Below the pieces are notes generated by a model. The model made no database searches and was not told the DNA's origin. It saw nothing but the letters and a program-made list of their open reading frames with translations. A DNA stretch of 64,000 nucleotides from Sialis fuliginosa (Eukaryota > Arthropoda > Insecta > Megaloptera > Sialidae): positions 14,634,501 through 14,698,500 of the forward strand of contig OY540822.1 in NCBI GenBank assembly GCA_961205875.1, given 5' to 3'. Both the position numbers and the translations under genes were made by a program. Shown in pieces: positions 1-64,000 of this stretch; the first letter of the stretch is position 1, and every line of letters starts with the position of its first letter.

Positions 1-287
1 AGTGTGAATCGTAGCGGCCTAGAGCTGGAGCACGCTGCGGCCGCGGCAGCCGCTGCAGGAGGTGGTTTCGCATCATCTCCGTGGGCCGCGGCTGTCCTGG
101 GGCATCATCACCATCATCATCATGCGGCCGCCGCACATGCCTCCATGATGCAAGCGGCGGCCGGACATTCTGCTGCCGAGCACGTTGCGGCTGGTATGGC
201 TTACGCGGCGCACCATGCCTCGGCACCGCCACCCACTGGGGCCATGCCCATGGACCTTCATATGCCGCAAGGTTTCCCCTACTACAG
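1..287 (+). CDS. 5-prime coding exon (partial) of a developmental transcription factor, possibly trachealess-like
   Basis: The frame starting at base 1 is open to 287 and ends at a good donor (ACAG|gtcagt). It is far more GC-rich than its surroundings. The product has an Ala tract (about residues 12-19), a natural run of seven His (about 36-42), further Ala/His/Met-rich stretches, a Pro patch, and a non-repetitive end MPMDLHMPQGFPYYR. Low-complexity Ala/His N-termini are common in insect developmental transcription factors. There is no in-frame ATG near the left edge (first at about codon 48), so the exon and its start lie further upstream. It ends in phase 2 (AG of an Arg codon) and joins in frame to 10176. 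The identity is unproven: a trachealess/NPAS-type bHLH-PAS protein is my guess from the shape of the following exons, and no DNA-binding domain is in the window. Confidence 0.85.
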
Positions 288-2141
288 GTCAGTACCATAC
301 TAGTTAATAATGCAACTGATTCAAAACTATCTTGCATTTCATTTTCTATTTATTTACTAGTATTTGTTTTAGAAAAATATAAGACATTTTTATTAAAAAA
401 ATCATATCTGTTTTGCAATTTTATATTTTAAGATCCTTAAATCTAAGCAATCATTTTATATCTAGATAAGTATTATAATTTAAATGCATGTATTTATAAT
501 TAAGTGAGTAAATTCCCACCTAAATCGTCTTATGTTAGATAATTTATAAAATCTACTATAATATCAATCAGTGGAGTCTGTTGGAAATTTTAAATAAAAT
601 ATTTGACTATAAAAGTAAAATTTAATTATCATACTTTTTGTGTGATAAATAAATATATTATGTATATGTACATTGATATTATCATAAACATAACTTTACA
701 TAATAAATTATAAAACATCGTACAATTAGTTCCCCTCTGCCTCTATTCCCCCATAGATGCACTGACTGTGTATACTTAACCAGATGTTTTTTCTACTTTT
801 GTCGCGTGGCGAACCTTTAGCAATTAATATATAATTGAGAGTTGTTAATTTTTGACAGCTGTAAAGTGAGATTAAAGATCAGGTCGACAAATTAAACGAC
901 TTAGTTTATACCATGTATGCTAAACATTGTTTTTATATGCGTATAATGTATGCATATTTACTATATTATGTTTTTTTCATGATAATATCATTATTGGATA
1001 GTGTCAATTTTTATTAGCGATATCGTCAACATATAATTAATGATCAGTATAATATGAAGTTTTTATGATACTTAATATATTTTATTTTGACATGTAAAAA
1101 TATTTATTGGTACATGTCATAATACCGATTTTTTTTAAATTCAATAGACGCATTTATTATTGAATGAAAAATGTCACCTATTAATTAAATCAAACATTAA
1201 TTTAAAAAGGTATATACGATAATATTAAAAGTGTGAAAACATACATAATTTACAAAACAACATTTAAAAAGAATCCAAATTAATTTTCACTTTGTTTGCA
1301 ATTCGTAAAAGCAGTAAAAAATGCAAATATATGACTCTTGCCCTTACCAGCTACTTGTAACAACTGCTGTTACTAATTTCTTTTGCACCAAAATAATTTA
1401 AAGAACTGCATCTTTAATGATCCAGGGTTAAAAAACGTTAGGGAAATGTAACAGAGTGTGGGGGTGTCGTAACAACACCCCAATACTGAGCTAATATATT
1501 TTATAGGGTGCGAAAGGCTCCATGAAATAAATTTGAAAGTATGATTTTTTTTGACTTAGGACTTAAAACGACATTATATTTTTATAGACTTATAATGTAT
1601 GCGTATAGTTTAAATATTTATTTGTATACATATTTCATAAATCGGGGGGTTATGTTATGTTTAAGATTACGCTACAAGTTAAATAAACTGTATGCGCTAT
1701 AATAAAATGTATCAAAAACATTTAAGAAAGTATTTTAAATTGAATGCTACCTATTCAATTTCATCCCCCTTGACAGTTTTTCTCTCGGAAGATTCTAACA
1801 AAACAAAATAATGTTGAAGATTGTATCGAGAGTAGGTTAAACGAAATACAATTGCTATTAAGTGTAAAGAGTTGTGGTGGATGGGGTGGATAACCGGAGA
1901 ATCTATGAACTCCGGGTGAGAAGAGTGGCAGCAATTTCCGGTTTCATGTCACTCCGGGACAAGAGGGGGAACGAAGCGGGAAGATACTTCCCAATTGTCA
2001 CATATTCGGAAATGGTTTATGTTTGAAGAAGATCATATCTTTAAAATAATACTTAACTTAACATTTATATATCTAAACATAACAGTAGTCTTAAACGTTT
2101 ATTTTATTTATATTCTAAATTTAAAAAAAACGCTTAGATAT
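288..2141. other. Intron 1, first stretch, AT-rich
   Basis: Begins with the donor gtcagt. I see no gene here. A GC-richer patch at about 1870-1980 (TGGATGGGGTGG, then two CTCCGGG-type motifs and ACAAGAGGGGG) stands out and could be regulatory or an old transposon piece. Confidence 0.6.
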
Positions 2142-2657
2142 CAAATAAGGTACTGGCATCAGTTATGGCCGCTATAAGAGCAAGGTTTGCTGTTTTTGTG
2201 ATTTACGGGCTTCTTTTTTATAATTCTCATGAACTCATGTTACTAATAAAACAAGTAAATCTTTATTTAATCAATTTAATTACCAATGTCCACAAATAAA
2301 GTTTGTTTTTTAAATTATAACATTTTATTTTGTTTATGTTTTTTCTCCAGTAATGGATAAAGTAAAATCAGTAATGAGCACAAAGTGTAGACACTTGCTA
2401 CTGATTACAAAATGATAAGTACTACGACACAAAAGATATAAAAGAAAGAATCGTTAAATTTGAAACAATGTAAAGCAGTTTCAATGATAATATAATAATT
2501 AATAAATAAATCATACTAATAATTAGTTTAAATGTCCACCATTTAGACACCTATTGACCGATTGTCATCAAATCATGCTGTAAAACAGTTAAATGTAAAT
2601 AGTATTCAAATATCAATAAATATTTCATATCCAAGACTGGTGCCAGTACCTTATTTG
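2142..2657. mobile_element. MITE family A, copy 1 (full length)
   Basis: Bounded by a perfect 16-bp terminal inverted repeat, CAAATAAGGTACTGGC on the left and GCCAGTACCTTATTTG on the right, extending imperfectly further in (CATCAGTTATGG against CCAAGACTGGT). The interior is AT-rich and non-coding. It shares GCCGCTATAAGAGCAAGG, AACTCATGTTACTAATAAAA and ATAATTAGTTTAA blocks with copies at 17199 and 33691 and a fragment at 4086. It is a non-autonomous DNA transposon; I could not fix a superfamily because the target duplication is not clear. Confidence 0.8.
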
Positions 2658-3282
2658 CAATTTGAAACAAAAAATTATATATCGCAATTATCATAAATAT
2701 AGTCTTTTCACGAAAAAAATTCTAGCCAGTTATGAGTTAACAAAGTAATGTTTATCATAAACTGAATCCAATAACTAACATAAATTCAGTAAAGCTATTT
2801 GCATTTATTGATTATTACACAATTTCATTCGACTTTCCTCCAGTAAAAAAGTTCAATATGCTGACGACATTTTCATAAAATAACAAAGCGCAAAATGATG
2901 ATTACGGGGGCCTACGAAACTATAGTTGAATGAAAATTTACACATTTTTATCGGTAACGTTTATATGTGTCAGACGAACTAATGTAGGTAATATCCACAA
3001 CCTGTGCTTTCGACTGTTTTGCATATAAAGATGTTGTACTAGAATTCTCAACTTCCCCTCTGCACGTGTGCTCGGATTGCCTACTGTATTTGATGGTGGT
3101 AAATACTGTTATACCATATTTAGGGGGTTGTTCCTAATCCTAATAACAATTCTATTGAAATAAGGATATTGATAGGTACTCTTTTATATTAAACAAAAAA
3201 AAAATAATTATGAAACACCTTCAGTTCAAGCTTTTACTTTTTAAAATAAATTCTTATATATTTATATAGTAACTAAATGATT

Positions 3283-4028
3283 CTAGGTCTTATTTTCTTG
3301 TATTTTAGTCGATATTTGTATGACGAGTTGAAGTTCACTGCAGGAAATTTCACTAAAAAAGTTCGAATTTTTTATTTCGTTAAAAGTATGTTTATTGTAT
3401 AGAAAATGACGTGAAAAGTTGAACTGTTCAAACCGCAGGTCTGTATCTCAAACCGTTCTCGAGATATAGCCTCTCAAAGTTTTAGTATTTTCAAATTTTT
3501 GGAGAAAAAAGGCCATAACTTTTGAACGTGTGGTCGGAATTGATTTTAGTTAACGGATTTGAAATCAGCGTGTCAAAATCTATATAATGACATGTATAAT
3601 ACTTTAAAATCCGACAAAAAAATTTTGGTTAAAAATCGACATTTTTTTAAGGTATACCCCTTTGAATTTTTTCGATTTTTCGTGAATTTTTTTTTTTCGA
3701 GTTTTAAGGTATTATACATGCCATTATATAGATTTTGATACGCTGATTCCAAATCCGTCAACTAAAATCAATTCCGACCACACGTTCAAAAGTTATGGCC
3801 TTTTTTCTCCAAAAATTTGAAAAAACTAAAAATTTGAGAGGCTATATCTCGAGAACGGTTTGAGATACAGACCTGCGGTTTGAAACAAACAACTTTTCAC
3901 GTCATTTTCTATACAATAAACATACTTTTAACGAAATCAAAAATTCGAAATTTTTTAGTGAAATTTCCTGCATTGAACTTCAACTCGTCATACAAATATC
4001 GACTAAAATACAAAAAAATAAGACGTAG
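3283..4028. mobile_element. Foldback element with arms of about 360 bp
   Basis: The left half (from CTAGGTCTTATT through GTATTTTAGTCGATATTTG) returns as its reverse complement in the right half, ending CAAATATCGACTAAAATAC...AATAAGACGTAG. Paired landmarks run all the way in: AAACCGCAGGTCTGTATCTC with its complement near 3860, GGCCATAACTTTTGAACGTG with its complement near 3785, and TATAATACTTTAAAAT with its complement near 3705. Only about 20-40 bp at 3635-3680 are unpaired. No ORF of note is present. The RNA would form one very long imperfect hairpin. It lies next to a broken family A copy. Confidence 0.85.
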
Positions 4029-4085
4029 AGGTATTATAGTTTTATAATTGAGCGTGTAACTTAATATTAAATGCTATTTTTGATT

Positions 4086-4332
4086 GATGATTACAAAATG
4101 ATAATTACTACGACACAAAAGTTATAAAATAGAGAATTGTAAAATTTGAAACAATGTAAAACAGATACTATGATAATATAATGATTAATAAATAAATCAT
4201 ACTAATAATTAGTTTAATTGTCCACCATTTTGACACCTATTAGCCGATTATCATCAAATTAAGCTGTTTTACAATTAAGTTTCTATAGATAATGGCAGTA
4301 AATTTCTAATTTAGTACATTTAATTAAACAAG
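4086..4332. mobile_element. MITE family A, truncated copy
   Basis: Matches the right half of copy 1 from GATTACAAAATGATAA through ACTACGACACAAAAG, AATAATTAGTTTAA and GTCCACCATTT to CATTTAATTAAAC. The left terminus and the right TIR are missing. The foldback element ends about 60 bp upstream. Confidence 0.65.
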
Positions 4333-7300
4333 GGTGTAACTATGTTGTGAGCATCATTTCCCTGGCCGAATATTGTTAAGTTCGTCTCTGTAAGCTATTA
4401 CGTCACCTAGCGCAACGATAACTATGATGTTGATGGTATTATTGTCATGTACCACGCATAAACCAAAAGTTACGCTTGTAATGTAACATCCCTGCAACAT
4501 ATGTTTGGAATTGTTCAACGCGGTATGACTATGACATAGATGTCCTGTTCTCTGCTAACCCCTACACGCTTTGTGGATAATATGGAACATTTGTGGTAAC
4601 TAATATTTATTTTAAAATAAAATACATATCACATTTTTAAATTTGTCGCTAAAGTGAATAAATGTTATTTTTGGGGTTTATTTAGAGTGGTTTGTAAAAT
4701 AATCACTCGTTGATGTAATGAGTGAAATATGTAGTAGGTGTACATTGTGCAAATATTTCAGAAATATAACAATACAAGTGGATAGTAATTTATTAGCAAG
4801 ATATATATAGAAACATCAAGTATAGTTAGAAAACCTTTATGGGTCTTATTCCAATTATACAATGTTTTCAAAGAACTGTAAAAAGAAAATATATATGCAT
4901 TTTGAAAACAACTTTTTCAACTTAAATACTGAACAAGTATTATTAAAAAATATAGAATTAAAACAACGGCAAGTTAAAAGAAAAGGGAGATGAAATAATA
5001 CAAACGTATTAAAAAAGACGCAGACAAAATGTAGAAAAGAAAAAGAAAATAAACGAGATGAAGCATTGTTGGAAGACTTTAGCATTACAGAAAATACTGG
5101 TATATTCCATATTAGGTTGTCAAAAAGTATTCTTGATGTTTCTGTATATAACAATGCCAGTAATAACTATACGAAGTATAGAGAAAAAATCCTGCTCTTT
5201 CTATAAACAATTGATAATCAATCAACGGTAAAAATATCGCAGAGAACGCTGGTTAAATTCTTGTACTGGTTCTTCAATGAAATAGCCAGTGATTAAAATT
5301 GTTTGGTCTCTGTAATACACAAGAATGTCATTATATTTACTTAATCAAATCGTTTAAAATATATAATGTAAGTAAAAGTTGCCTACTAATTTTATACTAA
5401 CTTGCATAAATGATATTTAATAAAACCACTTTAATACGGTAATTAAAACTTAAAAATGGGTTATAATACAATCATATACAATATACATACATATATAACA
5501 ACATAAACATTTCAACTGCAACAATAGTTTGTTAGTACAAGTAAAACAAAAAAATCATGTGATTGAAAAAACAATTACAATGATTCTTTTTTCCAAATCG
5601 CCCGAACGCATTGTCATGAAAACTATCAAAGATTCGATACAAGTTGAATTCTCAGACATTGAAGGTAACTTTTTCTGTCACCGCCGACATTTTTCAAAAA
5701 ATACTTATGTTTAAAGTCGATCAATGGTTTCAGTACAAATCATTAAAATTATTTAATGTTGCAAAAAATTATTAACTCGCTAAAACTCGTCAGATAAGCG
5801 ACTAACGCAAAATTCAATCTTGTTTATAAATTCATCTATTCATAAAATTACGCTAGATCTTATATATTTTAATATTTGGCGGTATATGTTTATTCATAGT
5901 TCTAGGGAAAGATGTCCCACAAGATTGTCGGTTCTTTTACAGATTTGTCTAACTGTCTGAACGTAAAGTCAGGCGCCTCTTTCCAAATATAACGTATGTT
6001 TGTCGGTTGCTCACTACAATATACATTTACATAGAGAGAATAAACATCATGGACCATTTTCCTACCAACCAACTGAGGCTTTCTGAACTACCACTGAATA
6101 TGCACAATGTACACAAACAATTACCAATTTATTCAAAAACACCAAATATTAACTAATGCTTCTAGATTGCTGTTGTTAGTATACATATATATTATATGTG
6201 CTCGTATAATGCATAAATAAACACAATTTATATAAGAAAAGTACATATGTACTATGTACTTATATCAAAAGATAACCGCGGAAGCTTCAATTCTACAATA
6301 CTACATTTTATAATAAATAAAAAAGGGGCAGTGTTTATCAAGTCAATGTGTGAAAAACACACGAAATTCGTGTAAAATGAATATTTGTTTATCTAATGTA
6401 CTAAATCTATGTACAGTTGATACGAAGAACCTCCTAGACTCACCTCGTTGAAGGACGTGTATAAACGTACGTGCTCAATACAAATTGTCTTTATTATTTG
6501 CATTTTTTAAGTGTCGAGCAGCGAGCTCTTCAAACCAATTTGGATTTTAAAGATATTATAATTTTTAGATAGATGCTTGATTGCATATTATTAAACAGAA
6601 CGTAATTTTATTTTGATATGTTAATGAATAAATATTATAATGAATTTTAAAGGTGTAGGAAATACAAATATTATTTTTATTATCAAATACCGCACCATAT
6701 ATGTAGACAATATAAACAATTCTGTATTTTAATTATTTACTATAAAGTATACGTAAGTAGTATTTATTTATTGTTTGTTAATTTGATAACCAACAATGTG
6801 TTGCACTTTATATACGTATGTGTTGGAAATTAATTAAAAACGTGTTAGCAAAAAGTAGAGATAAAGTTTTAGATTTGTTGAATTCGTTCTGTGTATGTAC
6901 GAGTATGATACATATGTATTCGTATACACATAAGTCCAGTAGTGGTTACAATTCAGTTCGGTTAGTCTTATCTTCTAGATTTATTGCATTGTGCCTTTGT
7001 GAAGACAATATTATAATGAGTCGGGATCTTCCCCAGTCCTTAACAGTGCCTCATTACAAATCATGTATCTTTAATTGAAATATCTTGTTCTTCAACACAT
7101 AATGTCTGGCTTGCATGCTACCTTTACCCAAAAAATTGTTAACACTGTATAAAAATACACTCCAGGGTTACTGCCCTTAACACATATATGTACAAATAAC
7201 TCGACCATTCAAATTAAACGTTCTGGATTTGTTTAATTGTATGTTTGACACAGTTATGTGTTTTAAAATATAAACATTAATTATTGTATTTCATGTAAGT

Positions 7301-7515
7301 TATTGTGAGTTGACAACATTCAGTTTTTACAGTGTAAATCTAAAAACCAGTTGGAAAGGTATGCATTATGTAATATATGCTTTTCTAAGTGAACTAAAGG
7401 TAAATATTCCCAAAAGCAATTAGAAGAAATCTGTCTGTATACGACGCGACGGTCTACTATAATATACATCCACATGTATTATATTGTCGCTATGTGTTAT
7501 GTTCCATAATCGTGG
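4333..7515. other. Intron 1, middle stretch
   Basis: AT-rich and non-coding. I see no exon, RNA gene or clear transposon. The short ORFs here (for example 5529-5714 and 6818-7078) have no recognisable domain and the AT-rich codon use of chance frames. Confidence 0.55.
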
Positions 7516-7524
7516 TTTAGATTT

Positions 7525-7575
7525 GTACCTGCGCGGGATTCGAACCCATATCCTTCACGTCTTAAATATAGGTAT
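7525..7575 (-). repeat. tRNA-derived SINE remnant (T-arm)
   Basis: Read on the minus strand it contains AGGATATGGGTTCGAATCCC, a B-box/T-arm sequence. A close relative lies at 14098-14135. No complete tRNA cloverleaf can be drawn from the flanks, so this is a SINE or tRNA relic rather than a tRNA gene. Confidence 0.5.
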
Positions 7576-8852
7576 AAATTCAAATAAAAATATCGATACC
7601 TAACTATATTAGAACTGTAACATACAATTAGAAATATACATAAAACCTATACTCGTATGTGATACGAACTAATAATATTCTGACGTTACGATCCTACAAA
7701 GAATATATGTAAATAAGAGTATATGTATTGTGTACAGACATAAAAATATTGTAGCATAAGAAAGTAATCTTGGAAATAGAATGGTAGGGGTTGTTTCAGA
7801 GTCATGATAACAATGCGATTTGAGAAATAAATTGAAATACTCAACACATTTCACCCAAATACGGTTATTTATTGATGGTTTTTACATTTATATACAATTT
7901 TCAGAGAACGTGCGGATGCAATGGAACAGAGAGCTACTACACTGCTTATTTTTACTGTATAAAAGCCTTTTTCTGTTGTTGTACCCTCACAAAACCGGCG
8001 ACCGAAAAATGGACATAATCTCTTAACTCCCCTTTACCGAAACACCCTATTTTTGATACGCCCATGAACATATATTGTAGTAATATATAATACACGTCCT
8101 ATACCTAATACACTTATACATATTTATCAACTAATTATTTACTAATAATAGTATTCTGTGAATACCCATGCGACAAGCTACTCTCAAAACTGCCGATGTT
8201 TTAATTTCATCAATACCATAATTATAATTGATATTTTTATTAAAAAGTCAAGTTCCGGACTTAATTATTCAATGTGAAATTAATTTAAATTAGTAGAACA
8301 TTGAGACAGACAAAAATTCTATAAAAAATCAAAAAGGATATATTGCTGATAAGACTCAAAAAATGTTAAAACTTTTATTTAAAAAAAAATAAGTAAAGTT
8401 ATCGGTTAATAATTAATATTACAGCAGAAAAAATAGTCTAAATGAAATATTAATATTAATATACGTACATGTTTTATAAACAAAAATGTTCGTAAGTGGT
8501 TTTTCGGCCATCAATTTATTATTTAGAAATTCCTTGAGAGGTAATTTACTTTAGATATTTACTCATCAGTTAAAAGTAATTAATTAAGTCTCTTCTAGTG
8601 TTGAAAGATAATTCTCTATGATTTATGAATGAACTGCATTATTTAGTTCACTAAATTTGCCAAGCCACGATCATAAAAACATTTATAAAAAAATAATGCT
8701 TTACTATGCTATATAAGGCTTTTGCGGTTGTTTTTGACATAATAGACGCATTTTATACTCAAAAGTTTATTTTTGTTTAATAAATAAACACGTTTAACAT
8801 ATTTTATAAACGATTTAAGGATATTTATAAATTGAAAATACAATCTTTGACA

Positions 8853-9001
8853 AAGTCTGTCTGTTTGTTACCTTTTCACAGCAAAACCGCATTTGGCATG
8901 AAGGAAGGACATAGGTTACTTTGTAATTTGTATCTTTAAGAGTTGATTAGATAAAAATATCACAAATTCCACGCGGACGAAGTTGCGGATAACAGCTAGT
9001 C
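8853..9001 (+). mobile_element. Degenerate insect repeat tail ending ...CAGCTAGT
   Basis: Contains GTCTGTCTGTTTGTTACC, TTTTCACAGCAAAACCGC, GGAAGGACATAGGTTACTTT and ends CCACGCGGACGAAGTTGCGGATAACAGCTAGT (given in parts of one block at 8970-9001). This resembles a tail I know from many lepidopteran interspersed repeats; assignment to Helitron or RTE is uncertain. The CTAG end would fit a Helitron. Confidence 0.55.
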
Positions 9002-9574
9002 TGATATAAAAAAAATTTCGACTTGTGAAATTTGTACATTTATGGAATGTTTAAGAACCACTGGTGTAGGGATCCATTAAAAAATCTGATAGTATGATAC
9101 ATAAACAGGATATTCTTCTTAAGAAGCGATCAGAAAAAATAAAGATTTCTTTTTGATCGATAGTTAATAATGATTGGCTGAAACGACTGCAACTTTACTG
9201 TTGCTTGAAGCGTATGGATAATTATGCTTCCTTTTAATAATACATTTTACGCGCATTCGAACAGATTCAATGTTGATAACTACACCACTAAAATTAACCC
9301 CCCACACGATCAGTATTTGCTAATCTTGTACAAATCACGTTTCAGACATTGCCTGTCGTCCCTCGTTACATTATCATGTGTATAAATATTATATAAATAA
9401 TTTTAAATATGTATATTATTTTGTGTTTTTTAAGGAATAAAAACAATAACAAAGTTATTAATTAATTATGTATAATATTTACATAATTCATATAAAAAGA
9501 GGGGTGTAACTTAATAGAACTGAAACCAATTATTTTTCCTCTTTACTTATTTGATACGAATTATTTTATTTATA

Positions 9575-9750
9575 AACATTGTTTTCACTTATTGCTTTCC
9601 GAATTCATTAAATTTATACAAATTATACACCTAAACCTTCCTCACGAAACAGTGAAAACTGAAATAAAATCCGCTGAGTAATTACTGAGAAAATCGTACA
9701 CAGACAGACAGCCAGACGCAGTGAAAGACTTTGTTTTATACTATGTATAG
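9575..9750 (+). mobile_element. Degenerate RTE-like LINE or SINE 3-prime tail, copy 1
   Basis: Contains GTTTTCACTTATTGCT, ACACCTAAACCTTCCTCACG, AAATCCGCTGAGTAATTACTG, ACAGACAGACAGCCAGACGC and GACTTTGTTTTATACTATGTA in the order I know for RTE-type 3-prime ends. No reverse-transcriptase ORF is attached. A related copy lies at 24575-24745. Confidence 0.6.
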
Positions 9751-10175
9751 ATGTAGCAGTATAAGCATTGATTTTTAATACCTAAGGATATCTGCAATCA
9801 ACTTTTAATTATAAAAAATATTTTTGAAATGTTGTACATAATAAAAATTTGATATAATAATCTTGGCAAGTATTTTACGTTAATATATTAAAATTGCAGT
9901 ACTTTTATAACCGAGTGCATAATATATACAAAATATTTAATCTGGGTTAAACATCTTATGGCTGAAGATCATGTAGTTATAATTGCCCTTCAGGCCAAAA
10001 CAGTCTTTCTGTATTTTAATATTTTATCATAATGCAATAGCTTCTGTTTTGCAAGATAAACAAACAAACAAAAATGTCATGTCATATTGAATAAATAATT
10101 TTAAATATAAAAATCTAAAATTACGTTATAGAAAACTATTCTATTGTATTATTAAATATGTATTTTTTATTTCAG

Positions 10176-10208
10176 ATATCGAGAAGACGCCCTTTGCTGG
10201 ACTGATCG
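10176..10208 (+). CDS. 33-nt microexon 2 of the same gene
   Basis: Preceded by a pyrimidine-rich acceptor (TATTTTTTATTTCAG|A) and followed by a donor (GATCG|gtatga). One base completes the Arg codon left by exon 1, ten codons follow (YREDALCWTD), and CG starts the next Arg. The join reads FPYYR-YREDALCWTD-R. It enters and leaves in phase 2, so inclusion or skipping keeps the frame. Splice sites, phase and continuation into 18515 all agree, which makes chance unlikely even though it is only 33 nt. The peptide is aromatic and charged, unlike the Ala/His-rich exon before it. Confidence 0.8.
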
Positions 10209-13200
10209 GTATGATTATAAATTTAATATTTTTATTAATATACATAGTTAAGATAATTTTAAATAAAAAGTTCAAAGACCATGCTTCAAATGTTATATTT
10301 TTAAGAACATATTATAAGTTCTTTATGTATTTTATTTTTATATCAAATAAATTTCGTATCATAGTAACCCATAATCTAAATTTGGACTGTTATTTTCATA
10401 AACCAATTAAATAAAAAAAATCCAATAAGAAAGTAATTTAAGTATTTTTTATTAACTTCTTATTTTAAAGTTATTGAGAGTTTCTGGGCGTTACAGACAT
10501 ACCTATCACTGCATCTTTCTCAGGTGTGCTCAGGTATTAAGTAGATTTCATATCTATATCATTTTTAGCTAGTTAAAATTTTATGTTTCAAATTATTCAA
10601 ATTTCAAGATACAAATAAATATAAGAGCCATTATATTTTAAAATCGATAAGAAGCATTTGTAAATTATTAACTTTAAAAATAACGGCTCATATACGTAGT
10701 TAAGCAATAAAAAATATTCATAAGAAAATCATTGCCACAGCAAAAAAATAATAATTTCTATAAAATATATAAATGTACAATAGTTTTGTCAAATCAATCA
10801 ATAGTTTCACGGTTAAGTTACTATAGAATTCTCAAATTAAATCCCAGTATTGTAAAATATTTTATTGGATAGCAATTTTATAAAAAAAAAATATATAAAC
10901 ACCGACTTATTACCTGAGCAAGTTTTTTTTTATAATACGTTATGATTTTTCTATAGACTAAGATTGGCTGACTTAATGGATTTTGAATATAATATTATCC
11001 ATCGTTGGGCGGCAAGTCCAATAGGGCAAACGCTATTTCTTTGGGACTTTTCCCATCGCTTATTTTTTAGCCATACTGACGTCATATACAATTGTTATTG
11101 AATTATAAGCACGCCTTAATATTTTTTCATATATTTATAGTCATATAAATCTATAAAATAGAATATATATAGGAAATTAATTACCTTTTAATACACACAA
11201 AAAATTAATTGTCTATTGTTCATCAGTAAATATTAATTTTAAATTATCAATAGAATGATTAACATCTATATTTAAGAAAAAATTAAAATTACATGATGAA
11301 ATGTATAGTTTGAATACCACTGGCACAGTCCGTTGGCCATCTTCATGTCACTCGACTAGTATAATTGTATAATCAAGTCAAATTGGGATCGAGAATGTAG
11401 TGTTGGTCAAAGGTCATCCGTGGGTGTATTGGACACCAGATTCTCTACTACAATTATAACATATGTATATCTTGTCAAATGCATTCTTAACTGTTTCTTA
11501 CTTATCCTTAAAGGTATATATGCACATTATAAAGTGCCGTTTCAACTTTTGTCTTATCGATATACAAAAATTAATCAAGCAGTTTATTTATGAGTCAGTC
11601 AATCAAAAATAGTATATATCTATATAAATAAGATAAGAAAGTCACATATTTTGACTACTAAAATAAATATAAAGACAGCATCTGTATTATTTTATTGATA
11701 GGACCAAAATCAAACTTCCCACTTATATTGTATTAAAATTTGCTATGTATGCAAAGTGTTGATAAATATTGAGAAAAAAAACACACAAATAAATTTGCGT
11801 ATTTTTTAAATTGTAGAAAAGAATAATTTCATGAAGAGGGAATGAGAAACGAACATACTGGTCTTTATTACGTCTTACTCACAATTATTAATTTGTCCAA
11901 TGTAGATAATTCGTCCGGTACATTCAAGTACATACAATATTTCATAAACTGTTATTTTCGACTTTCAGATTCATAAAAAGCAAACTTTGAAATAATTATA
12001 ATCTAAAAATACTAAACCAGTAAAATCTATAACTAAAGTTTGAGGAAGTCGTTAAGCCTAAGAATTCTATTCATTATTAAAACAAACATACATACATACA
12101 GACACACAAACGCTCACGCACGATTCGAGATCACGGAATTATGGTTAGACGAAGGGACATATGAATATGTATGTGTAAGTGCCGTATTATATCTCTGGGG
12201 TAACTTATAACATTGTGTCATTTCACTAGCTATAATCTACACTTGCGTCTTCTAATTAGAAAATGATAGTTGTCCGTCGGTCGTTTGATTCATTGGCGAC
12301 ATGGTGTATCCAGTGTTTCACCTGACAGAGGTCAGTGGCGTAGCTAAAAATATACACCCCGCATCAAATTAATATTCAAATACAGTACAGCAGTGACGCA
12401 CAACTTTTTTCTTCAAAGTGCCATTACAATTAGTATAGTCACAGGTTAAGATTACTCCAACATTACAGTTTTTAGGGGAGGGGGTGACTTTAAAATTTGA
12501 TCATGACGTAATTTTTTTTAACGAAATTAATATCCTCTATGAAATATAAGTTTTTTCACTTAAAATCTAGTCCTTAAGTGATAATACTGTGACCAATTTG
12601 ACAATAATATTTTTCATGAGTGGCATTATTGTTTTTGTTAATTATTTATTTAATTAATTTTTTAATTATAATCTTTGGCTTCTGTAAATATGAATTATTT
12701 CTGAGTCCGTGCCTGGATAGCACAACAAACAGCAGAGTTGACAATGGTGTTCTTGTATGATTAAATGCCCAGATATGAAAAAAACTAACAAGCATGGAGC
12801 CCCTGCTAGGACAAGTTGTTTTAAATTTGTACAAAGCTTCCACTATATATTGCCGTGGACACTGGATATTTGTTATGAAACTTTATGACAAATTATAAAT
12901 TGTCACACGATTATAACTTTATAATGCAACGACATAAAAATGTACACCTATATGTTGTTTCATACATATACTCATTAAAAATAGACTGATTTTAATAATA
13001 CAATAATTAATGTCACTTGTTGAAGAATAAATTAAGGTAATTTTAAACAGTACGAGTAATTAATTTTAATTTAGTTATAGATCTAAGAGTGCGCTAAAGA
13101 TCGAGATCCAAACTATAGATAAATAAAATATGAACAAGAGGAAAACAATCAGAATGCAAATTAGTTGAGTATAGCATTATACATATATATTGTTTTTTAC

Positions 13201-13699
13201 AATTATTGTGCTGCCATTTATATGTTGAAATTGCAACAAGGCTCCTATAGAAGCCGCCTTAGCATGTCACTATTTGGTAAATAAATTTATTTGATATCCG
13301 ATAAAACCTTTAAGATTCTGTATCAATATGTAATACACATCTTGCCTAATTAATGATTATTCTTTAGTCTGATTGTGTACACCGACTTCAACTTCTTCTA
13401 TAGCAATTAAATCGTGAACACAAAAGGAAATGGTTGATGTTTTTATTTGTATACAGTAATATGTCGCTCCTTGTTCAATTAATTTATGGTTTTGGTTTAT
13501 TAAAAACCTGATCGCTACAAAATTACTTATATTTATTAGTTTTAGAGATGTCAGCCATTCAGAATGTATTTGAAATATTTAATACTTTATAAGTACATAT
13601 TTCTAAATTTATATGTATTATTTATTGAATTTAGATATTGTTTACAAGTACATAGTATGATAGTAATTTAAGTAGTAATTTAACAAATAATGTGTGCTT

Positions 13700-13905
13700 C
13701 ACAATGCGAGGAATTATTAAGGACAATCAGGAATCTCCGGAAAAGGTGCAAGTACATCTTGTCGAGAATGGACCCTCATAAATGCCTCAAGTCTTTATGA
13801 CTTCTCATAATATCGTTCCATAAATCAAAGCTCCCTTGCCCTTCTATTCTGCGCCTCTTCACCCCCTCTGTGCTAGTCTACAGAGTGTTGAACCATAGCA
13901 CACTT
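13700..13905. promoter_or_regulatory. GC-richer island, possible enhancer
   Basis: A block of normal-complexity sequence (GCGAGGAATTATTAAGGACA ... CTCCCTTGCCCTTCT ... CACCCCCTCTGTGC) in AT-rich intron, with no open frame flanked by splice sites. An intronic regulatory element is a guess based only on composition. Confidence 0.2.
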
Positions 13906-14097
13906 TGTTAATTTTGTATATAACAAATTTTTTCACGCCTTCTTGTTGACAAGTGACGATTTACGTAATTTTTATGGTAATCTTTCGAACTAATTATTTT
14001 TGATATTAAAATGTTTAATTCAACCCTTTCTTAAGAAAAGCAATTATATTTTTATTGTGAATTTATGTTCAGGGTTACTATACTGACATGAATAATT

Positions 14098-14140
14098 GTA
14101 TAGTGTGGGATTCGAACCCACATCCTTCTAGTTCCTCAAC
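14098..14140 (-). repeat. tRNA-derived SINE remnant with perfect T-arm
   Basis: The minus strand reads GAAGGATGTGGGTTCGAATC then CCACACTATAC: a perfect 5-bp T-stem (GTGGG/CCCAC) around TTCGAAT. It shares the GGATRTGGGTTCGAATCCC core with 7525. No anticodon arm of a functional tRNA is evident upstream. Confidence 0.5.
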
Positions 14141-14269
14141 GATTGTATTGCAATAAAATATTTAAACTTAATGAAAGTTTGTTTCGAACATTGCTGTACA
14201 ATTTTCTATACAAGGTTCAATTGTATTGAAACAGTCTTAAACATAAACTAACGTATAATGTAAACGTTG

Positions 14270-14485
14270 TTTGTTGAAAGGCTTGTTCGGAAGAAGAATA
14301 AGAAGAAATGCCGGCTGATTGTCAACGCTGTCAACGTTGTCAAGGCAGAAGTGAATGCACAGTTGCATTTGTTAGACCGACTTGGCAGATTTGTATGGTA
14401 TAGATATTGTCAAACCGTCTACAGTCACCGCTAGACGTTATCTCGAGTGACGAAAGGGTCAATTGATTCTTTCCAATCAGTGACG
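14270..14485. promoter_or_regulatory. GC-richer island with repeated TGTCAACG, possible enhancer
   Basis: Contains GATTGTCAACGCTGTCAACG followed by TTGTCAAGG: three TGTCAA motifs about 10-12 bp apart, one helical turn. TGTCA is the core bound by TALE homeodomain proteins. There is no coding signal. Confidence 0.25.
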
Positions 14486-17198
14486 CAAAAATGTTCAAAT
14501 ACCGATTTATCCGTCATTTATCATTCTTAATTATATCGACCACGAAATAAATACGCCGTAACTACTATACGCGGCGAGTATTATCATATTTAACTCAATT
14601 ATTTATAAATTACATACAATAGGTACATATAACATAATATAATATATATAAAATATGGTAGGAATTTGTGAGTTATGTATGAACGTAATATATTGTCTTA
14701 TTTTTTCATTTATTTCTATTTAATGTTGGCAGATCATTGTAAATACCACAATGGTTTTTAGAGAAATACCGATTGTCGAATACTTGAGCGCATCTATTCC
14801 TGCCTAGAAACTGCCGTTTTATGTAAATTAATTGCTAAAAAAATGAACACATATTAGGGAAATGTGTATGGAATTTGTAATAATACTATCCTCGATTCCA
14901 TTCTCTAACTGACAATGAGATACAGAGCAGGGCTACGCATTACTAAACGGTAAATGTAAAATGTAAATGCCCTTAAAACTAATATTTAACTTATTCTAGT
15001 AAGTTCAATTACAAATATAGTTAGTATATTGAATATTCATATTTTGTCAAAAACAAACATAATAAAACTATACAAGAAAAAAATTACTTTGGTATTTCAA
15101 CTTATTATTTTTATTTTCCTTCTGTATATATGTATAAGTACGTATAAATTTGTAAATAAATTCACAGAATAAATAAGAAACTGAATAATATTTTCCACTC
15201 AATAAGGATTCTCAATATATACCTATTACGTATGTAAGTAATTCAGAAAAAAGTGTTAAATATAAAATACTACAGTTGATAATAAATTTCAGCTGTTTTT
15301 TGTAATATTTGTAAATATCAATCACTGGAAACTCAACCTGTGATACGACCAGAAATACTCAACTATCTGTGAAGTAGTAAATTTTTCATTATTTAAATAT
15401 AATAAATCAGTTTAAATACGTTTTGTGTAAACATGCTTTCTATGTATGAACCAATATTGTTTTTACTTCACATATATACAAACTTCACTTCAGGGTTGTA
15501 CAAAAATATTTATTTTTTATTATTTAATAACCTACGAATTATTTTAGAACTATAACAAAAAATACGTAAAAAATAACTTGTATTGTATAGAGACAAGCTA
15601 TGGTTCACCGTTTATTTAAACTTAATTATAGACAGTTGGGAAACTGGAAATTTTAACTATATATGTATATTTGTTTTTGTTTTTTATCTCCCTATGAAAA
15701 TACTAATTTAAGCATTCAAAAGAATATTATTAACGTAAATACACATTTTAATATACTAATTCAGATATATTCAAATTTTCAATGTAATAAAATTAGCAAA
15801 TAAACAAAAAAAATCTACTTAATCGCTTTGACAACAAAGCCCCTAATATGTTAACGATATGATGTGGCGTTATATATCTATAATTTGGTCACCCTTGCGT
15901 TTAGAGCGAATTGCTATTATCTGAGGTTATAAATGAATGAGCCAAGAGTGCCATAACGAACGAGGTGTACACAAACATGGTAAACACCGCCTAATGTGTC
16001 TGTGTCCATCAAGTGTCTCATCTACAGGATGTTCACTAAATAATATCAGTATTATTAATATTATCTTTTCCTATAAAATTTTATCGATTTTAATATTTTT
16101 CTGATTTTGGATCATTTTTTAGTTACGTATGGCAAAATAATCCTGAGTGACTGACTCATCAACGCTTAACCCAAACCCCGAAATTTAAAAACGTGAAATT
16201 TTAGGGACCAGAATCTATTAAAAGGGAATTTTCTGAATATTTTGTAAAAATGAATTTGTATTAGAATTAATGAATCATATAAATGTTAAAGTAAAGTAAA
16301 GTAAAATCGCGAGAGGGGCGCTAGTAATATAATAAACGTGAATCATTTCATTAACTATTTCGTGATAATTAAAAAAATAATTGATTTAATTTATTTGAAT
16401 CCCCATTTGTAAAATACGTTCAATTTGATAAATTGTCGAAGTGATGTATTGTAATTTCGTGACTGACTTACTGTTAAGGATAATAAAATTACATGTCTCC
16501 TGTAGTGGGTAGACTAGATGATACTAATAACAATAAAACAACTATATATCTTGCGCAGAGTAGTCCCAGGAATATTTCTTCAGACAAAAGAATGAATTAG
16601 TTATGTATAAGTAATGTTTTCCCAAAGGACTTCACATCCTGCGTGTCCTTTAGGTACGTACACGTCACACAGCAGGAAAAGAACTGCCTAATATTACATA
16701 GTGCATCATATATTTTGTAAAACATACCTTACATGTGTTGTATTCTTATTATAAAAATAGCGTTCATTCATTTTTATATCTTTTACATGTGTATACAGTA
16801 GACTTTGCGAATAACGACGAATATTTTATTTACTTTTTGCCTTGTTTTAATTCGCGCATACAGAAACAAGATATGTCTATTATTTATTAACAGAACATAT
16901 AGTATCATATTTCATTTTTATATTGCTACCTATATATTTTATTTTCATTAATATTATAAATTTTATTTATGAATTTTTTTTTTCTTGTCGAAGAAACTAT
17001 ATTTTTAATTATTTTTATTATAAAAGATGATATATTTTTACTCTGGAAATATTATAGTCTACATTGACGTATACAAATTTAAATGACAGCTGTAATTAAT
17101 TAATTGATTCATGTTTAAACTTCTAATTTATTTATGAGAAATATCTTTAACATTTAAAGAAACTGGTGAAATTTATTTTATTTATTATGCGTTAAAAT

Positions 17199-17648
17199 GT
17201 ACTTGGCCACTTTAAGAGCAAGGTTTACTGTTTTGGGGGATTGATGGGCTTCTTTTTTCTAATTCCCATGAACTCATGTTACTAATAAAAGAAGTATCTC
17301 TTTATTAAATCAATTTAATTACCAAAGTTCACAAATAACTATATGTTGTTTCTTAAGTACTACGACACAGAAGTTATAAAATCGTAAAATTTGAAACAAT
17401 GTAAAACAGATGCTTTGATGATATAATAATTAATAAATATATCACACTAATAATTAGTTTAAATGTCCATTATTTTGACACCCATTGGCCGATTGTCATC
17501 AAATTAAGCTGTTTTACAATTATATGTCTTTAGATTGTGATTCAGTAACGGCAGTAATCAAAAATCAACAAATATTTATAATTTAGTGCATTTAATTAAA
17601 CATGAGTCCAACACTGGGGTATGATCCAAGACTGGTGCCAGTATCTTA
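17199..17648. mobile_element. MITE family A, copy 2
   Basis: Starts near TTGGCCACTTTAAGAGCAAG with a degraded left terminus, shares the AACTCATGTTACTAATAAAA block and ends CCAAGACTGGTGCCAGTATC. Same internal order as copy 1, with deletions. Confidence 0.75.
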
Positions 17649-18514
17649 ACAACCTTAATTGCGTAATTAATGTTATATTTTAAAATCGATTTATAAAACA
17701 CAAAATTCTCAATTTTATAATTTTTTAAAATTCGTATATTTGTATCATATATTTAATAATACTATCTATAAACATTAAGGTTTATAAAATTGAGAAACTA
17801 CTATACTAATTGACTGATACCGGTATTTTTAATTTAGGTACATTACTGGCAAAGTACATAGTTAGTTAATTAAAATTAGACTTTGTAACAAATATTTTAA
17901 TAAGAAGCCCCCATCCCCCTCCCGAGGTCGACGCTTATGGGCATAGTTTATATGGTTCGATCCTGTATGAAATATTTTTAATAGGTGAGTATAAATAAGA
18001 TTCGAACCCATTACTTTATGATTGTAATAGAATATAAAATGGAAAAACATAGATGACAAATTATATGGGAGGTAATTTTTCATCCCTTAGACCAAAATTC
18101 ACTAAAAGGGTGAAGATAAGAAATCTTAATTTACTATTTCATAAATACAAGTAGAATCTTTTATCATTGCTTCATTATACTTTAGTTTCGTGAGGGATGC
18201 GGAATAGGGGTAGTTACCAAACGCGTTTGAGGGGTGAGAGGAGGGGTTCATACACTATTACGAGGGTGGTATAAGGGAGGGGATTAGAGCAGCAAGTGTA
18301 TTTTCATATAAAACACGTGGTTTCTACAATCATTGAGTAAAACGTGTCAAGACACTCTAACGTGTGCGAAACGTCGGGACATTGTGTTTATGTGGACAGT
18401 GCAATATTTATTAAAAACGACAGATTGTGACATTTGTTATTAGTTTTGCAAAATGAGACCAGTTAGTCAATATTTGTTAGAAACAAATATTTATAGTGGT
18501 TGGTTTGGTTTCAG
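17649..18514. other. Intron 2, 3-prime end, including acceptor
   Basis: Runs to the acceptor TTGGTTTGGTTTCAG at 18500-18514. GT/GA-rich patches at 18185-18290 and a GC-richer patch at 18310-18420 (AAACACGTGG, AAACGTCGGG) precede the exon. The minus ORFs here overlap the true exon and are chance frames. Confidence 0.6.
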
Positions 18515-18562
18515 GAAGCCAACAGTGGATGACGTAGCTAATCCTACTTCGGTCAATGCGCG
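18515..18562 (+). CDS. 48-nt microexon 3 of the same gene
   Basis: Flanked by a strong acceptor (GGTTTGGTTTCAG|G) and a near-consensus donor (GCGCG|gtaagt). G completes the Arg codon begun as CG at 10207-10208. Fifteen codons (KPTVDDVANPTSVNA) follow, then CG of another Arg. It is again phase 2 at both ends, hence a possible cassette exon. The frame through three exons stays open with no stop and reads ...CWTDR-KPTVDDVANPTSVNA-R. The next exon is not in the window. In a trachealess/NPAS-like protein the next segment would be the basic region of the bHLH, which would be consistent but cannot be tested here. Confidence 0.82.
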
Positions 18563-19484
18563 GTAAGTTTTTTTTTTGTTTTTTTTTTCAAATTTTAGGT
18601 GGAGGTATTTTTCACTTGATTTTAAAGTTGTAAATAAATTAAATATGAAACAAACTATTTCTAAAAACATAATTAACTTTTCAAAGATACAAAATAAAAT
18701 TAACCACAAAAATAAAAATACGCAATTCCAATAATAATTTGCAACACAAAAATAAAAATTGAAAACCCATTTTGATCGAAAATCACTGCGCGGGTATTAT
18801 AAAAAAATATGCCCCTTGTTGCCTAAAACTCGATTTGTTCGTCCTACCTTTTTATAGTTTTTTTTTTTATTCTGTTGGTTACTTTACTGTATAATTATAA
18901 TTAAGGTTAATTTCGAGTCATAATACAAGAGCTATGACAGGAAATCATTGGAAGATGAAATTATAGTAGCTGAATTTATTTTTGATATCAGAGTTTTATT
19001 TTATCATACGCGTCATGTTGACAAAAAAGAGACGTTGGATATAGTTTTGTGGTCCAACGATTTTTTATTCATACATAATTTTCATTATTTCCATGATATT
19101 ATTATTATACCGGTATTTCAAGTATTTAATTTTACCGGTATTACCGGGATCCCGGATTAAACACAAACGGTATTGGAAGCATTAATATTTATCTTTTTAA
19201 TAACGTAAATAATTAGAGCACAGCGCGGCCGTGAAATTTTTGAATTAATTTTGAAATCTCGAATCGTGAGCGTGCGTGATCGAACGTAAAAGTAAGTGCA
19301 TGATTACATTTTTGTCCGTGAGTATATTTAACAGTTAAAAAAACATTTTATAAAACTAATTTAAAGAAAAGAATCTGCCTTTATATCATTTTAAAATTTA
19401 ATTTATAACATAATAACCGTGTCACGAGCGTGAGTAAAAAAATACAATTCGTGAGCAAAAATACAGTATGAATAATATGAAATA

Positions 19485-19700
19485 TAGGTAAGGTAAGAGA
19501 AATGATTAAATATTGGTGACGATCGGTAAAGAGGGTACCTGGGTGGAATGGGGGGTATTTGGAGGCAAGGTTGTTGTATAGAGTCAGTGGTTCGGCCAGT
19601 ACTTGTAATTACAGTGTGTCAGTTCACTAACCATTGTCTGTATATGCCACATAATTGTAGGGTACGTATATAATTATATTCTGTGTAGGTAACGCCTCTA
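19485..19700. promoter_or_regulatory. GC-richer island, possible enhancer
   Basis: Contains GACGATCGGTAAAGAGGGTA, a GGGTGGAATGGGG block and GTGTGTCAGTTCACTAACC. No splice-flanked open frame was found, so regulatory use is only a compositional guess. Confidence 0.2.
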
Positions 19701-22700
19701 CACCACTGAAGTTGTGCCTTGCTGAGAATCATTTATTTCTTGTATACAGTGTATTTTCTAATTCAGTTTGTGAGCGATTCCACACGGTCAAGTTTTCATT
19801 AAATATATTCGCGTTATTATCATTCATTAGAAAAGTTAAAGTTTTTAATATTACAAAGGAAACGGTGACTAACAATTAGGACACAAATTCTTTAATATCA
19901 TAACAAAGTAAAATGCAGTAAAACTAAACCTACATACATTGTTTTCATTAATTAATTAATTGCAATGCTAAATTAAAATACTTAAGTCGAATTCGAACCC
20001 ACGTATAAATTGAGTAAGATAAGATGAGAATTATTTTTACATACACTTCTAGAAACTTAATAAAAGAATAAAGTACTTTTTCCCCAGTAGGTATTTGTAT
20101 TAAATGCCTCATACTGACCATTGGCTCAATCGAAATCTACTGTCCATCTGATTTTATTCTGTAGAATAAATAAAAGGGTGTTCTAGGATAATTTGATTTT
20201 ATCTTACTCTGAACGAAGCTATTGTACGTGAACATTTTCACCCTCAAGCAAGAAAAATAATTAAAAGTATGGATACAATTGCGAAAAATGTACAATAGCA
20301 TTTGGTTTAAAAAGTTTACAAAAGAGTATTGTTTTGAATTTACTAGAATTTCAATGTTTGTAAAAGTATATACCGTATTGTCCGCGTTTCAAAGATAATT
20401 TGATGTAAAAAATCACATTTGGACAAAATATACAATCTGAAAATGTAGAACTTATAATAAATAATTCAAAATGGTTTGAACGAATATCGAAGGGTAGAAA
20501 GAATAGAGAAATATTTCACTATTATTTCATTTACCATCATGATGTGAATATTATTCTATCTTATGTAATATTGACATTTCAATGCATTTATAATATCTTT
20601 GATATCATTTGTCAGATATAACTAAGACGGGGGTTAAGTTTGATTACTTTTGTTTTATATATCATAGATAGGAAATATAATAGATTTATTGTTTAAAACT
20701 CATCCCATAATAATAATTCGAAAAGCAAACATTGTTTTACTATAAAAGTCCGCGTCAAACCCAAAAGCAATCGGTGGCTAGAAATAACATTTATCCAGGG
20801 TTAATCCCAGGCCAAGGGTGGCAGTCAAATACCCGTATCAAGCTTTCACCCCCCATCTGAATGACCGTTTCAACACGTGGTCAGCTATGGACTTAATATT
20901 TTATCCTCTGGTCTTTAGAAATTACCATTCTAGATTATATGACTCACATAAATTGGCATATGTAAATATGTACCTAGAAAATTATTGTTATTATGTCACG
21001 CAGTCATATAATTAAAAACCAATCAGACATAACATACCTATGTACTGTACGTAGGATTCGATCTCGCGATATATAAACATATATTATGTAACAATGTAAC
21101 TAATATTGCGCAGGTCAGGTAAGTGTCAAATGTGACGTAAAAAGTGACCATTCTTGCATGTTTATTAGCAGCCCGTTTGTGATCATTAGCATTCAGATAT
21201 CGACTACATCTCAAATCCTAATATCTCTTCTGTATGCAGCATCAGTAGCCGATGGAGCATTTTTTATACCAGTCCATTGATATATTGTATTTGTATACAT
21301 ACACACATGCATCAACGTACCTTTACATATATACATATACGTATATTTGTGTGGATAAATAAAAACGTATTGTGTTTGGTGACATAGTAGGTAACTATTA
21401 ATCACGTAAACTTTAGAAAAAAAAATTAATGTTTTTTTTTATACGGTCTAATATTACGTACTCAAATTTTAAATTATTTTATTTAGCAAAATCAAAAAAG
21501 TATAGCTTCCCAATTATTCAAATCGTAATCCATATGATTACTATTTTTTGAAATGACTTAAATGGATCAAAATCAACGATGGAAATCTAAAACCGTATAA
21601 GCGACATGTACCAAATTTTACAGTAGGACAAAAAATGATATTTTGTTCAGTTTTTTGTAAGTCCTTTGTGATATACATATATGTAATTTCTGCTATCTTA
21701 TTTTACAGTAATAAAATCATCGTATTTTGCATTAAATATAGCATTCAGCGCGGCTTAAAATATTGATATATTTATTTAAATAAATAACGAATTAAAGATT
21801 AGCTTTTAAAGATTTAAACATAAAAAGTGAATTCAAATGATGAACTGATTAGGTATAACAAACATTTTATGATCCCTCCTATGTTTATGTAATTAATAAT
21901 TCCAAAATGATTTTTTTTAAATATCAATAAAATTTAGTGACTGACTAAAATCTACATATACTTTGTGTGAATGTTTAGTACCACTGTTGTAGCACTCCCG
22001 CTGACCACTCTATTACAACTGCCGGTCGCGTCCAATTAAGTATTGTCCGTTTTAGGTATTTAAGAGATTTGATATTTTTCATTTACAAATGCATTTAATT
22101 ATCTAACTCTGTATGAATGATATTAAAAGATTATTTTTCTTAATTGATTTTTTAATATTGTTACTGTTATTAAACTTGTTTGATTTTAGTATGTCTACTT
22201 CCATGAGAATTTCATTTCTTTCATTCTCTCTCCTGGTCTTAATTAAATAAATATAAATTATACTTCATTAATTTTTATATCGATTCATCCTGTTGAAATG
22301 CTCGTTATAACGAGTTTATGTTATATTTTTTATATGCAGATATAAATTCTACTGTATTTATGTATTTTCCAGTAAAATTATTTTTTCATTAAAATAAACT
22401 ACGTTATAGAGGAGCTCGTTATAACAAGATTTTACAACGTAGAGATGTTGGTTTACAATCTAGTACGATACCCTCCCGTGCACAGACGATCAACAGGGCT
22501 TCAGCATTTTAAATTCGAAACGGGTTTCCATATTAAAGCAAATCAGTAAAAAACTGGTTGTATTTGGCAGAATAATTTTTTTAATGAAAGTCGTACGCAG
22601 GTATCTGCTGTCGATACCAAACACAGAGCCGTACTAAGGGCTATTTTTGTATATTTAATCGATTTCAATTGCTTTATATAGAAATTTATAAGGTCTGAAT

Positions 22701-23364
22701 TATTTCCGTCGTACTTTTTCACTTCATATTTTTTTAGAAATATATTCAGTGTACAATACAAAAAATCAATCTGAAAAAATCGTTACGACAACGGGCTTAA
22801 AACAGCGAAAGTTCGTATCATGAAGTACCGTATCAGGACAATAGCTATATTGCATTATAGTAAAACTGCATTCTTGTGTATCAGTGGTCCTCAATAAGTA
22901 CTCAACGAATCCTTATATAATATAATTTTAATTTCAACTTTATAAACCCACGTGTTGATTCCTTTTTTCTTTATTGTATAGTAAATATATAAACCAAAAA
23001 TATTTTCAATATAATAATAAGTTTAATATTGTCATATTATTGAAAAACTGCTTGGTCGAAATTTATTTCCTTTTCAACAATTACTTAACTAAAATTTCTT
23101 TATTTTTCTAATTTTTATCAATAAGAATACATAAATCTACAGGTACTGTCTGTCCCATTAAAACATTTTTGGATTTTTGAGTCTACACGTTGTGTGTAGG
23201 CAATATAATCCAATACTGAATCGATTTGTTCGAAAGATAAAGATTCTATAATTAGTTTAGACTATATTTAATTGAATTAGGGCAGTTGAATAATTAGTTC
23301 TAATAAAATATAAACAAATTAGCGAAACTGCATATCTTTTGTAACTATGAACCTGTAGAGATTA

Positions 23365-23640
23365 ATCGAGAGATGACCGCGGAAGCCTCGAGTGTACCCG
23401 CCATCGGCACTGAACCAACCTGTATAACATACGTATACGCACGTGTGCATGTGTGCGTTTGTTGTGATCATGATCAGACTGACAAAAAATCACCCGTGCC
23501 ATGAGTGACTTCGTTGATGGACGGTTGCCAGTGTCTCGCGTTTAGCGGGGTAAAGGGGGACCGGGGGAAACTGCAGGACAATAGCTGCAGCACGACCCTG
23601 ATGACTTGTCCAGCCCGGCTTGGTATTTGTTATAATTGGA
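23365..23640. promoter_or_regulatory. GC-rich island with CACGTG, possible enhancer
   Basis: A marked GC-rich block (GACCGCGGAAGCCTCGAG, CGCACGTGTGCATGTG, GTGATCATGATCAGAC, GGGGGACCGGGGGAAACTGC). It includes an E-box/bHLH-PAS core and palindromic TGATCATGATCA. No exon structure is evident: frames are short and lack paired splice sites. Confidence 0.25.
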
Positions 23641-24574
23641 TCTATGAATATGGAACAATCACAGAACGCGCATGTATATATGTATATTTATGTTGGAGTG
23701 TATATGTATTATATATATAAATGTTTCCCCGTAAAATATAATTTAATACAAATAAATTGTTTAATGTGTAAAAAAATAATCATTTCAATGTATATTGTAT
23801 ATATTCAAATACTTATTATAGAAAAATGACACCTAGTTCGATGTAAAAAAATTACATTATTATGTAAAATCATGTACAAGACACAAGAAAATCTCATTAT
23901 TATTTCACAAAGTTTTTCTGAAGATACAGATTTGTTATTCATGTAATACCAACTGCGGTTAAAATGTCTAGGGAATCTTCCCGTCTCTCTCATACGATAT
24001 GATATATATCCCTTTCTTATAAATTGTGATATATAGTTTATTTTTATCATATATAGAATAGGTATTACAGTCAAAATGATAAACAACATATTTACGAACA
24101 ATAAATTTATACATCTGTATTTCTGGTAAAAAAAAAATGGAAACAAATCCTATAATAATTGTTTGTAAAAATCAAACTATAATATTAAAATATACATTTC
24201 AAACATAACTAAAAGTGCTAAATGACGTTTTAACTGTTAAAAAAGCACATAAATGATCTCTTTGTCGTATATAATAATGATTTGTAAGCGATTCCTTGAC
24301 AAGATCGGATGAGGCATGGTTTCTCGGATGTTGTATATTAATATGATATAAGATGTGATGTGAATTTCTTAACATATTACAGAGAATTTATTGATGCTGG
24401 ATCAGAATCGTATAAAATTTGTTTCAATATATATTGTTATTTGTTTTTATACAACTACTTTACCGACTGTTTTTTTATTTTATTTTTTTACTTGCTGTTT
24501 AATTAATAATATGTTATTCATAGAATAGAACATTAAACCCAGTGCTACCCAATAATCTGTAATAAACCTAATTA

Positions 24575-24745
24575 GCATTGTTTTCACTTATCGCTAACCA
24601 TTTACCTCTCCGACGATTGTTTTTTTCTGATTTGATGAAATTTACACAAAATATCCATAAACTATGCACCTAAACTTTCCTCGAGGCTTTCCATGCTTTA
24701 GTTATACGGATTACACCCAGAAGCCTATGTATAATGTACTATGCC
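24575..24745 (+). mobile_element. Degenerate RTE-like LINE or SINE 3-prime tail, copy 2
   Basis: Shares GTTTTCACTTATCGCTAACC, GATGAAATTTACACAAAATA and GCACCTAAACTTTCCTCG with the copy at 9575 but diverges after that. A run of about 14 G follows at 24757-24770. Confidence 0.5.
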
Positions 24746-25904
24746 TGCAGAGGATGGGGGGGGGGGGGGGCAGGAATTGCGCTTGACATATTATAAACGT
24801 TAAGGAATCGTAACACATAAAGGTGTTAACAGCTACCAGAGGGTAATTCGATGCAATCTACGATACAGGTAAACAGGTAGAGACCTTATTGCGTGACTCC
24901 AAACGCGTGCCAGCATTTCTAAATAAATACTGCATTTAACAATACATACATACTTACTACTATCTATTATTATCATAAATTATTCATTTTTTTCTTTTGT
25001 AACACTTAAGACCCGTTTTATTATTAAATCTATACAGTTTCGCTTGCATTTTTTTTATACAGGTTATTAACGTTTTGTTTGATTTATAGATAACAGTTTC
25101 TAGTAAAATTATTAGCCGACGCTAGAAGTATTAACAGAGTAAAAAATAATTATTAGTATTACGTGTATTCTCAGATTTAGCATTCTTTTTAAGCAACGCC
25201 GGCCCACCTACAATTTCATACCAATTTCTACGCTTCAACTAGCGTATTCTATAAATTTGACATTGAGTAATAAGTAATGTCTCGTCATACATACAGACGA
25301 CTACAAATTTCATAACAAAACATATACGTCTTATTATTACTACAACAATGTGTTTGGTAAATTAAATAGTTTATTTTATTAATTTATTTATAAGAAAATT
25401 AATAGCAAAACTAGACTAAATAAAATGATTTGTAATTAATTTTGTTTCGATTTATTTAAGATAGTAAACTTTATAATCGTTTATAGATATTGATATATCG
25501 GTTCCGGATCACAGCACAAACACCATGTAAGATTGTCTCTACATGGACATATGTGAAAAACATTCTACTAAGAAAAAGGAACAAGTCAGTGTATATACGC
25601 TAGCTATTTACTTCAAAACACAAAAGCTGCCCTACCTTTTAACTAACTGTATTCATAACAATTTCTATAGAATATATTTCTCAAATTTTACGCTGTATTC
25701 AATGTAATAGTTTTTTTTTTAAAAAGAGTTTATATATAGAACATTTAAAAATATTAATTGCATTTATATACTAGATATTTGGTAAAGAAGCTTCAAAAAC
25801 ATACCAATTGTTTGGTTATAAAAAAATTGACATGACAGGGTTACGGTAGATAAAAGAAAAAAGTTTAACAGGGTCAGTAGTAAGTGAGACAAACTAATCA
25901 GTAT

Positions 25905-26115
25905 TCTAGCACCAGGAAGTGGTGGCTAGTACCTGGAGCACGTCTCCGTCATGGCTAGTGCGTGACCGCATGCCCCAGGTCTCTGGCGGGACGCGCGTGA
26001 TGGGGGAACCACACGTGCCGGCTATCCAGTGCACGTCCAACCGCTCGCGCTCGGACTGCGCTCTGTCTCGTTTCTACTAACCGTCTTGGCCATTTGCTAT
26101 GTGCCCTGTGCCCAC
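25905..26115 (+). promoter_or_regulatory. GC-rich island with CACGTG; enhancer or unrecognised exon
   Basis: The most GC-rich block of intron 3. It starts behind an acceptor-like CAG at 25913-25915 and carries an open frame from 25910 to a TAA near 26082 (EVVASTWSTSPSWLVRDRMP...), with CACGTG at 26012-26017. The peptide matches nothing I know, and the pyrimidine tract before the CAG is poor, so an enhancer or CpG-bearing promoter is as likely as an exon. Confidence 0.3.
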
Positions 26116-29100
26116 TATTCACTACACTCTTCAAACTTGTTGACTATGGAAAAATGGATTTGTTATTTACCGCCAATTCATATTCGTGCTAATATTTACC
26201 TATTTCCTGTAAACTTCTTTGTGCTATAAGCCCAATAATCAAAATATTTATTATTAAACCGGCTTATTCTGATAAATTACTAATTATTTACATTATGTCT
26301 TTATGTATTTCATTTAAAACACTAAACCGTTTATTTTGATTAAAAAAATAACTTGAGAATGAATTAAATAACAGATAAAGACTAAACAAACAAAACATTT
26401 ATGTTTATTATGATGAAAAGCATTGAATTTTGTTTAGGCAATTTATAAATTCCTCCCACGAGTTTGATAATATGAACAATGTTTCCAAAACATTTAACTC
26501 CGAAAAGAACATAGGCCAAGATGTAATTCCAACAATTCAGCAAATATTTAAAATGCAAATAAAACGTTAAAAATTAGAGAGTAGGAAATTGAAGCCATGG
26601 GGAGTATAGTAAAGGGAGTGACAATAGCATACTGTGTCGTTTCTTATCCAATTTCTTTTGCACCCACCCTTATTTCTACAAACCCTATACTCGACTCTTT
26701 GCGATTCTCAAGACCTATTCTTAGCTATTTCTTTTTCTACACTTCACTAAACAATTTTATAATTTTTTTTAAATTATTCAAAACAAACAATCATGTACCA
26801 AATTTCCATAGTCTCATCACAAGTAAATAATAAATACACTTGTAAAAAAGAGTAACTTTTCTTAAAGTCAAGTAAATAGTTTAAATGAAAATAAGATTAA
26901 AAATGCCTGGAAAAAGAAAATAAATTGTATACACGCTTTGGGAATCATTAATAGGTACAATTGAGGGTGAAATAAAGTGTACAAAGAAGATAATACCGTC
27001 TAAAGCATCGTATTGACGATATATTTTATTCCGTTACGCTTAGAATGTGAAACCGTGTAACTCTTAAGGGTAATTTTACATTTTTACCCCTTATCAACAT
27101 GTAAACAAATTACTTATACCTTGCAGTTTGATGTAAAAAATACTTCTCGTCTTGGAATACCAGACTTTTAATTAATGAAATTTTATTGCTACAGATCCTA
27201 AGGGTAGCAATTTTAGCCTATTTTTAATTTTATTTCGATTCTAAGATGTATGTTTTTCAATATGAATGAAATGCAATTTATTCAATTTCATAACATTGTT
27301 TAATATAATAAGTTGTTATTTTGTTTTATAATAAATTTTCTACATAAAGCTTTTTTTCTAATCATAAATTTCACACCCCTTCACAACATCTGTACAAAAC
27401 GTTTTTATTTTTCTTTTAATTTGTTCAACGCATTTAAATTTAACAAATTAAATGTGCTGTATCTAATTGAGTTTTTTTTGTATCCTTATCCAATTTTATT
27501 TTCCCATCTTCTTTTTTATGTACACATATTTAAGATATATTTAATTAACTTTTCTCATTTTTAACGGAAATAATATAATTTATATTATTTGTCAGTAACA
27601 CCTTTGGCTTCCACTTCCAATGACAGATATTGCAAGTGGGTGAAGTAGCCAGTTGGAAAGGGGGTGAACGTGGATTCTACAACCCCATTGTAGGTCTATA
27701 TACACTTGTATTGAACTAAGAAAAAATGTTCTGTCAAAGCTTTTCCTTATTGCTTTACAAGTTACAAATGACTGCGTTTATTGATGTTTATCCTATTCAA
27801 GGTTAATCGCCAAAAGAAATCTCTTGTATTACACCAACTTTATGAGATTCTACATATACATATATATAATATAATATATACATATTACGTCGATACAAAA
27901 TTGTATATTGCAATATGTTCTTGGATTTTTACTAACAATAAGTATCCTACAGCGTGCTAACAAACAAAAGATCTTTTGTATTCAATGTAAAACACAAAAC
28001 TAAAGGCCCTAATTAAAACAATCAGTAGTGCTATTTGAAATATGAATAAGCAGAGAGTGGAGAGTTTACCCTGGAAAACCTATCCTATAAAAATAATTAC
28101 TTTATTTTAATAATTATTTTAAACACATTTGATGTACTAAAAATTCGATTCATAGGAGACAATTTTTTTTTAATTCGGTAATGAAAAATTCATATTTTTT
28201 AAAGATTTAAACTATATTCATATTATTTAATAAATATAATTACTTTTAATAAATAAAACAAATCTTAAATGATCAAAACTAAGTAAAACTATTTGATAAA
28301 AACGATAGAGAAACTTGTAAGGGATTGAAGCTTTCTGAAATTCATTTTAATTAGATCACCTTAAGCCACGACCTCACTATAATGAAGACAAACATTCGGG
28401 TAACTTCTAGTGTATCGATATCTCTCCCCCTTTGTATACAGAGTGTTCCTTAACACATGCAGCGTTTATAAAATAGCACAAACTTGAAAGAGAAAATATA
28501 TATACACCCAAAGGGAATCACTTTAAAAATCAAAGACTGGAAAAGGAATCGATTTTGTTCAATGTAACTTAAATTGATATATGGTATTATAATTCAGTTA
28601 TTGTTTTTATATAATAGAAATGTTTTGTGCTCGCTCTGTATATTTTTCATCAGGTGGCAATGTTATCTTTGCAATAATCAACATTAACATAACCCCCTTC
28701 GCTTTAAATTCAAACGTATCGTTTTAACGCACCCATCTAACGTTACGTTACGTATATTCCGTTACAAAGTACTCGTTTCACACTGCCCGCTGTAGATTTA
28801 AGATAACCACGGTGATAATTTTGATAAATATGTCAATCTTGTAGACTTGTTGTGTCGTTGATTATATTTGCATAAATTTATATTCAGAAATGATCTTTAT
28901 ACTAAGCATTATCTTTAAAACAGTAGGTGCCAACTATATAAGAAGATTATCCTTCAAAACATCACACTGCACTACAATTTGTTTATTTTGTTTTGTTTTC
29001 AATACATATTTTAATAAAAAATAAATAATCTCCGGAAAGACGCGAGTTTTAGAAAAATTTAAAATTTCTTTACGTAGGCACCTGATATTATTATTGTTAT

Positions 29101-31009
29101 CTTTATCTTGCATTCTTATACTGGGTAGATAAAAATAATAAAGACATATATAATTTTTGTTGAAAATCAAATAGTTGAAAAAATTTCCCTTGAATATACA
29201 GCAATACTAGAATATTTTTATTTACTAATCGTTATAATTTAGATTCTAAATATAAATAAATAAAAAAAACTGTTTAGAATTATTAATAACTTACCGACAT
29301 TTAATTATTAATTAAGAATAACAAAAAGCTTAATAAATATTTACTTCGCAGTGAAAATGAATTGTTAATATTAAATATTAAACGTTTTGTGAACGTATAA
29401 GTTTTGATTAATTGATTTTGAATGTAGAAATTTGTCAGCTCAGTGGTCGTCTGACAGTTTGGTGTTTGTTACACACCAGGGGATCCCCCTTCTTAGACAC
29501 GCTTCTGTAAAACACCAACACTGTGTTAAAACGCATCATACTAAATAATAAATTCATTATTATATTATTACTTTTCTTGCATATGAGTATATATATTTAA
29601 TGGTCCAATAGTAAGAAACAATATCCAAATGCATTATCAATAATATAATTAATCAAAAAAATGTCGAGTGTGGTTCGTACCGCATTGTTTTTAAATTTAT
29701 TCGATTATGTTAATTTAATTTAATTTTAGCATATTTAAGAACCATAATAGGTAATTTATTTTTTGAAAATGTGTTAATCTGCCCCCTCCCCTACCCTCTA
29801 GATCAAACGATTCAGTAGCTAAAAAGCTTTTGATTTTAGTACGGAATTTTTGCAACTTGCAACATATTGTTAACAGTGTACTAACGAAAAATTTATAGAG
29901 ACTGTACTGTGATTAGACAGACTTACATGAATATCACGGCTGCCACTACAGATAAATAAAACATATATCATTCTAACAGTTGGTATTCAACGTCATGCAG
30001 TTAAAAATGTGCGATTCGAATTAGAGTAATTGAATTTAGATTCAGGTGATATTTCATAACTTTTGATAGGAGATACGCTCTCTTCAATGTAATTAATATT
30101 AATTGATTTTGTTAAGGCGCCAAACTATGTGTATTTAGGAATATATATATTTAAGTCAGTAAATTTAATATAGCACATTTGTAAGTTTCTGCAATATCCT
30201 TGTTTTTATTTCAGCAGTACATTTCTCGCTAATATTACTTTATAAGTATCAAATAAAATTAATATAACCATAAAAGTAATGGTTAATCACTTTTAATAAT
30301 CGTTAAAATAACCCCTAATAATATTTTGATTGGTATTTGAAACAATTTAAAACGTGTTTCATTGTAATAACAATAAAGTACAGCATATTAGTTAGAGGAA
30401 AAGAGTTATGCCATACGAACACCTCGATTCGTATTAAAGGTATAATTGGTATAACATACCTATGTGCATTTACATTGTGTTTAAATTCGGTAAACAGTAA
30501 ATAGATTTTTGTTAAATATAAAAATTAAATATAATTAATGTCATAGGAAGAAAACTGAGAATACATTTAATATATGAATTAAAAAATGAGCGATGTGAAA
30601 CTACCCATATGTATGTACATATACCATACTTTCTAAAAGGACGATATTTTGGCCATTGTCCACTAGCGACGCTATAAAGCAATATAGTACATATGTCGCC
30701 AGCCCTCCCTTGCGTAATCCATCAGTTTAGTTTTTGATATTAAAAGTAATTTAGGATTTTATCTGGCTAATATACAAACACCAAAAAACATATATTACTT
30801 CTTTAATATCGTGCTCTTACAATGCAATTTTGTACAATTATTATGTAATTGAAACAAACATAAAATATCGCATTAGTCAGTAATCGAAATAAAATATAAA
30901 AAACATGTCTACAACAAATAAGTTTATGAAAGTGACGGTGTATGGAAGACAGGTGAAGAAATAGGGGAAGTAAGGGGTCAGGGAGCAACAGTATCCTTAA
31001 TAGGAACTA

Positions 31010-31130
31010 AAAGAGCCGAGCGAAAAGTTTAATCAAATGGATTAGATTTAATCCGTGGCCGGTCGAACCTCTCCACGGTAGTAAAGTAAGGACAGGGGGA
31101 TGTGGAGGGTAGAACACCTTGCCCATAAAA
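31010..31130. promoter_or_regulatory. Island with inverted K50 homeodomain sites
   Basis: GGATTAGATTTAATCC at 31039-31054 is a perfect inverted pair of GGATTA sites, the core bound by Otd/Bicoid/Six-type K50 homeodomains. It is followed by a CCGTGG/CCACGG stem at 31053-31078. It lies in non-coding intron, so an enhancer role is inferred. Confidence 0.3.
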
Positions 31131-33024
31131 ACGTACAAACTGCATCAACATAATTTTTACACTAGAAAATGTAACTTTTATTACCGAGTTACGGCCACAT
31201 TTTACGAGCGAATTTTTCTACTTAAAACTTTAAATTAACTCTTAAATTGTATACTTCAATAAATACACATTTACTTATTCGTGCATATATAAAATGCATA
31301 TTATTATATGCCAGATATATTTTAATTTAATTTGTTTATCAAACAAATGCTATCTTAAAATTGACCAATGGGATTCTAACAAATCGCGAATTAAATGAAT
31401 CATTTCTATTTATTATCGTACATTTTTATGGTATATCACTACGCAGGTATGAGAATAAATAAACATAAACAATAAAAATGGTTTTATCTTTTGAAATATA
31501 CTCTTTAAAAGGGCAACATTCACTTAAGTGTCATTAAATGGACTATAAAAGAATCATTCTATAAAAAAATAAAGACCGGAAAAATGCCCAATAACTACAA
31601 TATGAAAATCCCTTTAAATCGAGATAAAAAGTATAATAATAATAATAGTGACATAAAATACAATATAATACATTCTCTATCTTTACTAAGTCATACTATA
31701 TATGTGCATATATAATATATATTTTGTAATAGAGAAAGAAAGAAGTTAGATAGTATGGGGGATTTTATATGATTGTTATATGTATATAAAATTGTCCTTT
31801 GACCACTGGTCTATCGGAATTGTTCCCATTATGTAAACGATACGGTCAGACCAGCTGGCGGATAACCCCTGCCAAGGGATGGAGGGGATGGGGGTAATCA
31901 AGAAACTACAAATACTATTCACCCTTGCAATCATTTCCCCCACTTTCAGATAGATAGATATATTTATTTATACCTCAAATTGTGATCTTTCTTATTTACA
32001 CATATGTACATAAGAGTATATTATATATATATTGTTTATTTATAATAATTGAATTCAATAAATGCAATATTTAACCTAAATTCTACAGTAAATCAGTGAC
32101 TTTAAACCTACATAAAATACATTTTTTTTGTTTCAAGGGCAGTTAATTTAATTTCTTACAATTTCGCATATTACAAACTAAATAATATTACATATATTTA
32201 TTTTATATGTAATAAGAACTGAAGGGTTTTACTTGAAAACCGGTTAATCATGTTTTTGTATTAATATGATGAATTTATTTATGTCAATTTGAGTTTACAA
32301 ATTAGCGTTAAATAAGTACTGAATATATTAATTATACAAACAAAACAACTGAGGCTTTCGCGGTGTCTTATTTTCAATGGTAAATGTGTATATTTGTATG
32401 TATATATGTGGATGTACCATATATAGATTATCTTTATTTGCTCACGTTTAAAATAAAATAATAAAATAGTAAAGAAATAAAGAAATACAGTTTGGGTAAT
32501 AAAATTCGTCCGCAGTGGGCACAACTTTGATGAGCTTTCTAAGCTTCCAAACAGCTTTCACACACCGCTGCAATGTTCTTTCGAGTGTAATAAATGATTC
32601 AAAAGAAAAAATACACAACCGGAATTATAGTTTTTTAGTTTCGGCTTTTTCAATATTATTTTTATATTTTATAACTTCATATTTTAAACAACAATTACCT
32701 ATATATTTGTTTTGTTTATAATACATACATATTTTATATTTATATTGTTATAAGCAATAATTGTCAATCTGTATTAATTTTTGTATACATACATATAACA
32801 AAATTATATTAATGTTCCTTTAAGAGTATTAAAAAAACATATGTTTTTTAGAATATTTGGATTAAGCATTTGGAATTTATTATTATATAATATATACATT
32901 ATATCAGAATTAGTATTTATGTTACACATGATAATTAATAATCTTAAACACAACACGTTCTATTAATAGGCGGAACGTTTAAGTCAATATTAGTTTATTA
33001 TTATAATATTATTTATATGTATGT

Positions 33025-33275
33025 GATTTGAGGGCCTAAAATGATATGTCCGGTCCTGTAGTAGTATTTATGATGAGTACGGCAGGCGAGGGTATGGTAC
33101 ACATCAGTAATGTATGGGAAGATACTGGCCAGTGGGTACTTTTATGACTTTTCCCGTCGATACTATTAGATGGAAATGTTTGGACATCAGAGGTCGTACA
33201 GGAAAAACAGGAAAATAATCTTTATATATTTATACAGTTAGGGTTTTCCCTTTTGCCCCGTTACGCGGCCGCCAA
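33025..33275. promoter_or_regulatory. GC-richer island, possible enhancer
   Basis: Normal-complexity block with GTCCGGTCCTGTAGTAG, TTTATGATG, TTTTATGACTTTTCCCGTC and ACGCGGCCGCC. TTTATGA is an Abd-B/Caudal-type core. There is no exon signal. Confidence 0.2.
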
Positions 33276-33690
33276 GAACCGAAAATTGATCTGAAAAATT
33301 GTTTCGTGAAAATTTTATATTGCTGATATGTTTTCAGTTTCTCACACTTGTCTCTCTTATGAAAATATATGAAGGAGACTTTTCCGCATAATGGAAAATT
33401 AAATCGATTGAATTTTCAATGCATTCTCTACAATTTTTCAGATGAATATTTTACTTTAGTTTTTAGTGATCACAAAAAATACTCTTTTCTTATAACATTT
33501 TTCACAATCAAACTGTATGCGCTCTGATGTGAAAACATCCGTGATAAATAAACTATTTAAATCTGAAAATCGATTTAATGTAGATTCACCCGTTACCTAG
33601 AAAATGCAAGTTAAAGATAAAATTTATGCATGGCGTTATACGCATTTTAAATAAAAAATGTCTGCAGCGACTTAATTATTAAATATAGCT

Positions 33691-34240
33691 AAGACTGGCA
33701 CCAGTTTTGGCCGCTATAAGAGCAAAGTTTACTGTTTTTTTATTGACGGACTTCTTTTTTGTAATTCTCATAAACTCATGTTACTAATAAAACAAGTAAC
33801 TATTTAATCAATTTAATTACCAAAGTCCGCAAATATAGTATGTTTTTTTAAATTATAGCCTCTTATTTTGTTAGTTTTTTCTCCAATAATGGAAAAAGTA
33901 AAACCAGTAATGAGCATGCAGTGATGGGCACTTGCTAATGATTACAAAATGATAAGTACTACGATACAAAAGATATGCATGAAAGAATCGTCAAATTTGA
34001 AACAATGTAAAGCAATTGATATGATAATATAATAATTAATAAATAAATTATAGTAATAATTAGTTTAATGTCCACCACCGGCCGATTGTCTTCAGATTAC
34101 GCTGTAAGACAGTTAAATGTATATAGATTAATATTCAGAAATGGTAGTAATTAAATATCAACAAATATTTCAAATTCAGTACATTTAATTAAAAAATAGC
34201 CATTACTGGGATCATATCCAAGACTGGTGCTAGTACCTTA
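33691..34240. mobile_element. MITE family A, copy 3
   Basis: Left end AAGACTGGCACCAGTTTTGG (internal deletion of GTACT relative to copy 1), then GCCGCTATAAGAGCAAAG and AACTCATGTTACTAATAAAA, ending CCAAGACTGGTGCTAGTACC. Internal order as in copy 1. Confidence 0.78.
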
Positions 34241-34954
34241 TATGATCTTTACAAAACGTCCGTACATAAATCAAATCTATTTATCTAGTATAATTACTTA
34301 TGAGATTTCAAATAACGTGATAGTACAGATTGTATCAAAATCAACACAAATTGACAAATTTTACTCTAACCTACGATTTTGAAAATATCAAAAGTCAAAC
34401 ATTTGCATAGTTAATAAATAAATATTATTCGAACCCATTGTATAGGATATGAAATTAAAACTTCAGTTTCATTTGTTATATGTTTTCTAGTGGTAAATCT
34501 AATAGCAGCAAATAATGTAACCAGCAGTAAATACATCCGCGAAAATTCAGGGACAAGAAAAAATAACAAGTCACGTGGATACCACCATATTGATGTAATG
34601 GCTTTATTCTAGATATACTAAATGACCATTTGTAGCGGTGATTTTCTATTATTAACTGGACATTATTTCAACTATCTGATAATATTATTTCTGGAATCAT
34701 TCGATGATGAAACAAATATATACGGCCAAATTTCGCCTATTGAAATTTATTATAAACCACATCTAGAAATTGAATATAACAATTTGAATTTGTAAATAGA
34801 GTATATGAAAAAATAAATTTATTCATGGTCGGGTAGATACTTATTTTTCCGAACCGTCTAAAATAACATACGTACTAGAAAAATAATCCTCACAATGTAT
34901 TCAGAAAGTTTTCTCTAAGATTTTAAAAAATATATGTTACTTAATTTTATTATC
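34241..34954. other. Intron 3, stretch between MITE A copy 3 and MITE B copy 1
   Basis: AT-rich. Contains a lone GGGTTCGAATAAT motif (minus strand, near 34430) like the SINE T-arm relics. Nothing else is seen. Confidence 0.5.
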
Positions 34955-35375
34955 TATATACAGTGTATTCCAAGTTGATTAAGACATAGGAAATTTAACA
35001 TGGGTACAATTAGAAATGTTGTAGTAACCTTTGGTCAAATTTAACGATGTGTGATTGGTGCAATTCGAAATGCCGCCTCGAAACTAACTGATAAATTTTA
35101 AATTAATCAACAGTATTTTGTTTTCAACTTTTATAAAGATTAAAATACATTAATGAAATTAAAATAAGCATCCTAGATAAAATTATAATAATATTTTTTG
35201 GCAAATATAAATTTGAAAACAAAATACTAATTACTATTTTATTAAATTTTGTGGCGGCATTTCAAAATTCACCAATAACACATAGTTAAATTTGACCAAA
35301 GGTTACTACAACACTTCTAATTGCCCCCATGTTAAATTTCCTATGTCTTCATCAACTTGGAATACACTGTATATA
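34955..35375. mobile_element. MITE family B, copy 1 (TA-flanked)
   Basis: Ends TATATACAGTGTATTCCAAG and CTTGGAATACACTGTATATA are exact inverse complements. The inverted repeat continues imperfectly for about 130 bp (GACATAGGAAATTTAACATG, GTAGTAACCTTTGGTCAAAT, and complements). The TA flank and CAGTG start resemble Tc1/mariner-like MITEs. Non-coding. A second copy is at 61881. Confidence 0.8.
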
Positions 35376-38300
35376 CAAAATGTAGAAAGAAAACATAAAA
35401 TTTAAGCACCCACTAAGAAAGGATATTGATACGTAATCTGCAAATCTGTTTATACATATTATAAATGTGATTTTCGGGTAAAGTATTCTACATGTATATC
35501 GTGATTTTTCAAATTGTAAACAAATGTACATAATCATATATATTCTAAATAAAAATGTTTTTTACAAAATTTATAATGTAAATTAAAGTAAAAATTTTAA
35601 ATACGGACCTGTATTGGTACATACACATACATACGCACATGATATACTCATATGTACATAAGTGTTTGTGGGTATGCTTGGGTCAATGCCGCAGATGACC
35701 TCTGTGGCTCGTGGGAACTTTAAGGTCTATTAGTGGCCCCTTCAAGTAACAAACAGCCCCAACTTTGCTTCATAATACCTCTCCTTACGTTATTTCATCT
35801 AATGCTACTTTATTAATTAGTTTCTAGATTTAAATGTTTCTGTTATAACGTAATTATCATTTAAATACAAAATTTTAACGCATATAAAATACAAAGTTTC
35901 GAGTACGGTCCTTTTACGTGTTATGAAAAATCCCTGGGAACGAAGCTTGTTTTTGCAAAAACCGACTTATTTTTCCAACATACTCATGAAGATTTGCTGT
36001 GACCAAATCTAATCTTTCATCTTTATCTCAAGAACAGTGTGTCTCATGTAATTGACATGAGAATATTTTTTTAATATATAAATATACATATATGTATTCT
36101 TTTTTAACTTTTTCAAGTAGCTGAAAGTATTTTTATTATTTTATTCAAAGCTATATATGCACATAAAAAAAAACAACTTAAGTTCACAAATTAGAACGTT
36201 TTTCAAATCTATGATATTAATAGATATAAAATAAAATAAGTAAAAGAAAAATGTTATAGTTTTCCCCCTGTGACAAAAAAAAAACATCCCTCTAGCTGCA
36301 CTCGCTGCACTCTGTCCAATTTTTATGATAATTTAACATACGATAAAATCAGCCGACAATATATATATGGAAAACAATACGTCAAGTTTTTCGTTGAGAT
36401 GTAATCGGGATGCTATCATTTTTCGCTAGCCACAAAACATAGGAAAATAAATCAAAAACGTTTGCTGTGAGAAAACTCGAGAGGCGAAGGTACAGGACAA
36501 ATCTTTATGGAAAATTCGCTATAGGGGTTAACCATTTATTTCAAGGGCATTTTGATTGATGAATCGGGCATATGTACTTTATTTAGTTTTTTACATTGTT
36601 TTTCTATCTCTATGACCTCATACCATCAAAACTTGGTTTTATTTTTATTATATAAATATCTACAGACTTTATAATCAAATATATCCTAAATAAAAATTTG
36701 TATAAATAGATTAGTTAAAGAGATAATACAATTATAAATAAACAAACTGATTTTTACAAAGAAACACTAAAGATATATATTTATATCATTAAGCCTGCAA
36801 TTTAACTTGATTATATAGGATTTGTACAAAAAGTGTAAAATATGCACGTATTTAAATTATACAATTTATGACTCACGCTCACATATACTATATTAAATGT
36901 AGGTACTTATTGCTTTTCTATATAATACTTCGCAGGGTTGGTTGCACATATTTTTAATTTAGATAATTAAATACATACTAATGTATTTAATATGATAAAA
37001 ATAATCATTTTAATTTAATTCTTTTTGTAAATAAAACTACGAATAAAAAATAAAAAATCATAAATAAATAAAGTAAAAATCAAATTTCTAGTAGAGTATG
37101 TTTTGGCCTGTGGTGTACACGAATAGCAAAGTGGGTACAAGTAATCAATCTGATCTATCCGGAGCAAAGAAATATTGTTGTTAGGACGATATATCGTATG
37201 CGTGTTCACGGCCACACTGGGAATAGGCTAGACATGATTGGCCGATTTATGGCGACATATTGACTATTTATGTAATAACTTGTCGGCCCAAGGAAACGGA
37301 AGCTGGCTCCCTGTTTATTCTACGGGAACCGGTTGCGCACACAAAAGCTCAGCTTTGCGGAAAACATTGCGGATCGAAAAGTGACGTATGAAATATTTAT
37401 TTGGGTTTATTTATACAAATGGATATTGCTTAATACTGATAAATAATGGTTACTATAATGTATGTACAGTTAGGTAGTTGCACTAAAAACTAATTGAACC
37501 TAAATTATTTGTAGAATGTTAGTTAATATTATGCATCATTTTATTAATGTTATCCTTTATTTATAATATAACAAAATAGAGAATTTATAAATATAGTAGG
37601 TAGATAAAATTATATTTTACAAATAATTTTAAAAAATTTTAATATCGCAATTTTTACTTTCTCCTTTATATATTTAAACTATTCAGAAAATCAATGGGGG
37701 TTCCTGTAAATAGAATATTTTATTTATTTTTTAATTACAATAAGAACAAAAATGTATGTACAATATGATTATTACATAATTTACTATATTAAATAATAAA
37801 TATTTCAAATGATTTGCAGAAATATATGTTCTTAAAAATATCTTCAACGTTTTTTCCTTCTTTTTTTTACAACTTCTTAGAAGAAATAAATAAAGAAAAT
37901 TAAATTATGTTACATATAATTGACAACACAAAATGTCAGTACTAAATGATTAAATTAGGCAACTAACATAGTTATTTAGGTTACTATGTTCCCGTGAAGA
38001 AACGTTGTCAATCGAAATTTAACGCCCTCGCCCTAACAATGCCACCCTCAGATAATACAATCTTCCCCTTCCGTATACCGTAATGGGCACAATCAAGATA
38101 ATCATTGTTTAACTTGAAATATGTTACAAAAATTTTGGCTATAGTTGCAAATATAAAATACAAATTAATATATATTTACCAACCAAATACATTTTAAGTA
38201 CAATTAAGTTTATATTTATCTTTATTTTATGTACCTTTTAACAATATAATGGAAATCTTTGCGAGTCTCCTGTTGAATATAGTGTCTAAGTTTTTAGGGG

Positions 38301-39259
38301 CATTATGGGTAACGTTATACCTCAAGAGATCTAAGGAAGACATAGGAAAGTAAGGTAACTTGTTTATTTACTTAGTATATAGCACAAAGTTTCTTGTGAA
38401 ACATTTTAATGCGTTTTACACGTATTACAAGTACAGTACAGTACAGGTACCTTTATAAAGATGAATTTCAAGTTTTAACTTCTGTTAATGCATGCGAGAT
38501 GAAATATATAATGTTGATAAGTTTATTTAAAGTTTTATAACAAACAAAACTGCCAAATTTATTTTAACATACCCAAGTATACTTTCTATTTTTCAAGCAT
38601 TAACAATATATTTCCAACTCCCTGAAATGAAGTTGGCACAAAACGCAGTCTAAATCCTTAATAGTTGTAGGAAAAGCATACTCCTTGAGAGTAGATTATA
38701 GTACAGCTTTTATTGCAGCTTTTCTAGTAGTTATACTTATCTTAGAGCACTTTCTTAGCTGTAACCACTTTTAAAGAGTATTATTTGTTAGAAAGTACAA
38801 ATCTTCTATAAGTCATAAACATAATTTATATAAACACTATGTATTATTGTCTTTATTAGTTGTAAGTGTTCTTATTGTTACGTCGTTGGGAAAATAATTA
38901 TATGTTAAACATAATTTATTTTTCTATTCTGTTAATTTTGTTTTCAAATTAATATTGATATAGTAATATAATTCCATATTTTGTTGTTTCATTTGTTATT
39001 TTATACATAATGAAAATCTAATGCTTGAAATTACAATAAATAATCAAAAGTTTATATTTCCGTGATAGATAGAGTTCTTGATTTGTTTTTTAAATACTTT
39101 TTGCATAAAAATAAAAAAAATTTAATAAACTAACAAAGAAGTAAAAATTGAATAGTTAATATCTCAGCTTGGCGCGATCCTACAGATACAATTTTTTTTT
39201 AAATGTAGCTTACACTATTATCTTTAAGAGTATCACGCACTTAAAGACCCTCGCGACCT
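35376..39259. other. Intron 3, third stretch
   Basis: AT-rich and non-coding. A GC-richer patch at 35680-35770 (GGGTCAATGCCGCAGATGAC) and the island at 37090 stand out. No exon, RNA gene or full transposon was found. Confidence 0.5.
37090..37395. promoter_or_regulatory. GC-richer island with a Grainyhead-type site, possible enhancer
   Basis: Contains AACCGGTT at 37327-37334 (the palindromic Grainyhead/CP2 consensus), GCCGATTTATGGCGAC, CCCTGTTTATTC (forkhead-like) and a TCGGCCCAAGGAAACGG block. No splice-flanked frame. An epithelial or tracheal enhancer would fit a trachealess-like host gene, but this is inferred. Confidence 0.28.
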
Positions 39260-39366
39260 CCTTCCTTTAAAAAAAAACATTTATTGGGGGGGGCTCAGCC
39301 CCCCCGACGGTAATATTGGGGGGGCTTGAGCCCCTTAAGCCCCATGTAGTCAGCGCCCCTGTAGAG
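39260..39366. repeat. G/C-homopolymer hairpins, likely transposon end
   Basis: GGGGGGGCTCAGCCCCCCC at about 39285-39305 is a near-perfect hairpin. It is followed by GGGGGGGCTTGAGCCCCTTA and AGCCCCATGTAGTCAGCGCC then CCTG. Such G/C-rich ends with CAGGGGCG-type termini occur in insect DNA transposons; the partner end was not found. Confidence 0.45.
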
Positions 39367-41261
39367 TTATATAACAATAAGCTAAGATATTATTAAAACA
39401 TAAGGTTGGATATAATTATAAAATTATATGGTTAAAGATTTTCAAAAAAAACTTCTCGTGAATTTTTTGTGCGTCTGGATAGAGAAGAAAAGAGAGGGTA
39501 TTAATAAAGGAAAATAGGGTGTTCGAAATAAACCAATATACACATGCCACAGGGACTGTAAATCATTTAAGAAGAAATGTTGGAATTCTTAACCATTATG
39601 TCATTTTCTCAATGACCGCTTTTATTAGAAGCTAAAAATTAAACAATTAATGCAAAAATATTTTTTTAGATATATATTAATAAAATTTTAAATAACAATT
39701 ATTAATAGAATGTTATTCCATATTAAAAATAATTTTTTTCGATTATTTCCTTTAAAAAATATCTTTTTTAAATGAATAAAATAAAAATTATAGCTAATAA
39801 CATTTACTTAAAATATTTTTTCTAATACGTATCGTTTTAAAACTAATTTAAAAAAAATTAAAAATGAGAAGAATAAACATCCATCATTTTCAAAAATAGG
39901 TGTTATTTTCTTTGAAGAAAATTGATAATAAATATCAGTTTTCACCCTTTAAAGATTTGTCTTTTTTTTTATTCAGCGCGTGTACACATACCGTTGTCAT
40001 GACGAAAATAATCAGAATATATTCAGAGAAGGTCAAAATGGATATTTGCATTAAAATCTCAAAGTAAAAAAAAAATTGAGTCAACAATACTTCCTTATAC
40101 TATATTTATTTCATACATATATACATAACAATATAATAAAGTAAAATTAATTAAATAAACAATTACATATATAAACTTAACATGATGATAAGACGCAATT
40201 TAAAATTTTTATGGTTCTATACAATAAAATATTGAAAAATACTATAGTTATTTCAATATTTTAAAATGAATAAGGTAATCTGCATTTAATACGAATTTAG
40301 AGGAATTCAATCAAACATTTTCTTCGCATTTTATTCAATACAATATAATAAATGACAACAATGAATTCTTATTTCCTTCCTGAAATTCTTTACGTTTTTT
40401 TCACAGAGCCTTTCATGAAAAAACATGTACTTAATAAGTGAATCCTTCTTAGTTTTCTATGTACATATTGTGAACCTTTACACCTACGCCCTTCAAACCA
40501 CCCTCATTTTTATACTATGAGGGGCGCTTTTTCTTATTCAAAAGACTTTCTCGGCACTTTATTTTTACAATCATTTGCATAAAGAGAATTTTAAAGTCAT
40601 ATCGTAATCTACTGATATCTAAAACGATTATATGTTCAAAAATTATAATAAATAAATTAACAACTTTATCAATACTAAGGGTCTGTCTGTATAATGAAAA
40701 AATACGACAAATTAAATTCTTTCTGAAATGATATCTTTTAGTCTATAAGTCGCATCGTTTTATTATTATTAATTTTTACTAGTTATATTTTCAAATTTTA
40801 TTTTTTTATAAGGATAAGGATAATCAATGGCAGTCGTCATATTAATATAATTAAACCACTGGCTGCCGAGTCTACGTTTCTAAGGAAATTCTACTTGAAA
40901 TATAAAATACGCTCATTTTACAGTCAAAAATAATATTGGCATATATATGTATTTAAATTTTGCTAGTAAGGTAAAGGAGGGGTTGCATCAACCAAAATCT
41001 TATTCATAACTTAGTTAAAGCGATTTCTCAAGGGACTAGTTGATTACAGTAGACACTGAAACAAGGAGATGGAGCGAAGTAATATAGAAGCCTGCCAAAG
41101 AATCATTTTAAGATGCATTGATTTCATCTTACATTAACTACATATTGCAATTTGCATGCTAACAAGATTCGAATGGCATTTCCAATTTGTGAGGGGTAGG
41201 ATTTAAGAAGCTTGCACAGTGCATTCTGTTGACATAGAACAAGTACTGGCAATTGTTTCAA
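39367..41261. other. Intron 3, fourth stretch
   Basis: Very AT-rich. I see nothing supportable beyond low-complexity A/T runs. Confidence 0.5.
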
Positions 41262-41345
41262 ACGTAAAACTACTATCTGTAGTTTTACGTCACACAAATG
41301 TCATGTTTTTTTACCCCCCCCCCCCTCTTGTCACATTCGTGTACC
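41262..41345. repeat. Perfect 12-bp stem-loop plus poly-C tract
   Basis: ACGTAAAACTAC-TATCT-GTAGTTTTACGT is a perfect hairpin at 41262-41290. It is followed by TTTTTTTACCCCCCCCCCCC and TCTTGTCACATTCGTGTACC. The reverse of the poly-C motif (GACAAGGGGGTGGGGGGGG then TAAA) recurs at 62819-62840, suggesting two pieces of one repeat family. Confidence 0.5.
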
Positions 41346-41700
41346 CCTCACACAATTTGCAATTTTAATTTTTCTAGAGATGCACACGATACAAGATAAG
41401 ATTGACTTTAAGTAAGTTTCATTTCGTCTCGTCAAAATTTTTACTTTAAATTTAATAAATTTAAGTCTAAATTAAGTAAGGTCGTATGTTTTTCAACTGC
41501 CTGTTGGTCCACGACTCTTTATTCAATATATTCAGAGTAGCCCCTTGATTTCAGAAAACAGAAAATACAAATATCTATTATTATTTTACGTGTGACAATT
41601 TCCCACTGAGTCAACGATTTCCAACCATCGCGATCCCAGTGTAGCACATATTATAAAATAAAAATTAAAACTGGAAAATTTGACATTTCTATAGTACTTT

Positions 41701-41787
41701 TTAAAAATAATTTTCTAACAACAAGGGGGTTCCCCCATCGGCCAACCGGGGGACGCGCCGTAACGCGGTCAGGCTCCGCGCACGGAC
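41701..41787 (-). other. Minus-strand exon-like segment (GC-rich, open frame to stop)
   Basis: Read on the minus strand, a strong acceptor (TGCTTTTCTCTTTCAG at 41803-41788) is followed by 29 codons VRARSLTALRRVPRLADGGT...ENYF and a TAA. The segment is abruptly GC-rich in AT-rich surroundings. It contains a CCCCCGGTTGG/CCGATGGGGG-type inverted pairing. It is at the low-coordinate edge of the satellite array and would be the last exon of a minus-strand unit starting at 46468. I do not recognise the peptide, and no clean AATAAA follows. Confidence 0.35.
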
Positions 41788-43440
41788 CTGAAAGAGAAAA
41801 GCATTATTAGTATACACCAACCCAATATCGGACGTCCGAATAAATAAACATGCAAAGACAGACACAACATAAAACATAAACATGCAAGGACAGACACAAC
41901 ATAAAACATAAACATGCAAAATAATTAAGTATTACAAAAAGTATAACAATTCTAGTTGCTCAGCTGTCGTTGCGCCAAAGCTCTAATCTCGCCCGCTGAT
42001 GAGAAACTGAAACATACCATACATATTAAGTGTTAATTTCATAATAAAAAATCAAATCAAATTTTAAAACGAACTTTTTGATATGAAAAAATTTACAATA
42101 AAAATAAAATCAAATATTAAAAACATTTTAACAATTATTTGAAGAAAAAGATAGGTATAAGTCGACAATGTTCTTGTTAATCTGAAACATACAAAATATT
42201 AATAATTTAGCCGTCATAGATCGGCTTTTTGATATGAAAAAATTTACAATAAAAATAAAATCAAATTTTAGAAACATTATAACAATTATTTGAAGAAAGG
42301 GGTAGGTATAAGTCAACAATGTTCTTGTTAATCTGAAACATACAAAATATTAATAATTTAGCCGTCGTTGATCGGCTATTTGATATAAAACATTTAACAA
42401 TAAAAAAGAAATCAAATATTGAATAGAAACATTAGGGGTAGGTATAAGTCGATAACGTTCTTGTTAATCTGAAACATACAAAATATTAATAATTTAGCCG
42501 TCGTTGATCGGCTATTTGATATAAAACATTTTACAATAAAAAAGAAATCAAATATTGAATAGAAACATTGGGGGTAGGTATAAGTCGACAATGTTCTTGT
42601 TAATCTGAAACATACAAAATATTAATAATTTAGCCGTCATTGATCGGCTCTTTGATATGAAAAAATTTACAATAAAAATAAAATCAATTAGAAACATTAT
42701 AACAATTATTTGAATAAAGGGGTAGGTAAAGTCGACAATGTTCTTGTTAATCTGAAACATACAAAATATTAATAATTTAGCCGTCATAGATCGGCTTTTT
42801 GATATGAAAAAATTTACAAAAAAAATAAAATCAAATTTTAGAAATATTATAACAACTATTTGAAGAAAGGGGTAGGTATAAGTCGACAATGTTCTTGTTA
42901 ATCTGAAGCATACAAAATATTAATAATTTAGCCGTCATTGATCGGCTTTATGATATGAAAAATTTTTACAATAAAAACAAAATCAAATATTAGAAACATT
43001 CTAACAATTATTTGAATAAAGCGGTAGGTATAAGTCGATGATGTACTTGTTCATCTGAAACATACAAAATATTAATAATTTAGCCGTCATTGATCGGCTT
43101 TTAGATATGAAAAAATTTACAATAAAAATAAAATCAAATTTTAGAAACATTATAACAATTATTTGAAGAAAGGGGTTGGTGTAAGTCGACAATGTTCTTG
43201 TTAATCTGAAACATACAAAATATTAATAATTAAGCCGTCGTTGATCGGCTATTTGATATAAAACATTTTACAATAAAAAAGAAATCAATTAGAAACATTA
43301 TAACAATTATTTTAATAAAGGGGTAGGTATAAGTCGACAATGTTCTTGTTCATCTGAAACATACAAAATATTAATAATTTAGCCGTCATAGATCGGCTTT
43401 TTGATATGGAAAAATTTACAATAAAAATAAAATCAAATTT

Positions 43441-43720
43441 TAGAATAAATAAACATGCAAGGACAGACACAACATAAAACATAAACATGCAAGGACAGAC
43501 ACAACATAAAACATAAACATGCAAGGACAGACACAACATAAAACATAAACATGCAAAATAATTAAGTATTACAAAAAGTATAACAATTCTAGTTGCTCAG
43601 CTGTCGTTGCGCCAAAGCTCTAATCTCGCCCGCTGATGAGAAACTGAAACATACCATACATATTAAGTGTTAATTTCATAATAAAAAATCAAATCAAATT
43701 TTAAAACGAACTATCAATCA
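43441..43720. repeat. Higher-order repeat insert: 32-bp minisatellite plus exon-like segment
   Basis: About three copies of a 32-bp repeat (CATGCAAGGACAGACACAAC, ATAAAACATAAA) followed by a unique GC-richer segment. The same block occurs at 41849-42070 and 44429-44700. The spacing of the last two, about 988 bp, defines the higher-order unit. Confidence 0.85.
43588..43643 (-). other. Exon-like segment behind a minus-strand acceptor (three copies)
   Basis: On the minus strand TATGTATGGTATGTTTCAG is followed by TTTCTCATCAGCGGGCGAGA, TTAGAGCTTTGGCGCAACGA and CAGCTGAGCAACTAG, then AATTGTTATAC. It is GC-rich and conserved in copies at 41951-42006, 43588-43643 and 44549-44604. The donor would have to be the weak GTTATA. 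There is no frame of useful length, so if transcribed it is probably non-coding. Confidence 0.35.
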
Positions 43721-45861
43721 TTTTCAGAACGAGGAATAAGACAACAATCTTCTTATGAATCTGAAACATACAAAGTATTAATTATTTAGCCGTCGTTGAT
43801 CGGCTATTTGATATAAAACATTTTACAATAAAAAAGAAATCAAATATTGAATAGAAACATTGGGGGTAGGTATAAGTCGACAATGTTCTTGTTAATCTGA
43901 AACATACAAAATATTAATAATTTAGCCGTCATTGATCGGCTCTTTGATATGAAAAAATTTACAATAAAAATAAAATCAATTAGAAACATTATAACAATTA
44001 TTTGAATAAAGGGGTAGGTAAAGTCGACAATGTTCTTGTTAATCTGAAACATACAAAATATTAATAATTTAGCCGTCATAGATCGGCTTTTTGATATGAA
44101 AAAATTTACAAAAAAAATAAAATCAAATTTTAGAAATATTATAACAACTATTTGAAGAAAGGGGTAGGTATAAGTCGACAATGTTCTTGTTAATCTGAAA
44201 CATACAAAATATTCATAATTTAGCCGTCATTGATCGGCTTTATGATATGAAAATTTTTTACAATAAAAACAAAATCAAATATTAGAAACATTCTAACAAT
44301 TATTTGAATAAAGCGGTAGGTATAAGTCGATGATGTACTTGTTCATCTGAAACATACAAAATATTAATAATTTAGCCGTCATAGATCGGCTTTTTGATAT
44401 GGAAAAATTTACAATAAAAATAAAATCAAATTTTAGAATAAATAAACATGCAAGGACAGACACAACATAAAACATAAACATGCAAGGACAGACACAACAT
44501 AAAACATAAACATGCAAAATAATTAAGTATTACAAAAAGTATAACAATTCTAGTTGCTCAGCTGTCGTTGCGCCAAAGCTCTAATCTCGCCCGCTGATGA
44601 GAAACTGAAACATACCATACATATTAAGTGTTAATTTCATAATAAAAAATCAAATCAAATTTTAAAACGAACTATCAATCATTTTCAGAACGAGGAATAA
44701 GACAACAATCTTCTTATGAATCTGAAACATACAAAGTATTAATTATTTAGCCGTCGTTGATCGGCTATTTGATATAAAACATTTTACAATAAAAAAGAAA
44801 TCAAATATTGAATAGAAACATTGGGGGTAGGTATAAGTCGACAATGTTCTTGTTAATCTGAAACATACAAAATATTAATAATTTAGCCGTCATAGATCGG
44901 CTTTTTGATATGAAAAAATTTACAATAAAAATAAAATCAAATTTTAGAAACATTATAACAATTATTTGAAGAAAGGGGTAGGTATAAGTCAACAATGTTC
45001 TTGTTAATCTGAAACATACAAAATATTAATAATTTAGCCGTCATTGATCGGCTCTTTGATATGAAAAAATTTACAATAAAAATAAAATCAATTAGAAACA
45101 TTATAACAATTATTTGAATAAAGGGGTAGGTAAAGTCGACAATGTTCTTGTTAATCTGAAACATACAAAATATTAATAATTTAGCCGTCATAGATCGGCT
45201 TTTTGATATGAAAAAATTTACAAAAAAAATAAAATCAAATTTTAGAAATATTATAACAACTATTTGAAGAAAGGGGTAGGTATAAGTCGACAATGTTCTT
45301 GTTAATCTGAAACATACAAAATATTAATAATTTAGCCGTCATTGATCGGCTTTATGATATGAAAAATTTTTACAATAAAAACTAAATCAAATATTAGAAA
45401 CATTCTAACAATTATTTGAATAAAGCGGTAGGTATAAGTCGATAATGTACTTGTTTATCTGAAACATACAAAATATTAATAATTTAGCCGTCATTGATCG
45501 GCTTTTAGATATGAAAAAATTTACAATAAAAATAAAATCAAATTTTAGAAACATTATAACAATTATTTGAAGAAAGGGGTAGGTGTAAGTCGGCAATGTT
45601 CTTGTTAATCTGAAACATACAAAATATTAATAATTAAGCCGTCGTTGATCGGCTATTTGATACAAAACATTTTACAATAAAAAAGAAATCAATTAGAAAC
45701 ATTATAACAATTATTTTAATAATAATAGTTTTAGAAATATTATAACAATTATTTGAAGAAAGAGGTAGGTATAAGTCGATAATGTTCTTGTTAATCTGAA
45801 ACATACAAAATATTAATAATTTAGCCGTCATTGATCGGCTTTTAAATATTAAACATTTTAC

Positions 45862-46468
45862 CACCACTCTTAAAACCCGCGTTCCGCGAAGTTGGTAGCT
45901 TCTGAGCTGGGTAGGACTCTTCTTCAATGCGAAGACAGAGCTTGACTTGCTGAAGTACACTCACTGACGACAATTAATAAATTAACTGGATAACTGCAGA
46001 CTCCTTGCAGCACAAAACTGTCAAAACACTGACTGACTGACTTAGTGACTGACGGACTTACCGACTGACTGACTTACCGACTTACTGACTTACCGACTTA
46101 CTGACTGACCGACTTACTGACTGAGTGACTGACTGACTTATCGACTGACTAACTTACCGACTTACTGACTTACCGACTTACTGACTGACCGACTCATTGA
46201 CTTACCGACTTACTGACTGACCGACTTACTGACTGACCGACTTACTGACTGACCGACCGACTCATTGACTTACCGACTTACTGACTGACCGACTTACTGA
46301 CTGACCGACCGACTCATTGACTTACCGACTTACTGACTGACCGACTTACTGACTTACTTATTGACAGACTTACTGACTGACAGACTTACTGACTTACGTA
46401 CTGACTTACCGACTTACTGACTGACTGACTAACTGACTTACTGACTGACTGACTACTGATTGACTACT
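45862..46468 (-). ncRNA. Putative non-coding first exon of a minus-strand unit
   Basis: Runs from an initiator TCAGT (A at 46468) through the GACT minisatellite to a donor-like GTG|GTAAAATG at 45861. The last 150 bases are GC-richer (CTTCAGCAAGTCAAGCTCTG, AGAAGAGTCCTACCCAGCTC, TTCGCGGAACGCGGG). No usable ATG lies between the minisatellite and the donor. A transcript is inferred only from promoter and splice-site appearance. Confidence 0.3.
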
Positions 46469-46475
46469 GACTTTA
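46018..46475. repeat. GACT/GACC/TTAC minisatellite
   Basis: About 450 bp of variant 4- and 8-mers: GACTGACT, GACTTACC, GACTGACC, with larger repeats such as CGACTCATTGACTTACC. On the minus strand it is a run of TCAG/TCGGTAAG, that is, serial copies of the arthropod initiator core TCAGT. Confidence 0.92.
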
Positions 46476-46503
46476 CTTCATTCTTCGAGCCAGCTTTTAT
46501 ATT
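46464..46503 (-). promoter_or_regulatory. Minus-strand TATA box plus initiator
   Basis: TATAAAAG (plus positions 46501-46494) lies 33 bases before the A of GTCAGTAG (46468). TCAGT is the arthropod initiator. Spacing is two to three bases longer than ideal. It faces into the satellite array and a GC-richer exon-like segment. Confidence 0.45.
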
Positions 46504-47254
46504 AAAACTTACGTAACTTGTTTATTAAAATTTATCGTAGTTAAAATTTTGTTGTGATTACATTTTATTTAATCACAAGACTCTAAAATTACGTTATTTT
46601 ATTCTGTGATGTCACAATTTAAAATAACATAAATATAGCAATCAATAAAAATATTAAAAAATTTAAAATTAAAAAGTATGTTTTATAAACAATTCCATGC
46701 TATTGAATGTTGAACCCTGATGCAAATATAATCAAATTTTCAATGTTTAAAAAAATTAAGGACTGAACTACATAATAGTACAATAATTTGTTTGATATTT
46801 AATTATAATTACAAGTTGTCTAATGCCGCTGGGAAACAAGAATCTGAAACATATAAAATGTTAATTGTTTAGCCGGTATTGCTCGGCTTAATATATTTAA
46901 AATTATGTAAATAATTTAATTAAAATTGAATAGAGTCAAATAGTGGTTAGTTTTATCTGAGAAATTATTGAAAATTAGTTAAAAAATTAACAATATGAAT
47001 TACCAACACTTAACTGGCTTGCGTTCCGGAAAATAAAAATTATTATTTTTATCAAAAAAGTGTTGTTTTTTTTAAAATTATTTTGAACTTCTGCATTCGC
47101 CTCATATTTTTATTATTCTTATTATTAAATCTTCTTCATTTTCTTCCATTTTTATTTAAATATTTTTTACACTCACTAACACACACATTAAATATAAATT
47201 ATATATGTAAACTATAATTCTCCCAGAATTGACGCGAAACTTTTTGATAAAAGA

Positions 47255-47560
47255 AAACTAAGTAATCTTAAATTACTGAATTTCCTTTTCATTTAACAAA
47301 TTGTAAATATAAAAATTATATACTGAGAATAGAAAACTAAGTAATTCTAAATTACTGAATTTCCTTTTCATTTAATAAATTGTAAATATAAAAAAATATA
47401 TATTGAGAATAGAAAACTAAGTAATCCTTAATTACTGAATTTCCTTTCCATTTAATGAATTATAAAGATAAAAAAAAATAAACATATATTGATAAAAGAA
47501 AACTAAGTAATCTTAAATTACTGAATTTTCTTTTCATTTAATTAATTTTAAACATAAAAA
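47255..47560. repeat. About 90-bp local tandem repeat (4 copies)
   Basis: Four copies of GAAAACTAAGTAATCTTAAA, TTACTGAATTTCCTTTTCAT, TTAAYAAATTGTAAAYATAA. The AGTAAT...ATTACT core is self-complementary. It sits within the first diverged unit. Confidence 0.85.
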
Positions 47561-47565
47561 ATATA

Positions 47566-47800
47566 CCGGGTGGTATTGATGATAAGCAAATATCTCAAAA
47601 ATTAAGAATTTTCTGGGAAAATGTTTGGTACAAAAGATTCAGGGTTAACAGGGGGGAAAACTAATGGAGGTAAAAATTTTGGCCTTGAGTGGAGGTTCGT
47701 TTTGAGGTCAACTACATTTTTTTAAATAGAAATCTTCTTCGATATGAAAAGTTTTTTCAAAAACCTCAGTTTAAAAGTTTTTTTTTAATTAACAATTTAA
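47566..47800. mobile_element. Possible transposon fragment starting ACCGGGTGG
   Basis: ATACCGGGTGGTATTGATGA and later AACAGGGGGGAAAACTAATGG, TTGGCCTTGAGTGGAGGTTC are absent from the sister units, so this was inserted into one unit. The CGGGTG end resembles the termini of several insect DNA transposons. The other end is unclear. Confidence 0.35.
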
Positions 47801-47970
47801 AAAAAATTAAGTTTTTTAATTGATAATAGTAAAAACAAAATTTTGATATTTAGTTGTAGATACTAGTTGTCCAGTCCACCAAAAAACAGGAATCTGAAAC
47901 ATATAAAGCATTAATTGTTAAGCCGGTATTTCTCGGCTTTATGTATTCAAAATTATTTAAATAATAGTTA

Positions 47971-48028
47971 AATAGAGTCGAACCCAAGACACTTGAGATA
48001 GCAAAAGTGGTAAGTTAAATCTGAGAAA
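47971..48028 (-). repeat. tRNA-like module in the tandem unit
   Basis: The minus strand reads TCTCAGATTTAACTTACCAC (D-arm-like), TTTTGCTATCTCAAGTG (anticodon-arm-like) and TCTTGGGTTCGACTC (T-arm/B-box). The same order recurs at 48636-48690, 49261-49316 and 49869-49922. Stems are degenerate, so it is not a functional tRNA but a tRNA-derived module within the satellite. Confidence 0.5.
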
Positions 48029-48366
48029 TAAATGTATATAAAAAAAACAAAAGCAATATGAAATACCAACATTTAACTGGCCTACGTTCTGGAAAATACT
48101 AATTATTATTTTTATCAAAAAAGTGTTGTTTTTTTTTTTAATTGTTTTGATCTTCTGCATTCTCTTCATATTTTTTTAATTCTTATTATTAATATCTTCT
48201 TTATTTTCTTCTATTTTTATATTTTTTTACACGCACTAACAGACATTAAATAAAATAGACATGACGCGAAACTTAAAATATATATTGATAAAAGAAAACT
48301 AAATAATCTAAGATTACTGAATTTCCTTCTCATTTAATAAATTATTAATATAAAAAAATATACATA

Positions 48367-48456
48367 TATTTAGATTGGAAAACTAAGTAATTTAAAATTA
48401 CTGAATTTAAAAGGAAATTCAGTAATTTAAAATTACTTAGTTTTCCAATCTAAATA
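48367..48456. repeat. 90-bp near-perfect inverted repeat
   Basis: TATTTAGATTGGAAAACTAA through TTACTGAATTT returns after AAAAGG as AAATTCAGTAATTT through TTAGTTTTCCAATCTAAATA. The arms are about 41 bp with one or two mismatches. It results from an inverted duplication of the AAGTAAT box and is unique to this unit. Confidence 0.9.
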
Positions 48457-50597
48457 CATATTTTTTATAAATTGTAAACATAAAAATTTCTAGAGAAATT
48501 CGAACCCTGCTGTAAATGTATTCATATTTCCAATTTTTAAAATTTTCATAATAGCAAAATGAAAATTTTGATATTTAGTTGTAATAAGTAGAGCCGCTGA
48601 GAAACAAGAATCTGAAACATATAAAAAGTTAATAGAGTCGAACCAAAGACACTTAAGATAGTAAAACTGCTAAGTTATATCTGAGAAATAAATGAATATA
48701 AAAAAACAATCACAATATGAATTACCCACATTTAACTGACTTGTGTTCTGGAAAATAAAAATTATTATTTATATCAAAAAAGTGTTGTTTTTTTTTAAAT
48801 TGCTTTGATCTTCTGCATTCACTTCTTAATTTTTTTAATCTTATTATTAATATCTTCTTCATTTTCTTCTATTTATTATTTATATATTTTTTACAAACAC
48901 TAACAGACACATTAAATATAAATACATACACTCTCACTATAATTGACGCGAAATATATATATATATATATTGAAAATAGAAAACTAAGTAATCTTAAATT
49001 ACTGAATTTCCTTTTCACTGAATAAATTGTAAACATAAAAATTGCTAGGGAAATTCGAACCCTACTGGAAATGTAGACATATTTCCATAGTTTAAAAATT
49101 ACAAAATAGCAAAATGAAAATTTTGATACTTAGTTGTAATTAGTAGTTGTCTAGAGCCGCTGAGTAACAAGAATCTGAAACATATAAAATGTTAATTGTT
49201 AAGCCGGTATTGCTCGGCTATATATATTTAAAATTATGTGTAGAATTAAATTAAAATTGAATAGAGTCGAACCCACGATTCTTACTATAGTACAAGTGGT
49301 TAGTTTTATCTGAGAAATTATTGAAACTAAGTTAAAAAATTAACAATATAAATTACCAACATTTAACTGGCTTGCGTTCTGGAGAATATAAATTAATATT
49401 TTGATCACAAATTTTTTTTTTTTTATTGTTTTGATCTGCATTCTCTTCATGTTTTTTTTTTATTCTTATTATTAATATCTACTTCTTTTTATTATTAATA
49501 TATTTTTTTACACGCACTTACAGACACATTAAATATAAACTATGATTCTTTCTCGCAAGAATTGACGCGAAACTGGAAATATATATTTAGACTAGAAAAT
49601 TAAGTAATCTTATATTACTGAATTTCCTTTTCATTTAATGAATTGTTAACAAAAATATTGCTACAGAGATTCGAACCCTGCTGTAAATATAATCATATTT
49701 CCCATGTTTAAAAATTACAAAATGAAAATTTTGGTAGGTAGTTGTAATAAGTAGTTGTCTAGAGCCGCTGAGAAACAAGAATCTGAAACATATAAAATGT
49801 TAATTGTTAAGCCGGTATTGCTCGACTTAATATATTTAAAATTATGTAAATAATTAAATTAAAATTGAATAGAGTCAAACCTAAGATTCTTCATATAGCA
49901 ATAGTGGTTATTTTTATCTGAGAAAATATTGAAAATAAGTTAAAACATTAACAATATGAATTACCAACATTTAACTGGCTTGCATTCCGGAAAGTAAAAA
50001 TTCTTATTTCATCAAAAAAGAGTTATTTTTTAAATTGTTTTGATCTTCTGCATTCTCTTCATATTTTTTTATTCTTTTTACTAATATATCTTCTTCATTT
50101 TCTTTTATTTTTTATTTATATATTCTTTACACGAACTAACAGACACATTAAATATAAATATATGCTCTCTTCCTAGAATTGACGCGAAACTTAAAATATA
50201 TATTGATAAAAGAAAACTAAGTAATCTAAAATTACTGAATTTCCTTTTATTTAATAAATTATAACCATACAAATAATAATAAAGGGGGAAACCTAACAAA
50301 CCTGAAAATCATTAAAACTTATAAACTAAATAAGTACTCCTCTCTGTCATACATCACCACCGGCTAAAAAGAGAGCAACTTCGCAATAAGTGTGTTTTTC
50401 TGTACCTGTTCTGGAGGATATAGCCCCAAAGGTAACGCGATATTTTCATTAATAAAATCAAAAATTATTTAACTGAATGTTAATGTGAATTTAAAGTGAT
50501 AATTATTTGAAAATGTATACAAACAAAACCCTTTTAGTTTAAAAAAAAAAATTAATAAATTATTAAGACATTAATCAAAATAACAATTAGTTATAAA

Positions 50598-50660
50598 TCC
50601 CTCGATGCCGCCGTGTCTGGAATACGACACAGCAGTCCTTCCTTATTGGAACCTAGGAAC
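50598..50660 (-). other. Exon-like GC-rich segment behind a minus-strand acceptor, unit 1
   Basis: On the minus strand ATATGTATCTTTACATTTCAG is followed by GTTCCTAGGTTCCAATAAGG, AAGGACTGCTGTGTCGTATT, CCAGACACGGCGGCATCGAG and then AT-rich AACTAATTGTTATTTT. Repeated at 53900-53962 and 57205-57267. The flanking motif (CTGAAATGTAAAGATACATA then TTAATTGTG on the plus strand) is a diverged version of the satellite box. Confidence 0.35.
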
Positions 50661-50751
50661 CTGAAATGTAAAGATACATATTAATTGTGTTGTGTAGGGT
50701 GGATGTGACGTCAACAGCCTTTGTGCAATGGTAGTTAGACGTGGCGTGGGA

Positions 50752-50797
50752 GTGTGACGCCTAACAGCCCCCCTGCATGTTGTTAGGCGTGACACAC
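50752..50797. repeat. 15-bp stem-loop, unit 1
   Basis: GTGTGACGCCTAACA, a C-rich loop, then TGTTAGGCGTGACAC with one mismatch near the base. Identical in unit 2 (54054-54099) and unit 3 (57359-57404). It lies about 560-600 bp upstream of the plus-strand initiator. Confidence 0.85.
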
Positions 50798-51326
50798 ATT
50801 GTCAATGTAACCTACTAGTGCTGCCGAGACGCTCAAAGCAGACATCGCCTAAGACCTTCTCCGGCTAAAATAAGCAGATAACTGTCTTTTCGCTAGTACC
50901 TTCCGGCAATACAATCACTCTATATCATATTTTAGTGAAATATCGCTTAAGGACACCTAGACAAGATTACTTATCGTGTTTATCTAGCTTAAGGCCCGTT
51001 GACGTATAAAATATCAAAAGTCTGCCTGGCATCGGTACACAACAACCCCGACCTACCACAGGAGAGGGTAATTTTGGGGCAGCGGGCCACGGGCGACGTT
51101 TTTTGCAATAATTCGCGCACTAAACAGGGCCCAACAACAAACACTGTCCGATAACGGGTCTTCAAAACCCTAAACTAACAGACAGGGTTCGTCGGCGAGC
51201 CGGAAATCATTAACTCGGATGAATCGCCCAACATAACGCACCCCCCAAATACCAAAATTCAATTCGTAAGTCACAAAACAGATTTCATTTCTTTCAACTA
51301 ATCCGTTTGGTGGAATACGATACACT

Positions 51327-51362
51327 TATAAATACACTCGCATTTATTCGTTCGTCATTCGC
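51327..51362 (+). promoter_or_regulatory. TATA box and initiator, unit 1
   Basis: TATAAATA begins exactly 30 bases before the A (51357) of TCATTC, a full match to the arthropod initiator TCAKTY. The leader then folds as GGACTCCTGCGGGAGCTCC at 51371-51390. This is textbook core-promoter geometry and is conserved in all three units (see 54629 and 57934). Confidence 0.6.
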
Positions 51363-51409
51363 TAACGGTAGGACTCCTGCGGGAGCTCCTAGGACCGCTC
51401 AGGGTTGGG

Positions 51410-51613
51410 ATGAAACGTTGGACCAGGTACAATACTCGACACACTTTATATAAAACCACGAACCATCATAGGTTCAATGTGGTCAACACTAAAAATAACC
51501 GACCTTTAGGGCGCTATCCCACCCTGACGTTTGAACTCGATTACTGCACAGCAACTCGCTCCACCAGCTCCAAAATCTGCACAGGAAACGCCACCATAAC
51601 TTGCACCAACTAA
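51410..51613 (+). CDS. Small basic ORF (67 aa) downstream of the unit 1 promoter, hypothetical
   Basis: The first ATG after the predicted start site (53-nt leader) opens a 67-codon frame: MKRWTRYNTRHTLYKTTNHH at the start and KICTGNATITCTN at the end. It is Thr/Asn/Arg-rich with no signal peptide, membrane segment or known domain. A donor-like ACCAG|gtacaa at 51427 could remove most of it if spliced. The unit 2 copy is identical and the unit 3 copy diverges after GRYPTL. I do not recognise it; it may be a by-product of a non-coding transcript. Confidence 0.3.
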   Translation: MKRWTRYNTRHTLYKTTNHHRFNVVNTKNNRPLGRYPTLTFELDYCTATRSTSSKICTGNATITCTN

Positions 51614-51836
51614 TTACAAAACAAATGATTAATTGTTTTTCCTGTACACATACCATATGATAAAATTACCTTTAAAATTCGAGCTTAATATATGTTTAAT
51701 AATCGCCATAAAATTTACGTAAATATTTAACAAATTAATATAATCCTTTCTAATTTGAAAATATAACAATTATATACTACGATGATTTTAGTTAATGTAC
51801 CAAAACACAGAGATTCGAACCCTGCTGTAAATTAAT

Positions 51837-53106
51837 TGTTAAGCCGGTATATCTCGGCTTTATGTATTCAAAATGATGTGAATAATTAAAGAAAAAGTCG
51901 AACCCAAGACACTTGAGATAGTAAAAGTTATATATTTTTTTAAATAATTTATATAATTAACAACTACTTCGTTTTTTTACTTCGTTATATGTAGCTTGTA
52001 AAAGATTTTAATTTTGTATGCATCGGTTTTAACAAACTTTAAATAGAAAAAATAATAATAATTCACGGCAAACCAACTACATTACAGGAACTCGAATCCT
52101 GCTGTAAATGTAATCAATCGTATTTTCATTATTTCCAAAAAATAAATGTAGGTCTGGTTATTACAAAATTATAAAAGAAAACTTTGATATTTAGTAGTGT
52201 TTAAAATAGTTGTCCAATGCTGCTGAAAAACAGGATCTGAAACATATAAAGGATTAATTGTTAAGCCGGTATATCTCGGCTTTATGTATTCAAAATGATG
52301 TGAATAATTAAAGAAAAAGTCGAACCCAAGACACTTGAGATAGTAAAAGTTATATATTTTTTTAAATAATTTATATAATTAACAACTACTTCGTTTTTTT
52401 ACTTCGTTATATGTAGCTTGTAAAAGATTTTAATTTTGTATGCATCGGTTTTAACAAACTTTAAATAGAAAAAATAATAATAATTCACGGCAAACCAACT
52501 ACATTACAGGAACTCGAATCCTGCTGTAAATGTAATCAATCGTATTTTCATTATTTCCAAAAAATAAATGTAGGTCTGGTTATTACAAAATTATAAAAGA
52601 AAACTTTGATATTTAGTAGTGTTTAAAATAGTTGTCCAATGCTGCTGAAAAACAGGATCTGAAACATATAAAGGATTAATTGTTAAGCCGGTATATCTCG
52701 GCTTTATGTATTCAAAATGATGTGAATAATTAAAGAAAAAGTCGAACCCAAGACACTTGAGATAGTAAAAGTTATATATTTTTTTAAATAATTTATATAA
52801 TTAACAACTACTTCGTTTTTTTACTTCGTTATATGTAGCTTGTAAAAGATTTTAATTTTGTATGCATCGGTTTTAACAAACTTTAAATAGAAAAAATAAT
52901 AATAATTCACGGCAAACCAACTACATTACAGGAACTCGAATCCTGCTGTAAATGTAATCAATCGTATTTTCATTATTTCCAAAAATAAATGTAGGTCTGG
53001 TTATTACAAAATTATAAAAGAAAACTTTGATATTTAGTAGTGTTTAAAATAGTTGTCCGATTCTGCTGGAAAACGGGAATCTGAAACATATAAAGCGTTA
53101 ATTATT
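51837..53106. repeat. 422-bp subrepeats of unit 1
   Basis: The hairpin AAGCCGGTATATCTCGGCTT occurs at 51841, 52263, 52685 and 53107, exactly 422 bp apart. Each subrepeat also has a tRNA T-arm-like CAGGAACTCGAATCCTG (minus strand, perfect 5-bp stem, e.g. 52085-52101), a second TCGAACCCAAGACACTTGAG module, and ACTACTTCGTTTTTTTACTTC. Confidence 0.95.
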
Positions 53107-54053
53107 AAGCCGGTATATCTCGGCTTTATGTATTCAAAATGATGTGAATAATTAAATAAAAAGTTGAACCCAAGACACTTGGGATAGAAAAAAGTGGTTA
53201 GTTTTATCTAAGAAATTATCAATTATTAAAACATTAACAATATGAATTACCAACATTTAACTGGCTTGCCAATCTGTAAAATATTAATATCCGTTTATAA
53301 AATATATTTTTTTTTATAATTTATATTGTTTCGATCTTCTGCATTTGTTTCTTTTTTTTTTTTACTTCTTTGTTTTTTTTTATATCTACAACATTAATAT
53401 TTTTTTACACTTACTGAAAAACACATAAAATATAAATACATGCTCTCTCTCTAGAATTGACGCGAAACTTAAAATATATTTGTGAAAAGAAAACTAAGCG
53501 ATCATAGATTACTGAATTTCCTTTTCTATTTAATAAATTATACACATAAAATAATATATACATATATATAAAGAGGGGGGAAACCTAACAGAATCTGAAA
53601 AATAAAAAAGTATTAAAACTTATAAACTAAATAAGTACTCATCTCTGACATACATCAACACCGGCTAAAAAGAGAGCAACTTCGCAATAAGTGTGTTTTT
53701 CTGTACCTGTTCTGGAGGATATAGCCCCAAAAGTAACGCGATATTTTCATTAATAAAATCAAAAATTATTTAACTGAATGTTAATGTGAATTTAAAGTGA
53801 TAATTATTTGAAAATGTATACAAACAAAACCCTTTTAGTTTAAAAAAAAAAAATTAATTAATTATTAAGACATTAATCAAAATAACAATTAGTTATAAAT
53901 CCCTCGATGCCGCCGTGTCTGGAATACGACACAGCAGTCCTTCCTTATTGGAACCTAGGAACCTGAAATGTAAAGATACATATTAATTGTGTTGTGTAGG
54001 GTGGATGTGACGTCAACAGCCTTTGTGCAATGGTAGTTAGACGTGGCGTGGGA

Positions 54054-54099
54054 GTGTGACGCCTAACAGCCCCCCTGCATGTTGTTAGGCGTGACACAC
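54054..54099. repeat. 15-bp stem-loop, unit 2
   Basis: Identical to the stem-loop at 50752: GTGTGACGCCTAACA paired with TGTTAGGCGTGACAC. Confidence 0.85.
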
Positions 54100-54628
54100 A
54101 TTGTCAATGTAACCTACTGGTGCTGCCGAGACGCTCAAAGCAGACATCGCCTAAGACCTTCTCCGGCTAAAATAAGCAGATAACTGTCTTTTCGCTAGTA
54201 CCTTCCGGCAATACAATCACTCTATATCATATTTTAGTGAAATATCGCTTAAGGACACCTAGACAAGATTACTTATCGTGTTTATCTAGCTTAAGGCCCG
54301 TTGACGTATAAAATATCAAAAGTCTGCCTGGCATCGGTACACAACAACCCCGACCTACCACAGGAGAGGGTAATTTTGGGGCAGCGGGCCACGGGCGACG
54401 TTTTTTGCAATAATTCGCGCACTAAACAGGGCCCAACAACAAACACTGTCCGATAACGGGTCTTCAAAACCCTAAACTAACAGACAGGGTTCGTCGGCGA
54501 GCCGGAAATCATTAACTCGGATGAATCGCCCAACATAACGCACCCCCCAAATACCAAAATTCAATTCGTAAGTCACAAAACAGATTTCATTTCTTTCAAC
54601 TAATCCGTTTGGTGGAATACGATACACT

Positions 54629-54664
54629 TATAAATACACTCGCATTTATTCGTTCGTCATTCGC
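54629..54664 (+). promoter_or_regulatory. TATA box and initiator, unit 2
   Basis: TATAAATA with TCATTC at the same 30-base spacing (A at 54659). Confidence 0.6.
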
Positions 54665-54711
54665 TAACGGTAGGACTCCTGCGGGAGCTCCTAGGACCGC
54701 TCAGGGTTGGG

Positions 54712-54915
54712 ATGAAACGTTGGACCAGGTACAATACTCGACACACTTTATATAAAACCACGAACCATCATAGGTTCAATGTGGTCAACACTAAAAATAA
54801 CCGACCTTTAGGGCGCTATCCCACCCTGACGTTTGAACTCGATTACTGCACAGCAACTCGCTCCACCAGCTCCAAAATCTGCACAGGAAACGCCACCATA
54901 ACTTGCACCAACTAA
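54712..54915 (+). CDS. Small basic ORF (67 aa), unit 2, hypothetical
   Basis: Identical to the 51410-51613 product and at the same distance from the initiator. Identity at protein level says nothing about selection here, because the surrounding non-coding DNA is equally conserved. Function unknown. Confidence 0.3.
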   Translation: MKRWTRYNTRHTLYKTTNHHRFNVVNTKNNRPLGRYPTLTFELDYCTATRSTSSKICTGNATITCTN

Positions 54916-55138
54916 TTACAAAACAAATGATTAATTGTTTTTCCTGTACACATACCATATGATAAAATTACCTTTAAAATTCGAGCTTAATATATGTTTA
55001 ATAATCGCCATAAAATTTACGTAAATATTTAACAAATTAATATAATCCTTTCTAATTTGAAAATATAACAATTATATACTACGATGATTTTAGTTAATGT
55101 ACCAAAACACAGAGATTCGAACCCTGCTGTAAATTAAT

Positions 55139-56408
55139 TGTTAAGCCGGTATATCTCGGCTTTATGTATTCAAAATGATGTGAATAATTAAAGAAAAAGT
55201 CGAACCCAAGACACTTGAGATAGTAAAAGTTATATATTTTTTTAAATAATTTATATAATTAACAACTACTTCGTTTTTTTACTTCGTTATATGTAGCTTG
55301 TAAAAGATTTTAATTTTGTATGCATCGGTTTTAACAAACTTTAAATAGAAAAAATAATAATAATTCACGGCAAACCAACTACATTACAGGAACTCGAATC
55401 CTGCTGTAAATGTAATCAATCGTATTTTCATTATTTCCAAAAATAAATGTAGGTCTGGTTATTACAAAATTATAAAAGAAAACTTTGATATTAGGTAGTG
55501 TTTAAAATAGTTGTCCGATTCTGCTGGAAAACGGGAATCTGAAACATATAAAGCGTTAATTGTTAAGCCGGTATATCTCGGCTTTATGTATTCAAAATGA
55601 TGTGAATAATTAAAGAAAAAGTCGAACCCAAGACACTTGAGATAGTAAAAGTTATATATTTTTTTAAATAATTTATATAATTAACAACTACTTCGTTTTT
55701 TTTCTTCGTTATATGTAGCTTGTAAAAGATTTTAATTTTGTATGCATCGGTTTTAACAAACTTTAAATAGAAAAAATAATAATAATTCACGGCAAACCAA
55801 CTACATTACAGGAACTCGAATCCTGCTGTAAATGTAATCAATCGTATTTTCATTATTTCCAAAAAATAAATGTAGGTCTGGTTATTACAAAATTATAAAA
55901 GAAAACTTTGATATTTAGTAGTGTTTAAAATAGTTGTCCAATGCTGCTGAAAAACAGGATCTGAAACATATAAAGGATTAATTGTTAAGCCGGTATATCT
56001 CGGCTTTATGTATTCAAAATGATGTGAATAATTAAAGAAAAAGTCGAACCCAAGACACTTGAGATAGTAAAAGTTATATATTTTTTTAAATAATTTATAT
56101 AATTAACAACTACTTCGTTTTTTTACTTCGTTATATGTAGCTTGTAAAAGATTTTAATTTTGTATGCATCGGTTTTAACAAACTTTAAATAGAAAAAATA
56201 ATAATAATTCACGGCAAACCAACTACATTACAGGAACTCGAATCCTGCTGTAAATGTAATCAATCGTATTTTCATTATTTCCAAAAATAAATGTAGGTCT
56301 GGTTATTACAAAATTATAAAAGAAAACTTTGATATTTAGTAGTGTTTAAAATAGTTGTCCGATTCTGCTGGAAAACGGGAATCTGAAACATATAAAGCGT
56401 TAATTGTT
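55139..56408. repeat. 422-bp subrepeats of unit 2
   Basis: Same subrepeat as at 51837, including AGCCG/CGGCT hairpins and T-arm-like CAGGAACTCGAATCCTG. The minus frame at 55584-55790 is a chance frame in this repeat. Confidence 0.95.
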
Positions 56409-57358
56409 AAGCCGGTATATCTCGGCTTTATGTATTCAAAATGATGTGAATAATTAAATAAAAAGTTGAACCCAAGACACTTGGGATAGAAAAAAGTGGT
56501 TAGTTTTATCTAAGAAATTATCAATTATTAAAACATTAACAATATGAATTACCAACATTTAACTGGCTTGCCAATCTGTAAAATATTAATATCCGTTTAT
56601 AAAATATATTTTTTTTTTATAATTTATATTGTTTCGATCTTCTGCATTTGTTTCTTCTTTTTTTTTTACTTCTTTGTTTTTTTTTTATATCTACAACATT
56701 TATATTTTTTTACACTTACTGAAAAACACATAAAATATAAATACATGCTCTCTCTCTAGAATTGACGCGAAACTTAAAATATATTTTGTGAAAAGAAAAC
56801 TAAGCGATCATAGATTACTGAATTTCCTTTTCTATTTAATAAATTATACTCATAAAATAATATATACATATATATAAAGAGGGGGGAAACCTAACAGAAT
56901 CTGAAAAATAAAAAAGTATTAAAACTTATAAACTAAATAAGTACTCATCTCTGACATACATCAACACCGGCTAAAGAGAGAGCAACTTCGCAATAAGTGT
57001 GTTTTTCTGTACCTGTTCTGGAGGATATAGCCCCAAAAGTAACGCGATATTTTCATTAATAAAATCAAAAATTATTTAATTGAATGTTAATGTGAATTTA
57101 AAGTGATAATTATTTGAAAATGTAAACAAACAAAACCCTTTTAGTTTAAAAAAAAAAATTAATAAATTATTAAGACATTAATCAAAATAACAATTATTTA
57201 TAAATCCCTCGATGCCGCCGTGTCTGGAATACGACACAGCAGTCCTTCCTTATTGGAACCTAGGAACCTGAAATGTAAAGATACATATTAATTGTGTTGT
57301 GTAGGGTGGATGTGACGTCAACAGCCTTTGTGCAATGGTAGTTAGACGTGGCGTGGGA

Positions 57359-57404
57359 GTGTGACGCCTAACAGCCCCCCTGCATGTTGTTAGGCGTGAC
57401 ACAC
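57359..57404. repeat. 15-bp stem-loop, unit 3
   Basis: Same stem-loop as at 50752 and 54054. Confidence 0.85.
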
Positions 57405-57933
57405 ATTGTCAATGTAACCTACTGGTGCTGCCGAGACGCTCAAAGCAGACATCGCCTAAGACCTTCTCCGGCTAAAATAAGCAGATAACTGTCTTTTCGC
57501 TAGTACCTTCCGGCAATACAATCACTCTATATCATATTTTAGTGAAATATCGCTTAAGGACACCTAGACAAGATTACTTATCGTGTTTATCTAGCTTAAG
57601 GCCCGTTGACGTATAAAATATCAAAAGTCTGCCTGGCATCGGTACACAACAACCCCGACCTACCACAGGAGAGGGTAATTTTGGGGCAGCGGGCCACGGG
57701 CGACGTTTTTTGCAATAATTCGCGCACTAAACAGGGCCCAACAACAAACACTGTCCGATAACGGGTCTTCAAAACCCTAAACTAACAGACAGGGTTCGTC
57801 GGCGAGCCGGAAATCATTAACTCGGATGAATCGCCCAACATAACGCACCCCCCAAATACCAAAATTCAATTCGTAAGTCACAAAACAGATTTCATTTCTT
57901 TCAACTAATCCGTTTGGTGGAATACGATACACT

Positions 57934-57969
57934 TATAAATACACTCGCATTTATTCGTTCGTCATTCGC
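57934..57969 (+). promoter_or_regulatory. TATA box and initiator, unit 3
   Basis: TATAAATA and TCATTC at the same 30-base spacing (A at 57964). Confidence 0.6.
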
Positions 57970-58016
57970 TAACGGTAGGACTCCTGCGGGAGCTCCTAGG
58001 ACCGCTCAGGGTTGGG

Positions 58017-58208
58017 ATGAAACGTTGGACCAGGTACAATACTCGACACACTTTATATAAGACCACGAACCATCATAGGTTCAATGTGGTCAACACTAAA
58101 AATAACCGACCTTTAGGGCGCTATCCCACCCTGATGATTGGACACGATTACCTCACAGCAACTCTGCTTCTGATATTTGGATGCCGCACATTGAATGTTC
58201 AGCATTGA
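58017..58208 (+). CDS. Small ORF (63 aa) with divergent C-terminus, unit 3, hypothetical
   Basis: Shares the first 39 residues (MKRWTRYNT...GRYPTL) with the unit 1 and 2 ORFs, then reads MIGHDYLTATLLLIFGCRTL and ends LNVQH. The 3-prime part is only loosely alignable (CACGATTAC, CACAGCAACTC, CTGCACAG), so this copy is either older or recombined. The stop is at 58206. Function unknown. Confidence 0.28.
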   Translation: MKRWTRYNTRHTLYKTTNHHRFNVVNTKNNRPLGRYPTLMIGHDYLTATLLLIFGCRTLNVQH

Positions 58209-58230
58209 TTATCTGCACAGAACACACCAC

Positions 58231-61200
58231 AAAACAAGCTGGAAAAAATAGAGAAAAACAATTAATTATTGTGTGTATTAATTATTTGGTTAATATCGTG
58301 TAGCGGTTATAAATTTTAGAAGGATATACTTAGAAATAAAAATTATAAAATTATATTTGAATATAATTTAGTAATATAATCATATTTTACATATTATACT
58401 ATATCAGTATATAATTGATAAATTTATGAATTTATTTTTTCACTTATTTATATAATATATTTCCTCAAATTAGTTCAAAATTATTGAATTAATATTTATT
58501 TTATTTATCAAAACTATATTTTATTAAATATGTTTGCCTACTATAGTTACATTTAAAAAAATCTTCATAAATACAGTAAAGTAATTATTCTGTCAGATCA
58601 ACCACTTTTTAAATGTTAAGCTATAATTATTCTAAGCAAGTACTTGTCAAAATCAATTTTTGAAATATTTATATGCAGAATAAATCACGTAGCTATTAAC
58701 AGTACTTTTAAAATTTAATTAAAAGTTACATCATTGTAATACCGAAATAGATAAAAAAATGCTTTATTACTATGAATTATAAATGTATGTATAATTTTGT
58801 AAAGGGTGAATTTTTATCCATATTAATTATATTCAAATTTATAGAACTATTTAAACTGTCCGCAAAAAAAACATCAGTGTTTTTATATATCAATATCCAA
58901 CCAAAATATTTTTAAATATGACCACCTTTATTATTTTTAAAATACATTTCAACCTGTATCGAGAAAATTGTTCAAGCGGTTCTTTAAATATTAGAAAAAT
59001 AATGCATAGGTATATAGTTCAAAATTTATAAATACACATTAAATATCATATATATTCTTATATTTTTTTATTGATAATATATATAATAGTAACATAATCT
59101 TTAGTAATACGTGTCAAATATTCCGCTAAAATTTACCAATTTTTTATAAAATACAAACGTTATTTGTGTAACTTGTGACATATGTTCCGTGCTGTCGTAT
59201 TTCAATATACGAGAACACAAGATTGAACTGACCACATAAAACTGTGGCCAGAACAAATTTCAATTATTTTAGAGCAATTATGTATTATTAGTGTTGGTAG
59301 GTTGTACTATAGTCGGTCCATCTACAATATTACTGGCTGCAATCATCATATCCTTATGAGTTATAGCTTAGTTTTGTTTTGGATAAAAAAAATAATCATA
59401 CGTATTTTAAAACTGTGTCTTTGTAATACCCAAAGTAATAATTATTTATCTACACAGGGTGATTCGTAAAAATGTTTTATAAAAATATTTCTGAAGGTTA
59501 TTCTATATATCTTTTTTTGTCTTTTTCCGTAGTAAAATAAAATGTTTAGAACTACTCTATATCTATCGTACGTATCGTACGTATAGTGTTTATTAATATA
59601 TCCAGTAAACAAACCACGGTAAGAAGATATCACAGAATACATCATGTTGGTTTTGAACATGGCTAAAACCGATACCAATATACCGTTTCCTGTAGAAAGA
59701 AAACTGAAACCGTGTAGTTGTTGAAACCACCACTAGATGGCATTTGTGTGAAAATTCTATTGTTGCTACTTCTTCATTTTTATACATTTAGAAAATATAA
59801 TATTAATTATTTTACATTTTCATTGATTTTGTCATCAATTTATTGACTATAAAAATATGATTTAGTTTTTATATTTACAGTCAATTAAAGTAAAACCAAA
59901 ACATTTTGTACGTGTATTAAAAATGAATATAAAAGTTAAATAAATATATTATGAAAAGGATTCTACAATATTTTACCATCGCATCGTCACAAAGATGATT
60001 TTGTTAAAATACGATTTCAGTTTAAAATTCATGTAGCCCCGGATAAGTACGAATTCAGTGGTCGGTAAGTTGGTAATGAAATAAACCCAAAACTTCATCT
60101 TATAAAGCTACTGCCATGTAAAACAAAACATAAATAGACAAAGACCTAACTTATCAGGTCTAATCTAACACTGATCTTTATGGTATTTCCTAAGCACGTG
60201 TGTTACACAATACATATATCTTCTATCTCGACTCATGTCTCACTTTATACCTTCGTTATGAATGTATTTTCTAGTAGGTACCTATATAAAAAATATAATC
60301 TTCTCCATCTATTTTTTCATTTCATTCATTCAGTAAAATTACTACGGTGTTAAAGTTATGACAGAATAATAAAATATATTTCACGACAATTTATTAATGT
60401 TTGATTTAAAAATATTGACTCTTATAATCTCTCGTAATAAATAAGCAAATAATATCGAAATCTAATAAGCGAAATTATATTAAATTTTACAGTAGGATTT
60501 AAAACCATATTTTGTTTAGTTTTTCATTTTTTTTCTTATATCGACTGAAATTAGTTACAATGAACGTTCGATATTTTGTTAGCTTTATTTAATAAAATAA
60601 TAATTCTCGTAAAGTCGCTTATTATAAAAGTATTTTTACTGTAATACAATCAGCGTAGAGCTATGTTAATAATACCATTGAAAATACTGATTGTAATGAC
60701 TATAACTCAATATTGGCCAAAATGTCGATATAGAAACCCAAATAATATATATAAACCAATTTTTAGATATATGAATAATAATAAGTTATTTTTTACACCC
60801 GAAAAAACTAGTTATACTACACCCATGTTTTGAATTTTATGAATTGATATAAGTTGATTTAAATAAAAAATGAATAACACAACACATTTATCTATCAAAT
60901 TTCAACTTCTACAGCTCAATGATTAATTAAGACAAAAAAGTGTAAACATTAAATGTAAAGTCGGATAAAATCAGGAGCCTTGATTTATTTGATATTTAGG
61001 ACAGTTATTTATATTTTTTATGTCCTCCCTAGAACAAGGGATACCCTTTCTCGGTTTCTAGTGAAAAATGCAAATATCTAGTATCTTATTTATATAGCAA
61101 TATGATATCTTTTATAATTTAAGTTACTCCCTTTTGACAATTTAATCATCCTCCCAGTGTTTTTATTATTTCATTTAGAGAATCAGATTATTTGGGTTTT

Positions 61201-61880
61201 ATTATATACCTGCTGTGTTACAATTTTGTACACGTGTTCATATCCACACACACACACATACATACACACATTTTTACTCTTATATAACGAATTCAGTATT
61301 ATTTAGAATTTAGAAATTCATATTTAGTGTAATAAATCGATAAAAGATAAAATATTTTCCTTGAAAAAATATAAATATATAATACAAAAACATTTATGTC
61401 GTTAAATTTAAAAGGGTGATGCTATTTTCATATAAATGATTAACCAAAATGGGTTGATAATATCAGTAGTTTAGATTGTTTAAAGTTGTTTCATACCTTA
61501 AGATATATTACATAGTATAATATATAAATAGCACCCTTAGCAATAAATGCAAATTGTGGTATATAATATATTTACCAACCCTAAAGGTTTATCTAGATTT
61601 TCTCATCTTTGCTAGCTTTTTTTAAATTATGATTTTGAAAATGTAATAGTTCTATTATATAATATTTCGGAGACAAATACTATTGCGCTTTTCATGAAAC
61701 TTTAATATTTGTTACTTAAATTTTGAATATACATATTTATATTTATATCTATGTCGGTTAAAAAGTAATTCTACTACACGGGTAGAAACGTTTACTTGGA
61801 CCAAGAAATCTTTATTTTATATATAACGTAAACAATATTTTCTTCATCCGATAATATTGCTTTAAAGTGAAGCAAAAAAT
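58231..61880. other. Intron 3 downstream of the array
   Basis: AT-rich and non-coding. TACACAGGGTGATTCGTAAA at about 59452 looks like a DNA transposon terminus. A CTCF-type site lies at 59730. A CA/CATA dinucleotide tract lies at 61241-61272. The minus frames at 59442-59787 show no domain. Confidence 0.5.
59730..59742 (+). promoter_or_regulatory. CTCF-type motif
   Basis: CCACTAGATGGCA is a full match to the CTCF core CCASYAGRKGGCR. It lies about 1.5 kb outside the tandem array. A single match in 64 kb of AT-rich DNA is notable but could be chance or part of a repeat. Confidence 0.4.
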
Positions 61881-62221
61881 TTTACATGGGGACAATTAGA
61901 AATATTGTAGTAACCTTTGGTCAAATTTAACGAAATGTGATTGGTGCATTTTGAAATGCCGCCTCGAAATTAACTGATAAATTTTAAATTAATCAACGGT
62001 ATTTTGTTTAATAAATTTTAATAAACATCCTAGATAAAATTATAATACTATTTTTTGGCAGATATAAATTTGAAAACAAAATACTAATTACTATTTTATT
62101 GAATTTTGTGGCGGCATTTTAAAATGCATCGTTAAATTTGACCAAAGGTTACTACAACACTTCTAATTGCCCCCATGTTAAATTTCTTATGTCTTAACCA
62201 ACTTGAAATACACTGTATATA
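61881..62221. mobile_element. MITE family B, copy 2, left-truncated
   Basis: Begins at TTTACATGGGGACAATTAGA without the CAGTGTATTCC terminus. It continues through GTAGTAACCTTTGGTCAAAT, AAATGCCGCCTCGAAATTAA and the complementary half, ending CAACTTGAAATACACTGTAT. Closely matches the copy at 34955. Confidence 0.8.
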
Positions 62222-63304
62222 AAACAAGGGTTTTTTGGCCCAAGTCAGTTTTTTACCTGTGTAATATAGAAGTTATCATTTTAAGTTAAAACAATAAAAA
62301 TGTATGTAGATAAAAGGTTAAACGTGTGGGTCGTCATATGTATAATAATTAAATTCTACACATAGCAGTTACACAAGCAGTGAGAGAAATCCAAGTGCCT
62401 TATATACCGTACACCTCCTATCATTTCATTATCACCAATTTGCATATATAAATTTAATGAAATGTATGTAGTTAATGTATGTGTGTAGCTCCCATTTATG
62501 TTACCGCCCCTGTACTGCGTTGACAAATAATTGTTTTAGACAGGGGTGAAATAGGCACATTTCTAGATTCATTAAATTCTCTATTTATCTAATTTAATAA
62601 TTTTATACAATGGCAATGTGTGTTATAATACACGTATCCGATGATATTTATATGTTTTTTTCTTGAACGGTTATTTAAAAAGCATTTAGAAATTTGTAAT
62701 GTAAATTCAATCGATATTTCGAAAAACTGGATATCAATCAATGAATAAAAATTTTTAAAACTATTTCAATGAATTCAACTTAAAGATTAAAAATGCTTTT
62801 TTGAATAAACTTCCTGCGACAAGGGGGTGGGGGGGGTAAAGCATGCTCAAAACCTCCGCTGGATAAGCTCTTGTATTTTTACTAACATAAAAATTTACAT
62901 ACAGCAATTAAATATTTAAAGAATCCTTGAGTTGAGTGAAAACAAAAGATAATAAAATAATAATAAAAATATTTAAATATTGTTTGTCGTCATATTGGAT
63001 GAATAAACAAGATTAAAAATGATGATGAATTCTTTTATTATTGGCAATAAAATAATTTATTAAATGATCTATTGTTAGTGGAAAAATAATATATCCTACA
63101 ACAATTAAAATATGTTCAGCCTTAAGATATGAATTATTTGTTTATAGCAATATGATTTCCCGTTTATAATCACCGTGAAAAACTCATGCTCTTAATTATT
63201 AAAGCAGTATAGGTAGTATTTATGAAAAGTAATTTATCAAAAACAGTTTTTTTTAAACTTAGGGTAGCACTTGATAGATCTGTTGATATTCTGATCCATC
63301 CATG
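62222..63304. other. Intron 3, last stretch before the hAT MITE
   Basis: AT-rich. GACAAGGGGGTGGGGGGGGT at 62819 mirrors the poly-C motif near 41310. Nothing else is seen. Confidence 0.5.
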
Positions 63305-63312
63305 GCTTAAAG

Positions 63313-63666
63313 CAGTGGTTCTCAACATTTCTTGACTTGCGTACCCACTATATTGTTTCCCCATATCAGAAAAATGTTTATAATTTATATATTTGCTTTA
63401 TTCCTAACTCTAAACAAATAGCAGTGGTGTTCCAAGGAGTTTGGCGGGTATCGTGAAAATTTATATTAATTAAGTTTCGACATTACATTTATTGAAAACA
63501 TAAATAAAGAAGAGGAAAAACATTTGTGTATAAAAGATCAAATTTAGAAATAATATATATATGCGAATTGAATTAATTTTTTTGTGTATCATTTTCCGCC
63601 AGTATACATTTTTTCGTGTACCCCTAAATGACCAAGCGTGTATATTACCCATGTTGAGAATCACTG
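63313..63666. mobile_element. hAT-type MITE with 8-bp target duplication
   Basis: 354 bp bounded by CAGTGGTTCTCAACAT and ATGTTGAGAATCACTG (one mismatch), the standard hAT terminus. GCTTAAAG is duplicated on both sides (63305-63312 and 63667-63674). CGTACCC and GTGTACCCC motifs follow the termini inward. No transposase, so non-autonomous. The two minus ORFs (63170-63364 and 63470-63664) are chance frames. Confidence 0.93.
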
Positions 63667-63674
63667 GCTTAAAG

Positions 63675-64000
63675 TATTAGAAGGAGGTGGAAAAAGTAGA
63701 GGGATGAAGTTACGAGGTGATACCAATTAGATTATAAGTCTCCTTGCTGTTTAGCCGATGAAAAGTTTGTCCGGAAAAGTCAATATCTCCGTTGAGAAAA
63801 GTTAACAACTTTTCTTTTTCATTATGGTTTATTTTTAAAAGAGCTCAGTATATATTCATATAATCAATATGTTACTCCATATGAAACAATTATAAAGGTG
63901 GGGCCGACATAAACTTTATACTTCATACTTGTTATATCGCAAACCTTTTAAATTCTATAGTTTTCCCAGCTCTAGTCTCTACACAAGAAAGAATATATGT
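63675..64000. other. Intron 3, right edge of window
   Basis: Non-coding. I see no acceptor with an open frame in phase 2 that would continue the gene, so the next exon lies beyond the window. Confidence 0.5.

Follow-up and report, generated by a model that had tools for sequence, protein, structure and literature searches.

Tandem arrays in which seemingly unrelated satellite layers keep one short structured box raise the question of where such a box comes from and what it belongs to. An array of this kind lies in the window, the whole stretch of 64,000 nucleotides of Sialis fuliginosa analysed here (C14:14634501-14698500), and genome-wide searches covered 392 Mb in 20 contigs. The region belongs to a dispersed family of loci, its satellite layers share the box, and the family carries a folded domain oriented on the minus strand. 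It is considered probable that the array region is a single locus of an apparently noncoding family scattered through the genome, that this family encodes a folded RNA on its minus strand, and that the box is a repeated module in the arrays of one subfamily. The parts of the element are as follows.

41369..58168, minus strand: whole element (strand from the rod count and the fold energies)
41498..41558, minus strand: conserved block of the terminal region, 81-82% in the five related loci tested
41720..41791, minus strand: terminal GC-rich domain with hairpins CGTGCGCGG..CCGCG and CCCCCGG.., 87-91% identity in related loci
41844..41920, minus strand: first block of a 32-bp minisatellite (other blocks 43449-43556 and 44442-44517)
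42182..45840, minus strand: 150-bp array, 22 monomers with a complete box
46028..46473, no strand assigned: degenerate four-base microsatellite of the ACTGACTTACCG type, also present in L020 and L023
46700..50278, minus strand: larger units with boxes at 46844, 47894, 49175, and 49783 and a left half only at 48612
50541..51660, minus strand: GC-rich RNA-like domain, copy 1 (rod core 50840-51005, 44-mer 50595-50638)
51831..53192, minus strand: 422-bp repeats with boxes at 52237, 52659, and 53081 and a lone hairpin at 51842
53840..54960, minus strand: GC-rich RNA-like domain, copy 2 (rod core 54142-54307)
55134..56494, minus strand: 422-bp repeats with boxes at 55539, 55961, and 56383 and a lone hairpin at 55144
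57148..58164, minus strand: GC-rich RNA-like domain, copy 3 (53-pair rod 57427-57690, core 57447-57612, 44-mer 57202-57245 with a 10-pair hairpin)

The nested layers of the original prediction are present. Tandem Repeats Finder (TRF) gives periods of 136-152 at 42074-45722 and a period of 422 at 51831-53192 and 55134-56494, while self-comparison of the window aligns 49708-54862 with 53004-58168 at 96%, as units of about 3.3 kb. The array had been placed from 41701 onwards, but similarity to four other loci already begins at 41369 (TTTTTCTAGAG); on the right, similarity to other loci ends near 58164. The short pattern for the left half of the box, CTGAAACATAYAAA, occurs far above chance in the window: with up to 2 mismatches it has 44 matches, 38 of them within 42007-56914, compared with a mean of 4.0 and a largest count of 10 in shuffled sequence. 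At up to 1 mismatch, 33 left halves and 34 hairpins are found, and they stand together at 32 places. Of these complete boxes, 22 lie in the 150-bp array and 10 in the larger units. The box had been said to be kept in all layers, which is correct for both array types but not for every unit. The copy at 48612 consists of the left half without the hairpin, those at 51842 and 55144 have the hairpin without the left half, and the lead copies at 42007, 43644, and 44605 are devoid of the hairpin. The stem indeed survives with drifting loops, as AGCCG-N8-CGGCT is exact in 33 of the 34 hairpins (one mismatch, at 49810) and encloses six loop sequences: TCATTGAT (9), GTATATCT (8), TCATAGAT (7), TCGTTGAT (6), GTATTGCT (3), and GTATTTCT (1).

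Lower divergence in the box than in its flanks, which had been named as a check, is found in the 150-bp array. Across its 22 aligned monomers the box is the least diverse window of its length, with a diversity of 0.035 (45 columns) against 0.152 in the flanks (110 columns). When one 150-bp monomer is compared with five larger units, the local scores are 72, 66, 69, 50, and 47, against highest values of 44, 44, 43, 37, and 38, respectively, in 300 shuffles. These alignments start at the box and extend into the A/T-rich stretch after it. With the box removed, what is left of the monomer scores 16 (left flank) and 24 (right flank) against one unit, where the null means are 14.9 and 25.5. Since the alignments lie above all shuffles and the box-less remainder is at chance in that unit, the two layers share the box by descent. 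Both would have grown by ordinary tandem duplication and unequal exchange, starting from units in which the box module was already present, and they would look unrelated because the remainder of the units drifted while the module stayed.

When up to 3 mismatches are allowed, the longer box pattern is matched at 117 sites genome-wide and its reversed control at 0, so the genome search proposed earlier does place the box at other loci outside the window; the short pattern gives 168 sites and its control 33. Among the 100 matches listed, 99 lie in four related loci (C14:11.127-11.169M, the window, C14:15.424-15.441M, and C10:12.751-12.752M) and one on C4. This distribution bears on the suggestion of a protein-bound satellite box resembling the CENP-B box, which would suit a short motif retained in diverged satellites. 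We regard such a box as highly improbable, because the motif is confined to one family; moreover, its hairpin is not kept in related arrays. The CENP-B box consensus is TTCGNNNNANNCGGG; with up to 1 mismatch it is matched at 3 places in the window, where 2.9 would be expected, and all of them lie outside the box.

Paired changes in the stem, which had also been proposed as a check, are not seen among the boxes of the window because the stem is nearly invariant there. Over 28 distinct copies from several loci, the box hairpin has standard pairs in 84.7% of cells, compared with 11.7-46.9% for slid versions. The covariation comes from a single inner pair, GC in 15 copies and UA in 10, which distinguishes the two array types, and to which a lone UA adds. 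There is thus one clear double change across loci, but it does not exceed chance, the count of double-changed pairs (2) being reached by 450 of 500 shuffles. Five divergent copies in L026, on C10, retain TTTCAG or TTCCAG while each has lost one or two of its five stem pairs. At the three single-unit loci compared, the box is found at 91% in L042 (39% of windows are as good) and at 64% in L041 (96% as good), and it is absent from L040. In L042, L041, and L040, respectively, the rod core of the GC-rich domain stands at 95, 98, and 92%, and the 44-mer at 95-98% in these loci. It follows that the conserved core of the element is something other than the box.

These results also bear on ordinary satellite expansion, in which the box would be a functionless ancestral seed kept by homogenisation, with its hairpin aiding slippage or unequal exchange. 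The decay or absence of the box in two of the three single units agrees with this explanation, as do the hairpin losses at 48612 and in the lead copies, which break at the TTAAT spacer, and recent amplification would be expected to leave the stem invariant in the window. However, the box diversity four times below that of the flanks in the 150-bp array and the persistence of the left half in the L026 copies with a broken stem argue against it, and it leaves the structured domain untouched. We consider expansion of this kind rather unlikely.

Taken together, the searches with the terminal and GC-rich domains place the family at 20 loci spread over 10 contigs; the loci on C9 and at C14:13.37M rest on 57-71 bp only. 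The terminal domain (41720-41791) occurs at 16 loci genome-wide and the GC-rich domain at no fewer than 14 (at least; 40 of 55 candidates were scored). The loci closest to the window are C14:11.13M, C14:15.42M, C10:12.75M, and C5:12.38M, and the order of terminal domain, 150-bp array, microsatellite, larger units, and GC-rich domain is repeated at C14:11.13M and C14:15.42M. Seven further loci (L030-L036) combine the terminal and GC-rich domains with other arrays devoid of the box, namely units of 200-212 bp in L030, L031, L034, and L036 and a 95-bp array in L035. Copies of the GC-rich domain number 11 at C14:11.13-11.17M, 6 on C13, 4 on C8, 4 at C14:9.56M, and 3 in the window. The plan of a locus would thus be a GC-rich structured domain plus a tandem array, repeated from one to about 11 times, with the terminal GC-rich domain at the end where found; the hairpin box would be the repeated array module of one subfamily. 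The family is apparently noncoding: the longest stop-to-stop frame in 41369-58200 has 128 aa (in the 150-bp array), that of the GC-rich domain 93 aa, and comparison of 10 frames with Pfam gave nothing convincing. A description of the family was found neither by topic nor by sequence letters, although this leaves the absence of a description unproven.

The structural evidence comes mainly from the GC-rich domain. Its alignment holds 13 sequences, without L033, in which an insertion interrupts the domain, and RNAalifold predicts 102 pairs, 9 of them with double changes. A rod of 53 pairs is paired in 99.4% of 684 cells, against 39-48% for slid versions, and the cells include 62 G-U, 0 A-C, and 4 other non-standard combinations. 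The rod has 8 double-changed pairs and a covariation score of 0.151, reached by 0 of 500 shuffles and compared with at most 0.056 in slid versions; its statistics exceed every shuffle except in the number of pair types, the structure being derived from the same alignment. Compensatory base changes that keep helices are thus present in the GC-rich domain, from few independent events because the 13 sequences fall in two main clades. When the core alone is folded, RNAalifold prefers a different inner fold, and in the core alignment the rod is 99.7% paired with 9 double-changed cells, compared with 98.7% and 5 for that alternative. The 44-mer, which forms a 10-pair hairpin, hardly varies across the alignment. 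In the conserved terminal domain the pairs are invariant and so show no covariation.

As for the strand, the consensus energy of the core is -43.9 on the minus and -21.2 on the plus strand, with column shuffles averaging -11.3 (best -19.1 of 20). For the whole alignment the values are -83.0 for the minus strand and -64.7 for the complement. G-U counts alone cannot decide the strand, because the complement also gives many (200 versus 149 on the minus strand). The best-conserved part of the element looks like a folded RNA of the minus strand, and the earlier suggestion of an RNA structure gains support mainly from the GC-rich domain, not from the box hairpin, whose covariation stays within shuffles. 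Searched with Rfam 15, the whole window has 0 matches at the gathering score; further searches gave matches below threshold only, four of them in one search with E values of 0.027-9.9, and 41369-41599 was covered at the gathering score only. No tRNA genes were found in the window. A hammerhead or other catalogued RNA was rejected as well: CTGATGAG beside a lead copy is hammerhead-like, yet there is no such Rfam match.

Another possible identity is a nonautonomous rolling-circle transposon of the Helentron-associated HINE/DINE-1 type, in which the box would be a relic of terminal or replication signals. Satellites carried by Helentrons are described in PMC7492417, PMC4067079, and PMC12628747. 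The anatomy given for Cg_HINE and DINE-1 in PMC7492417 and PMC4067079 is similar, these elements being dispersed and noncoding with central repeats of about 150 bp, a neighbouring four-base microsatellite, and palindromic GC-rich ends with a hairpin. The microsatellite and central tandem repeats are present here, a T run lies at the 41369 boundary, and in L042 (one case) similarity stops 6 nt after the box. On the other hand, the subterminal inverted repeats of 11-15 bp were not found: between the flanks of the 150-bp array there is none of at least 9 exact bases except A/T-rich ones of 9-10, and the 58.2-kb end was tested with 10-mers only. Furthermore, four other loci share sequence beyond 41369 and the limits are ragged, unlike a fixed terminus. 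The element is devoid of a replication protein frame, and a covarying RNA-like rod of 53 pairs, present here in tandem, is not a known part of HINE. A transposon of this type is accordingly judged unlikely, less so than a CENP-B-like box.

Returning to the family of folded RNAs, the box itself suggests a further reading. On the minus strand it consists of a small hairpin followed, after 27 nt, by TTTCAG/AT (the slash marks the putative acceptor site), with TTAAY before a T-rich tract. It appears to resemble a splice acceptor, with TTAAY as a branch-site-like motif. The terminal domain adjoins CTTTTCTCTTTCAG, just downstream of it on the minus strand, and starts right after it in the window and in the copies at C14:11.1M and C10:12.75M; the unit of L040, a single-unit copy, continues directly into CTCTTTCAG/GTCCG. 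Similar T-rich CAG sites thus precede the terminal domain of the window family, and they recur in each 207-212-bp monomer; most of the 13 aligned sequences have one, TATTTCAGG, ahead of the 44-mer. By one simple rule, below whose threshold the box falls, 41369-58200 contains 36 strong T-rich YAG sites on the minus and 4 on the plus strand, compared with 55 and 52 on the two strands of window positions 1-41368. The excess is not universal, with 6 versus 6 at C10:12.75M and 8 versus 6 in L036. The minus strand is T-rich here, and composition alone raises acceptor-like counts. No regular donor site was found alongside the acceptors in one unit. Among the 150-bp, larger, 207-212-bp, and 95-bp monomers, the best alignment falls at CAGATT in 3 of 5 comparisons, with 8 to 96 of 500 shuffles scoring as high.

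If the loci are transcribed, the box may have been kept for working as, or imitating, a splice acceptor, and the arrays would be runs of competing or decoy acceptors. This acceptor or decoy reading is given about one chance in three, because the strand is T-rich, donors are irregular, and the likeness of the box to other arrays is within shuffles. Quite improbable is the stronger proposal of a new, insect-type class of dispersed noncoding RNA genes, whose tandem folded cores and hairpin acceptor decoys would titrate a splicing factor and whose unrelated arrays would have converged on an acceptor-like module.

Transcribed loci would constitute a structured noncoding RNA family of about twenty loci without counterpart in Rfam 15, and such arrays would be masked as satellite in a genome. 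They would represent a case of a satellite growing out of an RNA-encoding element, of which a box resembling a satellite signal is a part. Additionally, the acceptor reading makes it testable whether tandem repeats can serve as splicing decoys. The Drosophila RNA hsr-omega is noncoding and nuclear, and a long part of it consists of tandem repeats; it comes from a single-copy gene, unlike the present family, and is set beside the element by description only. As described in PMC6224606, PNCTR is a human repeat-rich long noncoding RNA that sequesters PTBP1. The likeness serves as a working model only, in which a pyrimidine-tract protein would be sequestered by the many binding sites in tandem repeats. 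The repeats of PNCTR are short and the RNA is made by Pol I, whereas the present family, read from sequence alone, has monomers of 95-422 bp, 20 loci, and a conserved fold.

In collections of viral and genome contigs, the box (in a 23-base form for the viral contigs) and the rod core pattern both have 0 matches; these collections hold no insect genomes and therefore say nothing about other species. Comparison of the box with phages gave weak A/T-rich matches only (E 0.2-0.8 among the matches listed). A 19-base piece of the 44-mer matched viral contig L043, with surroundings devoid of similarity, and one 13-base piece that recurs in four papers was taken as chance. The hairpin-only pattern has a match in one viral contig, L001.

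In each of the larger units of the array (window positions 46700-50278 and 51831-56494, minus strand), the motifs GGGTTCGAATC and GGGTTCGACTC are both present at a spacing of about 230 bp, with the box, a repeated motif of about 50 bp bearing the AGCCG/CGGCT hairpin, sitting between them. The two motifs, which resemble the T-arm/B box of tRNA genes, are possibly the remains of a tRNA-derived SINE; no tRNA was found by ARAGORN. Matches to the CENP-B consensus number three in the window when up to one mismatch is allowed, against 2.9 expected. The single exact match is located on the minus strand at 45876-45890, within the stretch that separates the 150-bp array from the four-base microsatellite.

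At related loci of the same genome, monomers of 200-212 bp (L036 2610-3490, L030, L031 and L034) carry a hairpin, ACAGGGTTG..ATTGAT / ATCAAT..CAACCCTGT, upstream of TTTTCAG|ATT, which is longer than the box hairpin and unrelated to it in sequence. In L042, a single-unit copy of the dispersed family, similarity to the window ends 6 nt past the TTTCAG of its box (2300-2330; C4:15.8976M), and the sequence beyond is repetitive-looking.

The window itself begins with a His/Ala-rich coding-like exon (1-283, plus strand) with a possible donor at its end; it perhaps encodes a transcription factor, and Pfam gave no match for this stretch. Additionally, a near-perfect, A/T-rich long inverted repeat lies at 48347-48473 (130 bp, 85% against its own reverse), and an inverted repeat of 750 bp with about 91% identity, at 3282-4029, is probably another mobile element.
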